A stretch of 43,224 nucleotides of DNA from assembly GCF_001984095.1 (NCBI RefSeq), contig NZ_LYVQ01000025.1, positions 1 to 43,224 of the forward strand, read 5' to 3'. The notes under the pieces were generated by a model that saw nothing but the letters and a program-made list of their open reading frames with translations, searched no databases and had not been told where the DNA came from. Shown here one piece after another: positions 1-43,224 of the stretch. Each line of letters opens with the position of its first letter. The stretch's first letter is position 1. Origin of the DNA: Pelomonas sp. KK5. GTDB taxonomy: Bacteria > Pseudomonadota > Gammaproteobacteria > Burkholderiales > Burkholderiaceae_C. Both the position numbers and the translations under genes were made by a program.

Positions 1-202
1 GGGCGGGGGGCTGCGGCGCCGGGACTGCTGCGGGCTGCACGGCCAGTTTCAGGACCGGGGCTGGCTTGGCCTCGGGGCTGGCGGCGACTGCGGAGACCGG
101 TTTTCGGGCGGCGGGGTCCGGTTTGCTGACCGCCAGATTGGTTTCAAAGGCGGTGGCTTCGAGGCGGCTGGCGCGTTTGGTCGGGGCTTTTGGCAGTGGC
201 AT
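1..202 (-). CDS. phoH: PhoH-family ATPase, N-terminal fragment (cut by left edge)
   Basis: Only the first 67 codons lie in the window. From the ATG at 202 the frame reads MPLPKAPTKRASRLEATAFE and then a low-complexity Ala/Pro/Lys-rich stretch with no stop to the edge. This start resembles the N-terminus of the long PhoH proteins (PIN domain plus PhoH ATPase) found in Burkholderiales, which are often encoded just downstream of a Bcp peroxiredoxin, as here. The PIN and ATPase domains themselves are outside the window, so the call rests on recall of the N-terminus and on context. No strong Shine-Dalgarno sequence is visible before the ATG. Longer frames in this stretch on either strand cross the terminator hairpin at 257-288 and look spurious. 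Confidence 0.5.
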   Translation of the reverse strand, partial: MPLPKAPTKRASRLEATAFETNLAVSKPDPAARKPVSAVAASPEAKPAPVLKLAVQPAAVPAPQPPA

Positions 203-256
203 GTGTGGGGTCGAAGCGGTCGGTGACAGCGAAGGCCTGCCCGGGCGCCTGAAAGC

Positions 257-288
257 AAAGAGCCGCACAGTCGCCTGTGCGGCTCTTT
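257..288. terminator. Hairpin terminator, 14-bp perfect stem
   Basis: Arms AAAGAGCCGCACAG (257-270) and CTGTGCGGCTCTTT (275-288) enclose a TCGC tetraloop. The A-run on one side and T-run on the other allow it to work in both directions. On the minus strand it lies after bcp and before the phoH start, as the second of two terminators in series. The space between them holds another perfect 8-bp arm pair, CACCGCGG (345-352) and CCGCGGTG (368-375). I see no gene in 203-485. Confidence 0.85.
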
Positions 289-385
289 GGGGCGATCAGG
301 TTTCCAGCAACTGCGTGGGGCTCGGGCATGAAACCCATTATGCACACCGCGGCGGGGGCCAAATTGCCCGCGGTGCCGACACAAC

Positions 386-418
386 AAAGCCGGCGTGAAA
401 TCCTTCAGCGCCGGCTTT
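386..418. terminator. Hairpin terminator downstream of bcp
   Basis: Arms AAAGCCGGCG (386-395) and CGCCGGCTTT (409-418) form a 10-bp stem. The inner TGAA/TTCA bases can extend it past a bulged G. It lies about 70 bases past the bcp stop codon and is probably its terminator. A smaller perfect 7-bp inverted repeat, ACGTCGA-GAT-TCGACGT (439-455), sits between the stop and this hairpin. Confidence 0.8.
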
Positions 419-485
419 TGGAGGATACTGGACGGCTGACGTCGAGATTCGACGTTAGGGCCCTATCCGAGAGGGATCCGGATGG

Positions 486-965
486 TCAGGCCGCGGCCTT
501 CTGCAGGCCCTTGACGGCCTTCAGCACTTCCTCGACGTGGCCGGCGACCTTGATGCCGCGCCATTCTTCGCGCAGCACGCCGCTGGCGTCGATCAGGAAG
601 GTGGAGCGCTCGATGCCCTTGACCTTCTTGCCGTACATGATCTTGTTCTTGACCACGCCGAACATGTGGCAGAGCTTCTCTTCGGTGTCGGCGATCAGTT
701 CGAAGGGCAGTTCCAGGTTCTGCTTGAACTTGTCGTGCGAGGCCATGTTGTCGCGGGACACGCCCAGGACGACGGCGCCGGCCTTGACGAATTCCTTGTG
801 ATGGTCGCGGAACTGCATCGCTTCGGTCGTGCAACCGGGCGTGTTGTCCTTCGGGTAGAAATACAGGACGACGGCGCGGCCGAGGTAGGTGCTGGGCGTG
901 AACTTCACGCCGCCGGTTGCAAGGGCTTCAATTTCCGGGAGGGGTTTGTTGAGCGCTGGCGTCAT
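486..965 (-). CDS. bcp: Thioredoxin-dependent peroxiredoxin (Bcp/PrxQ family)
   Basis: The 159-residue product is a cytoplasmic peroxidase that reduces hydrogen peroxide and organic hydroperoxides using thioredoxin. The AhpC/TSA fold covers nearly all of it. The peroxidatic cysteine is Cys45 in NTPGCTTE. The second cysteine found five residues later in E. coli Bcp is absent (TTEAMQF here), so this enzyme is either the 1-Cys type or resolves through another cysteine. Cys99 (KLCHMFGVV), conserved in E. coli Bcp, is the only other obvious candidate. I chose the ATG at 965 because MTPALNKPLPEIEAL fits the family start. An upstream extension to 1121 would run through the promoter palindrome and is not like the family. 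Confidence 0.95.
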   Translation of the reverse strand: MTPALNKPLPEIEALATGGVKFTPSTYLGRAVVLYFYPKDNTPGCTTEAMQFRDHHKEFVKAGAVVLGVSRDNMASHDKFKQNLELPFELIADTEEKLCHMFGVVKNKIMYGKKVKGIERSTFLIDASGVLREEWRGIKVAGHVEEVLKAVKGLQKAAA

Positions 966-982
966 GTGTCGTTCTGAGATAT

Positions 983-1011
983 GTTGTAACCAGGGGACCC
1001 CTGGTAAGCAA
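983..1011 (-). promoter_or_regulatory. Putative bcp promoter with a palindromic spacer
   Basis: Read on the minus strand there is a TTGCTT (1006-1011), a 17-base spacer and TACAAC (983-988). The spacer is exactly the inverted repeat ACCAGGGG-T-CCCCTGGT (989-1005). The -10 matches the sigma-70 consensus at 4 of 6 positions and the -35 at 3 of 6, so the promoter call is modest. The palindrome itself is clear. Its place between the two boxes, 18-46 bases upstream of the bcp ATG, suggests an operator. Confidence 0.45.
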
Positions 1012-1083
1012 TAGCCTGCAATTATACGTGGATCGGCGCCCGGTCGCCCGAAGGGGTGCTCGGATCCCCCTTGCTTGGCCGTC

Positions 1084-1461
1084 TCATTCACATTCCAGCA
1101 ACAAGGCGGCCAGCACGGCACGCCCCTCGCTTGCCAGGACGTTGTAGGTGCGGCAGGCCGCCGCCAGGTCCATCGTCTCGATGCCGATGCGGGCTTCGAT
1201 GAGGCTCCGGTACAGCGCGGGGCGGGGGAAGCGGATCTTCGCGCCGCTGCCGAAGATCACCAGTTCCGGCTTGAGCGCCAGGATCTGCGCGAAATGGGCC
1301 TCGGTCAAGTCCTCAAAACGCGCCACCGGCCAGGCCTGCACCACCCCGGCCCAGGGCACCAGCAGGCTCTGCTTGTGCGGCTCGCCGTTGACCCAGACAC
1401 ACTGGCCGTCGTGCCGGGAAATCGTGTTGCCGCCCTGCGGCTGATCGAGTTGGAACTTCAT
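1084..1461 (-). CDS. Mth938-like (DUF498/NDUFAF3-type) domain protein
   Basis: The product is a 125-residue protein of the Mth938/NDUFAF3 fold. Its ends are MKFQLDQPQGGNTIS and a segment with IFGSGAKIRFP and AACRTYNVLASEGR, which are family signatures. Members are small and soluble; eukaryotic relatives assist complex I assembly, but the bacterial role is not established. I prefer the ATG at 1461 because the family begins with MKFQ; an ATG at 1488 would add nine unlike residues. No good ribosome binding site helps to choose. The gene lies between bcp (same strand) and alaA (divergent), an arrangement common in Burkholderiales. Confidence 0.8.
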   Translation of the reverse strand: MKFQLDQPQGGNTISRHDGQCVWVNGEPHKQSLLVPWAGVVQAWPVARFEDLTEAHFAQILALKPELVIFGSGAKIRFPRPALYRSLIEARIGIETMDLAAACRTYNVLASEGRAVLAALLLECE

Positions 1462-1594
1462 GGATTCGCTTGGTTCGTGAAACGCCATGGCCCGCTTCGC
1501 GGACCGGCGAGGCTGGGGCCTGCGTCGCCTCAGATTGGGTGCTAACCCTGTGTTTAAATGCCAGATCCTGCCTGACGCCCCCGCATTTTCTCCA

Positions 1595-1610
1595 GAGGAG
1601 TTGCCTGTTG
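1595..1610 (+). promoter_or_regulatory. Shine-Dalgarno that fixes a TTG start for alaA
   Basis: GAGGAG at 1595-1600 lies seven bases before the TTG at 1608-1610. The residues that follow (KPIAKSSKLANVSYDIRGP) align with the first residues of E. coli AlaA, so this TTG is the start. The in-frame ATG at 1470 would add 46 residues foreign to the family. Confidence 0.75.
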
Positions 1611-2834
1611 AAGCCGATCGCCAAGTCCAGCAAGCTGGCCAATGTCTCCTACGACATCCGTGGACCCGTGCTCGACAAGGCGCGAGCGATGGAGGAGGAA
1701 GGCCAGAAGATCATCAAGCTGAACATCGGCAACGTGGCCGCGTTCGGGCTGGAGCCGCCGGACGAGATTGTGCAGGACATGATCCGCAATCTGTCCTCGG
1801 CCTCGGGCTATACCGACTCCAAGGGCCTGTTCGCCCCGCGCAAGGCGGTCGTCCACTACTGCCAGGAGAAGGGCATCAAGGGCGTCAGCGTCGATGACGT
1901 CTACCTCGGCAACGGCGCCTCGGAGCTGATCCAGATGGCGATCAACGCGCTGGTCAACGACGGCGACGAGATCCTGATCCCGGCGCCCGACTTCCCGCTG
2001 TACACGGCGGTCGTGGGCCTCTCCGGCGGCCGCCCGGTGCACTACATCTGCGACGAGCAATCCGGCTGGCTGCCCGACATCGAGGACATCCGCGCCAAGA
2101 TCACGCCGCGGACGCGCGGGATCATGGTTTGCAACCCGAACAACCCGACCGGCGCGCTGTACCCCACGCCGCTGCTGCTCGAGATCATCGAGCTGGCCCG
2201 CCAGCACCAGCTGATCGTCTTCGCCGACGAGATCTACGACAAGACGCTGTACGACGGCAACGTCCACACCAGCATGGCCTCGCTGGCCGACGACGTGCTG
2301 TTCGTGACCTTCAACGGCCTGTCCAAGAACTACCGCAGCTGCGGCTACCGCGCCGGCTGGATGATCGTTTCCGGCGAGAAACGCCATGCCCGCGACTACA
2401 TCGAGGGCCTGAACATGCTGGCCTCGCTGCGCCTGTGCTCGAACACGCCGGGCCAGCTCGCGATCCAGACCGCGCTGGGCGGCTACCAGAGCATCAAGGA
2501 TCTTGTCGCGCCGAGCGGCCGCCTGTGCCGCCAGCGCGACCTGGCCTACGAGCTGCTGACGCAGATCCCGGGCGTGTCGGTGGTCAAGCCCAAGGCCGCG
2601 CTGTACATGTTCCCGCGCCTGGATCCCAAGATCTACCCGATCGAGGACGACCAGCAGTTCGCCTACGAGCTGCTGGCCGAGGAGAAGGTGCTGATCGTCC
2701 AGGGCACCGGCTTCAACTGGATCGCGCCGGACCATTTCCGCCTGGTCTTCCTGCCCAATGTCGACGACCTGACCGAAGCGGTCGGCCGCATCGACCGCTT
2801 CCTCTCGCACTACCGCCGGCGCTTCAGCCGCTGA
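1608..2834 (+). CDS. alaA: Glutamate-pyruvate aminotransferase (AlaA type)
   Basis: This 408-residue class I/II aminotransferase uses pyridoxal phosphate to transfer the amino group of glutamate to pyruvate, giving alanine. It resembles E. coli AlaA (YfbQ) along its whole length: N-terminal IAKSSKL-NV-YDIRGP, the CNPNNPTGA motif near residue 180, FADEIYDK near 205, and the Schiff-base lysine Lys240 in NGLSKNYR, at the same number as in E. coli. It is unlike AlaC, the name often given to such genes in this group. It starts with TTG. The gene precedes hom by 34 bases, so it may be the first gene of the hom-thrC-moeA-moaD run. Confidence 0.93.
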   Translation: MKPIAKSSKLANVSYDIRGPVLDKARAMEEEGQKIIKLNIGNVAAFGLEPPDEIVQDMIRNLSSASGYTDSKGLFAPRKAVVHYCQEKGIKGVSVDDVYLGNGASELIQMAINALVNDGDEILIPAPDFPLYTAVVGLSGGRPVHYICDEQSGWLPDIEDIRAKITPRTRGIMVCNPNNPTGALYPTPLLLEIIELARQHQLIVFADEIYDKTLYDGNVHTSMASLADDVLFVTFNGLSKNYRSCGYRAGWMIVSGEKRHARDYIEGLNMLASLRLCSNTPGQLAIQTALGGYQSIKDLVAPSGRLCRQRDLAYELLTQIPGVSVVKPKAALYMFPRLDPKIYPIEDDQQFAYELLAEEKVLIVQGTGFNWIAPDHFRLVFLPNVDDLTEAVGRIDRFLSHYRRRFSR

Positions 2835-2868
2835 ACGAATCCATCCTGTTGTCTCAAGAGAAACTCCC

Positions 2869-4179
2869 ATGAAAGCGATCAAAGTCGGCCTGCTCGGCAT
2901 CGGCACCGTCGGCGGCGGCACCTTCCAGGTGCTGCGCCGCAACCAGGAGGAGATCCGCGGCCGCGCGGGCCGCGGCATCGAGATTGCGATGGTGGCCGAC
3001 CTGGACGTCGAACGCGCCCGCGGCATCGTCGGCGACAGCGTGCCGGTGGTGAACGATGCCCGCCAGGTGATCGCCAACCCGGAGATCGACATCGTCGTCG
3101 AGCTGATCGGCGGCTACGGCATCGCCCGCGCGCTGGTGCTGGAGGCGATCGCCGCCGGCAAGCATGTGGTCACTGCAAACAAGGCCTTGCTTGCGGTGCA
3201 TGGCACCGAGATCTTTGCTGCGGCGCGCGAGAAGGGCGTCGTCGTCGCCTTCGAGGCGGCGGTGGCCGGCGGCATCCCGATCATCAAGGCGCTGCGCGAG
3301 GGCCTGACCGCCAACCGCATCGAATGGATCGCCGGCATCATCAACGGCACCACCAACTTCATCCTCTCGGAGATGCGTGGCAAGGGCCTGGACTTCGCCA
3401 CCGTGCTGAAGGAAGCCCAGCGCCTGGGCTATGCCGAGGCCGACCCGACCTTCGACATCGAGGGCGTGGACGCCGCCCACAAGCTGACGCTGATGAGCGC
3501 CATCGCCTTCGGCGTGCCGGTGCAGTTCGACAAGGCCCATGTCGAGGGCATCACCCAGCTGCAGGCCGCCGACATCAAGTACGCCGAACAGCTCGGCTAC
3601 CGCATCAAGCTGCTGGGCGTGACCCGCCGCCGTGACAAGGGCATCGAGCTGCGCGTACATCCGACGCTGATCCCTGCAGCCCGGCTGATCGCCAACGTCG
3701 AAGGCGCGATGAACGCGGTCGTCGTCCAGGGCGACGCCGTCGGCACCACGCTCTACTACGGCAAGGGCGCGGGCGCCGAGCCCACGGCCTCGGCCGTCAT
3801 CGCCGACCTGGTGGACATCACCCGCCTGGCCACCGCCGACCCCGACCACCGCGTGCCCCACCTGGCCTTCCAGCCGGAGGCGATGAGCAGCACGCCGATC
3901 CTGCCGATCGCCGAGGTGCAGACCTCCTTCTACCTGCGCCTGCGCGTGGCCGACCAGGCCGGCGTGCTGTCGCGCGTGACGACCATCCTGGCCGAGCACG
4001 ACATCTCGATCGACGCGATGCTGCAGCGCGAAGCCGCCGAGGGCGAGAGCCAGACCGACCTGGTCATCCTGACGCACCAGACCAGCGAAGGCCGCATGAA
4101 CACCGCGCTGGCGCAGATGCAGGCGCTGCCGACCGTGCTGGCCAACATCGTCAAGCTGCGCAAGGAAGAGCTGGCCTGA
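2869..4179 (+). CDS. hom: Homoserine dehydrogenase with ACT domain
   Basis: The enzyme reduces aspartate semialdehyde to homoserine in the threonine/methionine pathway. The 436 residues show the NAD(P)-binding loop GLLGIGTVGGGTF at the N-terminus, the catalytic domain with VTANKALLA, EAAVAGGIPII, INGTTNFIL and AEADPTFDIEGVDAAHKL, and a C-terminal ACT domain (about residues 350-430, starting near FYLRLRVADQAGVLSRV). The ACT domain suggests feedback control by threonine, as known for monofunctional Hom proteins of this size. No aspartokinase domain is fused. The stop codon shares bases with the thrC start (TGATG), so the two are probably translated in coupling. Confidence 0.97.
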   Translation: MKAIKVGLLGIGTVGGGTFQVLRRNQEEIRGRAGRGIEIAMVADLDVERARGIVGDSVPVVNDARQVIANPEIDIVVELIGGYGIARALVLEAIAAGKHVVTANKALLAVHGTEIFAAAREKGVVVAFEAAVAGGIPIIKALREGLTANRIEWIAGIINGTTNFILSEMRGKGLDFATVLKEAQRLGYAEADPTFDIEGVDAAHKLTLMSAIAFGVPVQFDKAHVEGITQLQAADIKYAEQLGYRIKLLGVTRRRDKGIELRVHPTLIPAARLIANVEGAMNAVVVQGDAVGTTLYYGKGAGAEPTASAVIADLVDITRLATADPDHRVPHLAFQPEAMSSTPILPIAEVQTSFYLRLRVADQAGVLSRVTTILAEHDISIDAMLQREAAEGESQTDLVILTHQTSEGRMNTALAQMQALPTVLANIVKLRKEELA

Positions 4180-5570
4180 TGCGTTACGTTTCCACCCGCG
4201 GCGATCGGACCGAACGCCGCTTCTGCGACATCCTGCTCGAGGGCCTCGCGCCGGACGGCGGCCTCTACATGCCCGTCAGCTACCCGCAGGTCGACGACGC
4301 GACGCTGACGAAGTGGCGCGGCCTCAGCTACGCCGAGCTGGCCTTCGAGATCCTGTCGCTGTACATCGACGACATCCCGGCCGAGGACCTGCGCGCGCTG
4401 GTGAACCGCACCTACACAGAGAAGGTGTTCGGCACGCCCGAGATCACGCCGCTGAAGACGCTTGAGCCCGGCCTGGCTCTGGAAGCCCTGTCCAACGGCC
4501 CGACGCTGGCCTTCAAGGACATGGCGATGCAGCTGCTCGGTGGCCTGTTCGAGTACGAGCTGGGCCGCCGCGGCGAGACGCTGAACATTCTCGGCGCTAC
4601 CTCGGGCGATACCGGCAGCGCCGCCGAGTACGCGATGCGCGGCAAGGCCGGCGTCAACGTCTTCATGCTGAGCCCGCACGGCCGCATGAGCCCCTTCCAG
4701 CAGGCGCAGATGTTCAGCCTGCAGGACGCCAACATCCACAACATCGCCGTCACCGGGGTGTTCGACGACTGCCAGGACATCGTCAAGGCCGTCTCCAACG
4801 ATCTCGACTTCAAGCGCAAGTACAAGATCGGCACCGTCAACTCGATCAACTGGGCACGCCTGCTGGCCCAGGTCGTCTACTACTTCGCCGGCTGGCTGCA
4901 GGCCACGAAGACCAACGACGAGAAGGTCGCCTTCACCGTGCCCTCGGGCAATTTCGGCAATGTCTGCGCCGGCCACGTGGCGCGGATGATGGGCCTGCCG
5001 ATCGAGAAGCTGGTCGTCGCCACCAACGAGAACGACGTGCTCGACGAGTTCTTCCGCACCGGCCACTACCGGGTGCGCGGTGCGGCGGACACCTTCGAGA
5101 CGTCCAGCCCTTCGATGGACATCTCCAAGGCCAGCAACTTCGAGCGCTTCGTGTTCGACCTGCTGGGGCGGGATGGCGCGCGAGTCAAGGCGCTGTTCGG
5201 CAACGCCGAATTCAAGCTGACCGAGGCCGAGCATGCGCACATCGCGCAATTCGGCTTCGTCTCGGGCGCCAGCACTCACGCCGACCGCGTGTCGACGATC
5301 CGCTGGTGCTACGAGGCCTTCGGCCAGCTCATCGACACCCACACGGCCGACGGCCTGAAAGTGGCCTTGCAGTACCGGCAAGCGGATGTGCCGATGCTGG
5401 TGCTGGAGACCGCACTGCCTGCCAAGTTCGCATCGACCATCGTCGAGGCGCTGGGCATCGAGCCGCCGCGGCCCGCGGGGCTGGAGCACATCGAGTCGCT
5501 GCCCAAGCGGGTCACCGTGATGCCGGTGGATGCCGGCGCGATCAAGGACTTCATCGCCAGCCATGTCTGA
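4179..5570 (+). CDS. thrC: Threonine synthase
   Basis: This pyridoxal-phosphate enzyme converts O-phosphohomoserine to threonine, the last step after hom. The 463-residue length and the N-terminal MRYVSTRGDR are typical of the long proteobacterial type. The cofactor lysine is Lys113 in TLAFKDMAMQLLG, and the phosphate-binding GATSGDTGSAA follows. Its first base overlaps the hom stop codon. Its last eight bases overlap the start of moeA, so the amino acid genes and molybdenum cofactor genes seem to share one transcript. The homoserine kinase gene is not in the window. Confidence 0.97.
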   Translation: MRYVSTRGDRTERRFCDILLEGLAPDGGLYMPVSYPQVDDATLTKWRGLSYAELAFEILSLYIDDIPAEDLRALVNRTYTEKVFGTPEITPLKTLEPGLALEALSNGPTLAFKDMAMQLLGGLFEYELGRRGETLNILGATSGDTGSAAEYAMRGKAGVNVFMLSPHGRMSPFQQAQMFSLQDANIHNIAVTGVFDDCQDIVKAVSNDLDFKRKYKIGTVNSINWARLLAQVVYYFAGWLQATKTNDEKVAFTVPSGNFGNVCAGHVARMMGLPIEKLVVATNENDVLDEFFRTGHYRVRGAADTFETSSPSMDISKASNFERFVFDLLGRDGARVKALFGNAEFKLTEAEHAHIAQFGFVSGASTHADRVSTIRWCYEAFGQLIDTHTADGLKVALQYRQADVPMLVLETALPAKFASTIVEALGIEPPRPAGLEHIESLPKRVTVMPVDAGAIKDFIASHV

Positions 5571-6777
5571 GCCCCGCAAGCCGCTGCTGAGCCTGGACGA
5601 CGCGCTGGCTGCGCTGCTGGCGGCCGTGGGGCCGCTGGGTCGCGGTGAGAGCGTCTCGACCTTCGATGCGCTGGGCCGCGTGCTGGCGGCCGACGTCGTC
5701 TCGCAACTCGACGTGCCGCCCGCCGACAACACCGCGATGGACGGCTATGCGCTGCGTGCCGCCGACGTGGCGCCGGGCCGCGTGCTGAGCGTCAGCCAGC
5801 GCATCCCGGCCGGCAGCGTGCCCGTCGCGCTCGTCCCCGGGACGGCTGCGCGGATCTTCACCGGCGCACAGATTCCCGCCGGTGCCGACAGCGTCGTGAT
5901 GCAGGAGGACTGCGAAGCGGTCGACGGTGGCGGCGTGCGCGTCAAGGGCGAGGTCCGGCTGGGCCAGCACATCCGCCGCCGCGGCGAGGACGTGCAGCAG
6001 GGCGCCACCGTGCTGGCCGCCGGCGCGCGGCTGAATGCCGCCTCGCTGGGCCTGGCCGCCTCGGTCGGCGCCGCCTGGCTGCAGGTGGCCGTTCGGCCGC
6101 GGGTGGCGCTGTTCTCCACCGGCGACGAACTGGTGATGCCCGGCGAGCCGCTGAAGCCCGGCGCCATCTACAACTCCAACCGCTTCACGCTGCGCGGCCT
6201 GCTGCAGGCGCTGGGCTGCGAGGTGGTGGACCTGGGCATCGTGCCCGACAAGCTCGACGCCACCCGTGCCGCGCTGCGCGAGGCTGCCGCGCGGGCCGAC
6301 CTGATCGTCACCAGCGGCGGCGTGTCCGTCGGCGAGGAGGATCACCTGCGCCCCGCCGTGCAAGCCGAGGGCCGGCTGGACCTGTGGCAGATCGCGCTCA
6401 AGCCCGGCAAGCCGCTCGCCTTCGGGCAGGTGGCCGAGGCCTTCTTCATCGGCCTGCCGGGCAACCCGGTGTCCAGCCTCGTGACCTTCCTGATGCTGGT
6501 GCGGCCGGTGATCCTGCGCCTGCAGGGCGCGGCGGTGCTGGCGCCGAGACGCTACGGCATGCGCGCCGATTTCCACTGGCCGAAGCCGGACCGCCGCCGC
6601 GAGTTCCTGCGCGCGCGCATCAACGAGGCCGGCGGCCTGGATCTGTTCCCGAACCAGAGCTCCGGCGTGCTGACCTCGGCCGTCTGGGGCGACGGGCTGG
6701 TGGACAACCCGCCCGGCCAGGCGATTGCCGCAGGCGATGTCGTGCAGTTCATTCCGTTCACCGAGTTGCTGGCATGA
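5563..6777 (+). CDS. moeA: Molybdopterin molybdenumtransferase MoeA
   Basis: MoeA inserts molybdate into adenylylated molybdopterin, the last step of molybdenum cofactor synthesis. The 404-residue protein has the usual order: N-terminal MoeA domain with DNTAMDGYAL, the domain with IFTGAQIPAGADSVVMQEDC, the MoaB/Mog-like domain with LFSTGDELV, YNSNRFTL and TSGGVSVGEEDHL, then KPGKPLAFG and the FIGLPGNPVSS loop, and a C-terminal barrel. I chose the ATG at 5563, which overlaps the end of thrC; an upstream in-frame ATG would add 11 residues that belong to the thrC region. It overlaps moaD by four bases. Confidence 0.96.
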   Translation: MSEPRKPLLSLDDALAALLAAVGPLGRGESVSTFDALGRVLAADVVSQLDVPPADNTAMDGYALRAADVAPGRVLSVSQRIPAGSVPVALVPGTAARIFTGAQIPAGADSVVMQEDCEAVDGGGVRVKGEVRLGQHIRRRGEDVQQGATVLAAGARLNAASLGLAASVGAAWLQVAVRPRVALFSTGDELVMPGEPLKPGAIYNSNRFTLRGLLQALGCEVVDLGIVPDKLDATRAALREAAARADLIVTSGGVSVGEEDHLRPAVQAEGRLDLWQIALKPGKPLAFGQVAEAFFIGLPGNPVSSLVTFLMLVRPVILRLQGAAVLAPRRYGMRADFHWPKPDRRREFLRARINEAGGLDLFPNQSSGVLTSAVWGDGLVDNPPGQAIAAGDVVQFIPFTELLA

Positions 6778-7025
6778 GCGTCACCATCCGCTATTTCGCC
6801 TCGCTGCGCGAGGCGCTCGGCAGCAGCGAAACCTTCGACTGGACGCCGGGCCTGACCGTGGGCAGCGTGCGCGATCGCCTGCTGGCCCGCGGCGAGCCCC
6901 ACGCCTCGGCGCTGGCGCGCACGCGCGCGGTCCGCTGCGCGCTGAACCAGCAACTGGCCCGCGAGGAAGCGGCCGTCGCGGACGGCGCCGAGCTGGCCTT
7001 CTTCCCGCCCGTCACCGGCGGCTGA
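6774..7025 (+). CDS. moaD: Molybdopterin synthase sulfur-carrier subunit MoaD
   Basis: This is the small ubiquitin-like subunit of molybdopterin synthase. Its C-terminal glycine, activated as a thiocarboxylate, donates sulfur to precursor Z. The 83-residue protein has the beta-grasp fold start SVTIRYFASLREALG, the segment ELAFFPPVTGG and the required terminal Gly-Gly. The ATG lies in an ATGA overlap with the moeA stop. Its partner moaE is not next to it but about 8.2 kb away at 15274, beyond the polyamine/SPFH block. Confidence 0.95.
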   Translation: MSVTIRYFASLREALGSSETFDWTPGLTVGSVRDRLLARGEPHASALARTRAVRCALNQQLAREEAAVADGAELAFFPPVTGG

Positions 7026-7033
7026 AGCCTGCC

Positions 7034-7408
7034 ATGCAGGGCCTGCTGCTGACGGCCGATCTCAGCGGAGTCGATCCCGCGCTGCCCGCGATGCGCGATG
7101 TGCAGGCGCTGCGTGCGCTGTGTGTCGACGCCGTCGCTGCCGCGGGCCTGGCTGGCGTGGCGGAACTCTTCCATCGCTTCACCCCGGCGCCGGGCTTCGA
7201 GCAGAGCGGCGTCACCGGCGTCGTGCTGCTGGCCGAGTCGCACCTCGCGGTGCACACCTGGCCCGAACTCGGCGGGGTGACCCTGGACGTCCACGTCTGC
7301 AATTTCGGGCAGGACAACAGCGCCAGGGCCGAGGCCTTGATGGCCCGCCTGGTGGCCGCTTTCGCGCCTGCCAGCGTCTCCACGCAGCGGGTGGCGCGGG
7401 GCGCTTAG
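7034..7408 (+). CDS. speD: SpeD-family pyruvoyl decarboxylase (S-adenosylmethionine decarboxylase proenzyme)
   Basis: The 124-residue proenzyme belongs to the class 1b SpeD family, which self-cleaves at a serine to make a pyruvoyl cofactor. The cleavage motif is visible as LLAESHLAVHTWPELGG. By alignment with Thermotoga SpeD, Ser69 becomes the pyruvoyl group, His74 acts in processing and Cys89 (VHVCNFG) is the catalytic acid; the usual F-T-C-G around this cysteine is altered here. The expected product, decarboxylated S-adenosylmethionine, is the aminopropyl donor for the spermidine synthase encoded at 10501-12060. Some SpeD homologues have become arginine or ornithine decarboxylases, so the substrate is not certain. 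It starts 8 bases after moaD and ends one base from the convergent soxR stop. Confidence 0.88.
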   Translation: MQGLLLTADLSGVDPALPAMRDVQALRALCVDAVAAAGLAGVAELFHRFTPAPGFEQSGVTGVVLLAESHLAVHTWPELGGVTLDVHVCNFGQDNSARAEALMARLVAAFAPASVSTQRVARGA

Positions 7409-7409
7409 G

Positions 7410-7880
7410 CTAGTCCTGGGTCTGCGGCTTGTCGCCCAGCAGGTAGCGCGGCCCGCTGCCCTTGGCGGCGGCCTGGTCGCCGGCGTTGTAAAGCGCGCAT
7501 TTGGTGAGCGAGAGGCAGCCGCAGCCGATGCAGGAGCCCAGCCGGTCACGCAGCCGCGTCAGCGCGGCGATGCGCTCGTCCAGCAGCGGCTGCCAGCCGC
7601 GCGCCAGGCGCTGCCAGTCGGCCTGGGTGGGCGTGCGCGCGTCGGGCAGGGTGGCCAGCGCGGCGCGGATCTCGTCCAGTGTCAGCCCTACGGCCTGGGC
7701 CGCGCGGATGAAGGCCACGCGCCGCAGTACGCTGCGTGGATAGCGGCGCCGGCCCGAGTCGCTGCGGCCGCTGGTCAGCAGGCCAGCTTCCTCGTAGAAG
7801 CGCAGCGCGCTGGCGGCCACGCCGCTGCGGGTGGCCAGCTCGCCGATGGCGATCCAGGGGTCCGCGTTCCTTGCCGGCAT
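7410..7880 (-). CDS. soxR: Redox-sensitive MerR-family activator SoxR
   Basis: SoxR is a dimeric transcription activator whose [2Fe-2S] cluster senses redox-active compounds. The 156-residue protein has the MerR helix-turn-helix at the N-terminus (IGELATRSGVAASALRFYEEAGLL), a dimerisation helix and the cluster motif CIGCGCLSLTKC, with Cys117, 120, 122 and 128, close to 119-130 in E. coli SoxR. The start at 7880 has AGGAGA at good distance. It is transcribed divergently from the questin-oxidase-like gene, with a SoxR-type operator between them. In bacteria outside the enterics SoxR commonly controls small sets of oxidoreductase and efflux genes rather than soxS, which fits here. Confidence 0.95.
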   Translation of the reverse strand: MPARNADPWIAIGELATRSGVAASALRFYEEAGLLTSGRSDSGRRRYPRSVLRRVAFIRAAQAVGLTLDEIRAALATLPDARTPTQADWQRLARGWQPLLDERIAALTRLRDRLGSCIGCGCLSLTKCALYNAGDQAAAKGSGPRYLLGDKPQTQD

Positions 7881-7893
7881 GCTCGATCTCCTG

Positions 7894-7924
7894 TTGACAT
7901 CAAGTTAGGTTTAACTTGAATTAT
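7894..7924 (+). promoter_or_regulatory. SoxR-type promoter/operator with 19-base spacer
   Basis: A perfect -35 box TTGACA (7894-7899) and a -10 AATTAT (7919-7924) are separated by 19 bases, the overlong spacer typical of MerR-family targets. The inverted repeat TCAAGTTA-GGTT-TAACTTGA (7900-7919) fills the spacer. Its half-sites resemble the CTCAAGTTAACTTGAG operator of E. coli soxS. It faces the questin-oxidase-like gene and ends 31 bases before its start; soxR is read divergently from the same region. Confidence 0.88.
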
Positions 7925-7955
7925 GCGGGCTCGAACAACGAACGAGAGGAACCCG

Positions 7956-8972
7956 ATGATCGCCGCCACCCTCGACCGCGACCCGCAAACCCTTGCCGCC
8001 CATGATGCGGTGCTGCACCACCTGCTGGACGAACGCCTGCCGCCCGAGTTCGGCGGCGGCCTGACCACCCATCTGCCGATGGCCCTGCACGCGCTGCATG
8101 CGCTGGGCGCCAGCGAGGCGCAGATGCGGGGCTTCCGTGCCCGCTATGTCCTTCGCTACGAGAGCCGGGCGGCGCTCGAGGCCGCGCCGGCCGAGGACTG
8201 GCTGGCGTTGCGTGGCAGCGGGGGCGAGGACACCCATGCGGCCCTGGCCGCCCGTTTCGCGGCGGACCTGGCGCGTGAAGGCCGGACGGCCGTGCTGCGC
8301 CGCGTGCTGCCCGACCTGCTGACCGGCGTGGCCGCTGGCGCCTTCCACGGCGTGATCCGGGTCGCCCACGCCGTGCAGGCCGGGCACGACGGCGAACTGG
8401 CCGAAGGACTGGCCTACTGGGCCTGGCGCTGGCAGCCGCTGCCCAGGGCCAAGGCGCCGCCGGTGCTGCTGGACGTGCAGGCCTGGTCGCGGCAGCTGAT
8501 CGAGGCGGCCGAGGGGGCGCTCTTCGTGGCGCCGCTGATCTCGCAACGGATCGAACTGGCATCGCAATCGCCCGCCTATCAGCACCTCGCCGCCGCGCTG
8601 GCGCCGCAACCGCGCCTGCTGCCGCAACTGGCCGGCCTGGCGCTGACGCTCTACCTGCAGACCCGCAACCTGACGGCGTTGCACATGATCACCAGCCTGC
8701 GTGCGCTGCGGGTGCTGCAGCCCTTCATCGTCACCGGGGCGTCGGTGCAGCCGCTGCTGGTGGCGGCGTTCACGGCCGCCTTCCTGGCCAGCCAGCGGCG
8801 CATGCCGCCGCGCACCGTGCCGCGGCTCGACTGGGTGCAGGCGATGGCCGCGGCCTGCGAGGCCGACGACGACCATGCGATCAAGCTCGTCCATGCCTGC
8901 CTGGAGGAGTTCGCCGCCTATGGCGACCGGCGCTACCTGGATGCTGCGTGCCTGGCCTTGGCCAGCAACTGA
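7956..8972 (+). CDS. Questin-oxidase-like protein (PF14027/DUF4243 family)
   Basis: The 338-residue alpha-helical protein has the His-rich elements of the questin oxidase family, such as LPPEFGGGLTTHLPMALHALHALGA near the N-terminus and GAFHGVIRVAHAV in the middle. A fungal member opens the ring of the anthraquinone questin; bacterial members are largely uncharacterised. I chose the ATG at 7956, with GAGAGGA just upstream, because an ATG at 7923 would start inside the -10 box. The SoxR-type promoter directly upstream suggests induction by redox-active quinone-like compounds, which agrees with the family. Its last 40 bases overlap the 3' end of the convergent FAD oxidoreductase gene. Confidence 0.8.
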   Translation: MIAATLDRDPQTLAAHDAVLHHLLDERLPPEFGGGLTTHLPMALHALHALGASEAQMRGFRARYVLRYESRAALEAAPAEDWLALRGSGGEDTHAALAARFAADLAREGRTAVLRRVLPDLLTGVAAGAFHGVIRVAHAVQAGHDGELAEGLAYWAWRWQPLPRAKAPPVLLDVQAWSRQLIEAAEGALFVAPLISQRIELASQSPAYQHLAAALAPQPRLLPQLAGLALTLYLQTRNLTALHMITSLRALRVLQPFIVTGASVQPLLVAAFTAAFLASQRRMPPRTVPRLDWVQAMAAACEADDDHAIKLVHACLEEFAAYGDRRYLDAACLALASN

Positions 8973-10519
8973 GCCGCCGCCCGCGTGCCCTGCGTGTAGG
9001 CCTCCTCGAACACCGAGTAGGCCGACAGGTCCGCGTGGGCGAACAGGAGCCGCCCCGGCAACTGCTGCTGCAGGGCAGCCAGCGCAGGCGACGAGCGGCG
9101 GCCGGGCACCGGGATGCTCATGCCGTGGCCCCAGCGCATCAGGTCCGCGCGCTGCAGTTGCTCCGGCAGGTCGGGATGCACCGGCTGCAACTCGGCCAGC
9201 ACGCGCTGCAGCCAGGCGCGCCAGTCCTCGCGCAGCAGGCCGGCGCGCTGCTTGCGCGGCACCGCACGGTAGGCGCTCAGCACCCGGGCGCCGTCGAGCG
9301 GCGCCAGCCCCTGGTGGCCCGCATCCACGTAGCCCAGCGCACTGCCGCCGAAGACGACGTTGTCCCAGGACAGCGGAGCGCCCAGCCGCTGCAACAGCGG
9401 GCCGCGCAGTTGCAGGTTGGCGACCAGCCAGGGCGCGTACTGGGCGCCCGCGGCGGCCTCGTGCAGCGCGGGCAGGGCGCCGCCGGTCAGCCGGTCTGCG
9501 ATGAACAGCGGCGTGGCCATCACCACCTGGCTGGCGATCCAGCGCTCCGGCGCATCGGCGCGCTCGTTCCAGGCCTGCACCGTCACCTCGTGCCGGCCTT
9601 CGTCCACGCGCAGCACGGTGCGTGCCGCGTGGATGCGGGCCGGGTCGGCCAGGCGCCGGGCCAGCCAGGCATTGCCCTCGGGCCAGGTCAGCACCGCCTC
9701 GCGCTCGCCTGAATCGGCGCCGGGCGGGTGGAAGCCGTGGCGGCTGGCGAAGTAGTGCAGGCCGGCCCAGGCCGAAACCTCGGCTGCGCCGGCGCCGTAG
9801 TCGTCGCGGCAGCAGTAGTCGAGATACCAGCGCAGGCGCGGGTCGGTGAGCTGGTGGCCGTCGAGCCAGGCGGCGAAGGTCTGCGCGTCCAGCGCGGCGT
9901 GGGCGGGCGTCCAGACGGCGCGCGACGTGGGCATCGCGAAGCCGAGCTCGCGCTGGGCCTCGTCGACGGCGGCGGCCAGCCGCAGGTACTGTCGCGCGGC
10001 GGTCGCATCGGCGGGCGCGGGCAGCAGGCCGTCCTGCCATTGGCCATCGATGAAGAGGCGTTCCTGCGGGCTGTGGCAGAGATGCCGCTCGTCGTAGACG
10101 GCGCGGCCGAACTGCTGGCGCACCAGGCCCAATTCTTCCAGCAACTGGTAGATCTCGGGCGCGGCCAGGCCCGGCAGCGGCAGGTAGTGGGCGCCCAGCG
10201 GGCAGGCCATGCCGCCCATCGAATGGCCGCGGCTGTTGCCGCCGGCCTCGTCTTCCAGTTCCAGCAGGGCGAAGTCGTCCAGGCCGGCCCGCCCCAGCGC
10301 CCGCGCGCAGGCCAGGCCGGCGATGCCGCCGCCGACGATCAGCACGCCGGTGCGTCGCAGGGCGCCGGCGGTGCGCTCGGGTAATGCGTTACGCAAGCGG
10401 TGTCCGCGCCCGTGGCTGGTGCCGACCCAGCCCCCCGTCACCTCCCGTGTGCTGCAGCCGGCGAGCGCCAGAGGGCTCAGCAGCAGCTCGCGCCGCCCGA
10501 TCAATGCACCTTGCCCCAT
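8933..10519 (-). CDS. FAD-dependent amine-oxidase-like oxidoreductase with Tat-lipoprotein-like signal
   Basis: The 528-residue flavoprotein has the dinucleotide-binding start VLIVGGGIAGLACARALGRAG (residues about 59-79) and a C-terminal flavin contact segment near LFAHADLSAYSVFEEAYTQG, as in flavin amine oxidases and phytoene-desaturase-like enzymes. The N-terminus reads GRRELLLSPLALAGCS: a twin-arginine pair, a hydrophobic stretch and a lipobox ending at Cys22. This predicts export of the folded flavoprotein and lipid anchoring. ATG at 10519 or a TTG at 10504 could be the start; both keep the signal. It overlaps the end of the spermidine synthase gene by 19 bases, so it is the last gene of that operon. 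Oxidation of a polyamine outside the cytoplasm is a reasonable guess, not shown. Confidence 0.8.
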   Translation of the reverse strand: MGQGALIGRRELLLSPLALAGCSTREVTGGWVGTSHGRGHRLRNALPERTAGALRRTGVLIVGGGIAGLACARALGRAGLDDFALLELEDEAGGNSRGHSMGGMACPLGAHYLPLPGLAAPEIYQLLEELGLVRQQFGRAVYDERHLCHSPQERLFIDGQWQDGLLPAPADATAARQYLRLAAAVDEAQRELGFAMPTSRAVWTPAHAALDAQTFAAWLDGHQLTDPRLRWYLDYCCRDDYGAGAAEVSAWAGLHYFASRHGFHPPGADSGEREAVLTWPEGNAWLARRLADPARIHAARTVLRVDEGRHEVTVQAWNERADAPERWIASQVVMATPLFIADRLTGGALPALHEAAAGAQYAPWLVANLQLRGPLLQRLGAPLSWDNVVFGGSALGYVDAGHQGLAPLDGARVLSAYRAVPRKQRAGLLREDWRAWLQRVLAELQPVHPDLPEQLQRADLMRWGHGMSIPVPGRRSSPALAALQQQLPGRLLFAHADLSAYSVFEEAYTQGTRAAAQLLAKARHAASR

Positions 10520-12060
10520 TCGGCCTCGAACTCGTGCACCAGCACCTGGTTGGAGAGGCGGTTCACCTCGGTCGGTACCCGCGCCATGTCCAGCGGGAAG
10601 TCGAACAGCGCCGGCAGGGTGGCCGGGCTCAGGAAGCGCAGGCCCGCCGGCAGCGCCTGCGGCAGGTGCCAGGGCCGGCGGCTGGCCAGCACGAAGCCCC
10701 ATTCGCCGAAGCTGGGCACATGGGCGTGGTAGGGCGTGGCGGTGAGGCCGGTGGACTCGATCGTCGTCACCACGGTCCAGAAGCTGCGCCGCGCGATCAG
10801 CGGCGAGGTGGTCTGCACGACCGCGTAGCCCGAGGCTGCCAGATGCTGGTCCACCAGCGCGTAGAAGCTGGCGGTGTAGAGCTTGCCGAGCGCGAAGTTG
10901 CTGGGGTCGGGGAAGTCGATGACGATCACGTCGAACATCTCGGCCGGGTGCTGCTCCAGCCAGCCGAAGGCGTCGGCGTTGACGATCCGCAGCTTGGGGC
11001 TGAGCAAGGCGTCGTGGTTGAGCCCGCGCAGCAGCGGCAGCGTCGAGAACAGCGTGCTCATGTGCGGGTCCAGCTCGACCAGCGTGACCTGTTCGACCGA
11101 GGGGTGGCGCAGGATCTCGCGCACCGCCATGCCGTCGCCGCCGCCCAGTACCAGCACCCGCTTCGGCGCGCCCTGCGCCGCCATGGCGGGCTGCACCAGG
11201 GCCTCGTGGTAGCGGTACTCGTCGCGCGAGTCGAACTGCAGGTTGCCGTTGAGGAACAGCCGCGTGCCGGCATGCCCCGACGTGACCACGACCCGCTGGT
11301 AGGCGCTGCTCTCGCGCACGATGATGTTCTCGCCGTAGAAGCGGTCTTCGGCCCAGGTGCTGAGGCGGTCGGCACCGGCCAGCGCGGCGGCCAGCGCGGC
11401 CAGCGTGAGCCCGCAGGCCCACGCGTGCCGCTGCCAGGCGCGCAGCTCGGCGCGGAACATGAACAGCGCCCACACGGCCACCAGCGCGTTCAGCAGGCCG
11501 AAGACGATGCCGGTGCGCACCAGGCCCAGCTGCGGCACCAGCAGCAGCGGGAAGGCCAGCGCCACGACCAGGGCGCCCAGGTAGTCGAAGGTGAGCACCT
11601 GCGAGACCAGGTCTTTCAATCCCAGACGCTGGTACTTCTTCAGAATCCGCATCACCAGCGGGATCTCCAGGCCCACCAGCGCGCCGACCAGCAGCACCAG
11701 GCCGTACAGCAGCGCGCGGAACGGCACCAGCTGTCCCGGCGGCAGCAGGCTGTGCGAGAGGAAAAGCGCCGCCGGCATCAGCCCGCCGACCAGGCCCACC
11801 AGCAGCTCCACCGTCAGGAACTGCGCCACCAACTGCCGCTCGACGAAGCGCGACAGCCAGGAACCCAGGCCCATCGCGAACAGGTAGGTGCCGATGACGG
11901 TGGAGAACTGCAGCACCGAGTCGCCCAGCAGGTAGCTGGCCAGCGCGCCTGCGGCGAGCTCGTAGACCAGCCCGCAGGCGGCTACGACGAAGACGCTGGC
12001 CAGCAGCAGCAGCTCGGCTGGCGCGATGCGGGTGTCGGTGTGTTCTGTGGCGCCGTCCAT
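10501..12060 (-). CDS. Membrane-fused spermidine synthase (polyamine aminopropyltransferase)
   Basis: The 519-residue protein combines about seven membrane segments (residues about 15-230) with a spermidine synthase domain (about 240-515). The catalytic part shows YHEALV (284-289), the S-adenosyl ligand loop VLGGGDG (304-310), NADAF (361-365) and IDFPDPSN in place of the usual D-x-x-D-P motif. The classical enzyme moves an aminopropyl group from decarboxylated S-adenosylmethionine to putrescine. I chose the ATG at 12060 since the first helix follows at once; the open frame farther upstream has no membrane or family features. It is flanked by DUF350 upstream and the FAD oxidoreductase downstream, with speD nearby as donor supplier. 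The membrane fusion suggests action at or on the inner membrane. Confidence 0.88.
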   Translation of the reverse strand: MDGATEHTDTRIAPAELLLLASVFVVAACGLVYELAAGALASYLLGDSVLQFSTVIGTYLFAMGLGSWLSRFVERQLVAQFLTVELLVGLVGGLMPAALFLSHSLLPPGQLVPFRALLYGLVLLVGALVGLEIPLVMRILKKYQRLGLKDLVSQVLTFDYLGALVVALAFPLLLVPQLGLVRTGIVFGLLNALVAVWALFMFRAELRAWQRHAWACGLTLAALAAALAGADRLSTWAEDRFYGENIIVRESSAYQRVVVTSGHAGTRLFLNGNLQFDSRDEYRYHEALVQPAMAAQGAPKRVLVLGGGDGMAVREILRHPSVEQVTLVELDPHMSTLFSTLPLLRGLNHDALLSPKLRIVNADAFGWLEQHPAEMFDVIVIDFPDPSNFALGKLYTASFYALVDQHLAASGYAVVQTTSPLIARRSFWTVVTTIESTGLTATPYHAHVPSFGEWGFVLASRRPWHLPQALPAGLRFLSPATLPALFDFPLDMARVPTEVNRLSNQVLVHEFEAEWGKVH

Positions 12061-12121
12061 GTCAGGCGCGGCGTCTGCGGGCCGAGCGCCGGGCCGCCCC
12101 AAGCCGGCCCTGCTGGCGATG

Positions 12122-12206
12122 TGCTCGCGGCTCGATGCCGCGAGCATCGCCGTCCCCTTGGGGGACCGCCCAGTCCCGCCCGCGTTCAGCGCGGCGGGAC
12201 TGGGCG
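12122..12206. repeat. Three tandem GC-rich hairpins between DUF350 and spermidine synthase genes
   Basis: Three perfect inverted repeats stand side by side: TGCTCGCGG/CCGCGAGCA (12122-12130 and 12138-12146), GTCCCC-TTG-GGGGAC (12152-12166), and CGCCCAGTCCCGCC/GGCGGGACTGGGCG (12167-12180 and 12193-12206), the last with GCG/CGC extending into the loop. No U-run follows, so a simple terminator is unlikely. It looks like a dispersed intergenic (REP-like) element or an mRNA stability/processing site inside the operon. Confidence 0.7.
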
Positions 12207-12218
12207 AGGGGCTCCATT

Positions 12219-12443
12219 TCACCCATGGATGGCGGCGGAGACGATCATCCCGATCGAGATGCACATGGCGGCCACGACGACCGCCAGCGCCAGGTTCTTC
12301 TTTTCGACGATCTCGTCCCAGAGCTTGTAGGGCGTGATCCAGTCGATCAGCACGAAGCAGATCCAGAAGATCGCCACGCCGATCAGCGCGTAGAGGATGG
12401 AGCCGGCGACGATCGCGGGCTTGAGCCATTCGATGCCGTTCAT
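12219..12443 (-). CDS. DUF350 membrane protein
   Basis: A 74-residue protein with two membrane segments (about residues 8-33 and 50-72) separated by a short loop with KLWDEIVEKKNLALAV, the conserved DUF350 signature (PF03994). The start at 12443 has GGGAGAC upstream. DUF350 proteins recur beside DUF4178, SPFH and polyamine genes in many bacteria, and their biochemical role is unknown. This copy has a single DUF350 unit; some relatives have two or more. It lies 33 bases downstream of the DUF4178 gene and is followed by the hairpin cluster. Confidence 0.88.
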   Translation of the reverse strand: MNGIEWLKPAIVAGSILYALIGVAIFWICFVLIDWITPYKLWDEIVEKKNLALAVVVAAMCISIGMIVSAAIHG

Positions 12444-12476
12444 GGGTGATGTCTCCCGGTCAGATCAGGTCATGCG

Positions 12477-14072
12477 TTACTTGTGGCCGCCGCCGCCGCT
12501 GCTGTAGCCGCCGTAGGAGCCGCCGCTGCCGCCGCCGTAGTAGGCACCGCCGCCACTGCTGCGGCGGCACTGCAGGTATTCGGCGCTATTGGAGCCGAAG
12601 CTGTCGGCATAGGCCTGGCAATCATCGCGGCTGCAGGCCCGCACCAGCACCAGCAGCAGGGGCAACACGACGAAGATCACGATCATCCAGCGCAGGATGC
12701 GGCCGGGGCTCAGCGTCGGTGCGGCGTCGCGCTGCAGCGCGGGGATGCGATCGACGGCCAGGCCGAAAGCCCGCGCCACGTCAGCCGCGTCCAGCGCGCC
12801 GCCCTGGCTCCAGGTCACCTCCTGCGCGGTCTGCTCGCGGCTGAGCAGCAGCTTGCGGCCGCCGCCGGTGGATTCGTAGTCGACCACCTGGGCGCGTTCG
12901 TCGCGCTGCAGCTGCCAGTAGAACTCGCCCAGCACATAGGTCGTCTTCGCCGCGTAGGCGTACTTGCGCCGGTAGCTGCGGGCCTGCCACTGCACCGTGG
13001 CACCGCTGCCGGTGGGCGCGCCGGTCAGCGGGCGCACGAGGCTCCAGCCGTCCTCGGCATCGACCAGGAAGACGAAGCCCTCGCTGGCGTTGTAGAGCAG
13101 GTACTCGCGCCAGAAGGTGGTCTCCTCGTCGTCGCCGGGCGCGGGGATGTCGCAGCGCTCCTGGTAGCCGACCACCTGCCAGGCAAGGGCGGCGCCGCCG
13201 CCATAGGCCAGCGAGCCGATGCTGCCCAGCGCGATCTGCGGCTCGCCGCCATGGGCCTGGGCGAAGTGCTTCAGCTCCGCGCCGACGCCCTGGCTCAGGT
13301 CGACGACATGCTGGCATTGCGGGCAGACGATGCTGACGGTGGTGCCGAGGCGCGGCTCCAGCGAGGCGCCGCAGTTGGGGCAGGAGAGGGCGCGCGAGCC
13401 GGCCACCGCCTTGGCGCCGCCCGCCTCGCGCAGGCCGCTCATGCGCAGGTCGGCGATGTGCACGGGGCGGCCGATGGACCATTGCGGCGACTGCGGCTGG
13501 CTGTAGTCCAGCGTGCCGACCTCGTCGCGCTCGTTGCGCAGCTCGGCGACCAGGAATTCCTGGCCCAGCGCGGGTGGGCGCGGCAGCTCGCCTTGCGCGG
13601 CGGCCAGCGAGGCGGTGGTCAGCGCAGCCACGCTCCAATTGCTGCCGGCCAGGGCCAGGCCGGCGCCCAGGCGCAGGCTCTCGGGCGAGGGCGCCGCCTG
13701 CCCCAGCGGCGCATCGAAGGCCATCACGAAGCTGCCGTTGTCCTCCGACAGCCAGGCGCTGCGCCCGCCAGCATCGAACAGGGCATGCCACTCGTTCCAA
13801 CCGCCGTCCGCATAGCGGTACTGCAGCCGGCCGACGATGGTGAAGGCCTCGCCGGCGTAGTGGCCTGCGGCGCCGAGCTGCAGCGGCGAGTAGTCCTCGA
13901 TCAGCTCGGCGGAGTTGCCGATCTTGCGCAGCGACTCACCGTCGCGCAGCAGCGTGCTGCGGCAGAAGCTGCAGACGGCGCAGGCCGAGGCGGCCGAGGC
14001 GAACTCGACCGGGGCTCCGCAGTTGGGGCACAGCGCCTGCCAGCGGCGCTGCGGCGCTGGCGTGGTGGCCAA
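12477..14072 (-). CDS. Double-DUF4178 zinc-ribbon protein with C-terminal membrane anchor
   Basis: The 531-residue protein has an internal duplication. Each half has a zinc ribbon (Cys15/18 with Cys34/37; Cys231/234 with Cys250/253) followed by a DUF4178 beta-rich domain (about residues 55-205 and 275-425; YRYADGGWNEWHALFD in the first, FWREYLLYNASEGFVFLVD in the second). A membrane segment lies at about 459-478 and a Gly/Ser/Tyr-rich tail ends the protein. It probably starts with TTG at 14072, five bases after the SPFH stop; no ATG fits the family N-terminus and the ribosome binding site is weak, so coupling to the SPFH gene is likely. Function is unknown; the family is tied by context to DUF350 and SPFH proteins. 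Confidence 0.85.
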   Translation of the reverse strand: MATTPAPQRRWQALCPNCGAPVEFASAASACAVCSFCRSTLLRDGESLRKIGNSAELIEDYSPLQLGAAGHYAGEAFTIVGRLQYRYADGGWNEWHALFDAGGRSAWLSEDNGSFVMAFDAPLGQAAPSPESLRLGAGLALAGSNWSVAALTTASLAAAQGELPRPPALGQEFLVAELRNERDEVGTLDYSQPQSPQWSIGRPVHIADLRMSGLREAGGAKAVAGSRALSCPNCGASLEPRLGTTVSIVCPQCQHVVDLSQGVGAELKHFAQAHGGEPQIALGSIGSLAYGGGAALAWQVVGYQERCDIPAPGDDEETTFWREYLLYNASEGFVFLVDAEDGWSLVRPLTGAPTGSGATVQWQARSYRRKYAYAAKTTYVLGEFYWQLQRDERAQVVDYESTGGGRKLLLSREQTAQEVTWSQGGALDAADVARAFGLAVDRIPALQRDAAPTLSPGRILRWMIVIFVVLPLLLVLVRACSRDDCQAYADSFGSNSAEYLQCRRSSGGGAYYGGGSGGSYGGYSSGGGGHK

Positions 14073-14076
14073 GTGC

Positions 14077-15120
14077 TCAGGCCAGCTTCTTCAGCAGCTC
14101 GGTCTTCTTGGCGCTGAATTCCTCGTCGGTGAGGATGCCCTTGGCCTTGAGGTCGCCGAGGCGTTCGAGCAGGGCCATGATGGAGTCGGAGGTTTCGGTC
14201 GGCGCGCCGGTGACGGCGGCTGCAGGCGCAGCCTGCGCCGGATGGGCGAGGCCCTGGCCCAGTTGCTGCGCCAGCACTTGGCCCAGCGCCACGCCGGCGC
14301 CCAGGCCCATCGCGTCGCCGGCGATGCCGCCGCCCTGGCCCACACCCTGGGCCAGCTGCGGGATCGCCTGGGCCGTCTGGTACTGCATGAACTGGCCCAT
14401 GTTCTGGCCGATCATGCCCATGCCGATGCGCTGGTCCAGGATCTTCTGCAATTCCTCGGGCAGCGAGACGTTCTGCAGCGTGACCGCCTCCAGCTTCAGG
14501 CCCAGCTTCTCGAACGAGGGCGAGGTGGCTGCCTGCAGCTGCGCGGCGAACTCAACCTGGTTGGCGGCCAAGTCCAGGAAGGCCAGGCCGGAGCCCGCCA
14601 CCGCATCGCTGATGTGCTGCAGCATCAGGCCGCGCAGCTGGCCGTCCAGGTCCTGCGTGGTGTAGCGCTCGCGGGTGCCGGAGACTTCCTTGTGAAAGGT
14701 CTTGGCGTCGGCGATGCGGTAGCTGAAGTTGCCGAAGCCGCGCAGGCGCACGGCGCCGAAGTCCTTGTCGCGGATGGTGACCGGCTGGGCCGTGCCCCAG
14801 CGCTGGTCGACCTGCTGGCGGGTGCTGAAGAAGTAGACGTCGCTCTTGAACGGGGACTCGAATAGCTTGTCCCAGTTCTTCAGGTAGGTGAGGACGGGCA
14901 GGGTCTGCGTCGTGAGCTTGTAGGTGCCGGGGGCGAAGACGTCGGCCACGGTGCCTTCGTTGACAAACACGGCGACCTGGGACTCGCGCACCGTCAGCGA
15001 GGCGCCGTTCTGGATTTCCATCTCGGCCATCGGGAAGCGCCAGGCCAGGGTGCCGTCGCCGTCCTCGGTCCATTGGATGATGTCAATGAACTGTTTCTTG
15101 ATGAAGTCCATCAGTCCCAT
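14077..15120 (-). CDS. SPFH-domain protein with C-terminal SHOCT motif
   Basis: The 347-residue protein matches the SPFH/'virion core' (YdjI-like) family: N-terminal MGLMDFIKKQFIDIIQW, an SPFH domain to about residue 235 with VNEGTVADVFAPGTYKL, a Gly/Ala/Gln-rich linker (about 245-310) and a short C-terminal SHOCT helix pair (LLERLGDLKAKGILTDEEF). SPFH proteins assemble into membrane-bound rings or cages that organise microdomains. There is no N-terminal membrane helix, so attachment may be by an amphipathic helix or by partners such as DUF350. AGGAG precedes the ATG at 15120. It is the first gene of the five-gene minus-strand operon ending in the FAD oxidoreductase. Confidence 0.9.
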   Translation of the reverse strand: MGLMDFIKKQFIDIIQWTEDGDGTLAWRFPMAEMEIQNGASLTVRESQVAVFVNEGTVADVFAPGTYKLTTQTLPVLTYLKNWDKLFESPFKSDVYFFSTRQQVDQRWGTAQPVTIRDKDFGAVRLRGFGNFSYRIADAKTFHKEVSGTRERYTTQDLDGQLRGLMLQHISDAVAGSGLAFLDLAANQVEFAAQLQAATSPSFEKLGLKLEAVTLQNVSLPEELQKILDQRIGMGMIGQNMGQFMQYQTAQAIPQLAQGVGQGGGIAGDAMGLGAGVALGQVLAQQLGQGLAHPAQAAPAAAVTGAPTETSDSIMALLERLGDLKAKGILTDEEFSAKKTELLKKLA

Positions 15121-15223
15121 GTCTCAACTCCTGCATGTGGTGCGGCGTCGTGGCCGCAGGGGCGCAGTATCCGACAGTTGACTTAAAGCGGGCTTGGGTC
15201 GAGGGGTGAAGATTTCCGGCCCG

Positions 15224-15236
15224 TGACAAGGTGTCA
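15224..15236. promoter_or_regulatory. Small palindrome in the SPFH/moaE divergent region
   Basis: TGACA-AGG-TGTCA lies in the 153-base region between the divergent SPFH operon and moaE. It could be an operator, but the arms are only five bases and no convincing -35/-10 pair could be set beside it. Confidence 0.3.
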
Positions 15237-15273
15237 TCCCGAGCCTTGGGGACGCGATGCCACAATGCCGGAC

Positions 15274-15753
15274 ATGAGTCGCGTGAGCATCCAGACCCAG
15301 GATTTCGACCTCGCCGCCGAGAGCGCCGCGCTGCGCGCCGAGGACGGTGGCATCGGTGCGGTGGTGGCCTTCGTGGGCACCGTGAGGGAAGTGGCCGGCG
15401 AGGGGCAGGATGTCTCCGCGATGGAGCTGGAGCACTACCCGGGCATGACCGAGAGCGCCATCGAGGCGATGGTGGACGCGACCTTCGCCCGCTTCGACAT
15501 CCGCGCCGCCCGCGTGGTCCACCGGGTGGGCCTGCTGCAGGCGCGCGAGCAGATCGTGCTGGTGCTGGTGGCATCCCGGCATCGTGGCCAGGCCTTCCAG
15601 GCCTGCGAGTTCCTGATGGACTACCTGAAGACGCAGGCGCCGTTCTGGAAGAAGGAATACACGCCGGATGGTGCGCACTGGGTGGATGCCCGCGTGACCG
15701 ACGACGAGGCGCTGGCCCGCTGGGGCATCGAGGCAACGGGGAACGCGGGATGA
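15274..15753 (+). CDS. moaE: Molybdopterin synthase catalytic subunit MoaE
   Basis: MoaE binds precursor Z and, with thiocarboxylated MoaD, makes molybdopterin. The 159-residue protein shows AVVAFVGTVREVAGEGQDV, LEHYPGMTE, VHRVGLL and the active-site region APFWKKEYTPDGAHWVDA, with the conserved lysine pair. I chose the ATG at 15274 (MSRVSIQ); an ATG three codons earlier is possible. It is followed by fluC in an ATGA overlap. The gene is parted from moaD by the polyamine/SPFH block, although the two subunits work together. Confidence 0.96.
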   Translation: MSRVSIQTQDFDLAAESAALRAEDGGIGAVVAFVGTVREVAGEGQDVSAMELEHYPGMTESAIEAMVDATFARFDIRAARVVHRVGLLQAREQIVLVLVASRHRGQAFQACEFLMDYLKTQAPFWKKEYTPDGAHWVDARVTDDEALARWGIEATGNAG

Positions 15754-16136
15754 TGATGGTGCTGATGCAGGTGCTGGCGGTCTCGGTCGGCGCCTCGATG
15801 GGGGCCTTGTCGCGCTGGGGCGCGGGCCTGTGGCTCAACACGAGCTGGCGGGGCTTTCCGCTGGGGACCCTGCTGGTCAATGTGGTCGGCGGGCTGCTGA
15901 TCGGCATGGCGCTCGAATGGTTCGGCCGCCAGCCCAACGAGTTGCTCAAGCTGCTGCTGGTGACCGGTTTCCTGGGCGGGCTGACGACGTTTTCGTCCTT
16001 TTCCGGCGAGTCGCTGTCGCTGCTGCAGCGCGGTGAATTCGGGCTGGCGCTGGCGCACACGACGGTCCATGTGGTGGGCTCGCTGGCCGCGGCCGCGCTG
16101 GGCCTGCGGCTGATGCGCCTGGCGCTCGGCGAATGA
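15750..16136 (+). CDS. crcB: Fluoride channel FluC (CrcB)
   Basis: FluC proteins are dimeric inner-membrane channels that let fluoride leave the cell. The 128-residue protein has four membrane segments and the family signatures GASMGALSRW, TLLVNVVGGLLIG (pore Asn) and GFLGGLTTFSSFSGE (the phenylalanine track and sodium site). Three consecutive ATG codons start the frame; the first overlaps the moaE stop. No fluoride riboswitch is visible, as expected inside an operon. Confidence 0.95.
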   Translation: MMMVLMQVLAVSVGASMGALSRWGAGLWLNTSWRGFPLGTLLVNVVGGLLIGMALEWFGRQPNELLKLLLVTGFLGGLTTFSSFSGESLSLLQRGEFGLALAHTTVHVVGSLAAAALGLRLMRLALGE

Positions 16137-16489
16137 CCGCCCGGCAACTGCGCCGCACCGGCATCGGCATCCTGCTCGCCGGCCTGCTGGCGGCGGGGCT
16201 GGTGGCATGGCGGGCTTCGGGCGAGAGCGATCTCTCGCATGGCTATGAGATCGTTGGCGGCCAGGTGTTCGCGAGCGAGCAGTCCGATGCCGCACGCCAG
16301 CAGCAGCTGGAGCACATCGGCGGCAAGGCGGCGGTCTGGGCGGTCGAGTTCAACGAATGGATGGGCTCGCTCTGGCATGGCAAGCGGCTTGCCGCGACGG
16401 TGGCGGTGCTGGCCGCGGTGGCGATGCTCGCCTGCTTCCATGTGGCCGGCCTGATGGACGATCACCCTGAGGGCGACGCGGACTCTTGA
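16133..16489 (+). CDS. Small membrane protein of unknown function
   Basis: I do not recognise this 118-residue protein. It has an N-terminal membrane segment (about 9-26, after RQLRRTG), a polar middle with Gln-rich DAARQQQLEHIGGKAAVW, a second segment (about 86-107, TVAVLAAVAMLACFHVAGLM) and an acidic end. The ATG lies in an ATGA overlap with fluC, which supports translation. The stop codon lies inside the -35 box proposed for clpB. Confidence 0.7.
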   Translation: MTARQLRRTGIGILLAGLLAAGLVAWRASGESDLSHGYEIVGGQVFASEQSDAARQQQLEHIGGKAAVWAVEFNEWMGSLWHGKRLAATVAVLAAVAMLACFHVAGLMDDHPEGDADS

Positions 16490-16512
16490 AATTGCCGCGG
16501 CGGTGCCTAACT
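16485..16512 (+). promoter_or_regulatory. Putative heat-shock (sigma-32) promoter of clpB
   Basis: CTTGAAA (16485-16491) is a perfect match to the sigma-32 -35 core. Fourteen bases later CCTAACT (16506-16512) only partly matches the CCCCAT-type -10. It lies about 70 bases before the clpB start. Heat-shock control of clpB is well known in proteobacteria, so the assignment is plausible but the -10 is weak. Confidence 0.55.
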
Positions 16513-16537
16513 GACGTGGAATCAAGGAGTTAGCAAG

Positions 16538-16573
16538 ATGCGCCCGGAGCACGAAGTGCCGGGGCCTAGCTGA
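16538..16573 (+). CDS. Short leader frame before clpB (11 codons)
   Basis: An ATG at 16538 with a good AAGGAG eight bases upstream opens an 11-residue frame, MRPEHEVPGPS, which stops 9 bases before the clpB ATG. The leader stop region (GAGG) also forms the clpB ribosome binding site. Its first residues (MRPE) echo the start of ClpB (MRPD). It may couple translation to clpB or be a relic of a duplicated start region. Confidence 0.4.
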   Translation: MRPEHEVPGPS

Positions 16574-16582
16574 GGTAGCCAT

Positions 16583-19180
<2,598 letters not shown>

Positions 19181-19184
19181 GGGC

Positions 19185-19553
19185 ATGAACCTTCAAGCCC
19201 CGACGCCCGTGCTTCGCATCTTCGACGAGGCGCTGGCACGGGCGTTCTACGTCGACTTCCTTGGCTTCAGCGTGGACTGGGAGCATCGCTTCGGCGACAA
19301 CTTCCCGCTGTACATGCAGGTCTCGCAGGGCGCGTGCTCCCTGCACCTGACCGGCCATCACGGCGACTGCTGCCCGGGCGCCTCGCTGCGTATCGCCACG
19401 CCGCAGCTCGACGCACTGCATCAGCGGCTCGTCGGGGCCGACTACAAGCACGCCAAGCCTGGCATCGAGCTGAAGCCCTGGGGCAGCCGCGAGATGACGG
19501 TGACCGACCCCTTCGGCAACCGGCTGACATTCGTCGAGGGGACGGATGCGTAG
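19185..19553 (+). CDS. VOC-superfamily protein (glyoxalase/bleomycin-resistance fold)
   Basis: The 122-residue protein has the beta-alpha-beta-beta-beta repeats of the vicinal-oxygen-chelate fold: PVLRIFDEALARAFYVDFLGFSV in the first half and VTDPFGNRLTFVEG at the end. It resembles the bleomycin-resistance type, where dimers bind and sequester a ligand, but substrates in this superfamily vary widely. The ATG at 19185 is four bases after the clpB stop, so it is likely co-transcribed with clpB and may serve in stress protection. Confidence 0.8.
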   Translation: MNLQAPTPVLRIFDEALARAFYVDFLGFSVDWEHRFGDNFPLYMQVSQGACSLHLTGHHGDCCPGASLRIATPQLDALHQRLVGADYKHAKPGIELKPWGSREMTVTDPFGNRLTFVEGTDA

Positions 19554-19561
19554 GTCGCTAC

Positions 19562-19581
19562 GCACATTGATGCATTTGTGC
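19562..19581. promoter_or_regulatory. Dyad upstream of vapBC
   Basis: GCACA (19562-19566) and TGTGC (19577-19581) flank the palindrome ATGCAT (19570-19575), 13 bases before the antitoxin start. Toxin-antitoxin operons are usually autorepressed at such dyads. The arms are short, so this is only a candidate. Confidence 0.35.
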
Positions 19582-19594
19582 TACTGTGCGCCTC

Positions 19595-19831
19595 ATGAGA
19601 ACCACGCTGGACCTCCCCGACGAGTTGCTGCGGCACCTCAAGGCCCGCGCGGCCCTGGAAGGTCGCAGCCTGAGGGACCTGACGCTGCAGTTGATCGAGC
19701 GCGGCTTGCAGGTGTCTCTCGCGCCGCCGGCGCCTGCCGCCGAACTGCCGACACTTGCCTTCGGTCGGAATATCCCGGCCAAGTACCTGTCCAACGCAGG
19801 CCTGTTTGAGCTTCTCGACGAGGAAGAATGA
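19595..19831 (+). CDS. vapB: VapB-like antitoxin (ribbon-helix-helix)
   Basis: The 78-residue protein begins with a ribbon-helix-helix DNA-binding unit (MRTTLDLPDELLRHLKARAALEGRSLRDLTLQLIERGL, about 1-38) and ends with a flexible acidic tail ([14 protein letters not shown]) suited to wrapping the toxin. It overlaps the PIN-domain gene by four bases (ATGA), the usual antitoxin-first order. A GTG at 19586 is an alternative start. It probably represses its own operon. Confidence 0.85.
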   Translation: MRTTLDLPDELLRHLKARAALEGRSLRDLTLQLIERGLQVSLAPPAPAAELPTLAFGRNIPAKYLSNAGLFELLDEEE

Positions 19832-20331
19832 GCCGTGCGGGTCTGCGCGTGGCCGAGCCACCGGCCACCTGGCTGGCCAGCGGCGATCTGGTCGACCTGA
19901 ACGTCTGGATCGCGCTGCTCGGCAGGCACCATATCCACCACGCGGCGGCGCGGCGCTACTGGGACGCCTGCGCGCCGATCCGTGCCAAGGGCCTTGCCCA
20001 TTTTTTCTGCCGCAGCACCATGCTCGGCTTGCTGCGCATGCTTTGCCAGCCAGCGCTGATGGGCGAGGCTGTACTGAAGCCACCACAGGCCCATGCCCTC
20101 TATCGCAGCCTGCGCACGACCCCGGGCGTCGGCTTCCAGGTCGACCATGAAACGGCCGACGCCTTGCTGGATCAGTGGTTGGCCGGCGACCTCGCCTCAC
20201 TTCCTGCGAAGCACCTCACCGACGCCTGGCTGGCCGCAGTCGCCGAGACGTCCGGCCGCCGCCTCGTCACTTTCGACAATGACTTCAAGCGCTTCCCCCT
20301 GACGCGCCTCCTGCTGCTCGACGCAGCCTAG
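19828..20331 (+). CDS. vapC: VapC-like PIN-domain toxin
   Basis: VapC toxins are Mg-dependent ribonucleases that cut tRNA or rRNA. The 167-residue protein has the PIN acidic residues in [11 protein letters not shown] (first Asp), [11 protein letters not shown] in the middle, and [11 protein letters not shown] and RLVTFDNDF near the end. The first about 18 residues precede the PIN core and may not be native; no later Met fits better. It is coupled to the antitoxin gene by an ATGA overlap and lies 14 bases before nadB. Confidence 0.85.
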
Positions 20332-20345
20332 AGAGAATCCACCGT

Positions 20346-22001
20346 ATGCCTTCCACCGCTCCCGTCGTCATCGTCGGCGCCGGCCTCGCCGGGCTCACCG
20401 TCGCCCTCCACCTCGCCGACACCGTCCCCGTGGTGGTCCTCGCCAAGCGCGAACTGAACGAGGCTGCCACGGCCTGGGCGCAGGGCGGCATCGTCGGCGT
20501 GCTGGGGCAGGACGACAGCATCGAGAGCCACGTCCGCGACACGCAGGACGCCGGCGCCGGCCTGGTGGACGAGGCCACCGCCCGCTTCATCGCCGAGCGC
20601 AGCGCGGCGGCGGTCGAATGGCTGGTGCAGCAGGGCGTGCCCTTCACGCCCGACGACGACGGCCCGCTGGGCCTGCACCTCACGCGCGAAGGCGGCCACG
20701 CGGTGCGCCGCATCGCCCATGCGGCCGACGCCACCGGCAAGGCCATCCACGACCAGTTGCTGGACGCCGCGCGCAAGCACCCGAACATCACGCTGCGCGA
20801 GCGCTCGATGGCGCTGGACCTGATCACCTCGCGCCACCTGCAGCGCGACGAACTGCCGCGCTGCTACGGCATCTACGCGCTGGACATCGACGCCCAGAAG
20901 GTCGAGACGCTCCCGGCCCGCGCGGTGGTGATGGCCACCGGCGGCGCCGGCAAGGTCTACCGCTACACGACCAACCCCGACACCTCCACCGGCGACGGGA
21001 TCGCGATGGCCTGGCGCGCCGGCTGCCGCGTGGCGAACATGGAGTTCATCCAGTTCCACCCGACCTGCCTCTACCACCCGCAGGAACGCAGCTTCCTGAT
21101 CACCGAGGCGCTGCGCGGCGAGGGCGGGCATCTCAAGCTGCCGGACGGCACCCGCTTCATGGCCGCACATGACGCTCGCATGGAACTGGCGCCGCGCGAC
21201 ATCGTCGCCCGCGCGATCGACTTCGAGATGAAGAAGCACGGCCTGGATCACGTCTGGCTGGACGCCACCCATCTCGGCGAGGCCTTCCTGAAGGAACACT
21301 TCCCGACCATCCATGCCCGCTGCCTGGCGCTGGGCATCGACATCGCGAAGGACCCGATCCCGGTGGTGCCGGCGGTGCACTTCACCTGCGGTGGCGTGGT
21401 GACCGACCTGAGCGGCAAGTGCGACCTGCCGGGCCTGTACGCGGTGGGCGAGACCACCTACACCGGCCTGCACGGCGCCAATCGCCTGGCCAGCAACTCG
21501 CTGCTGGAATGCGTGGTGCTGGGCCAGACCTGCGCCACCGACATCCTGGCCCTGCCGGAGCCGGCGGCCGAGCCGCTGCCCGACTGGGACGAGAGCCAGG
21601 TCGAGAACGCCGACGAGCAGGTCGTCATCGCCCACAACTGGGACGAGTTGCGCCTCTTGATGTGGAACTACGTCGGCATCGTGCGCACCACCAAGCGGCT
21701 GGAGCGCGCGCTGCACCGGATCGAGCTGCTGCGCACCGAGATCGACGACTACTACGCCAACTTCCGCGTCAACCGCGACCTGCTGGAACTGCGCAACCTG
21801 GTCGAGTGCGCGGAGCTGATCGTGCGCTCCGCGCTGCTGCGCCACGAAAGCCGCGGCCTGCACTTCAGCCGCGACTACCCGCGCACGCTGCCGGCCAGCT
21901 TCCCGACGATCCTGATCGCCGATTCGGACGCCGCCAACAAATGGCGTTATGAGTTGCGCGAGCGCAGGGCCGTTCGGGCCTCGACGAAGTTGAACGCGTA
22001 G
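20346..22001 (+). CDS. nadB: L-aspartate oxidase
   Basis: NadB oxidises L-aspartate to iminoaspartate, the first step of NAD synthesis; NadA uses the product. The 551-residue flavoprotein has [18 protein letters not shown] at the N-terminus, the [11 protein letters not shown] loop, [11 protein letters not shown], the GEGGHLKL segment with catalytic residues, [11 protein letters not shown] and [18 protein letters not shown], followed by a helical C-terminal domain. Length is normal. The start follows vapC by 14 bases. Its last 55 bases overlap the 3' end of the convergent ComFB-like gene. Confidence 0.97.
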
Positions 22002-22243
22002 GTGACGGCCTCGTGGACCGCGGCGCTGATTTCCTGGCGCTCGCGCTCGGTGAGGTAGAAGGAGAAGTCCACCTCGTGGCGGATGTAGCGCGGCGGCAGC
22101 CGGTTCAGCGCCACGCAGGCGACGTCGCACAGCGTGTCGGCGTCCAGGGCGATATTGCCCTCGTACTGGGGCGCCATCGCCATCACGGTGGCGAAGACCT
22201 CGCGTTCGTGATGATTGAAAAGCGAGCTGAAGTCTTGCGCCAT
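21947..22243 (-). CDS. ComFB-family protein
   Basis: The 98-residue protein carries the ComFB core (PF10719): [13 protein letters not shown] followed by [24 protein letters not shown], the family hallmark. ComFB was named from Bacillus competence genes; relatives in other bacteria have been reported as cyclic-dinucleotide-binding proteins, which may apply here. GGAGGAC precedes the ATG at 22243. It lies about 50 bases downstream of nadA on the same strand and could be in the same transcript. The 3' end overlaps nadB by 55 bases on the opposite strand. Confidence 0.85.
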
Positions 22244-22292
22244 GGTCCGTCCTCCGGTGTTGTTCTGTCTCAGCCCGCTGTTATAGCCCCAA

Positions 22293-23396
22293 TCAGGCGG
22301 CGCCGATCCCGGGCGTCATGCCGGATTTCACACCGGCCTTCAGTGCCGCGGTGAAGTCCAGCATGCGCTCGATGCAGCCGGCCGCCTGCGTGCGGATCGG
22401 CTCCTCCACGAAGATCTCGCCGCTGCCGGTCTCCAGGCAGTCGACCAGGTTCTGCAGGCCGTTCATGGCCATCCAGGGGCAGTGCGCGCAGCTCTTGCAG
22501 GTGGCGCTGTTGCCGGCGGTGGGCGCCTCGATCAGCGTCTTGCCGGGCGCCAGCTGGCGCATGCGGTGCAGGATGCCGTTGTCGGTGGCGACGATGTACT
22601 CCTGCGCCGCGCCCTCGACCACCGCCTTGATCAGCGCCGAGGTGGAGCCGACCACGTCGGCCATCTCCACGACCTTCTTCGGCGATTCGGGGTGGACCAG
22701 GATCATCGCGTCCGGATGCTGCTCGCGCAGCAGCTCCAGCTCCAGGCCCTTGAACTCGTCGTGGACGATGCAGGCGCCGTTCCACATCAGCATGTCGGCG
22801 CCGGTCTGTTCCTGAATGTAGCGGCCGAGGTGTCGGTCGGGCGCCCACAGGATCTTCTCGCCGCGTGCGTGCATGGCCGAGACGATGTCCAGCGCGCAGG
22901 AGCTGGTGACCATCCAGTCGGCGCGGGCCTTCACCGCGGCGCTGGTGTTGGCGTAGACGACGACCTTGCGGTCGGGGTGTGCGTCGCAGAAGGCGGCGAA
23001 TTCGTCGGCCGGGCAGCCCAGGTCGAGCGAGCAGGTGGCGTCGAGATCCGGCATCAGCACCCGCTTCTCGGGCGACAGGATCTTGGCCGATTCGCCCATG
23101 AAGCGAACACCGGCGACGACCAGCGTCTGCGCCGCGTGGTCGCGCCCGAAGCGGGCCATCTCGAGCGAATCCGACACGATGCCGCCGGTCTCCAGCGCCA
23201 GGTCCTGCAGGTCGCCGTCCACGTAGTAGTGGGCCACCAGCACGGCGTTCTTGGCCTTCAGCAGCGCGGCGGCGCGTGCCTTCAGCGCGGTGCGCTCATC
23301 CTGCTTCAGCGGCGCCGGCACCTTGGCCCAGGCGTGGGCGGTGCAGCTCTGGCCCTCGGCGTCCTGCCTGGTGTAGTCGAAGAGAACTTGTTCCAT
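22293..23396 (-). CDS. nadA: Quinolinate synthase A
   Basis: NadA condenses iminoaspartate with dihydroxyacetone phosphate to quinolinate in NAD synthesis, using a [4Fe-4S] cluster. The 367-residue protein shows [25 protein letters not shown], the first cluster cysteine region ([12 protein letters not shown]), [10 protein letters not shown] and [18 protein letters not shown] with the last ligand. Size and motifs match the E. coli-type enzyme. It faces nadB tail to tail, with only the ComFB-like gene between them. It starts 25 bases after the LytTR regulator on the same strand. Confidence 0.97.
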
Positions 23397-23421
23397 GGAT
23401 GAATTGTCGCCCAGTGCGCGA

Positions 23422-24156
23422 TCAGCCTTCGAGCCAGGCGCGGAAGGCCCCAGCCCGTTCCTGGCTGATCGTCAGCTCGCCGTCCAGCGCGGGATGCATC
23501 AGCTCCAGCTTCAGCCGGCCCTTGCCCGCGGGCGCGAAGCGGCGTACCGCCTCGGCGGCCACGATCAGCTGCCGGTTGGCGCGGAAGAAGCGGCGCGGGT
23601 CCAGCGTGGCCTCCAGCTCGGCCAGCGTGGTCTCGAGCTGGTAGCGCTGGCCCTCGCGGTCGATCGCGTAGGCCAGCTTGTCCACCGAGACGAAGCAGGC
23701 AATAACGCCCAGTTCAAGCGCATGGAACTGCGCCCCTCGCCGGCCGACCAGGCGCTGGCGCGGGGCGGACAGGCGTCGCAGCAGCTGCTCGGCCAGGTCG
23801 CCCTGGCACCAGGCGGCCTTGTCCAGCGCGCGGGCCAGCGCGGCATCCGAGACCGGCTTGAGCAGGTAGTCCACGGCCAGCGCGTCGAAGGCCTGCAGCG
23901 CGAACTGGTCGTAGGCGGTGGTGAAGATCGTCGGCAACTGCAGGCGGCGCCCGCGGAAGAGCTCCAGCGAGAGCCCGTCGGCCAGCTGGATGTCCATCAG
24001 CAGCAGCTGCGGCGCGGGGTTGGCCGCCAGCCAGGCGAGCGTGCCCTGCACGGTGTCGCTGTGGCCCACGACGCGGGCCAGCGGCGCCACGCGGGCGAGG
24101 GCCTCGACCAGGCGTTCGCGGGCTGGCGGTTCGTCTTCGGCAATGAAGAGGTTCAT
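23422..24156 (-). CDS. LytTR-family response regulator
   Basis: The 244-residue regulator has an N-terminal receiver domain ([12 protein letters not shown], phospho-acceptor Asp in [33 protein letters not shown]) and a C-terminal LytTR DNA-binding domain ([15 protein letters not shown]). It resembles the LytR/AlgR type found with His_kinase-family sensors. It overlaps the sensor kinase gene by four bases (ATGA). The ATG at 24156 begins [16 protein letters not shown]; the longer open frame upstream is only read-through of another frame. Targets are unknown; LytTR proteins usually bind paired direct repeats. Confidence 0.93.
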
Positions 24157-25211
24157 GGCTTGAGAAGGGGGATGAGGATCTCGAAGCGGCCGTCGCCTTC
24201 GTGGCGCTCGAGGCCGCGGCCGGACAGCAGCCGCAGCCGCTCGTCCAGGTTCAGCAGGCCGAGACCGGAGGAGGGCAGGGCGCTGCGACGCGGCTGCAGC
24301 GGGTTGGTGACGCGGATCGCGTCGCCGTCGAGCTTGACCGTTATGGCCAGCGGCAGCGCTGCGCTGGCTTCGTTGTGCTTGACCGCGTTCTCCAGCAGGG
24401 CCTGCAGCGCGGTGGGCGGCAGCAGGCCGGACCTTGCGGCCAGCGCGGGGTCCAGTTCCAGGCGGATCGCCGCCGCGCCGAAGCGCAGCGCCAGCAGGCG
24501 GTGATAGCTTGCCAGGAAGGCCAGTTCGTCGGACAGCGGCACCAGGTCGCGCGCCGCCAGCAGGTAGCGGTAGACCTCGGCCAGCGTGTCGTTGAATTCG
24601 CGGGCCCGCGCGGCATCGCTGCCGATCAGGTGGCCCAGTGCGTTGAGGCTGTTGAACAGGAAGTGCGGGTCCACCTGGGCCTTCAGCGCGGCCAGCTCGG
24701 CCTGCGCGCGGGCGCGCTGCAGGCGCTCCACCTGCAGCATGTCGGATTCGCGCTCGCGGATCAGGAACATGGTTTCGTAGGCGTGGGTCACGAACAGCAC
24801 GCAGATCACGTTGGTGGCGATCACCAGCTTCAGCGCATCGGCATCCACCGGCAGCCCGGCCGAGCGGAACCAGGCCCACAGCACCAGCGCGGTCAGCGGC
24901 GCGGTGTAGAGCACGTTGGCGCTGACCAGCATCACCAGCTTGCGCAGCGGCTGGCCGAACCAGCTCCACTGCTCGCGCTGGCGGAACAGCAGCCAGCGGT
25001 TGCCGAGCCAGATCGCGGCGGCCAGCGCGACGACGAGCACGAAGCCGAGCCAGAACATCGGCCGGGCCGGCGTCAGCGGCCCGTACAGGCCGGTCAGGAA
25101 GGGGATGGCAATGCCGAAGGCGGGAATGCCGCAGGCCATCAGCGCCCGGTCGTCGAAACGCACGGCCGCCGGGTTCGGCAGCGTGGCGTCGGCGTTCGGC
25201 AGGCTGGGCAT
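24153..25211 (-). CDS. LytS/His_kinase-family sensor histidine kinase
   Basis: The 352-residue membrane kinase has four predicted membrane segments (about residues 25-150), then the His_kinase motif ALKAQVDPHFLFNSLNALGHLI, whose His is the phosphorylation site, and an ATPase domain with LQALLENAVKHN and GLGLLNLDERL. The external signal cannot be read from the short loops. I chose the ATG at 25211 (MPSLPNADATLPNP); an ATG at 25268 would run into the divergent gene region. It is co-translated with the LytTR regulator. Confidence 0.9.
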   Translation of the reverse strand: MPSLPNADATLPNPAAVRFDDRALMACGIPAFGIAIPFLTGLYGPLTPARPMFWLGFVLVVALAAAIWLGNRWLLFRQREQWSWFGQPLRKLVMLVSANVLYTAPLTALVLWAWFRSAGLPVDADALKLVIATNVICVLFVTHAYETMFLIRERESDMLQVERLQRARAQAELAALKAQVDPHFLFNSLNALGHLIGSDAARAREFNDTLAEVYRYLLAARDLVPLSDELAFLASYHRLLALRFGAAAIRLELDPALAARSGLLPPTALQALLENAVKHNEASAALPLAITVKLDGDAIRVTNPLQPRRSALPSSGLGLLNLDERLRLLSGRGLERHEGDGRFEILIPLLKP

Positions 25212-25288
25212 GGGTTTCGGTCGAGTGCGGCTTGTCGTTGGGGGCGCGGATGACGAACATCGCGGCACCCGACAAAGAGAGGCTCGCG

Positions 25289-25687
25289 ATGGACGACATG
25301 CACCTGAACATTCCCGCCGTCATTGTGGCGGCGCTCCTGAACTTCGCCATCGGCGGCGTCTGGTATTCGCCGCTGCTGTTCGCCAAGGCCTGGGCGCGCG
25401 AGGCCGGCGTCGATGAATCGCGGGTGCCGAACCTGGCGCGCACCTTCGGCCTCTCGGCGCTGGCGCAGCTGGTGATGGCCTTCAACCTGGCTGCCTTCCT
25501 CGGGGCCAAGGCGACGCTGCAGTTCGGCCTGTTCGCCGGCTTCGCCACGGGCCTGGGCTGGGTGGCGATGAGCCTGGGCGTGATCTACCTGTTCGAGCAG
25601 CGCTCGCTGAAGCTGTGGCTGATCAATGCCGGCTACCAGGTGGTCGCGTACACGGTGATGGGCGCCGTGCTCGGCGCGTGGCATTGA
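25289..25687 (+). CDS. DUF1761 membrane protein
   Basis: The 132-residue protein has four membrane segments and the family start NIPAVIVAALLNFAIGGVWYSPLLFAKAWARE, typical of DUF1761 (PF08570). The function is unknown. AGAGAGG precedes the ATG at 25289. It is divergent from the sensor kinase gene with 77 bases between starts, so it may be a target of that system. Confidence 0.85.
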   Translation: MDDMHLNIPAVIVAALLNFAIGGVWYSPLLFAKAWAREAGVDESRVPNLARTFGLSALAQLVMAFNLAAFLGAKATLQFGLFAGFATGLGWVAMSLGVIYLFEQRSLKLWLINAGYQVVAYTVMGAVLGAWH

Positions 25688-25716
25688 GCCGGCCCGAATG
25701 AGTACAGTCGGAGCCC

Positions 25717-26970
25717 ATGAATGGCACCGACACCTCGACCCCGGCGAGCAGGGACTTCGCCACCATCGGCCTGATCGGCCTGGCCCACGGCTGCTCGCAC
25801 TTCTTCCACATGCTGCTGCCGCCGCTGTTCCCGGCCTTCATCCGGGACTTCGGGCTCAGCTACTCGGAGCTGGGCCTGCTGGTGACGGTGTTCTTCCTGG
25901 TGTCGGGCATCGGGCAGGCGCTGGCCGGCTTCGTGGTGGACCGCACCGGGGCGCGGCCGGTGTTGTTCGCCTCGATGGCCTGCTTCATCGCGGCCTCGGC
26001 GGCAGCGGGAATGGCCCAGGGCATGAACGGCCTGGTGCTGGCGGCGATGCTGGCGGGCCTGGGCAACTGCGCCTTCCATCCGGTGGACTTCACGATCCTG
26101 AACCAGCGCGTCTCGGCGCCGCGGCTGGGCCATGCCTTCTCGGTGCACGGCGTCAGCGGTAACCTGGGCTGGGCGGCGGCGCCGGTGCTGACGATCGCCA
26201 TCGCCGAGTCCACGGGGAACTGGCGTTATGCCTATCTCGGCACCGGCCTGGTGGCGGCCGTGGTGCTGGCCATGCTGGTGTGGCAGCGCGCACATCTCGA
26301 TGACCGCCAGGGTGCGCGCCGGCAGCAGCGCGAAGTGGCCGCGGCCACGGCCCACCCGCTGGCCTTCCTGCGACTGCCCAGCATCTGGCTGTGCTTCTCC
26401 TTCTTCTTTTTCAGCACCGCGGCGCTGGCGGCGATGCAGAGCTTCGCCAGCCCCGCCCTGGGCCGCATGTACGGCCTGCCGCTGGCGGTGACCGCCTCGG
26501 TGGTGACGGGCTTCCTGCTCTGCGGCGCAGCCGGCACCTTCGTCGGTGGCTTCCTGGTGGCGCGGGTGCAGCGGCTGGAGCGCACGATCGCGCTGGCGAT
26601 GGCGCTGGCCGCCGGCGCACTGCTGCTGACCGCCAGCGGCTGGCTGCCAGCCCAGGCCGCGGCGGTGGTGGCTGCGCTGGCCGGCTTCGGCACGGGCCTG
26701 GCCGGGCCCTCGCGCGACATGCTGATCAAGCGCGCCGCTCCGCCCGGCGCCACCGGCCGGGTCTACGGCACCGTCTACTCGGGGCTGGATGCCGGCTTCG
26801 CCGTCGCCGCGCCGGTCTTCGGCGCGCTGCTGGACCAGGGCCGGCCCGCCGCCATCTTCAGCGGCGCAGCGCTGGCGCTGCTGCTGGGCATCGCCTCGGC
26901 CGGCATCGTCGGGCTGAAGCTGGGCCGTCCGGAATCGCAACTACCCACGCCGCAAGGAGGCCGAGCATGA
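25717..26970 (+). CDS. MFS transporter, fosmidomycin-resistance (Fsr)-like
   Basis: The 417-residue protein has 12 membrane segments. The first part (GLAHGCSHFFHMLLPPLFPAFIRDFGLSYSELGLLVTVFF) and the loop VVDRTGARPVLF (motif A) recall the Fsr group of exporters. The substrate is not evident. It ends in a four-base overlap with the SapC-like gene, so the two are co-expressed. Confidence 0.85.
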   Translation: MNGTDTSTPASRDFATIGLIGLAHGCSHFFHMLLPPLFPAFIRDFGLSYSELGLLVTVFFLVSGIGQALAGFVVDRTGARPVLFASMACFIAASAAAGMAQGMNGLVLAAMLAGLGNCAFHPVDFTILNQRVSAPRLGHAFSVHGVSGNLGWAAAPVLTIAIAESTGNWRYAYLGTGLVAAVVLAMLVWQRAHLDDRQGARRQQREVAAATAHPLAFLRLPSIWLCFSFFFFSTAALAAMQSFASPALGRMYGLPLAVTASVVTGFLLCGAAGTFVGGFLVARVQRLERTIALAMALAAGALLLTASGWLPAQAAAVVAALAGFGTGLAGPSRDMLIKRAAPPGATGRVYGTVYSGLDAGFAVAAPVFGALLDQGRPAAIFSGAALALLLGIASAGIVGLKLGRPESQLPTPQGGRA

Positions 26971-27749
26971 GCAAGACCCTGCTGATCTACGACAAGCTCG
27001 TCGCGCTGCACCGCGAGCGCCACCGCAAGCTGCGGCTCAAGGGCGGCGAGCACCGCTTCGGCTTCGCCCGCGAGACCAACTCGGTGCTGCTGGCCGCCAG
27101 CGAGCTGCCGCAGGCCTGCCTGGACTATCCCTGCGTGTTCATCACCACGGCGCAGGGTCATGCGATGGCGGCGCTGGTGGGCCTGCGCGACCGCGAGAAC
27201 CTGTTCGTCGATGCGCAGGGGCACTGGGCGACGAACCACTACGTGCCGGCCTTCATCCGCCGCTATCCCTTCGTGCTGTCCGAGAACGGGCCGCACGACT
27301 CCCAGTACACCGTCTGCGTGGACGAGAGCTATGCGGGCCTCAACGAGACCGAGGGCGAGCCGCTGTTCGCCGAGGACGGCAGCGACAGCGCCTGGCTGAA
27401 GAACGCGCAGGACTTCCTGCTGCAGTTCCGCCAGCAGATGGCGGCCAGCCACCAGTTCGCCGAGCGCCTGCATGCGCTGGGCCTGCTGGTCGAGCGCCAG
27501 ATCAACTACGAGCTGCAGGGTCGGCCCTACAAGCTCAGCGGCTTCAAGCTGATCGACGAGCAGAAGCTGCTGGCGCTGCCGCCCGACGTGGTGCAGGAGC
27601 TGTTTGCCACCGGCTGGTTGGGCCTGGCCTACGCGAGCCTGCTGTCGCAGGCGCAGGTGCCACGTCTTGCCGCCCGGCTGACGGCTGAACTGGAGGCCCA
27701 GGCCGCGGCGGCGGCGGCGCAGATCCCGCCGGTGCAGGTGGTTCACTGA
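26967..27749 (+). CDS. SapC-family protein
   Basis: The 260-residue soluble protein matches the SapC family (PF07277): HRKLRLKGGEHRFGFARETNSVLLAASE, HWATNHYVPAFIRRYPFVL and YKLSGFKLIDEQKLLALP. The name comes from a gene near an S-layer locus, and its biochemical role is unknown; it is not the Sap peptide-transport permease of the same name. A strong AAGGAGG lies before the ATG, which overlaps the MFS stop. The C-terminal end is Ala-rich. Confidence 0.88.
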   Translation: MSKTLLIYDKLVALHRERHRKLRLKGGEHRFGFARETNSVLLAASELPQACLDYPCVFITTAQGHAMAALVGLRDRENLFVDAQGHWATNHYVPAFIRRYPFVLSENGPHDSQYTVCVDESYAGLNETEGEPLFAEDGSDSAWLKNAQDFLLQFRQQMAASHQFAERLHALGLLVERQINYELQGRPYKLSGFKLIDEQKLLALPPDVVQELFATGWLGLAYASLLSQAQVPRLAARLTAELEAQAAAAAAQIPPVQVVH

Positions 27750-27778
27750 TCGCACGCTTTACCTGGGGAAACGTGCGA
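27750..27778. other. Hairpin after the SapC-like gene
   Basis: TCGCACG (27750-27756) and CGTGCGA (27772-27778) can pair, and TTT/AAA inside extend the stem past a bulged C. A-residues follow instead of T-residues, so it is not a normal terminator for the plus strand. It might be an mRNA-protecting structure or regulatory site before the cfa-like gene. Confidence 0.4.
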
Positions 27779-27818
27779 AAAACCCACATGGCGGCATATG
27801 GCTTGCCAGTGTGTTTTC

Positions 27819-29204
27819 ATGGACCAAGAATCAAGCTTCTTCACCACTTCGCCCCTGCGTACCGTGGACTCCAGCCGCTCGATTGCTTCCTCCGCCGATG
27901 CCGCTGTCCGGCCCGTCGATCCGGGTCTGGGTGACTGGGCCGATCTGGCCCGCCGTCTGTTCGAACCTTATCCCGGCACCATGGGCCTGCGCATCGGCCA
28001 CGGGCAGGGCAGCGTGGGTGGCGTCTTCGGCCGCGGCGCGGCCCAGGGTCGCAGCCCCGACTTCACGCTGACGCTGGCCGACGGCGAGGTGCTGCGCCGG
28101 CTGATCGTCGGTCGTGATCCGCTGCGTTTTGCCGACTCCTACTTCCGCGGCGACGTCGATATCGAGGGCGACTTCTTCGCCGCGCTGACGCTCAAGGACC
28201 ACCTGCGCGAGTTGCACCTGCCGCCGATGCAGCGGGTCAAGGTGCTGATGCGCATCCTGGGCCTGTCCGGCGCGCTGCCGGGCAGCCATTCGGTGCTGCC
28301 GCAGCTGGCCGTGCGCGAGCACAGCCGCCAGGAGAACCGCCAGGCGATCGCCTTCCACTACGACGTCTCCAACGACTTCTATGCGCTGTGGCTGGACGCG
28401 AAGATGGTCTATTCCTGCGCCTACTTCGAGACCGAGGACACGGCGCTGGCCGATGCCCAGACCGCCAAGCTGGAGCACATCTGCCGCAAGCTGCGCCTGA
28501 AGCCCGGCGAGCGCTTCCTGGACATCGGCTGCGGCTGGGGCGCACTGGCGATCCATGCGGCGAAGCACCACGGCGTGCAGGCCCACGGCATCACGCTGAG
28601 CCAGCGGCAGCTGGCGCTGGCCCAGGAGCGCATCGCCGCGGCGGGCCTGGGCGATCGCATCACCGTCGAGCTGCGCGACTACCGTGACATGCAGGGCCAG
28701 TTCGACAAGGTCTCCAGCGTCGGCATGTTCGAGCACGTCGGGCTGAAGAACCTGCCGCAATATTTCGCCAAGGTGCACGAGCTGCTGAAGCCCGGCGGCC
28801 TGTTCCTGAACCACGGCATCACGCACGACGAGGAGGGCTGGGGTCAGGCCTTGTCCTCGGTCTTCATCAACCGCTATGTGTTCCCCGACGGCGAGCTGGA
28901 CCTGCTCAGCAACGTGCAGCGCCAGATGGAGTTCAAGCGCTTCGAGATCCTCGACGTCGAGTGCCTGCGCGCCCACTACGCGAAGACCCTGCGCCATTGG
29001 GTGGACGGGCTGGAGCGCCACCACGACGAGGCGGTGGCGCATGTCGGCGAGGCGACCTACCGCGTCTGGCGCCTGTACATGGCGGCCTGCGCACTGGAGT
29101 TCGAATCGGGCGAGCTGGGCATCTACCAGATCCTCGGCAGCCGCCGCCCCGAGCGGGGCGGCCCGGCCGACCAGCCGCTGACGCGGCGCTACATGTATCC
29201 GTAG
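27819..29204 (+). CDS. cfa: Cyclopropane-fatty-acyl-phospholipid synthase-like methyltransferase
   Basis: Cfa methylates double bonds of membrane phospholipid acyl chains with S-adenosylmethionine. The 461-residue protein has an N-terminal lipid-binding part (FTLTLADGEVLRRLIVG...FADSYFRGDVDIEGDF), the segment AFHYDVSNDFYALWLDAKMVYSCAYF with the conserved Cys, the methyltransferase motif I GERFLDIGCGWGALAIHAAKH, and SVGMFEHVG. It belongs to a longer subgroup than E. coli Cfa (382 residues). I chose the ATG at 27819; one at 27798 is seven codons longer, and neither has a clear ribosome binding site. Confidence 0.9.
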   Translation: MDQESSFFTTSPLRTVDSSRSIASSADAAVRPVDPGLGDWADLARRLFEPYPGTMGLRIGHGQGSVGGVFGRGAAQGRSPDFTLTLADGEVLRRLIVGRDPLRFADSYFRGDVDIEGDFFAALTLKDHLRELHLPPMQRVKVLMRILGLSGALPGSHSVLPQLAVREHSRQENRQAIAFHYDVSNDFYALWLDAKMVYSCAYFETEDTALADAQTAKLEHICRKLRLKPGERFLDIGCGWGALAIHAAKHHGVQAHGITLSQRQLALAQERIAAAGLGDRITVELRDYRDMQGQFDKVSSVGMFEHVGLKNLPQYFAKVHELLKPGGLFLNHGITHDEEGWGQALSSVFINRYVFPDGELDLLSNVQRQMEFKRFEILDVECLRAHYAKTLRHWVDGLERHHDEAVAHVGEATYRVWRLYMAACALEFESGELGIYQILGSRRPERGGPADQPLTRRYMYP

Positions 29205-29301
29205 GCGTTCTCCTACAAGCCGCCGCGTTCCCGGCCTGCATGGGCCGGGCGTGCCCTGCGCGTACCGTCAGCGCATGTAAAGCCAACCTCGGAGACAAGC
29301 C

Positions 29302-30543
29302 ATGATGCCGACGCGTCCGTCACGCCTGGCAGCCTTGCTGCTGGCGGCGTTCTCCACCGTCCCGGCCCTGGCCATCGACGCCACCGTGGTCACGAGCGGC
29401 CTGGATGTGCCCTTGATGCTGACCGCGCCGGCCGGCGACAGCCGCTCCTTCATCGTGGAGAAGGGCGGCCTGGTGAAGGTGCTGGTGGGCGGCGTGGTGC
29501 AGCCGACGCCCTTCCTGGACCTGTCCGCCCAGGTGGCCACCGACGGCGAGCGCGGGCTGCTGGGCCTGAGCTTCGACCCCAACTACGCCACCAACGGCCG
29601 CTTCTACGTGGACTACGTGGACAAGACGACGCTGAACACCGTGATCGCCCGCTACCAGGTGGCCTCGCCGGGCGCGAGCGTGGCCGATGCCGGCTCGGCC
29701 CAGCAGATCATGACGATCGCGCAGCCCGCGGGCCGCAACAACCACAAGGCCGGCTGGATCGGCTTCCGGCCCGGCGACACGAACAACCTCTACATCGCCA
29801 CCGGCGACGGCGGCTCCGGCTACGACCCCGACAACAACGCGCAGAACCCGCAGAGCCTGCTTGGCAAGATCCTGCGGGTGGACGTCAGCGGCACCGGCGC
29901 CGGCTATGCAGTCCCGGCGGACAACCCCTTCTCGGCCAGCGCGACCACGCGCCCCGAGATCTGGGCGCTGGGCCTGCGCAACCCCTTCCGCGCCAGCTTC
30001 GACCGGGCCAGCGGGGCCTTCTGGATCGGCGACGTCGGCCAGTCGACCCGCGAGGAACTGGACCTCGAGCTCGCCGGCGATCCAGGCGGCCACAACTACG
30101 GCTGGCGCCTGCGCGAGGGCACGATCCAGTCGCCCACCAACGGCGGCAATGCCCCCGGGCTCACCGGCCCGGTCTACGACTACGGCCGCGACATGGGCGG
30201 CACGGTCATCGGCGGCTTCGTCTATCGCGGCCCGTCCATCGCCGATGCCGATGGCCGCTACTTCTTCGGCGACTACGTCGCCAACAAGGTCTGGTCCTTC
30301 GCCGTCGGTGCCGGCGGCGCCTTGAGCGACCTGCGCGACGACACCGCGGCCCTGCTGGGCGGCACCGGCCTCAGCGGCCTGGATGCCTTCGGCGAGGACA
30401 GCCAGGGCCGGCTCTATGCGATGGGAACCAACGGCGTGCTGGTCGTCGTCGTCGATGAGCCGGCCACCGCGATGAGCCTGGCCGGCGGCCTGGCCGTGCT
30501 GGCGGGCTTTCTTTTCAGGCGACGCGGTCGCGGCAGGGCCTGA
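29302..30543 (+). CDS. Secreted PQQ-type sugar dehydrogenase (glucose/sorbosone dehydrogenase family) with PEP-CTERM-like tail
   Basis: The 413-residue protein starts with a Sec signal peptide (MMPTRPSRLAALLLAAFS.. ending near ALA). The rest is a six-bladed propeller of the soluble aldose dehydrogenase family: ERGLLGLSFDPNYATNGRFYV, AGRNNHKAGWIGF, IATGDGGSGYDP, LLGKILRVD and RNPFRASFD. Such enzymes oxidise sugars with pyrroloquinoline quinone outside the cytoplasm. The C-terminus (VDEPATAMSLAGGLAVLAGF then RRRGRG) has the form of a PEP-CTERM sorting signal, with D-E-P in place of P-E-P; this would be cut by an exosortase. No exosortase is in the window. GGAGA precedes the start. Confidence 0.87.
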   Translation: MMPTRPSRLAALLLAAFSTVPALAIDATVVTSGLDVPLMLTAPAGDSRSFIVEKGGLVKVLVGGVVQPTPFLDLSAQVATDGERGLLGLSFDPNYATNGRFYVDYVDKTTLNTVIARYQVASPGASVADAGSAQQIMTIAQPAGRNNHKAGWIGFRPGDTNNLYIATGDGGSGYDPDNNAQNPQSLLGKILRVDVSGTGAGYAVPADNPFSASATTRPEIWALGLRNPFRASFDRASGAFWIGDVGQSTREELDLELAGDPGGHNYGWRLREGTIQSPTNGGNAPGLTGPVYDYGRDMGGTVIGGFVYRGPSIADADGRYFFGDYVANKVWSFAVGAGGALSDLRDDTAALLGGTGLSGLDAFGEDSQGRLYAMGTNGVLVVVVDEPATAMSLAGGLAVLAGFLFRRRGRGRA

Positions 30544-30569
30544 ACGGCCAGGAGATTAATATCGTACAA

Positions 30570-31796
30570 ATGGAGTCCCTTGCCGCTTATTTCCACTTCG
30601 CCCACTGGCCCCCTCGACCTGACCTGCTGTTCTGGATCGCGCTGATCCTGCTGGCCGGCGCACTGCTCGGCGGCGTGGTCCAGGGGCGCCTGCAACTGCC
30701 CCGCATCGTCGGCTATGCCGGCGCCGGCATGCTGGTGGCCGGCTTCGGCAAGGGCATCGGCGATGGCCTGCTGCTGGGCACCGACCGGCTGCTGGTCGAC
30801 CTGGCGCTGGGCCTGCTGCTGTTCGAGCTCGGCGCCCGCGTCTCGCTGCGCTGGCTGCGCGCCAACCCGAGCCTGCTGCTGACCAGCCTGCTGGAGTCGC
30901 TGCTGGGCTTCTGGGCGGTGTTCGCGGTGCTGAGCGGGTTCGGGCTGGAGCCGCGGGTGGCGCTGGCCGGTTCGGCGCTGCTGGGCGTGAGTGCCGCCGC
31001 CGTGATCGGCCGCGTGGCCACCGAGCTGAAGTCGGCCGGCCAGGTCACCGAGCGGATGCTGGTGCTCAGCGCGCTGAACACGCTCTACGCCGTCCTGCTG
31101 CTGAAGCTGGTGGCCGGCTGGCTGCACCTGGACTCGCGGGGCGACTGGATCCAGGGCGTCGCCCAGCCGCTCTACACCTTCGCCGGTTCGCTGGGCGTGG
31201 CGGCGCTGCTGGCCGGCGCGGTGGCCCTCGTGCTGCGCCGCTTCGAGCTGCGCGACGAGAACACCGTGCTGCTGCTGCTGGGCCTGGTGCTGCTGGCGGT
31301 CACGCTGGCGCGGCTGTTGATGCTGTCCACGCTGCTGGTGCCGCTGCTGGCCGGCGTGCTGCTGCGCAACACCAGCGAGCGGCCGTGCATCTGGCCGCGC
31401 CACTTCGGCACCGCCGGCGGCGTGCTGGTGCTGATGCTGTTCGTGATCGCCGGGGCGGCCTGGTCGGCGGCGGCGCTGAGCGCGGGCGTCGTGATCGCCG
31501 GCGTGGCGCTGGCGGCGCGGGCGCTGGTGCGCGGCGCGGTGCTGACCGGCATGGCGCACTACAGCGGCATCAGCCTGCGCCAGGGCCTGGGGCTGGCGAT
31601 GACGGCGCTGCCGATCTCGGCGACCTCGCTGGTGCTGCTGGCGGAGCTGCGCCAGTCGCACCCGGCGCTGGCGCAAGACCTGACCCCCATCGTGCTGTCG
31701 GCGATGGCCATCATGGCGCTGCCGGGGCCCGCGCTGGTCCAGGCCGGCCTGTGGATTGCCGGTGAATACCACCGGCGTGCGGAGAAGAACCGATGA
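30570..31796 (+). CDS. Kef-type cation:proton antiporter (CPA2 family), membrane domain only
   Basis: The 408-residue protein has about 12 membrane segments and the pattern of the Kef/CPA2 sodium/hydrogen exchanger fold ([34 protein letters not shown]). It lacks the C-terminal RCK/TrkA-N nucleotide-binding domain of KefB/KefC, so gating must come from elsewhere. It overlaps the ybdK-like gene by four bases. The fact that KefB/C gating depends on glutathione makes the next gene, a glutamate-cysteine-ligase relative, a notable neighbour. Confidence 0.87.
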
Positions 31797-32917
31797 GCCT
31801 CGAACCCTTTGCCGACTCGCGCTCGCTGACGTTGGGCGTCGAGCTGGAGCTGCAGATCGTGAACCATCACGACTACGACCTCGCCCCGTCCTCGCGCGAC
31901 CTGCTGCGGCTGATGGAGAAGGTCAAGCTGCCCGGCAACGTCATGCCCGAGATCACCGAGAGCATGATCGAGCTGTGCACCGGCGTCTGCGTGGACCATG
32001 CCGAGGTACTGGCCCAACTGACCGAGACGCGCGACGCGCTGGTAGCCGCGGCCGATCGGCTCAACGTGGGCCTTTGCGGCGGCGGCACGCACCCGTTCCA
32101 GGACTGGAGCCAGCGCCGCATCTTCGACAAGCCGCGCTTCCACGAGATCTCGGCGCTGTACGGCTACCTGTCCAAGCAGTTCACGATCTTCGGCCAGCAT
32201 GTGCACGTCGGCTGCGCCGGGCCGGACCAGGCGCTGGTGCTGCTGCACGGGCTCTCGCGCTTCATCCCGCACCTGATCGCGCTGTCGGCCTCCTCACCCT
32301 TCGTTCAGGGCACGGACACCGGCTTCGACTCGGCGCGGCTGAACTCGGTGTTCGCCTTCCCGCTGTCGGGCCGGGCGCCCTTCGTGACGCGCTGGGAGGA
32401 CTTCGGCACCTACTTCGACAAGATGGCCCGCACGGGGGTCGTCAAGAGCATGAAGGACTTCTACTGGGACATCCGGCCCAAGCCGGAGTACGGGACCATC
32501 GAGGTGCGGGTGCTGGACACGCCGCTGACGATCGAGAAGGCCGCCGCGCTGGCCGCCTATGTGCAGTGCCTGGCCCGCTGGCTGCGCATCGAGCGGCCTT
32601 TCGAGCCCGCCGAGGACGATTACCTGCCCTACACCTTCAATCGCTTTCAGGCTTGCCGCTTCGGGCTGGACGGCACCTTCGTCGACCCGAAGAGTGGCGT
32701 GCACCGCACGCTGCGCGAGGATATCGAGGCCACCTTCGCCGCCATCGAGATCCATGCGATGGAGCTGAAGGCGGAGGACGGCATCCGGCTGCTGCGCGGG
32801 GAACTGGCCGGCACCGGCAACGACGCGAGCTGGCTGCGCGGCCTGCATGACAGGGAGCGGCTGCTGCCGGAAGTGGTGCGGCGCCAATGCCTGCGATGGG
32901 CGGGGCGGCCTGCATGA
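31793..32917 (+). CDS. ybdK: YbdK-type carboxylate-amine ligase (GCS2 family)
   Basis: The family is ATP-dependent and related to glutamate-cysteine ligase; E. coli YbdK has only weak gamma-glutamyl-cysteine activity and its true substrate is unknown. The 374-residue protein aligns with YbdK throughout: [49 protein letters not shown]-type [21 protein letters not shown] and [13 protein letters not shown]. It overlaps both neighbours by four bases (ATGA), in a three-gene operon with a Kef-type antiporter and a class I glutamine-amidotransferase-like hydrolase. Confidence 0.93.
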
Positions 32918-33702
32918 GTCCCGAGACAGCGCCATTGCGGATTGGCCTCTCGGCGCGGCTGATGCACAAGCCGCCGGCCGAGCTGGGCTTTCGCAACAAG
33001 ACGCTGCAGTACCTGGAACAGGCGATCGCCCACTGGATCATGGCCCACGGCGCGATGGCGCTGATGCTGCCCACGCTGGGTTTCGACGCCGAGGTGGACC
33101 GCCGCCGCGTCACCGTGCGGCACTACGTCGACGCGCTGGACGGCCTGGTGATGCAGGGCGGGGCGGACGTGTCGCCCACCAGCTACGGCCAGCAGCCGCT
33201 GAAGCCCGAGTGGGGCGGCGACATCGTGCGCGACCGCTACGAGATGGAGCTGCTGGAGGGCTTCCTGGCCCAGGGAAAGCCGGTGCTGGGCATCTGCCGC
33301 GGCTGCCAGTTGATCAACGTGGCCTACGGCGGCACGCTGTACCAGGACATCGCCACCCAGCTGGCCGAGGCCAAGGCCCATGTGGACGCCGAGCTCTACG
33401 ACCAGCACCACCACGACATCGTCTTCGATCCCGAGTCGCGGCTGGCCAAGCTCTATGAAGGCCACAAGGGCGGCCTTGTCACCAGCATCCACCACCAGGC
33501 GGTGGACCGCCTCGGTGGCGACCTGATCGTCGAGGCCCGGGCCGTCGAGGACGGCATGGTGGAGGCGATCCGGGCCAAGGGCTCCTGCTTCGTCGCCGGC
33601 GTCCAGTGGCACCCCGAGTTCCATGCGATCAATCCGGAACTGCTCAGCGGGGAGCCCTTGATGAACGGCTTCCTCGATTGCGCGGCCGCTTCACGCGGCT
33701 GA
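32914..33702 (+). CDS. Gamma-glutamyl amide hydrolase-like class I amidotransferase (PuuD-type)
   Basis: The 262-residue protein belongs to the peptidase C26 family, whose member PuuD hydrolyses gamma-glutamyl-GABA. The nucleophile is Cys128 in [16 protein letters not shown]; the His-Glu pair lies in [12 protein letters not shown] chose the ATG at 32914, which overlaps the YbdK stop; an ATG at 32887 is nine codons earlier. Encoded after a gamma-glutamyl-type ligase, it may cleave the amide that the ligase makes. The last 12 bases overlap the convergent MFS gene. Confidence 0.88.
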
Positions 33703-34983
33703 GGAGCTGACCTCCTTGGCGCGGGCCGGCGCCTGTGGCGCGCGAGCTTCCTCGAACTTCGTCTCCGGCCGCATCCGGAACGACAGCGCGACGCCCACCG
33801 CCATCAGCAGCATGCTGCCGACGAAGGGCAGCTCCCAGCTGCCGAAGCGGTCGATCAGCCAGCCCGAGATCACCGGCGAGACGATGGCCGCGAAGGCCGA
33901 ACCGGTGTTCATCATGCCGCTGGCGGTGCCGGAGTGCTCCGGCGCGATGTCCATCGGGATCGCCCACATCGGGCCGATCGTCATCTCCGCGAAGAAGAAG
34001 CCGGCGGCGAGGCTCGCCATCGACACGTAGAGGTTGTGCGTCAGCATCAGCGGAATCAGCGAGAGCAGGGTCAGCGCCATGCACACGGCCACCATCCAGC
34101 TGCGTGCCTTCTGCAGGCTGCCGGTGCGCTCGTAGAGCTTGTCGGTGACGATGCCGCCCAGCGTGTCGCCGACGACGCCGGCGAAGAACACGGCGGAGGC
34201 GAACAGGGCCGACTTCTTCAGGTCCAGGTCGTAGCTGTGCAGGAAGTACTGCGGGATCCAGCTGAGGAACAGCCACAGCGTCCAGCCGTAGCAGAAGTAC
34301 ACCAGCGTCACCGGCCACATGCGGCGGAACAGCTTGCCCCAGGGTACGTTCGAGACCTTGGACTTCAGCGGCGGCAGCGCGGCCAGTTCCTCCTGCGTGA
34401 TGCGCGGATGGTCCTTGGGCTGCTCGGTGAACACCCGGGCCCACAGCGCGACCCAGACGAAGCTGATGCCGGCGCAGACGTAGAACGATTCGCGCCAGCC
34501 ATGCGTGGCCATCACCGCCACGATCGCCGCCGGCGCCACCGCATTGCCGACCCGCGCCGCCGCATGGGTGATGCCCTGCGCGAAGCCGCGCTTCTCCTTG
34601 GCCACCCAGCGCGACATCGCCGAGGTCGCCGCCGGGAAGGTCGCTCCTTCGCCCAGGCCCAGCAGCACACGGGCCACCAGCATCGAGGCCAGGCCGCCGG
34701 CCATGCCGGTCAGCACGGTGGCGCCGGCCCACACGGCGCCGCAGAACAGCAGCGTGCGCTTGGCCCCGAAACGGTCGCTGACCCAGCCCCCGATGATCTG
34801 GAACACGAGGTACGGATAGGCGAAGGCCGAGAACACCAGGCCGATCTGCGTCTTGCTGAGCCCGAACTCGGGCCCGAAGCCGGCCGCGGCCGTGCTGACG
34901 TTGACCCGGTCCAGGTAGGTGATGAAATACATCGCGCACAGCATGGCGATGACCACGTTGGTGGCGCGGAAGATCTTCTTCAT
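33691..34983 (-). CDS. MFS transporter, anion:cation symporter (ACS) family
   Basis: The 430-residue protein has 12 membrane segments. The N-terminal part (AMLCAMYFITYLDRVNVSTAAAGF, VSDRFGAKRTLL, LGLGEGATFPAATSAMSRWV) matches ACS-family carriers of organic anions such as tartrate, phthalate, glucarate and 4-hydroxyphenylacetate. The ATG at 34983 has AAGGAGA upstream. It lies 41 bases downstream of the aminotransferase gene on the same strand, so it probably imports the acid that this catabolic module uses. The C-terminal end overlaps the amidotransferase-like gene by 12 bases. Confidence 0.88.
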   Translation of the reverse strand: MKKIFRATNVVIAMLCAMYFITYLDRVNVSTAAAGFGPEFGLSKTQIGLVFSAFAYPYLVFQIIGGWVSDRFGAKRTLLFCGAVWAGATVLTGMAGGLASMLVARVLLGLGEGATFPAATSAMSRWVAKEKRGFAQGITHAAARVGNAVAPAAIVAVMATHGWRESFYVCAGISFVWVALWARVFTEQPKDHPRITQEELAALPPLKSKVSNVPWGKLFRRMWPVTLVYFCYGWTLWLFLSWIPQYFLHSYDLDLKKSALFASAVFFAGVVGDTLGGIVTDKLYERTGSLQKARSWMVAVCMALTLLSLIPLMLTHNLYVSMASLAAGFFFAEMTIGPMWAIPMDIAPEHSGTASGMMNTGSAFAAIVSPVISGWLIDRFGSWELPFVGSMLLMAVGVALSFRMRPETKFEEARAPQAPARAKEVSSSAA

Positions 34984-35024
34984 GGCTCGTTGTCTCCTTG
35001 TATGGCGAGCTCGGGAACGATCGA

Positions 35025-36251
35025 TCAGGCTTGTTGCTGCTTGTTGGTGGCGAAGTGCTCCATCGCGGCCTGCACGCCGCTGCCCTTGAGCTTCACGCCG
35101 GCCAGCTTCAGGCCCATCTCGCAGCCGGCCACGGTGCCCAGCAGCGTCAGGTCGTTGCTGTCGCCCAGGTGGCCGATGCGGAACATGCGGCCCTTCACCT
35201 TGGACAGGCCCGTGCCCAGCGACATGTCGAAGCGCTCGTAGATCAGCTTGCGCACCGCGTCGGCATCGACCCCTTCGGGCATCAGCACGCCGGTCAGCAC
35301 CGGCGAGTACACGGCCGGGTCCGCGCACTGGATCTCCAGGCCCCAGGCGTTCACCGCGGCGCGCACGCCGGCGGCCCAGCGCTGATGGCGCGCGAAGACC
35401 TGGTCCAGCCCTTCGCCCAGCAGCATGTCCAGCGCCTCCGAGAGGCCGTACAGCAGGTTGGTGTTGGGCGTATACGGCCAGTAGCCGGTGGCGTTCATCT
35501 CGACGATCTCGTCCCAGGCGAAGAAGGACTTGGGCATCTTCGAGCGCTTGCTGGCCTCGATCGCCTTCGGCGACAGCGCGTTGAAGCTGATGCCGGGCGG
35601 CAGCATCAGGCCCTTCTGCGAGCCGCTGACGGTGACGTCCACGCCCCATTCGTCATGCCGGTAGTCGGCGCTGGCCAGGCCGGAGATCGTGTCCACCAGC
35701 AGCAGGGCCGGGTGGCGCGCGGCATCGATCGCGCGGCGCACCGCGGCGATATCGCTGGTGACGCCGGTGGAGGTCTCGTTGTGGACCACGCAGACGGCCT
35801 TGATCGCATGCTGCGTGTCCTTGCGCAGGCGCTCCTCGATCAGGTCCGCCTGCACGCCGCGGCGCCAGCTCGGCGCGTGGGGCAGGGCGGCGTCGCTGCC
35901 CTGCCGGGCCAGCACCTCGGGCTCCAGCCCCAGCTTGCGGGCCATCTGCTGCCACAGCCAGGCGAAGTGGCCGGTCTCGTACATCAGCACCTGGTCGCCG
36001 GGGGAGAGCGTGTTCATCAGCGCCGCTTCCCAGGCGCCGGTGCCGGAAGCCGGGTAGATGGCGACCGGGTGCTCGGTCTTGAAGATCTGCTTGATGCCCT
36101 TGAGCACCTGCAGGCCTAAAGCGCCGAACTCGGGGCCGCGGTGGTCGATGGTCGGCAGGCTCATCGCGCGCAGGATCCGGTCGGGCACCGGGCTTGGGCC
36201 GGGGATCTGCAGGAAATGGCGGCCGGTGGGGTGGAAGTCGAGGTTCAGCAT
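35025..36251 (-). CDS. Glyoxylate aminotransferase (alanine/serine-glyoxylate type)
   Basis: The 408-residue class V aminotransferase has the family start FLQIPGPSPVPDRILRAMSLPTIDHRG, ETGHFAWLWQQMA, VHNETSTGV, the Asp in LLLVDTISGLASADY and the cofactor lysine Lys213 in VSGSQKGLMLPPGI. It is like serine-glyoxylate and alanine-glyoxylate transaminases, which make glycine from glyoxylate, but the amino donor cannot be told from sequence. ATG at 36251 is chosen over a TTG at 36257, with GGAGAC upstream. It faces the divergent FAD/Fe-S dehydrogenase across a region holding two operators. Confidence 0.9.
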   Translation of the reverse strand: MLNLDFHPTGRHFLQIPGPSPVPDRILRAMSLPTIDHRGPEFGALGLQVLKGIKQIFKTEHPVAIYPASGTGAWEAALMNTLSPGDQVLMYETGHFAWLWQQMARKLGLEPEVLARQGSDAALPHAPSWRRGVQADLIEERLRKDTQHAIKAVCVVHNETSTGVTSDIAAVRRAIDAARHPALLLVDTISGLASADYRHDEWGVDVTVSGSQKGLMLPPGISFNALSPKAIEASKRSKMPKSFFAWDEIVEMNATGYWPYTPNTNLLYGLSEALDMLLGEGLDQVFARHQRWAAGVRAAVNAWGLEIQCADPAVYSPVLTGVLMPEGVDADAVRKLIYERFDMSLGTGLSKVKGRMFRIGHLGDSNDLTLLGTVAGCEMGLKLAGVKLKGSGVQAAMEHFATNKQQQA

Positions 36252-36282
36252 CGGCAATGTCTCCGTCGTTGGATGAATCTAG

Positions 36283-36296
36283 TTTTGCATGCAAAA
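36283..36296. promoter_or_regulatory. Operator copy 1, TTTTGCATGCAAAA
   Basis: A perfect 14-base palindrome, 32 bases upstream of the aminotransferase start. An identical copy lies with centres 66 bases apart at 36349-36362. The most likely ligand is the GntR/FCD regulator encoded at 39499-40188, since a third, weaker copy precedes its own gene. Confidence 0.82.
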
Positions 36297-36334
36297 CACA
36301 ATACAACACTCGCGTTTACCCTTGTATTGCTGGG

Positions 36335-36363
36335 TTGTTGTCCGTATTTTTTGCATGCAAAAT
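36335..36363 (+). promoter_or_regulatory. Putative promoter of the FAD/Fe-S dehydrogenase with operator copy 2
   Basis: TTGTTG (36335-36340), a 17-base spacer and CAAAAT (36358-36363) form a modest sigma-70 promoter. The perfect palindrome TTTTGCATGCAAAA (36349-36362) covers the end of the spacer and most of the -10, a position suited to repression. The gene starts 28 bases after the -10. Confidence 0.6.
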
Positions 36364-36391
36364 GTTTACAACGCACAAAAGGAGACAAGCG

Positions 36392-39300
36392 ATGAAGATC
36401 GAAGACGCCAGCCGCCTGAGCCCGGCCCGCGCCCTCGGCACCGAGCTGCCGCCCAACGAGACCTGCGAGGCGCTGGCCCGCCGGCTGCGCGCCCACACGC
36501 AGGGCGAGGTGCTGTTCGACCTGCCTTCGCGCGGCCGCTACGCCACCGACGCGTCGATCTACCAGATCGTTCCCGCCGGTGTCTTCGTGCCCCGCACCGA
36601 GGACGACATCCAGGCCGCCATCGACATCGCCCGCGAGCTGCAGGTGCCGGTGCTGCCGCGCGGCGGCGGCACCAGCCAGTGCGGCCAGACCACCGGCGCC
36701 GCGCTGGTGATCGACAACAGCAAGCACTTCCGCCGCGTGATCGAGGTCGATGCGGAGCAGCGCCGCGCGGTGGTGGAGCCCGGCCTGGTGCTGGACCACC
36801 TGAACCAGCAACTGAAGGCCCACGGCCTGTGGTTCCCGGTCGACGTGTCCACCAGCGCGCAGGCCACGCTGGGCGGCATGGCCGGCAACAACTCCTGTGG
36901 CTCGCGCTCGATCGCCTACGGCAATATGGTGCACAACGTGCTGGGCGTCGATGCGTGGCTGTCCGACGGCCAGCGCGTGGGCTTCGGGCCGGTGTCAGGT
37001 CTTGCCGGGCGGGCGGTGGAGATCGCGAACTTCGTCCGCGACCTGGCCGCGCAGCATCGCGGCGCGATCGAGGCGAACTGGCCCAAGGTGATGCGCCGCG
37101 TTGCCGGCTACAACCTCGACATCTTCCACAACCAGAGCGAGCGGCCCTACACCGGCGACGGCGGCGTCAACCTCGCCCACCTGCTGATCGGCGCCGAGGG
37201 CACGCTGGCGTACACGCGGCGGCTCACCTTGCAACTGGCCGAATTGCCGCGCGCCAAGGTGCTGGGCGTCGTCAACTTTCCGACCTTCCGCGCGGCGATG
37301 GACGCGGCCCAGCACATCGTCAAGCTGCAGCCGACGGCGGTGGAGCTGGTCGACCGCATCATGATCGAGCTGAGCCTGACCAACCCGGCCTTCCGCCCGA
37401 CGATCGAGACCGCGCTGATCGGCAAGCCGGATGCGATCCTGCTGGTCGAGTTCTCCGGTGCGAACCGGGCGGAGTTGCTGCCGAAATTGAAGCAGCTTGG
37501 TGAGCTGATGGGCGACCTGGGCCTGCCCGGCTCCGTCGTCGAGATGAGCGAGGACGCGCCGCAGAAGGCGCTGTGGGAAGTGCGCAAGGCTGGCCTCAAC
37601 ATCATGATGAGCTTGAAGGGCGACGGCAAGCCGGTCAGCTTCATCGAGGACTGCGCGGTGCCGCTGGAGCACCTGGCCGAGTACACCGACGGGCTGACCG
37701 AGGTGTTCGCCAGGCACGGCACCCACGGTACCTGGTACGCCCACGCCTCGGTCGGCACGCTGCATGTGCGGCCCATCCTCGACATGCGGCGCGACGGTCC
37801 GGAGGGAGGCGCTGCACGCATGCGCGCCATCGCCGAGGACGCCGCAGCGCTGGTGCGCAAGTACAAGGGGGCCTTCAGCGGCGAGCATGGCGACGGTCTG
37901 TGCCGCGGCGAGTGGATCGAGTGGCAGTTCGGTTCGGAGATCAACAAGGCCTTCCGCGCGATCAAGCAGCAGCTCGATCCGATCAATCTCTTCAACCCCG
38001 GCAAGATCATCGACACGCCGCGGATGGACGACGTCTCGCTGATGCGCTTCCCGCCGCCCAGTGCGCCGCGGCCCTACAAGCGCATCGAGATCAAGCCGGC
38101 GCTGGATTGGTCCGCCTGGAACGTGCAGAACGATCCGGTCACCGAGGCCACCACCGCGCCCGGCACCGGCGGCGACAGCACCGGCGGCTTCGCCAAGGCC
38201 GTCGAGATGTGCAACAACAACGGCCACTGCCGCAAGTTCGACGCCGGCACCATGTGCCCCAGCTACCGCGTGACCCGCGACGAGCAGCACCTGACCCGTG
38301 GCCGCGCCAACACGCTGCGGCTGGCCGTCTCCGGGCAGCTCGGGCCTGATGCCTTTACCAGCGAGGCGATGCACGAGACCATGGACCTCTGCGTCGGCTG
38401 CAAAGGTTGCAAGCGCGACTGCCCGACCGGCGTGGACATGGCCAAGATGAAGATCGAATTCCTGTCGCACTACAAGGCGCGGCACGGCCACACGCTGAAG
38501 GACCGGCTGGTCGCCCGGCTGCCCGACTATGCGGCGCTGGCCAGCCGCTTCGCCTGGCTGCCCAATCTGCGCGACACGCTGCCCGGCGCCGCCTGGCTCA
38601 GCGAGAAGCTGCTGGGCTTCTCGGCCAAGCGAAGCCTCCCGAAGTGGCGCGCCGACACCTTCTGGCGCCAGCCGCGGATGGGCCTGGCCGACGGCGCGAT
38701 GGCGCTGGCCGCGGCCAAAGCCGGCCAGAAGGTCGCCGTGCTCTTCGTCGACACCTTCAACGGCACCTTCGAGAGCGAGAACGCCTGGGCCGCCGCCCGC
38801 GTGCTGATCGCCGCGGGCTATGTCGTCCATGCGCTCGAACCGCAGGCCGACGGCAAGCACCATTGCTGTGGCCGCACCTTCCTCTCGTCCGGCATGGTCG
38901 ATGAAGCGAAGGCGCGCGCCGGTGCGCTGGTCGACGCGCTGCTGCCCTTTGCCGAGGCGGGCATCGCTGTCGTCGGCCTGGAACCCTCATGCCTGCTGAC
39001 CCTGCGCGACGAGGCCTTGGTGATGGGCCTCGGCGACAAGGCGCAGAAAGTGGCCGGCCAGGCCCTGCTGTTCGAGGAGTTCGCCGCCCGCGAAGCCAAG
39101 GCCGGCCGCTTCGCGCCGAAGCTGAAGGCCGCGGCCCAGCCGATCCTGCTGCACGGCCACTGCCACCAGAAGGCCTTCGGCGCCGTAACGCCGATCCTCG
39201 ACGTGCTCAAGCTGATCCCCGACGCGAAGCCCGAGCTGATCGAAAGCTCCTGCTGCGGCATGGCAGGCAGCTTCGGCTACGAGGCTTCGCACCACGAGGT

Positions 39301-39463
39301 GTCGATGGCGATGGCCGAGGCCAGCCTGCTGCCGGCGGTACGCGCGAGGCCCGAGGCCATCGTCGTGGCCGATGGCACCAGCTGCCGCCACCAGATCGCC
39401 GACGGCGCCGCCCGCGAGGCCATCCATGTGGCCCGCCTGCTGGAGCAACAGCTCGCCTCGTGA
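36392..39463 (+). CDS. Large FAD- and Fe-S-binding 2-hydroxyacid dehydrogenase (YdiJ/D-lactate dehydrogenase type)
   Basis: The 1023-residue protein fuses an N-terminal FAD-linked oxidase domain (VFVPRTEDDIQAAI, LPRGGGTSQCGQTTG at about 88-102, GGMAGNNSCGSRSIAYG), an FAD-oxidase C-terminal domain (HGTWYAHASVGTLHVRP), two [4Fe-4S] motifs (Cys607 onward, CNNNGHCRKFDAGTMC; Cys667, 670, 673 and 677, CVGCKGCKRDCP) and two CCG domains (HCCGR at 824-828; SSCCGMAG at 952-959). The same layout is seen in E. coli YdiJ (1018 residues). Relatives oxidise D-lactate, glycolate or D-2-hydroxyglutarate and pass electrons to quinones. I chose the ATG at 36392, with AAGGAGA upstream; the frame is open farther up through the operators. 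With the aminotransferase, a glycolate-to-glyoxylate-to-glycine route is plausible, but the substrate is not proven. Confidence 0.9.
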   Translation: MKIEDASRLSPARALGTELPPNETCEALARRLRAHTQGEVLFDLPSRGRYATDASIYQIVPAGVFVPRTEDDIQAAIDIARELQVPVLPRGGGTSQCGQTTGAALVIDNSKHFRRVIEVDAEQRRAVVEPGLVLDHLNQQLKAHGLWFPVDVSTSAQATLGGMAGNNSCGSRSIAYGNMVHNVLGVDAWLSDGQRVGFGPVSGLAGRAVEIANFVRDLAAQHRGAIEANWPKVMRRVAGYNLDIFHNQSERPYTGDGGVNLAHLLIGAEGTLAYTRRLTLQLAELPRAKVLGVVNFPTFRAAMDAAQHIVKLQPTAVELVDRIMIELSLTNPAFRPTIETALIGKPDAILLVEFSGANRAELLPKLKQLGELMGDLGLPGSVVEMSEDAPQKALWEVRKAGLNIMMSLKGDGKPVSFIEDCAVPLEHLAEYTDGLTEVFARHGTHGTWYAHASVGTLHVRPILDMRRDGPEGGAARMRAIAEDAAALVRKYKGAFSGEHGDGLCRGEWIEWQFGSEINKAFRAIKQQLDPINLFNPGKIIDTPRMDDVSLMRFPPPSAPRPYKRIEIKPALDWSAWNVQNDPVTEATTAPGTGGDSTGGFAKAVEMCNNNGHCRKFDAGTMCPSYRVTRDEQHLTRGRANTLRLAVSGQLGPDAFTSEAMHETMDLCVGCKGCKRDCPTGVDMAKMKIEFLSHYKARHGHTLKDRLVARLPDYAALASRFAWLPNLRDTLPGAAWLSEKLLGFSAKRSLPKWRADTFWRQPRMGLADGAMALAAAKAGQKVAVLFVDTFNGTFESENAWAAARVLIAAGYVVHALEPQADGKHHCCGRTFLSSGMVDEAKARAGALVDALLPFAEAGIAVVGLEPSCLLTLRDEALVMGLGDKAQKVAGQALLFEEFAAREAKAGRFAPKLKAAAQPILLHGHCHQKAFGAVTPILDVLKLIPDAKPELIESSCCGMAGSFGYEASHHEVSMAMAEASLLPAVRARPEAIVVADGTSCRHQIADGAAREAIHVARLLEQQLAS

Positions 39464-39476
39464 ATCGCATGCAAAA
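39463..39476. promoter_or_regulatory. Operator copy 3 (degenerate) before the GntR gene
   Basis: AATCGCATGCAAAA matches 11 of 14 positions of the operator TTTTGCATGCAAAA, keeping the GCATGCAAAA half intact. It starts at the last base of the dehydrogenase stop codon and lies 22 bases before the GntR start, which suggests autoregulation. Confidence 0.6.
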
Positions 39477-39498
39477 ATCCGGCCCCGAGAGGAACCGG

Positions 39499-40188
39499 AT
39501 GTCCACCACGACGAACAATGTGATCGAGATCTCGCGCATGGCGCTGCACGAGCAGGTCGCCGCGCGGCTGCGCACGATGCTCATCGAGGGCCGCATCAAG
39601 CCCGGCGCCAAGCTGAACGAGCGCGAGCTCTCGGAGCTGCTGCAGGTCTCGCGCACGCCGCTGCGCGAGGCGATCAAGCTGCTCGGCGCGGAGGGCCTCG
39701 TCGACCTGCTGCCCAACCGCGGCGCCGTTGCCGTCAAGCTGACCGAGACGGACGTGGTCTGCGCCTTCGAGGTGATTGCCGGCCTCGAGGCGCTGTCCGG
39801 CGAGCTGGCCGCCCAGCGCATCACCGACAAGGAGCTGGCCGAGCTGCGCGCGCTGCACTACGAGATGCTGGCCTGCTACACCCGCGAGGACCTGTCCGGC
39901 TACTACCGCATCAACGCGCAGATCCACGACCTGATCAACGAGGCGGCCAAGAACCCGCTGCTGACGAAGACCTTCCGCTCGATCAACGCCCGCATCCAGA
40001 ACCTGCGCTTCCGCACCAACCAGGACGGCGCGAAATGGAAGCAGGCGGTCAAGGAGCACGAGCAGATGATCGCGGCGCTGGAAGCGCGCGATTCGGCCGC
40101 GATGCGCGCGCTGATGCTGGAGCACCTGGCCCACAAGCGCGACACCGTCCTGGCCCTGATGCGTCAGGGCCAGGTGGCGATGAAGTAA
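39499..40188 (+). CDS. GntR-family regulator with FCD domain
   Basis: The 229-residue protein has a GntR winged helix (ALHEQVAARLRTMLIEGRIKPGAKLNERELSELLQVSRTPLREAIKLL, about 14-60) and a helical FCD ligand domain (DVVCAFEVIAGLEALSGELAA, YYRINAQIHDLINEAAKNP, with metal-binding His residues, and KEHEQMIAALEARDSAAM). FadR-subfamily repressors of this kind usually release DNA on binding a pathway acid. ATG at 39499 has GAGAGGA; longer starts are inside the preceding gene. It likely represses the dehydrogenase, aminotransferase and transporter genes through the TTTTGCATGCAAAA sites. The stop lies four bases from the convergent caspase-like gene stop. Confidence 0.93.
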   Translation: MSTTTNNVIEISRMALHEQVAARLRTMLIEGRIKPGAKLNERELSELLQVSRTPLREAIKLLGAEGLVDLLPNRGAVAVKLTETDVVCAFEVIAGLEALSGELAAQRITDKELAELRALHYEMLACYTREDLSGYYRINAQIHDLINEAAKNPLLTKTFRSINARIQNLRFRTNQDGAKWKQAVKEHEQMIAALEARDSAAMRALMLEHLAHKRDTVLALMRQGQVAMK

Positions 40189-40192
40189 GCCG

Positions 40193-41590
40193 TTATTTGC
40201 GGACGTTGTCCAGGCTCGGCGGCGGGGTGTAGCCCTGCTCGCGTGCCCGGCTTTCCCACTGGCTCGACAGCAGCGGCTGGTTCTGGCTGCGGTAGTGCAG
40301 GGCCAGGTCGTAGCTCGCGATGCCGTTGCCCAGCGCCGAGGCCAGTTGCAGCCAGCCTTCGTAGCGGTTCATCCAGTTGGCGGTGTCGCGGCGGTTGCGC
40401 TGGATCTGGGCGATGCGGGCGGCGGCGTCCTTGTCGCCGCGGCCGGCGCGGTGCAGGTCGCGCTGCATGTCCTCGTCGGTGGCCAGGGCCGCCGGCAGGT
40501 CGAAGGCGGTCTTGAACAGGCGCACCTCGCGGCGGCGCAGCGCCTTCAGCGCCTCGGCGCCGCCATTCTTGGCCACCATCGCGGCGGGGGCGTGAGCGCT
40601 CTTCGGATGGGCCTTCAGGAAGGCGTCGGCGCGCTCGACCACGTCGGCCGGCCAGACCGCGTCGGTCAGCGCCTGGAAGTCCTGCTCCTCCTGCTCGGCA
40701 TCGGGCAGGGCAGGGCCCGCCGCGGTGGCGATGCCGCGCGGCGCCAGCGTGCAGCTGGCGCGCGTGCTGTCGGCGATGAAGGAGTCCTGGGCCAGCCTGC
40801 GGATCGCCTCGACCGGGTGGTGCAGCATGGTCTCGCGCACATCGGTACGCACCAGCTGGAACAGGTCGCGGAACTGGGTCTGGTCGGAGGTGCTCTCCAT
40901 CAGCTTGACCAGCGAGGCGGTGTAGAAGGTGCTGCGGTCGGCCACCGCCGGCGCCACGGCCGGGCGGCCCGCGCCGGTGGAGAAAGCGATCAGGCAGTCG
41001 GCCGGGGCCACCACCTGGTTCAGGCCGCCGTCGGCGCCGGCCTTCAGGCTGGTGCGGCAGGCGTCGACGATCGCGACGATGGTGCCGCCCTTGCGAGGCG
41101 GGATCTTCAGGATCACGTCGTCGATCAGCTTGACGCTGCCGCCGCGCAGCGTGTCGGGCTTGCCGGACGGGTCCAGCCCGGCGGGCAGCAGCAGGTTGCT
41201 GGCATCGACCTGGATGCCGTGGCCGGAGAAGTAGAACAGCAGCGTCGCGTCGGCCGGCGCGGCGGCGGCTTTCGCAATGAAGTCGTCCAGCGTCTTGCGC
41301 GAGGCCGGCAGGTTGCCGTTCAGCGCGTCGCTGACCACGAAGCCGCGCTGTTCCAGCACGTAGCGCAGGTCGTGCACGTTCTTCGGGATCGGGGGAAGGT
41401 CGAAGGGCGCCGGATATTCGCTGTTGCCCATGAGCAAGGCCAGGCGCACCTCACTCTGGGCCTGCAGCAGGTCGCCGGACTCCGCTGGGGCGGCGGCGCG
41501 CGCCGGAGGCAGCGCGGCCAGCAGGCTGCCGAGGCCGGCGGCCTGCAGCAGCTGGCGGCGGCCAGGATGGGAGCTGTCAGTCTTGCTCAT
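40193..41590 (-). CDS. Caspase-family (C14) protease with Tat signal
   Basis: The 465-residue protein has a twin-arginine signal (GRRQLLQAAGLGSLLAALPPARA, about 10-32) and a caspase-like p20 domain: EVRLALLMGNSEYP, then LRYVLEQRGF, catalytic His124 in LLFYFSGHG and catalytic Cys178 in VAIVDACRTS. The C-terminal half (about 320-465) is helical and has a Sel1/TPR-like end (GNGIASYDLALHYRSQNQPLLSSQWESRAREQG). Bacterial caspase-like proteins (orthocaspases) cut after basic residues or act in signalling and defence; export by Tat points to a role in the periplasm or outside. The start at 41590 is chosen for the signal peptide. It is 31 bases downstream of the exoprotein gene on the same strand. 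Confidence 0.9.
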   Translation of the reverse strand: MSKTDSSHPGRRQLLQAAGLGSLLAALPPARAAAPAESGDLLQAQSEVRLALLMGNSEYPAPFDLPPIPKNVHDLRYVLEQRGFVVSDALNGNLPASRKTLDDFIAKAAAAPADATLLFYFSGHGIQVDASNLLLPAGLDPSGKPDTLRGGSVKLIDDVILKIPPRKGGTIVAIVDACRTSLKAGADGGLNQVVAPADCLIAFSTGAGRPAVAPAVADRSTFYTASLVKLMESTSDQTQFRDLFQLVRTDVRETMLHHPVEAIRRLAQDSFIADSTRASCTLAPRGIATAAGPALPDAEQEEQDFQALTDAVWPADVVERADAFLKAHPKSAHAPAAMVAKNGGAEALKALRRREVRLFKTAFDLPAALATDEDMQRDLHRAGRGDKDAAARIAQIQRNRRDTANWMNRYEGWLQLASALGNGIASYDLALHYRSQNQPLLSSQWESRAREQGYTPPPSLDNVRK

Positions 41591-41621
41591 GATGGTTCCG
41601 ATCCTACAGCTTAGGGATTGC

Positions 41622-43224
41622 TCATGGTTGGCAATCGGCACTATCGCAGCTCGGCGGCGATTGCACACCGCCTGATCCGGTGGTGGCGGCGCGGCCGGGG
41701 CCAACCTCCGCGATCACGCCGGCACGCAGGCGCACGGTGACGTTCTCGGTGCGCACCGCCTCCTCGAAGCGGTCGCGCCGCGCCGACTCGGACACCGCCG
41801 TCACCGAGGACAAGGCGCTGGTCAGCTGCGGCACGGCCGGCAGCACGTTGTTGTAGAAGACCGGGATCTCGCCGGACTTGCCCGCGCCGTCGTGGAACAG
41901 GCTGTAGCCGGCCCCCGCGGCCAGCGACACCGGGCCGACCAGGTAGATCGCGGTGCTGCCCTGGGCGCCCAGCAGCGGGCGCACGGTCAGGAAGCCGGAG
42001 TCCGGCCCCTCGGTGCGGTTGCCGGTGGCGCGGGCGCCGATCGACACGTTGATGCCGCTGTCGCCCGCCCCGCCGAAGCTGAAGGCGGTCTGGAAGGCGC
42101 CCGGCAGCAGGTTCAGCAGCAGGCCCGGCTGCGACAGCGTGGTGCCGGCGGCGATGTTGTCATAGGGCAGGCGCACGGTGATCGCCGCAGTGTCGACGGT
42201 GGCCAGCTTGGCCGCCGAGATCTCGGCGAAGTCCGCCTCCAGCCCGGCGCCGCCGATGTTCAGCGTCTGTCCGGCCAGGCGCACCCGGGTCTGGATGCCG
42301 ACCGCCCCCTGCACGTTGGCCGACCAGGCGGTGTTGTAGGCCGCACCGCTGAGCACGGCGATGCTGCCGGCCACCTCGTTTGCGGTCTGGTTCAGGTCGA
42401 TGGAGCCCAGCGCGCTGACGCTCAGCGTGGCGCCGCTGGCGATGTTCAGCGTGCTGCCGTCTGCCTGGGTCAGCGTGGCCTCGGCGACGGCCAGCGGCTG
42501 GCCGGTCAGCGGGATCAGGGCGGTGGGGCTGGTCTCGGCCTTGGCGGCGTCCGGCGCCGCGCGGGCGATCAGCTTCAGCTCGCCGCCGCTCAGGGTCAGC
42601 GCGCCGGTCAGCGCCACATGCTCGGCGCTGATCTGGCCGCCGTTGGCCAGTTGCACGGCACCCAGGCTCAGATCCTGCGGGGCCAGCAGCTGCACGCTGT
42701 TGGCCGTCAGGTTCAGCACCTGGCTGCCCAGGCTGTTGGCGGCCTGGGCGCTGGCGTCCAGCAGGCCGCCGGCGCTCAGCGTGATCGGCGCCGCGGCGCT
42801 GATCGTCAGGCCGCCGCCGTAGCGCTGGTCGCCGGTGGTGGTGACGTTGCCCTGTACGGTGACCATGCCGTCGGCGCTCAGCGAGCCGATGGTCTCGTTG
42901 CCGGCCAGCGTGAGGCTGGCGCCGGCCGCGACCTGCACCGCGGAGGCATTGGGCAACTGCTCGGCGCCGCCGGTGGCGAGGCTGCCGCTGCTGACGCGGG
43001 TGGTGCCGGTCCAGGCGTTGTCGGTGCTGCTCAGCGTCAGGTGGCCCACGGTCTGCTCGACACCGCCGCTGCCGGTGATCGCGTTGCCCACGGTGACAGC
43101 GTCGCTGCGGGCGAAGCGCAGCAGGCCGCGGTCGTCGACGGCACCGCTGCCCAGCGCGCCGCTGCTGCCGCCGTTGCCGATCTGCAGCGTGCCGGTCTCG
43201 ATCAGGGTGCCGCCGGTGTAGCTG
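41622..43224 (-). CDS. Large secreted beta-helical exoprotein, C-terminal part (cut by right edge)
   Basis: The frame is open from the edge to the stop at 41622, about 533 codons. The GTG at 43091 inside it is not a start, since residues upstream (SYTGGTLIETGTLQIGNGG) continue the repeat. These and TWNAW-like DNAWTGTTRVSSGSL are autotransporter-associated beta-strand (PATR) repeats, with Ser/Thr/Gly/Ala-rich parallel beta-helix sequence after them. The end (AAITVRLPYDN to CDSADCQP) has no beta-barrel, so secretion by a two-partner (FhaC/ShlB-type) system is more likely than as a classical autotransporter. The N-terminal secretion domain is outside the window. Downstream is the caspase-like gene on the same strand. 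Confidence 0.82.
   Translation of the reverse strand, partial: SYTGGTLIETGTLQIGNGGSSGALGSGAVDDRGLLRFARSDAVTVGNAITGSGGVEQTVGHLTLSSTDNAWTGTTRVSSGSLATGGAEQLPNASAVQVAAGASLTLAGNETIGSLSADGMVTVQGNVTTTGDQRYGGGLTISAAAPITLSAGGLLDASAQAANSLGSQVLNLTANSVQLLAPQDLSLGAVQLANGGQISAEHVALTGALTLSGGELKLIARAAPDAAKAETSPTALIPLTGQPLAVAEATLTQADGSTLNIASGATLSVSALGSIDLNQTANEVAGSIAVLSGAAYNTAWSANVQGAVGIQTRVRLAGQTLNIGGAGLEADFAEISAAKLATVDTAAITVRLPYDNIAAGTTLSQPGLLLNLLPGAFQTAFSFGGAGDSGINVSIGARATGNRTEGPDSGFLTVRPLLGAQGSTAIYLVGPVSLAAGAGYSLFHDGAGKSGEIPVFYNNVLPAVPQLTSALSSVTAVSESARRDRFEEAVRTENVTVRLRAGVIAEVGPGRAATTGSGGVQSPPSCDSADCQP

Follow-up and report, generated by a model that had tools for sequence, protein, structure and literature searches.

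Background

Regulators of the FadR/FCD type, among them GlcC, LldR, PdhR and MdcY, combine a GntR with an FCD domain and, in the available portions of the published accounts, act on A/T-rich palindromic operators, two of which may lie in a divergon. The published operator consensus of the family has a GT...AC core, and co-operative divergons with constant inter-site distance have been described for the FadR subfamily (Suvorova et al. 2015; PMC4494728, in the part available). A table of 33 regulators (PMC5343134) includes GlcC (glycolate) and, in its accessible part, describes none for the gene set considered here. According to the accessible sections of PMC8651671, DhdR of Achromobacter denitrificans is a GntR repressor of D-2-hydroxyglutarate dehydrogenase that recognises the operator GTTATCAGATAAC; its gene precedes, and is co-transcribed with, that of the FAD dehydrogenase, and its site overlaps promoter elements. 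On the enzyme side, Escherichia coli YdiJ, also a D-2-hydroxyglutarate dehydrogenase, is described in the available part of PMC9504171 as a fusion of GlcD-like and GlpC-like parts.

Here we describe a divergent gene module of Pelomonas sp. KK5 located in a 43,224-nt stretch of DNA, referred to as the window (Table 1). The module resembles the FadR/FCD regulons in its GntR-FCD regulator and in the two A/T-rich palindromes of its divergon, but the core of these palindromes is GC-AT-GC instead of GT-Nx-AC, and the regulator scored far under the GlcC, LldR and PdhR model cut-offs. It shares with the DhdR system a GntR gene linked to a FAD dehydrogenase gene and a site overlapping promoter elements, and most relatives of the module also have the regulator-then-dehydrogenase order. 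The two systems differ in operator (GTTATCAGATAAC versus TTTTGCATGCAAAA, a comparison made by operator and not by regulator sequence), in the Fe-S fusion type of the window dehydrogenase and in the presence of an aminotransferase. Identity with the DhdR operator, as given in the part of that account available, was rejected, the conserved sites being unlike GTTATCAGATAAC.

Table 1. Module genes, predicted operators and promoter positions in the window
Feature	Position	Strand	Description
MFS transporter	33691-34983	(-)	Pfam MFS_1 4.6e-71
Class-V aminotransferase	35025-36251	(-)	Pfam Aminotran_5
Operator 1 (aminotransferase-proximal), predicted	36283-36296		Perfect palindrome TTTTGCATGCAAAA
TTGTTG	36335-36340	(+)	Precedes operator 2 by 8 bases, at the place of the TTGACA -35 box kept in a minority of relatives; 3/6 letters
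Operator 2 (dehydrogenase-proximal), predicted	36349-36362		Perfect palindrome TTTTGCATGCAAAA; 66 bases from operator 1
CAAAAT	36358-36363	(+)	Inferred -10 position, overlaps operator 2; 17 bases from -35 position
FAD-oxidase/Fe-S fusion dehydrogenase	36392-39463	(+)	1023 aa; GlcD-like and GlpC-like halves
Operator-like site 3, weak	39463-39476		AATCGCATGCAAAA; 3 mismatches
GntR-family regulator with FCD domain	39499-40188	(+)	229 aa; Pfam GntR 1.2e-18, FCD 2.3e-26

Results

Palindromic sites in the window and in the genome

The two exact palindromes that a sequence-only reading of this DNA had placed between the divergent aminotransferase and dehydrogenase genes were both located. Exact matches occurred at a mean of 0.00 in 100 shuffles of the window, and in the whole assembly (6,873,519 bases, 619 contigs) these two positions were the only ones. 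Allowing one mismatch to the pattern TTTTGNATNCAAAA added one poorer site, TTTTGAATCCGAAA on contig C126 (reversed-pattern control 0), and a wider regulon in this genome was rejected on that count. A chance origin of the palindromes was ruled out by the shuffles, the genome-wide uniqueness and the sites found in relatives. A matrix built from 166 sites of relatives, excluding the window, ranked the three sites of Table 1 first to third in the 43 kb (30.9, 30.9 and 12.0 bits; next -1.4), with the caveat that the relatives' sites had been chosen with a pattern seeded by the window motif.

Conservation of the sites alongside the regulator

Among 399 family genomes, 93 encoded the regulator, at 95 places in all. 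Absence of the motif from loci that retain the regulator would have spoken against the sequence-only reading, and this check did not refute it: a TTTTGNATNCAAAA-type site with at most one mismatch was present in the divergent intergenic region at 92 of the 95 places by script (93 by inspection), and without mismatch at 82. Two sites were seen at 76 places and a single one at 16. Among 80 named loci, 76 carried a site at up to two mismatches and 66 at up to one. Of the family regulators, the one that diverges most (L084, 55% identity) had no site beside it, and at up to three mismatches none was found in the named loci L106, L143 and L155; L147 had a single site with three mismatches.

Sites with at most one mismatch numbered 157 in 15,400 bp of divergent regions versus 10 in the remaining 1,115,052 bp of the loci. 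Read individually, six of these 10 lay before detached dehydrogenase genes, two were true L214 sites misplaced by the script, one came from the other module copy in L177 and one was a stray (L071). In a sample of 150 genomes, exact TTTTGNATNCAAAA occurred in 41/43 genomes with the regulator versus 16/107 without it (counted by hand), a genome counting as regulator-free if it gave no match at E up to 1e-50; of the 41, G070 had its copy away from the regulator. The reversed pattern matched in 8/150 genomes. Only one genome of the 150, G092, carried the exact palindrome while lacking the regulator; it was set aside as a chance case, the site lying inside an open frame (L034, 1242-1709). For seven stray sites in relatives' genomes, among the matches listed (L218-L224), stretches of up to 3 kb contained nothing homologous to any of the four module proteins. 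By sequence comparison, the palindromes are conserved operator-like sites tied to the regulator, as had been suggested for this GntR group.

The sites also accompany genes that have become detached. In two genera, all five detached dehydrogenase genes had their own pair of sites, spaced 66-67 bp; a detached aminotransferase gene in G110 carried a site, and another in L106 carried one with one mismatch.

Gene content and order of the module

Both domains of the regulator, a GntR winged helix at the N terminus and FCD at the C terminus, exceeded their Pfam cut-offs, while no NCBIfam equivalog cut-off was reached (GlcC model NF007442, 49 bits against 301; PhnR_burk model TIGR03338, 115 bits against 271.5). 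Three histidines, H143, H187 and H209, which we take to be the FCD metal ligands, were invariant in 19 aligned regulator sequences and aligned by eye with His residues of the solved chain 3fms.

The MFS gene is probably the second gene of the aminotransferase operon (gap 41 bases). An MFS homologue was detected in 3/43 orthologous loci (L042, L044 and L051; tblastn, E up to 1e-15), and the relatives inspected had transporters of other types (TTT, TRAP and SSS). The proposal of one regulon for all four genes is supported for the aminotransferase, dehydrogenase and regulator; the transporter joins them by operon adjacency in the window only, and relatives differ in this gene. An open frame at 33644-34939 of the window matched no Pfam family and is probably a wrong-frame reading, as are, probably, three open frames of L121, likewise with no Pfam family.

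At the 95 family places the commonest order was aminotransferase<->GntR-dehydrogenase, and the window order, with GntR behind the dehydrogenase, was seen once. The regulator gene would thus have moved from before to behind the dehydrogenase gene in Pelomonas sp. KK5; tandem duplication and loss is our guess at the route, without a remnant as support.

Promoter geometry

In many relatives each site has a promoter of its own and lies between that promoter's -35 box and -10 position. An exact TTGACA that reads toward the aminotransferase was found exactly 6 bases from operator 1, on its far side, in 40/90 family and 17/72 named loci, against a background rate of 0.1-0.2% for exact matches in a stretch of this kind, a figure that applies to the operator 1 side and not to that of operator 2. 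On the latter side, TTGACA with at most one mismatch preceded operator 2 by exactly 8 bases in 14/63 family and 8/32 named loci, and CAAAAT recurred at the window's distance in 14 family relatives. Neither a TTGACA nor a CCCT box was found beyond operator 1 in 57/162 loci, and in one clade an ACCCT box is also conserved between the two sites.

The sequence-only reading had the second palindrome overlapping a -10 box. Through the relatives' geometry, with CAAAAT as the putative -10 position, this overlap has indirect support, but a simple promoter scan of 36200-36450 found no sigma-70 consensus promoter.

Discussion

Proposed control of the module

We consider it very probable, on the sequence comparisons presented, that the adjacent GntR/FCD protein uses the two palindromes as its operators, and that one dimer per site represses both divergent operons until released by a ligand. 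Since the sites sit between -35 and -10 in many relatives, occlusion is the best reading of the repression. One dimer per site would cover the -10/spacer region of one divergent promoter, operator 1 serving the aminotransferase-MFS promoter and operator 2 the dehydrogenase-GntR promoter. Both operons would then be shut, with the regulator limiting its own synthesis, and a small carboxylate in the FCD pocket would release it. At one of the two promoters the regulator might instead act as an activator.

Another way to read the pair is as one composite operator, in which two dimers or a tetramer bridge about 66 bp, loop the DNA and control the promoters jointly. Spacing is indeed rather constant: of the 76 regions with two sites, 56 have them 62-67 bp apart and 24 exactly 66 bp apart, as in the window; the 66-67 bp pairs before all five detached dehydrogenase genes fit the same pattern, and constant distances are known from the co-operative divergons cited above. 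We nevertheless regard this arrangement as rather unlikely. The other 20 regions are spaced differently (52, 55, 73-85, 106-159, 358 and 426 bp), 66 bp is a non-integral number of helical turns, and promoter geometry may itself explain the spacing, because in many loci each site keeps a fixed relation to its own -35 box.

The degenerate copy expected before the GntR gene is present; it shares one base, the last, with the dehydrogenase stop codon, and 22 bases separate it from the GntR ATG. At up to three mismatches the window held 3 matches, compared with a mean of 0.34 per shuffled window and at least 3 in 2 of 100 shuffles. The notion of a three-site regulon is to be toned down: two sites are strong and the third is weak, and relatives normally have one or two sites, in the intergenic region. 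Site 3 is probably the remnant of a former GntR-proximal operator. That it works as an operator and gives GntR its own repressible promoter seems doubtful: it has the third-best score of the window, well clear of the next, comparable sites precede GntR in L042, L043, L046 and L049, and the left arm is similarly worn in GntR-proximal sites of close relatives, but it scores under all 75 GntR-proximal comparison sites (lowest 16.6 bits; picked at up to two mismatches), and GntR, starting 35 bases behind the dehydrogenase gene, is probably co-transcribed with it.

It is most improbable that the palindromes serve some other regulator encoded far away and that the adjacent GntR gene is coincidental. 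In favour of this reading are the departure of their GC...GC core from the published GT...AC consensus (PMC4494728, in the part available) and the looser pattern found somewhere in the 16 regulator-free genomes. Against it, the sites accompany the regulator gene across the family sample and are scarce in other parts of the loci, and in more distant relatives GTATAC cores, which fit the consensus, occupy the same place. Same-place sites in Polynucleobacter, Reyranella and others have the core GT-AT-AC. A link between Asp at position 69 of the recognition domain and the GC...GC core was considered and dropped as confounded by descent.

Likely substrates

The module probably oxidises a 2-hydroxyacid, by the dehydrogenase, to a 2-oxoacid such as glyoxylate, which the aminotransferase would then transaminate; family resemblance is the reason for naming glyoxylate and 2-hydroxyacids. 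The dehydrogenase has the YdiJ type of fusion but lies far below the cut-off of the YdiJ model NF049975 (507 bits against 1350), so the YdiJ substrate is not transferable. It scored 190 bits against the glycolate oxidase GlcD model TIGR00387 (cut-off 567.9), and a better GlcD candidate, likewise under the cut-off, was encoded elsewhere in the genome (contig C41, 508 bits); glycolate as a certain substrate was rejected on these scores and on the presence of this other GlcD-like gene. The aminotransferase is nearest, among solved chains, to 6pk1_A (E 4e-108), named serine--glyoxylate aminotransferase. It is of class V like the serine- and alanine-glyoxylate aminotransferases and BhcA (aspartate-glyoxylate aminotransferase), but missed the BhcA model cut-off (NF045640, 452 bits against 650).

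Novelty and significance

Searches with the operator strings as exact text returned no paper on the topic in the literature searched, the two hits being off topic as judged by title and opening of the abstract, and searches by gene terms gave none on the module among the papers listed, with RegPrecise and most subscription papers outside its scope. A local GntR/FCD regulon is of a known kind; its operator was not found in that literature. Tentatively, and at less than even confidence, we suggest an unreported local regulon found across Burkholderiales and in some Alphaproteobacteria. Its FCD regulator would control a hydroxyacid-dehydrogenase/aminotransferase module by way of a promoter-embedded operator pair; genes that leave the cluster would take a copy of the whole pair to their new places, the core would have drifted with the regulator from GT-AT-AC to GC-AT-GC, and the ACCCT box would be the site of a second factor.

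The palindrome supplies a testable predicted operator for a widespread GntR/FCD group and marks the genes that are candidates for its control. As with the dehydrogenase and aminotransferase genes found away from the regulator, a search for the motif can reveal pathway genes that have left the cluster, and a ligand shown to release the regulator from its operator would lead directly to the substrate of the dehydrogenase/aminotransferase module.

Features of the module and its proposed operator sites in the Pelomonas sp. KK5 window
Feature	Coordinates	Strand	Remark
MFS transporter	33691-34983	minus	downstream of AT on same strand
Class-V aminotransferase (AT)	35025-36251	minus	
Operator 1, palindrome TTTTGCATGCAAAA	36283-36296		exact copy
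Operator 2, palindrome TTTTGCATGCAAAA	36349-36362		exact copy
FAD-oxidase/Fe-S fusion dehydrogenase (DH)	36392-39463	plus	
Site 3, AATCGCATGCAAAA	39463-39476		degenerate copy
GntR/FCD regulator (GntR)	39499-40188	plus	begins 35 bases after DH

Module genes and palindromes

The exact palindrome reported twice between the divergent AT and DH genes by the sequence-only reading was confirmed, and TTTTGCATGCAAAA was confined to those two places in the whole 6,873,519-base assembly. Allowing one mismatch to TTTTGNATNCAAAA added a single, poorer genomic site, while the reversed pattern gave none.

For all four module proteins, every NCBIfam model inspected scored below its cut-off (for the MFS transporter, the best 25 of 63 models). 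The best leads for DH were YdiJ-like (507 bits, cut-off 1350) and GlcD-like (190 bits, cut-off 568); AT was closest to a BhcA-like model (452 bits, cut-off 650) and, by solved structure, to serine--glyoxylate aminotransferase 6pk1. A second GlcD-like gene is located elsewhere in the genome (508 bits, below cut-off), and therefore glycolate is not the obvious substrate of the module. Three FCD histidines of the regulator (H143, H187 and H209) were invariant in an alignment of 19 sequences and lined up with histidines of solved chain 3fms. Such histidines form the metal site of FCD domains, and a metal-held carboxylate is thus the likely ligand here. The frame behind the regulator (40193-41704, minus strand) had a caspase-like look, with SGHG and DACR read by eye.

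Conservation in the family

A regulator search (E ≤ 1e-60) of 399 genomes of the family returned 95 places in 93 genomes, and the stretches around all 95 were mapped for AT, DH, GntR and sites with up to two mismatches to TTTTGNATNCAAAA. AT diverging from GntR followed by DH was the order at 87 places, including five with DH more than 2 kb from GntR. The remainder were AT diverging from GntR with no DH within the stretch (3/95), GntR-DH without AT (2/95), GntR alone (1/95), another order with a second regulator copy (locus L177) and the window itself, the one case of AT diverging from DH followed by GntR.

With few exceptions, the motif was kept where the regulator was kept. The intergenic region (AT to GntR; AT to DH in the window; 260 bases upstream of GntR if AT was missing) held a site with no mismatch at 82/95 places and with at most one mismatch at 92/95 by script. 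The three places missed were L084, whose regulator was the most divergent in the family set (55% identity), the extra regulator copy of L177, and L214. The last has both sites on the site map, but the script misplaced its intergenic region; inspection thus gives 93/95. Site pairs occurred in 76 regions, single sites in 16 and none in three; spacing was 62-67 bp in 56 of the 76 pairs and exactly 66 bp in 24, window included. Sites with at most one mismatch numbered 157 in 15,400 bp inside these regions versus 10 in 1,115,052 bp outside, the latter comprising, as read from the site map, six before a detached DH, two of L214, one of L177's other module copy and one stray (L071).

L177 (G218:C23) carried two regulator copies ~4 kb apart in opposite orientation. 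In L078 (G020:C23), a second regulator copy with no AT or DH in the stretch was still preceded by two operator-like sites. Operator 2 seemed to touch the GntR start codon in L052, L055, L060-L062 and others like them (distance -1 to -2, with the start estimated from alignment); if true, the regulator mRNA would be very short or lack a leader.

Control genomes, wider relatives and known operators

In a 150-genome control sample, TTTTGCATGCAAAA occurred in 10 genomes: eight with a copy within ~110 bp of a regulator-match start, the window's own, and G092, where it sits within an open frame. A looser pattern was present in 57/150 genomes versus 8/150 for its reversed control, and in 41/43 genomes with the regulator (E ≤ 1e-50) versus 16/107 without (counted by hand); in one of the 41 (G070) it did not adjoin the regulator.

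Named genomes were scanned with the alignment of 19 regulators and the best 80 loci analysed, among them Acidovorax, Variovorax, Polaromonas, Ramlibacter, Limnohabitans, Polynucleobacter, Cupriavidus, Bordetella, Reyranella and Salinicola; some genomes are shared with the family set, so that the counts are not additive. AT was the divergent neighbour in 77/80, and a site was found in 50 loci with no mismatch, 66 with at most one and 76 with at most two. Among these 80, no site at this last threshold was seen in L106, L143, L147 and L155; in L106, AT is found at another point of the locus, preceded by a one-mismatch site.

The operator centre varied by lineage: GCATGC (Acidovorax, window), GCATTC (Variovorax), GCATAC, GTATGC and GTATAC (Polynucleobacter, Reyranella). 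The last agrees with the GT...AC consensus given for the regulator's family in PMC4494728, whereas the window's GCATGC does not. The operator given in PMC8651671 for DhdR, which regulates a D-2-hydroxyglutarate dehydrogenase, differs from the window's palindromes. The table of 33 regulators in PMC5343134 has no entry described for a gene set like this one. It includes GlcC; the present regulator scored 49 bits with the GlcC model (cut-off 301). Exact-text literature searches for the operator and its variants gave no relevant paper (RegPrecise, which may hold it, was outside their scope), and gene-term searches gave none on this module, as judged from the listings. We would class this operator and gene set as a further, new example of a familiar type, the local GntR/FCD regulon.

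Promoter geometry

An exact TTGACA reading to AT stood exactly 6 bases off operator 1, on its AT-distal side, in 40/90 family and 17/72 named loci (background in such a stretch 0.1-0.2% exact, 5-7% with one mismatch), and 17 bases further the operator end formed an A-rich hexamer, most commonly AAAAAT. On the other side, operator 2 was preceded at a distance of exactly 8 bases by TTGACA with at most one mismatch in 14/63 family and 8/32 named two-site loci (raw counts), and CAAAAT lay 17 bases past this hexamer. In loci with TTGACA boxes, the operators occupy the spacer and touch the -10 of their own promoter, so that a dimer on each would be expected to block polymerase there. In the window such boxes match poorly (TTGTTG followed by CAAAAT on the DH side), and a plain scan for sigma-70 promoters found none in 36200-36450; the proposed overlap of copy 2 with a -10 box is supported indirectly, by CAAAAT at the -10 position deduced from relatives.

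An [AT]CCCT box started 21 bases beyond operator 1 in 46/162 loci and 20 beyond in 6/162 (background 187/9,523 stretches of 45 bp). It stands in place of TTGACA in a group including Acidovorax, many Variovorax and the window (CCCT alone 48, TTGACA alone 50, both 7, neither 57, of 162 loci). The window's match, TTACCCT at 36316-36322, could mark the binding site of a second factor or belong to an altered promoter.

The third site

A weight matrix was built from 166 sites of relatives with the window left out; these sites had been picked by a pattern begun from the window's motif, which leaves the matrix partly dependent on that motif. It scored the window's sites at 30.9, 30.9 and 12.0, with the next best in 43 kb at -1.4; 189 of 1,099,078 positions in relatives' loci reached 12.0, versus the 166 sites used. 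By these scores site 3 is unlikely to stand there by chance, yet it is weak: each of the 75 GntR-proximal sites set beside it, selected with up to two mismatches allowed, scored higher (16.6 or more). The original claim of three sites is weakened to two strong ones and a weak one. Worn left arms before GntR were also seen in the close relatives L042 (CATTGCATGCAAAA), L043 (GATTGCATGCAAAA), L046 (ATTCGCATGCAAAA) and L049 (AAATGCATGCAAAA). We read site 3 as a probable former GntR-proximal operator carried along with GntR, perhaps still weakly bound by the regulator.

Content of the proposed regulon

All five loci with a detached DH (L068, L076, L082, L208 and L209; two genera) had their own site pair before it, 66-67 bp apart, with the second copy worn in each; in L076 and L082 a TctC gene is the divergent neighbour of this DH. 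In G110, an AT away from the regulator also bears the site. The transporter is exchangeable between relatives: an MFS homologue occurred in 3/43 loci and, among the few loci looked at, TTT parts (TctA, TctB or TctC) in L076, L082, L086, L121, L144 and L153, TRAP parts in L148 (DctM) and L143 (DctP), and an SSS symporter in L159. The suggestion of one regulon joining transporter, AT, DH and regulator is supported for the last three, which the sites accompany, and for the transporter only through its place next to AT in the window, with 41 bases between the two genes.

L143 and L148 (Pararhizobium, Candidimonas) had AT and regulator without DH in the stretch examined, which in L148 stops soon after the regulator, together with TRAP genes and an amidase; this is perhaps a variant pathway beginning from an amide.

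Exchangeable transporters, together with sites at detached DH and AT genes, would fit a small local regulon through which an organic acid is taken up and used.
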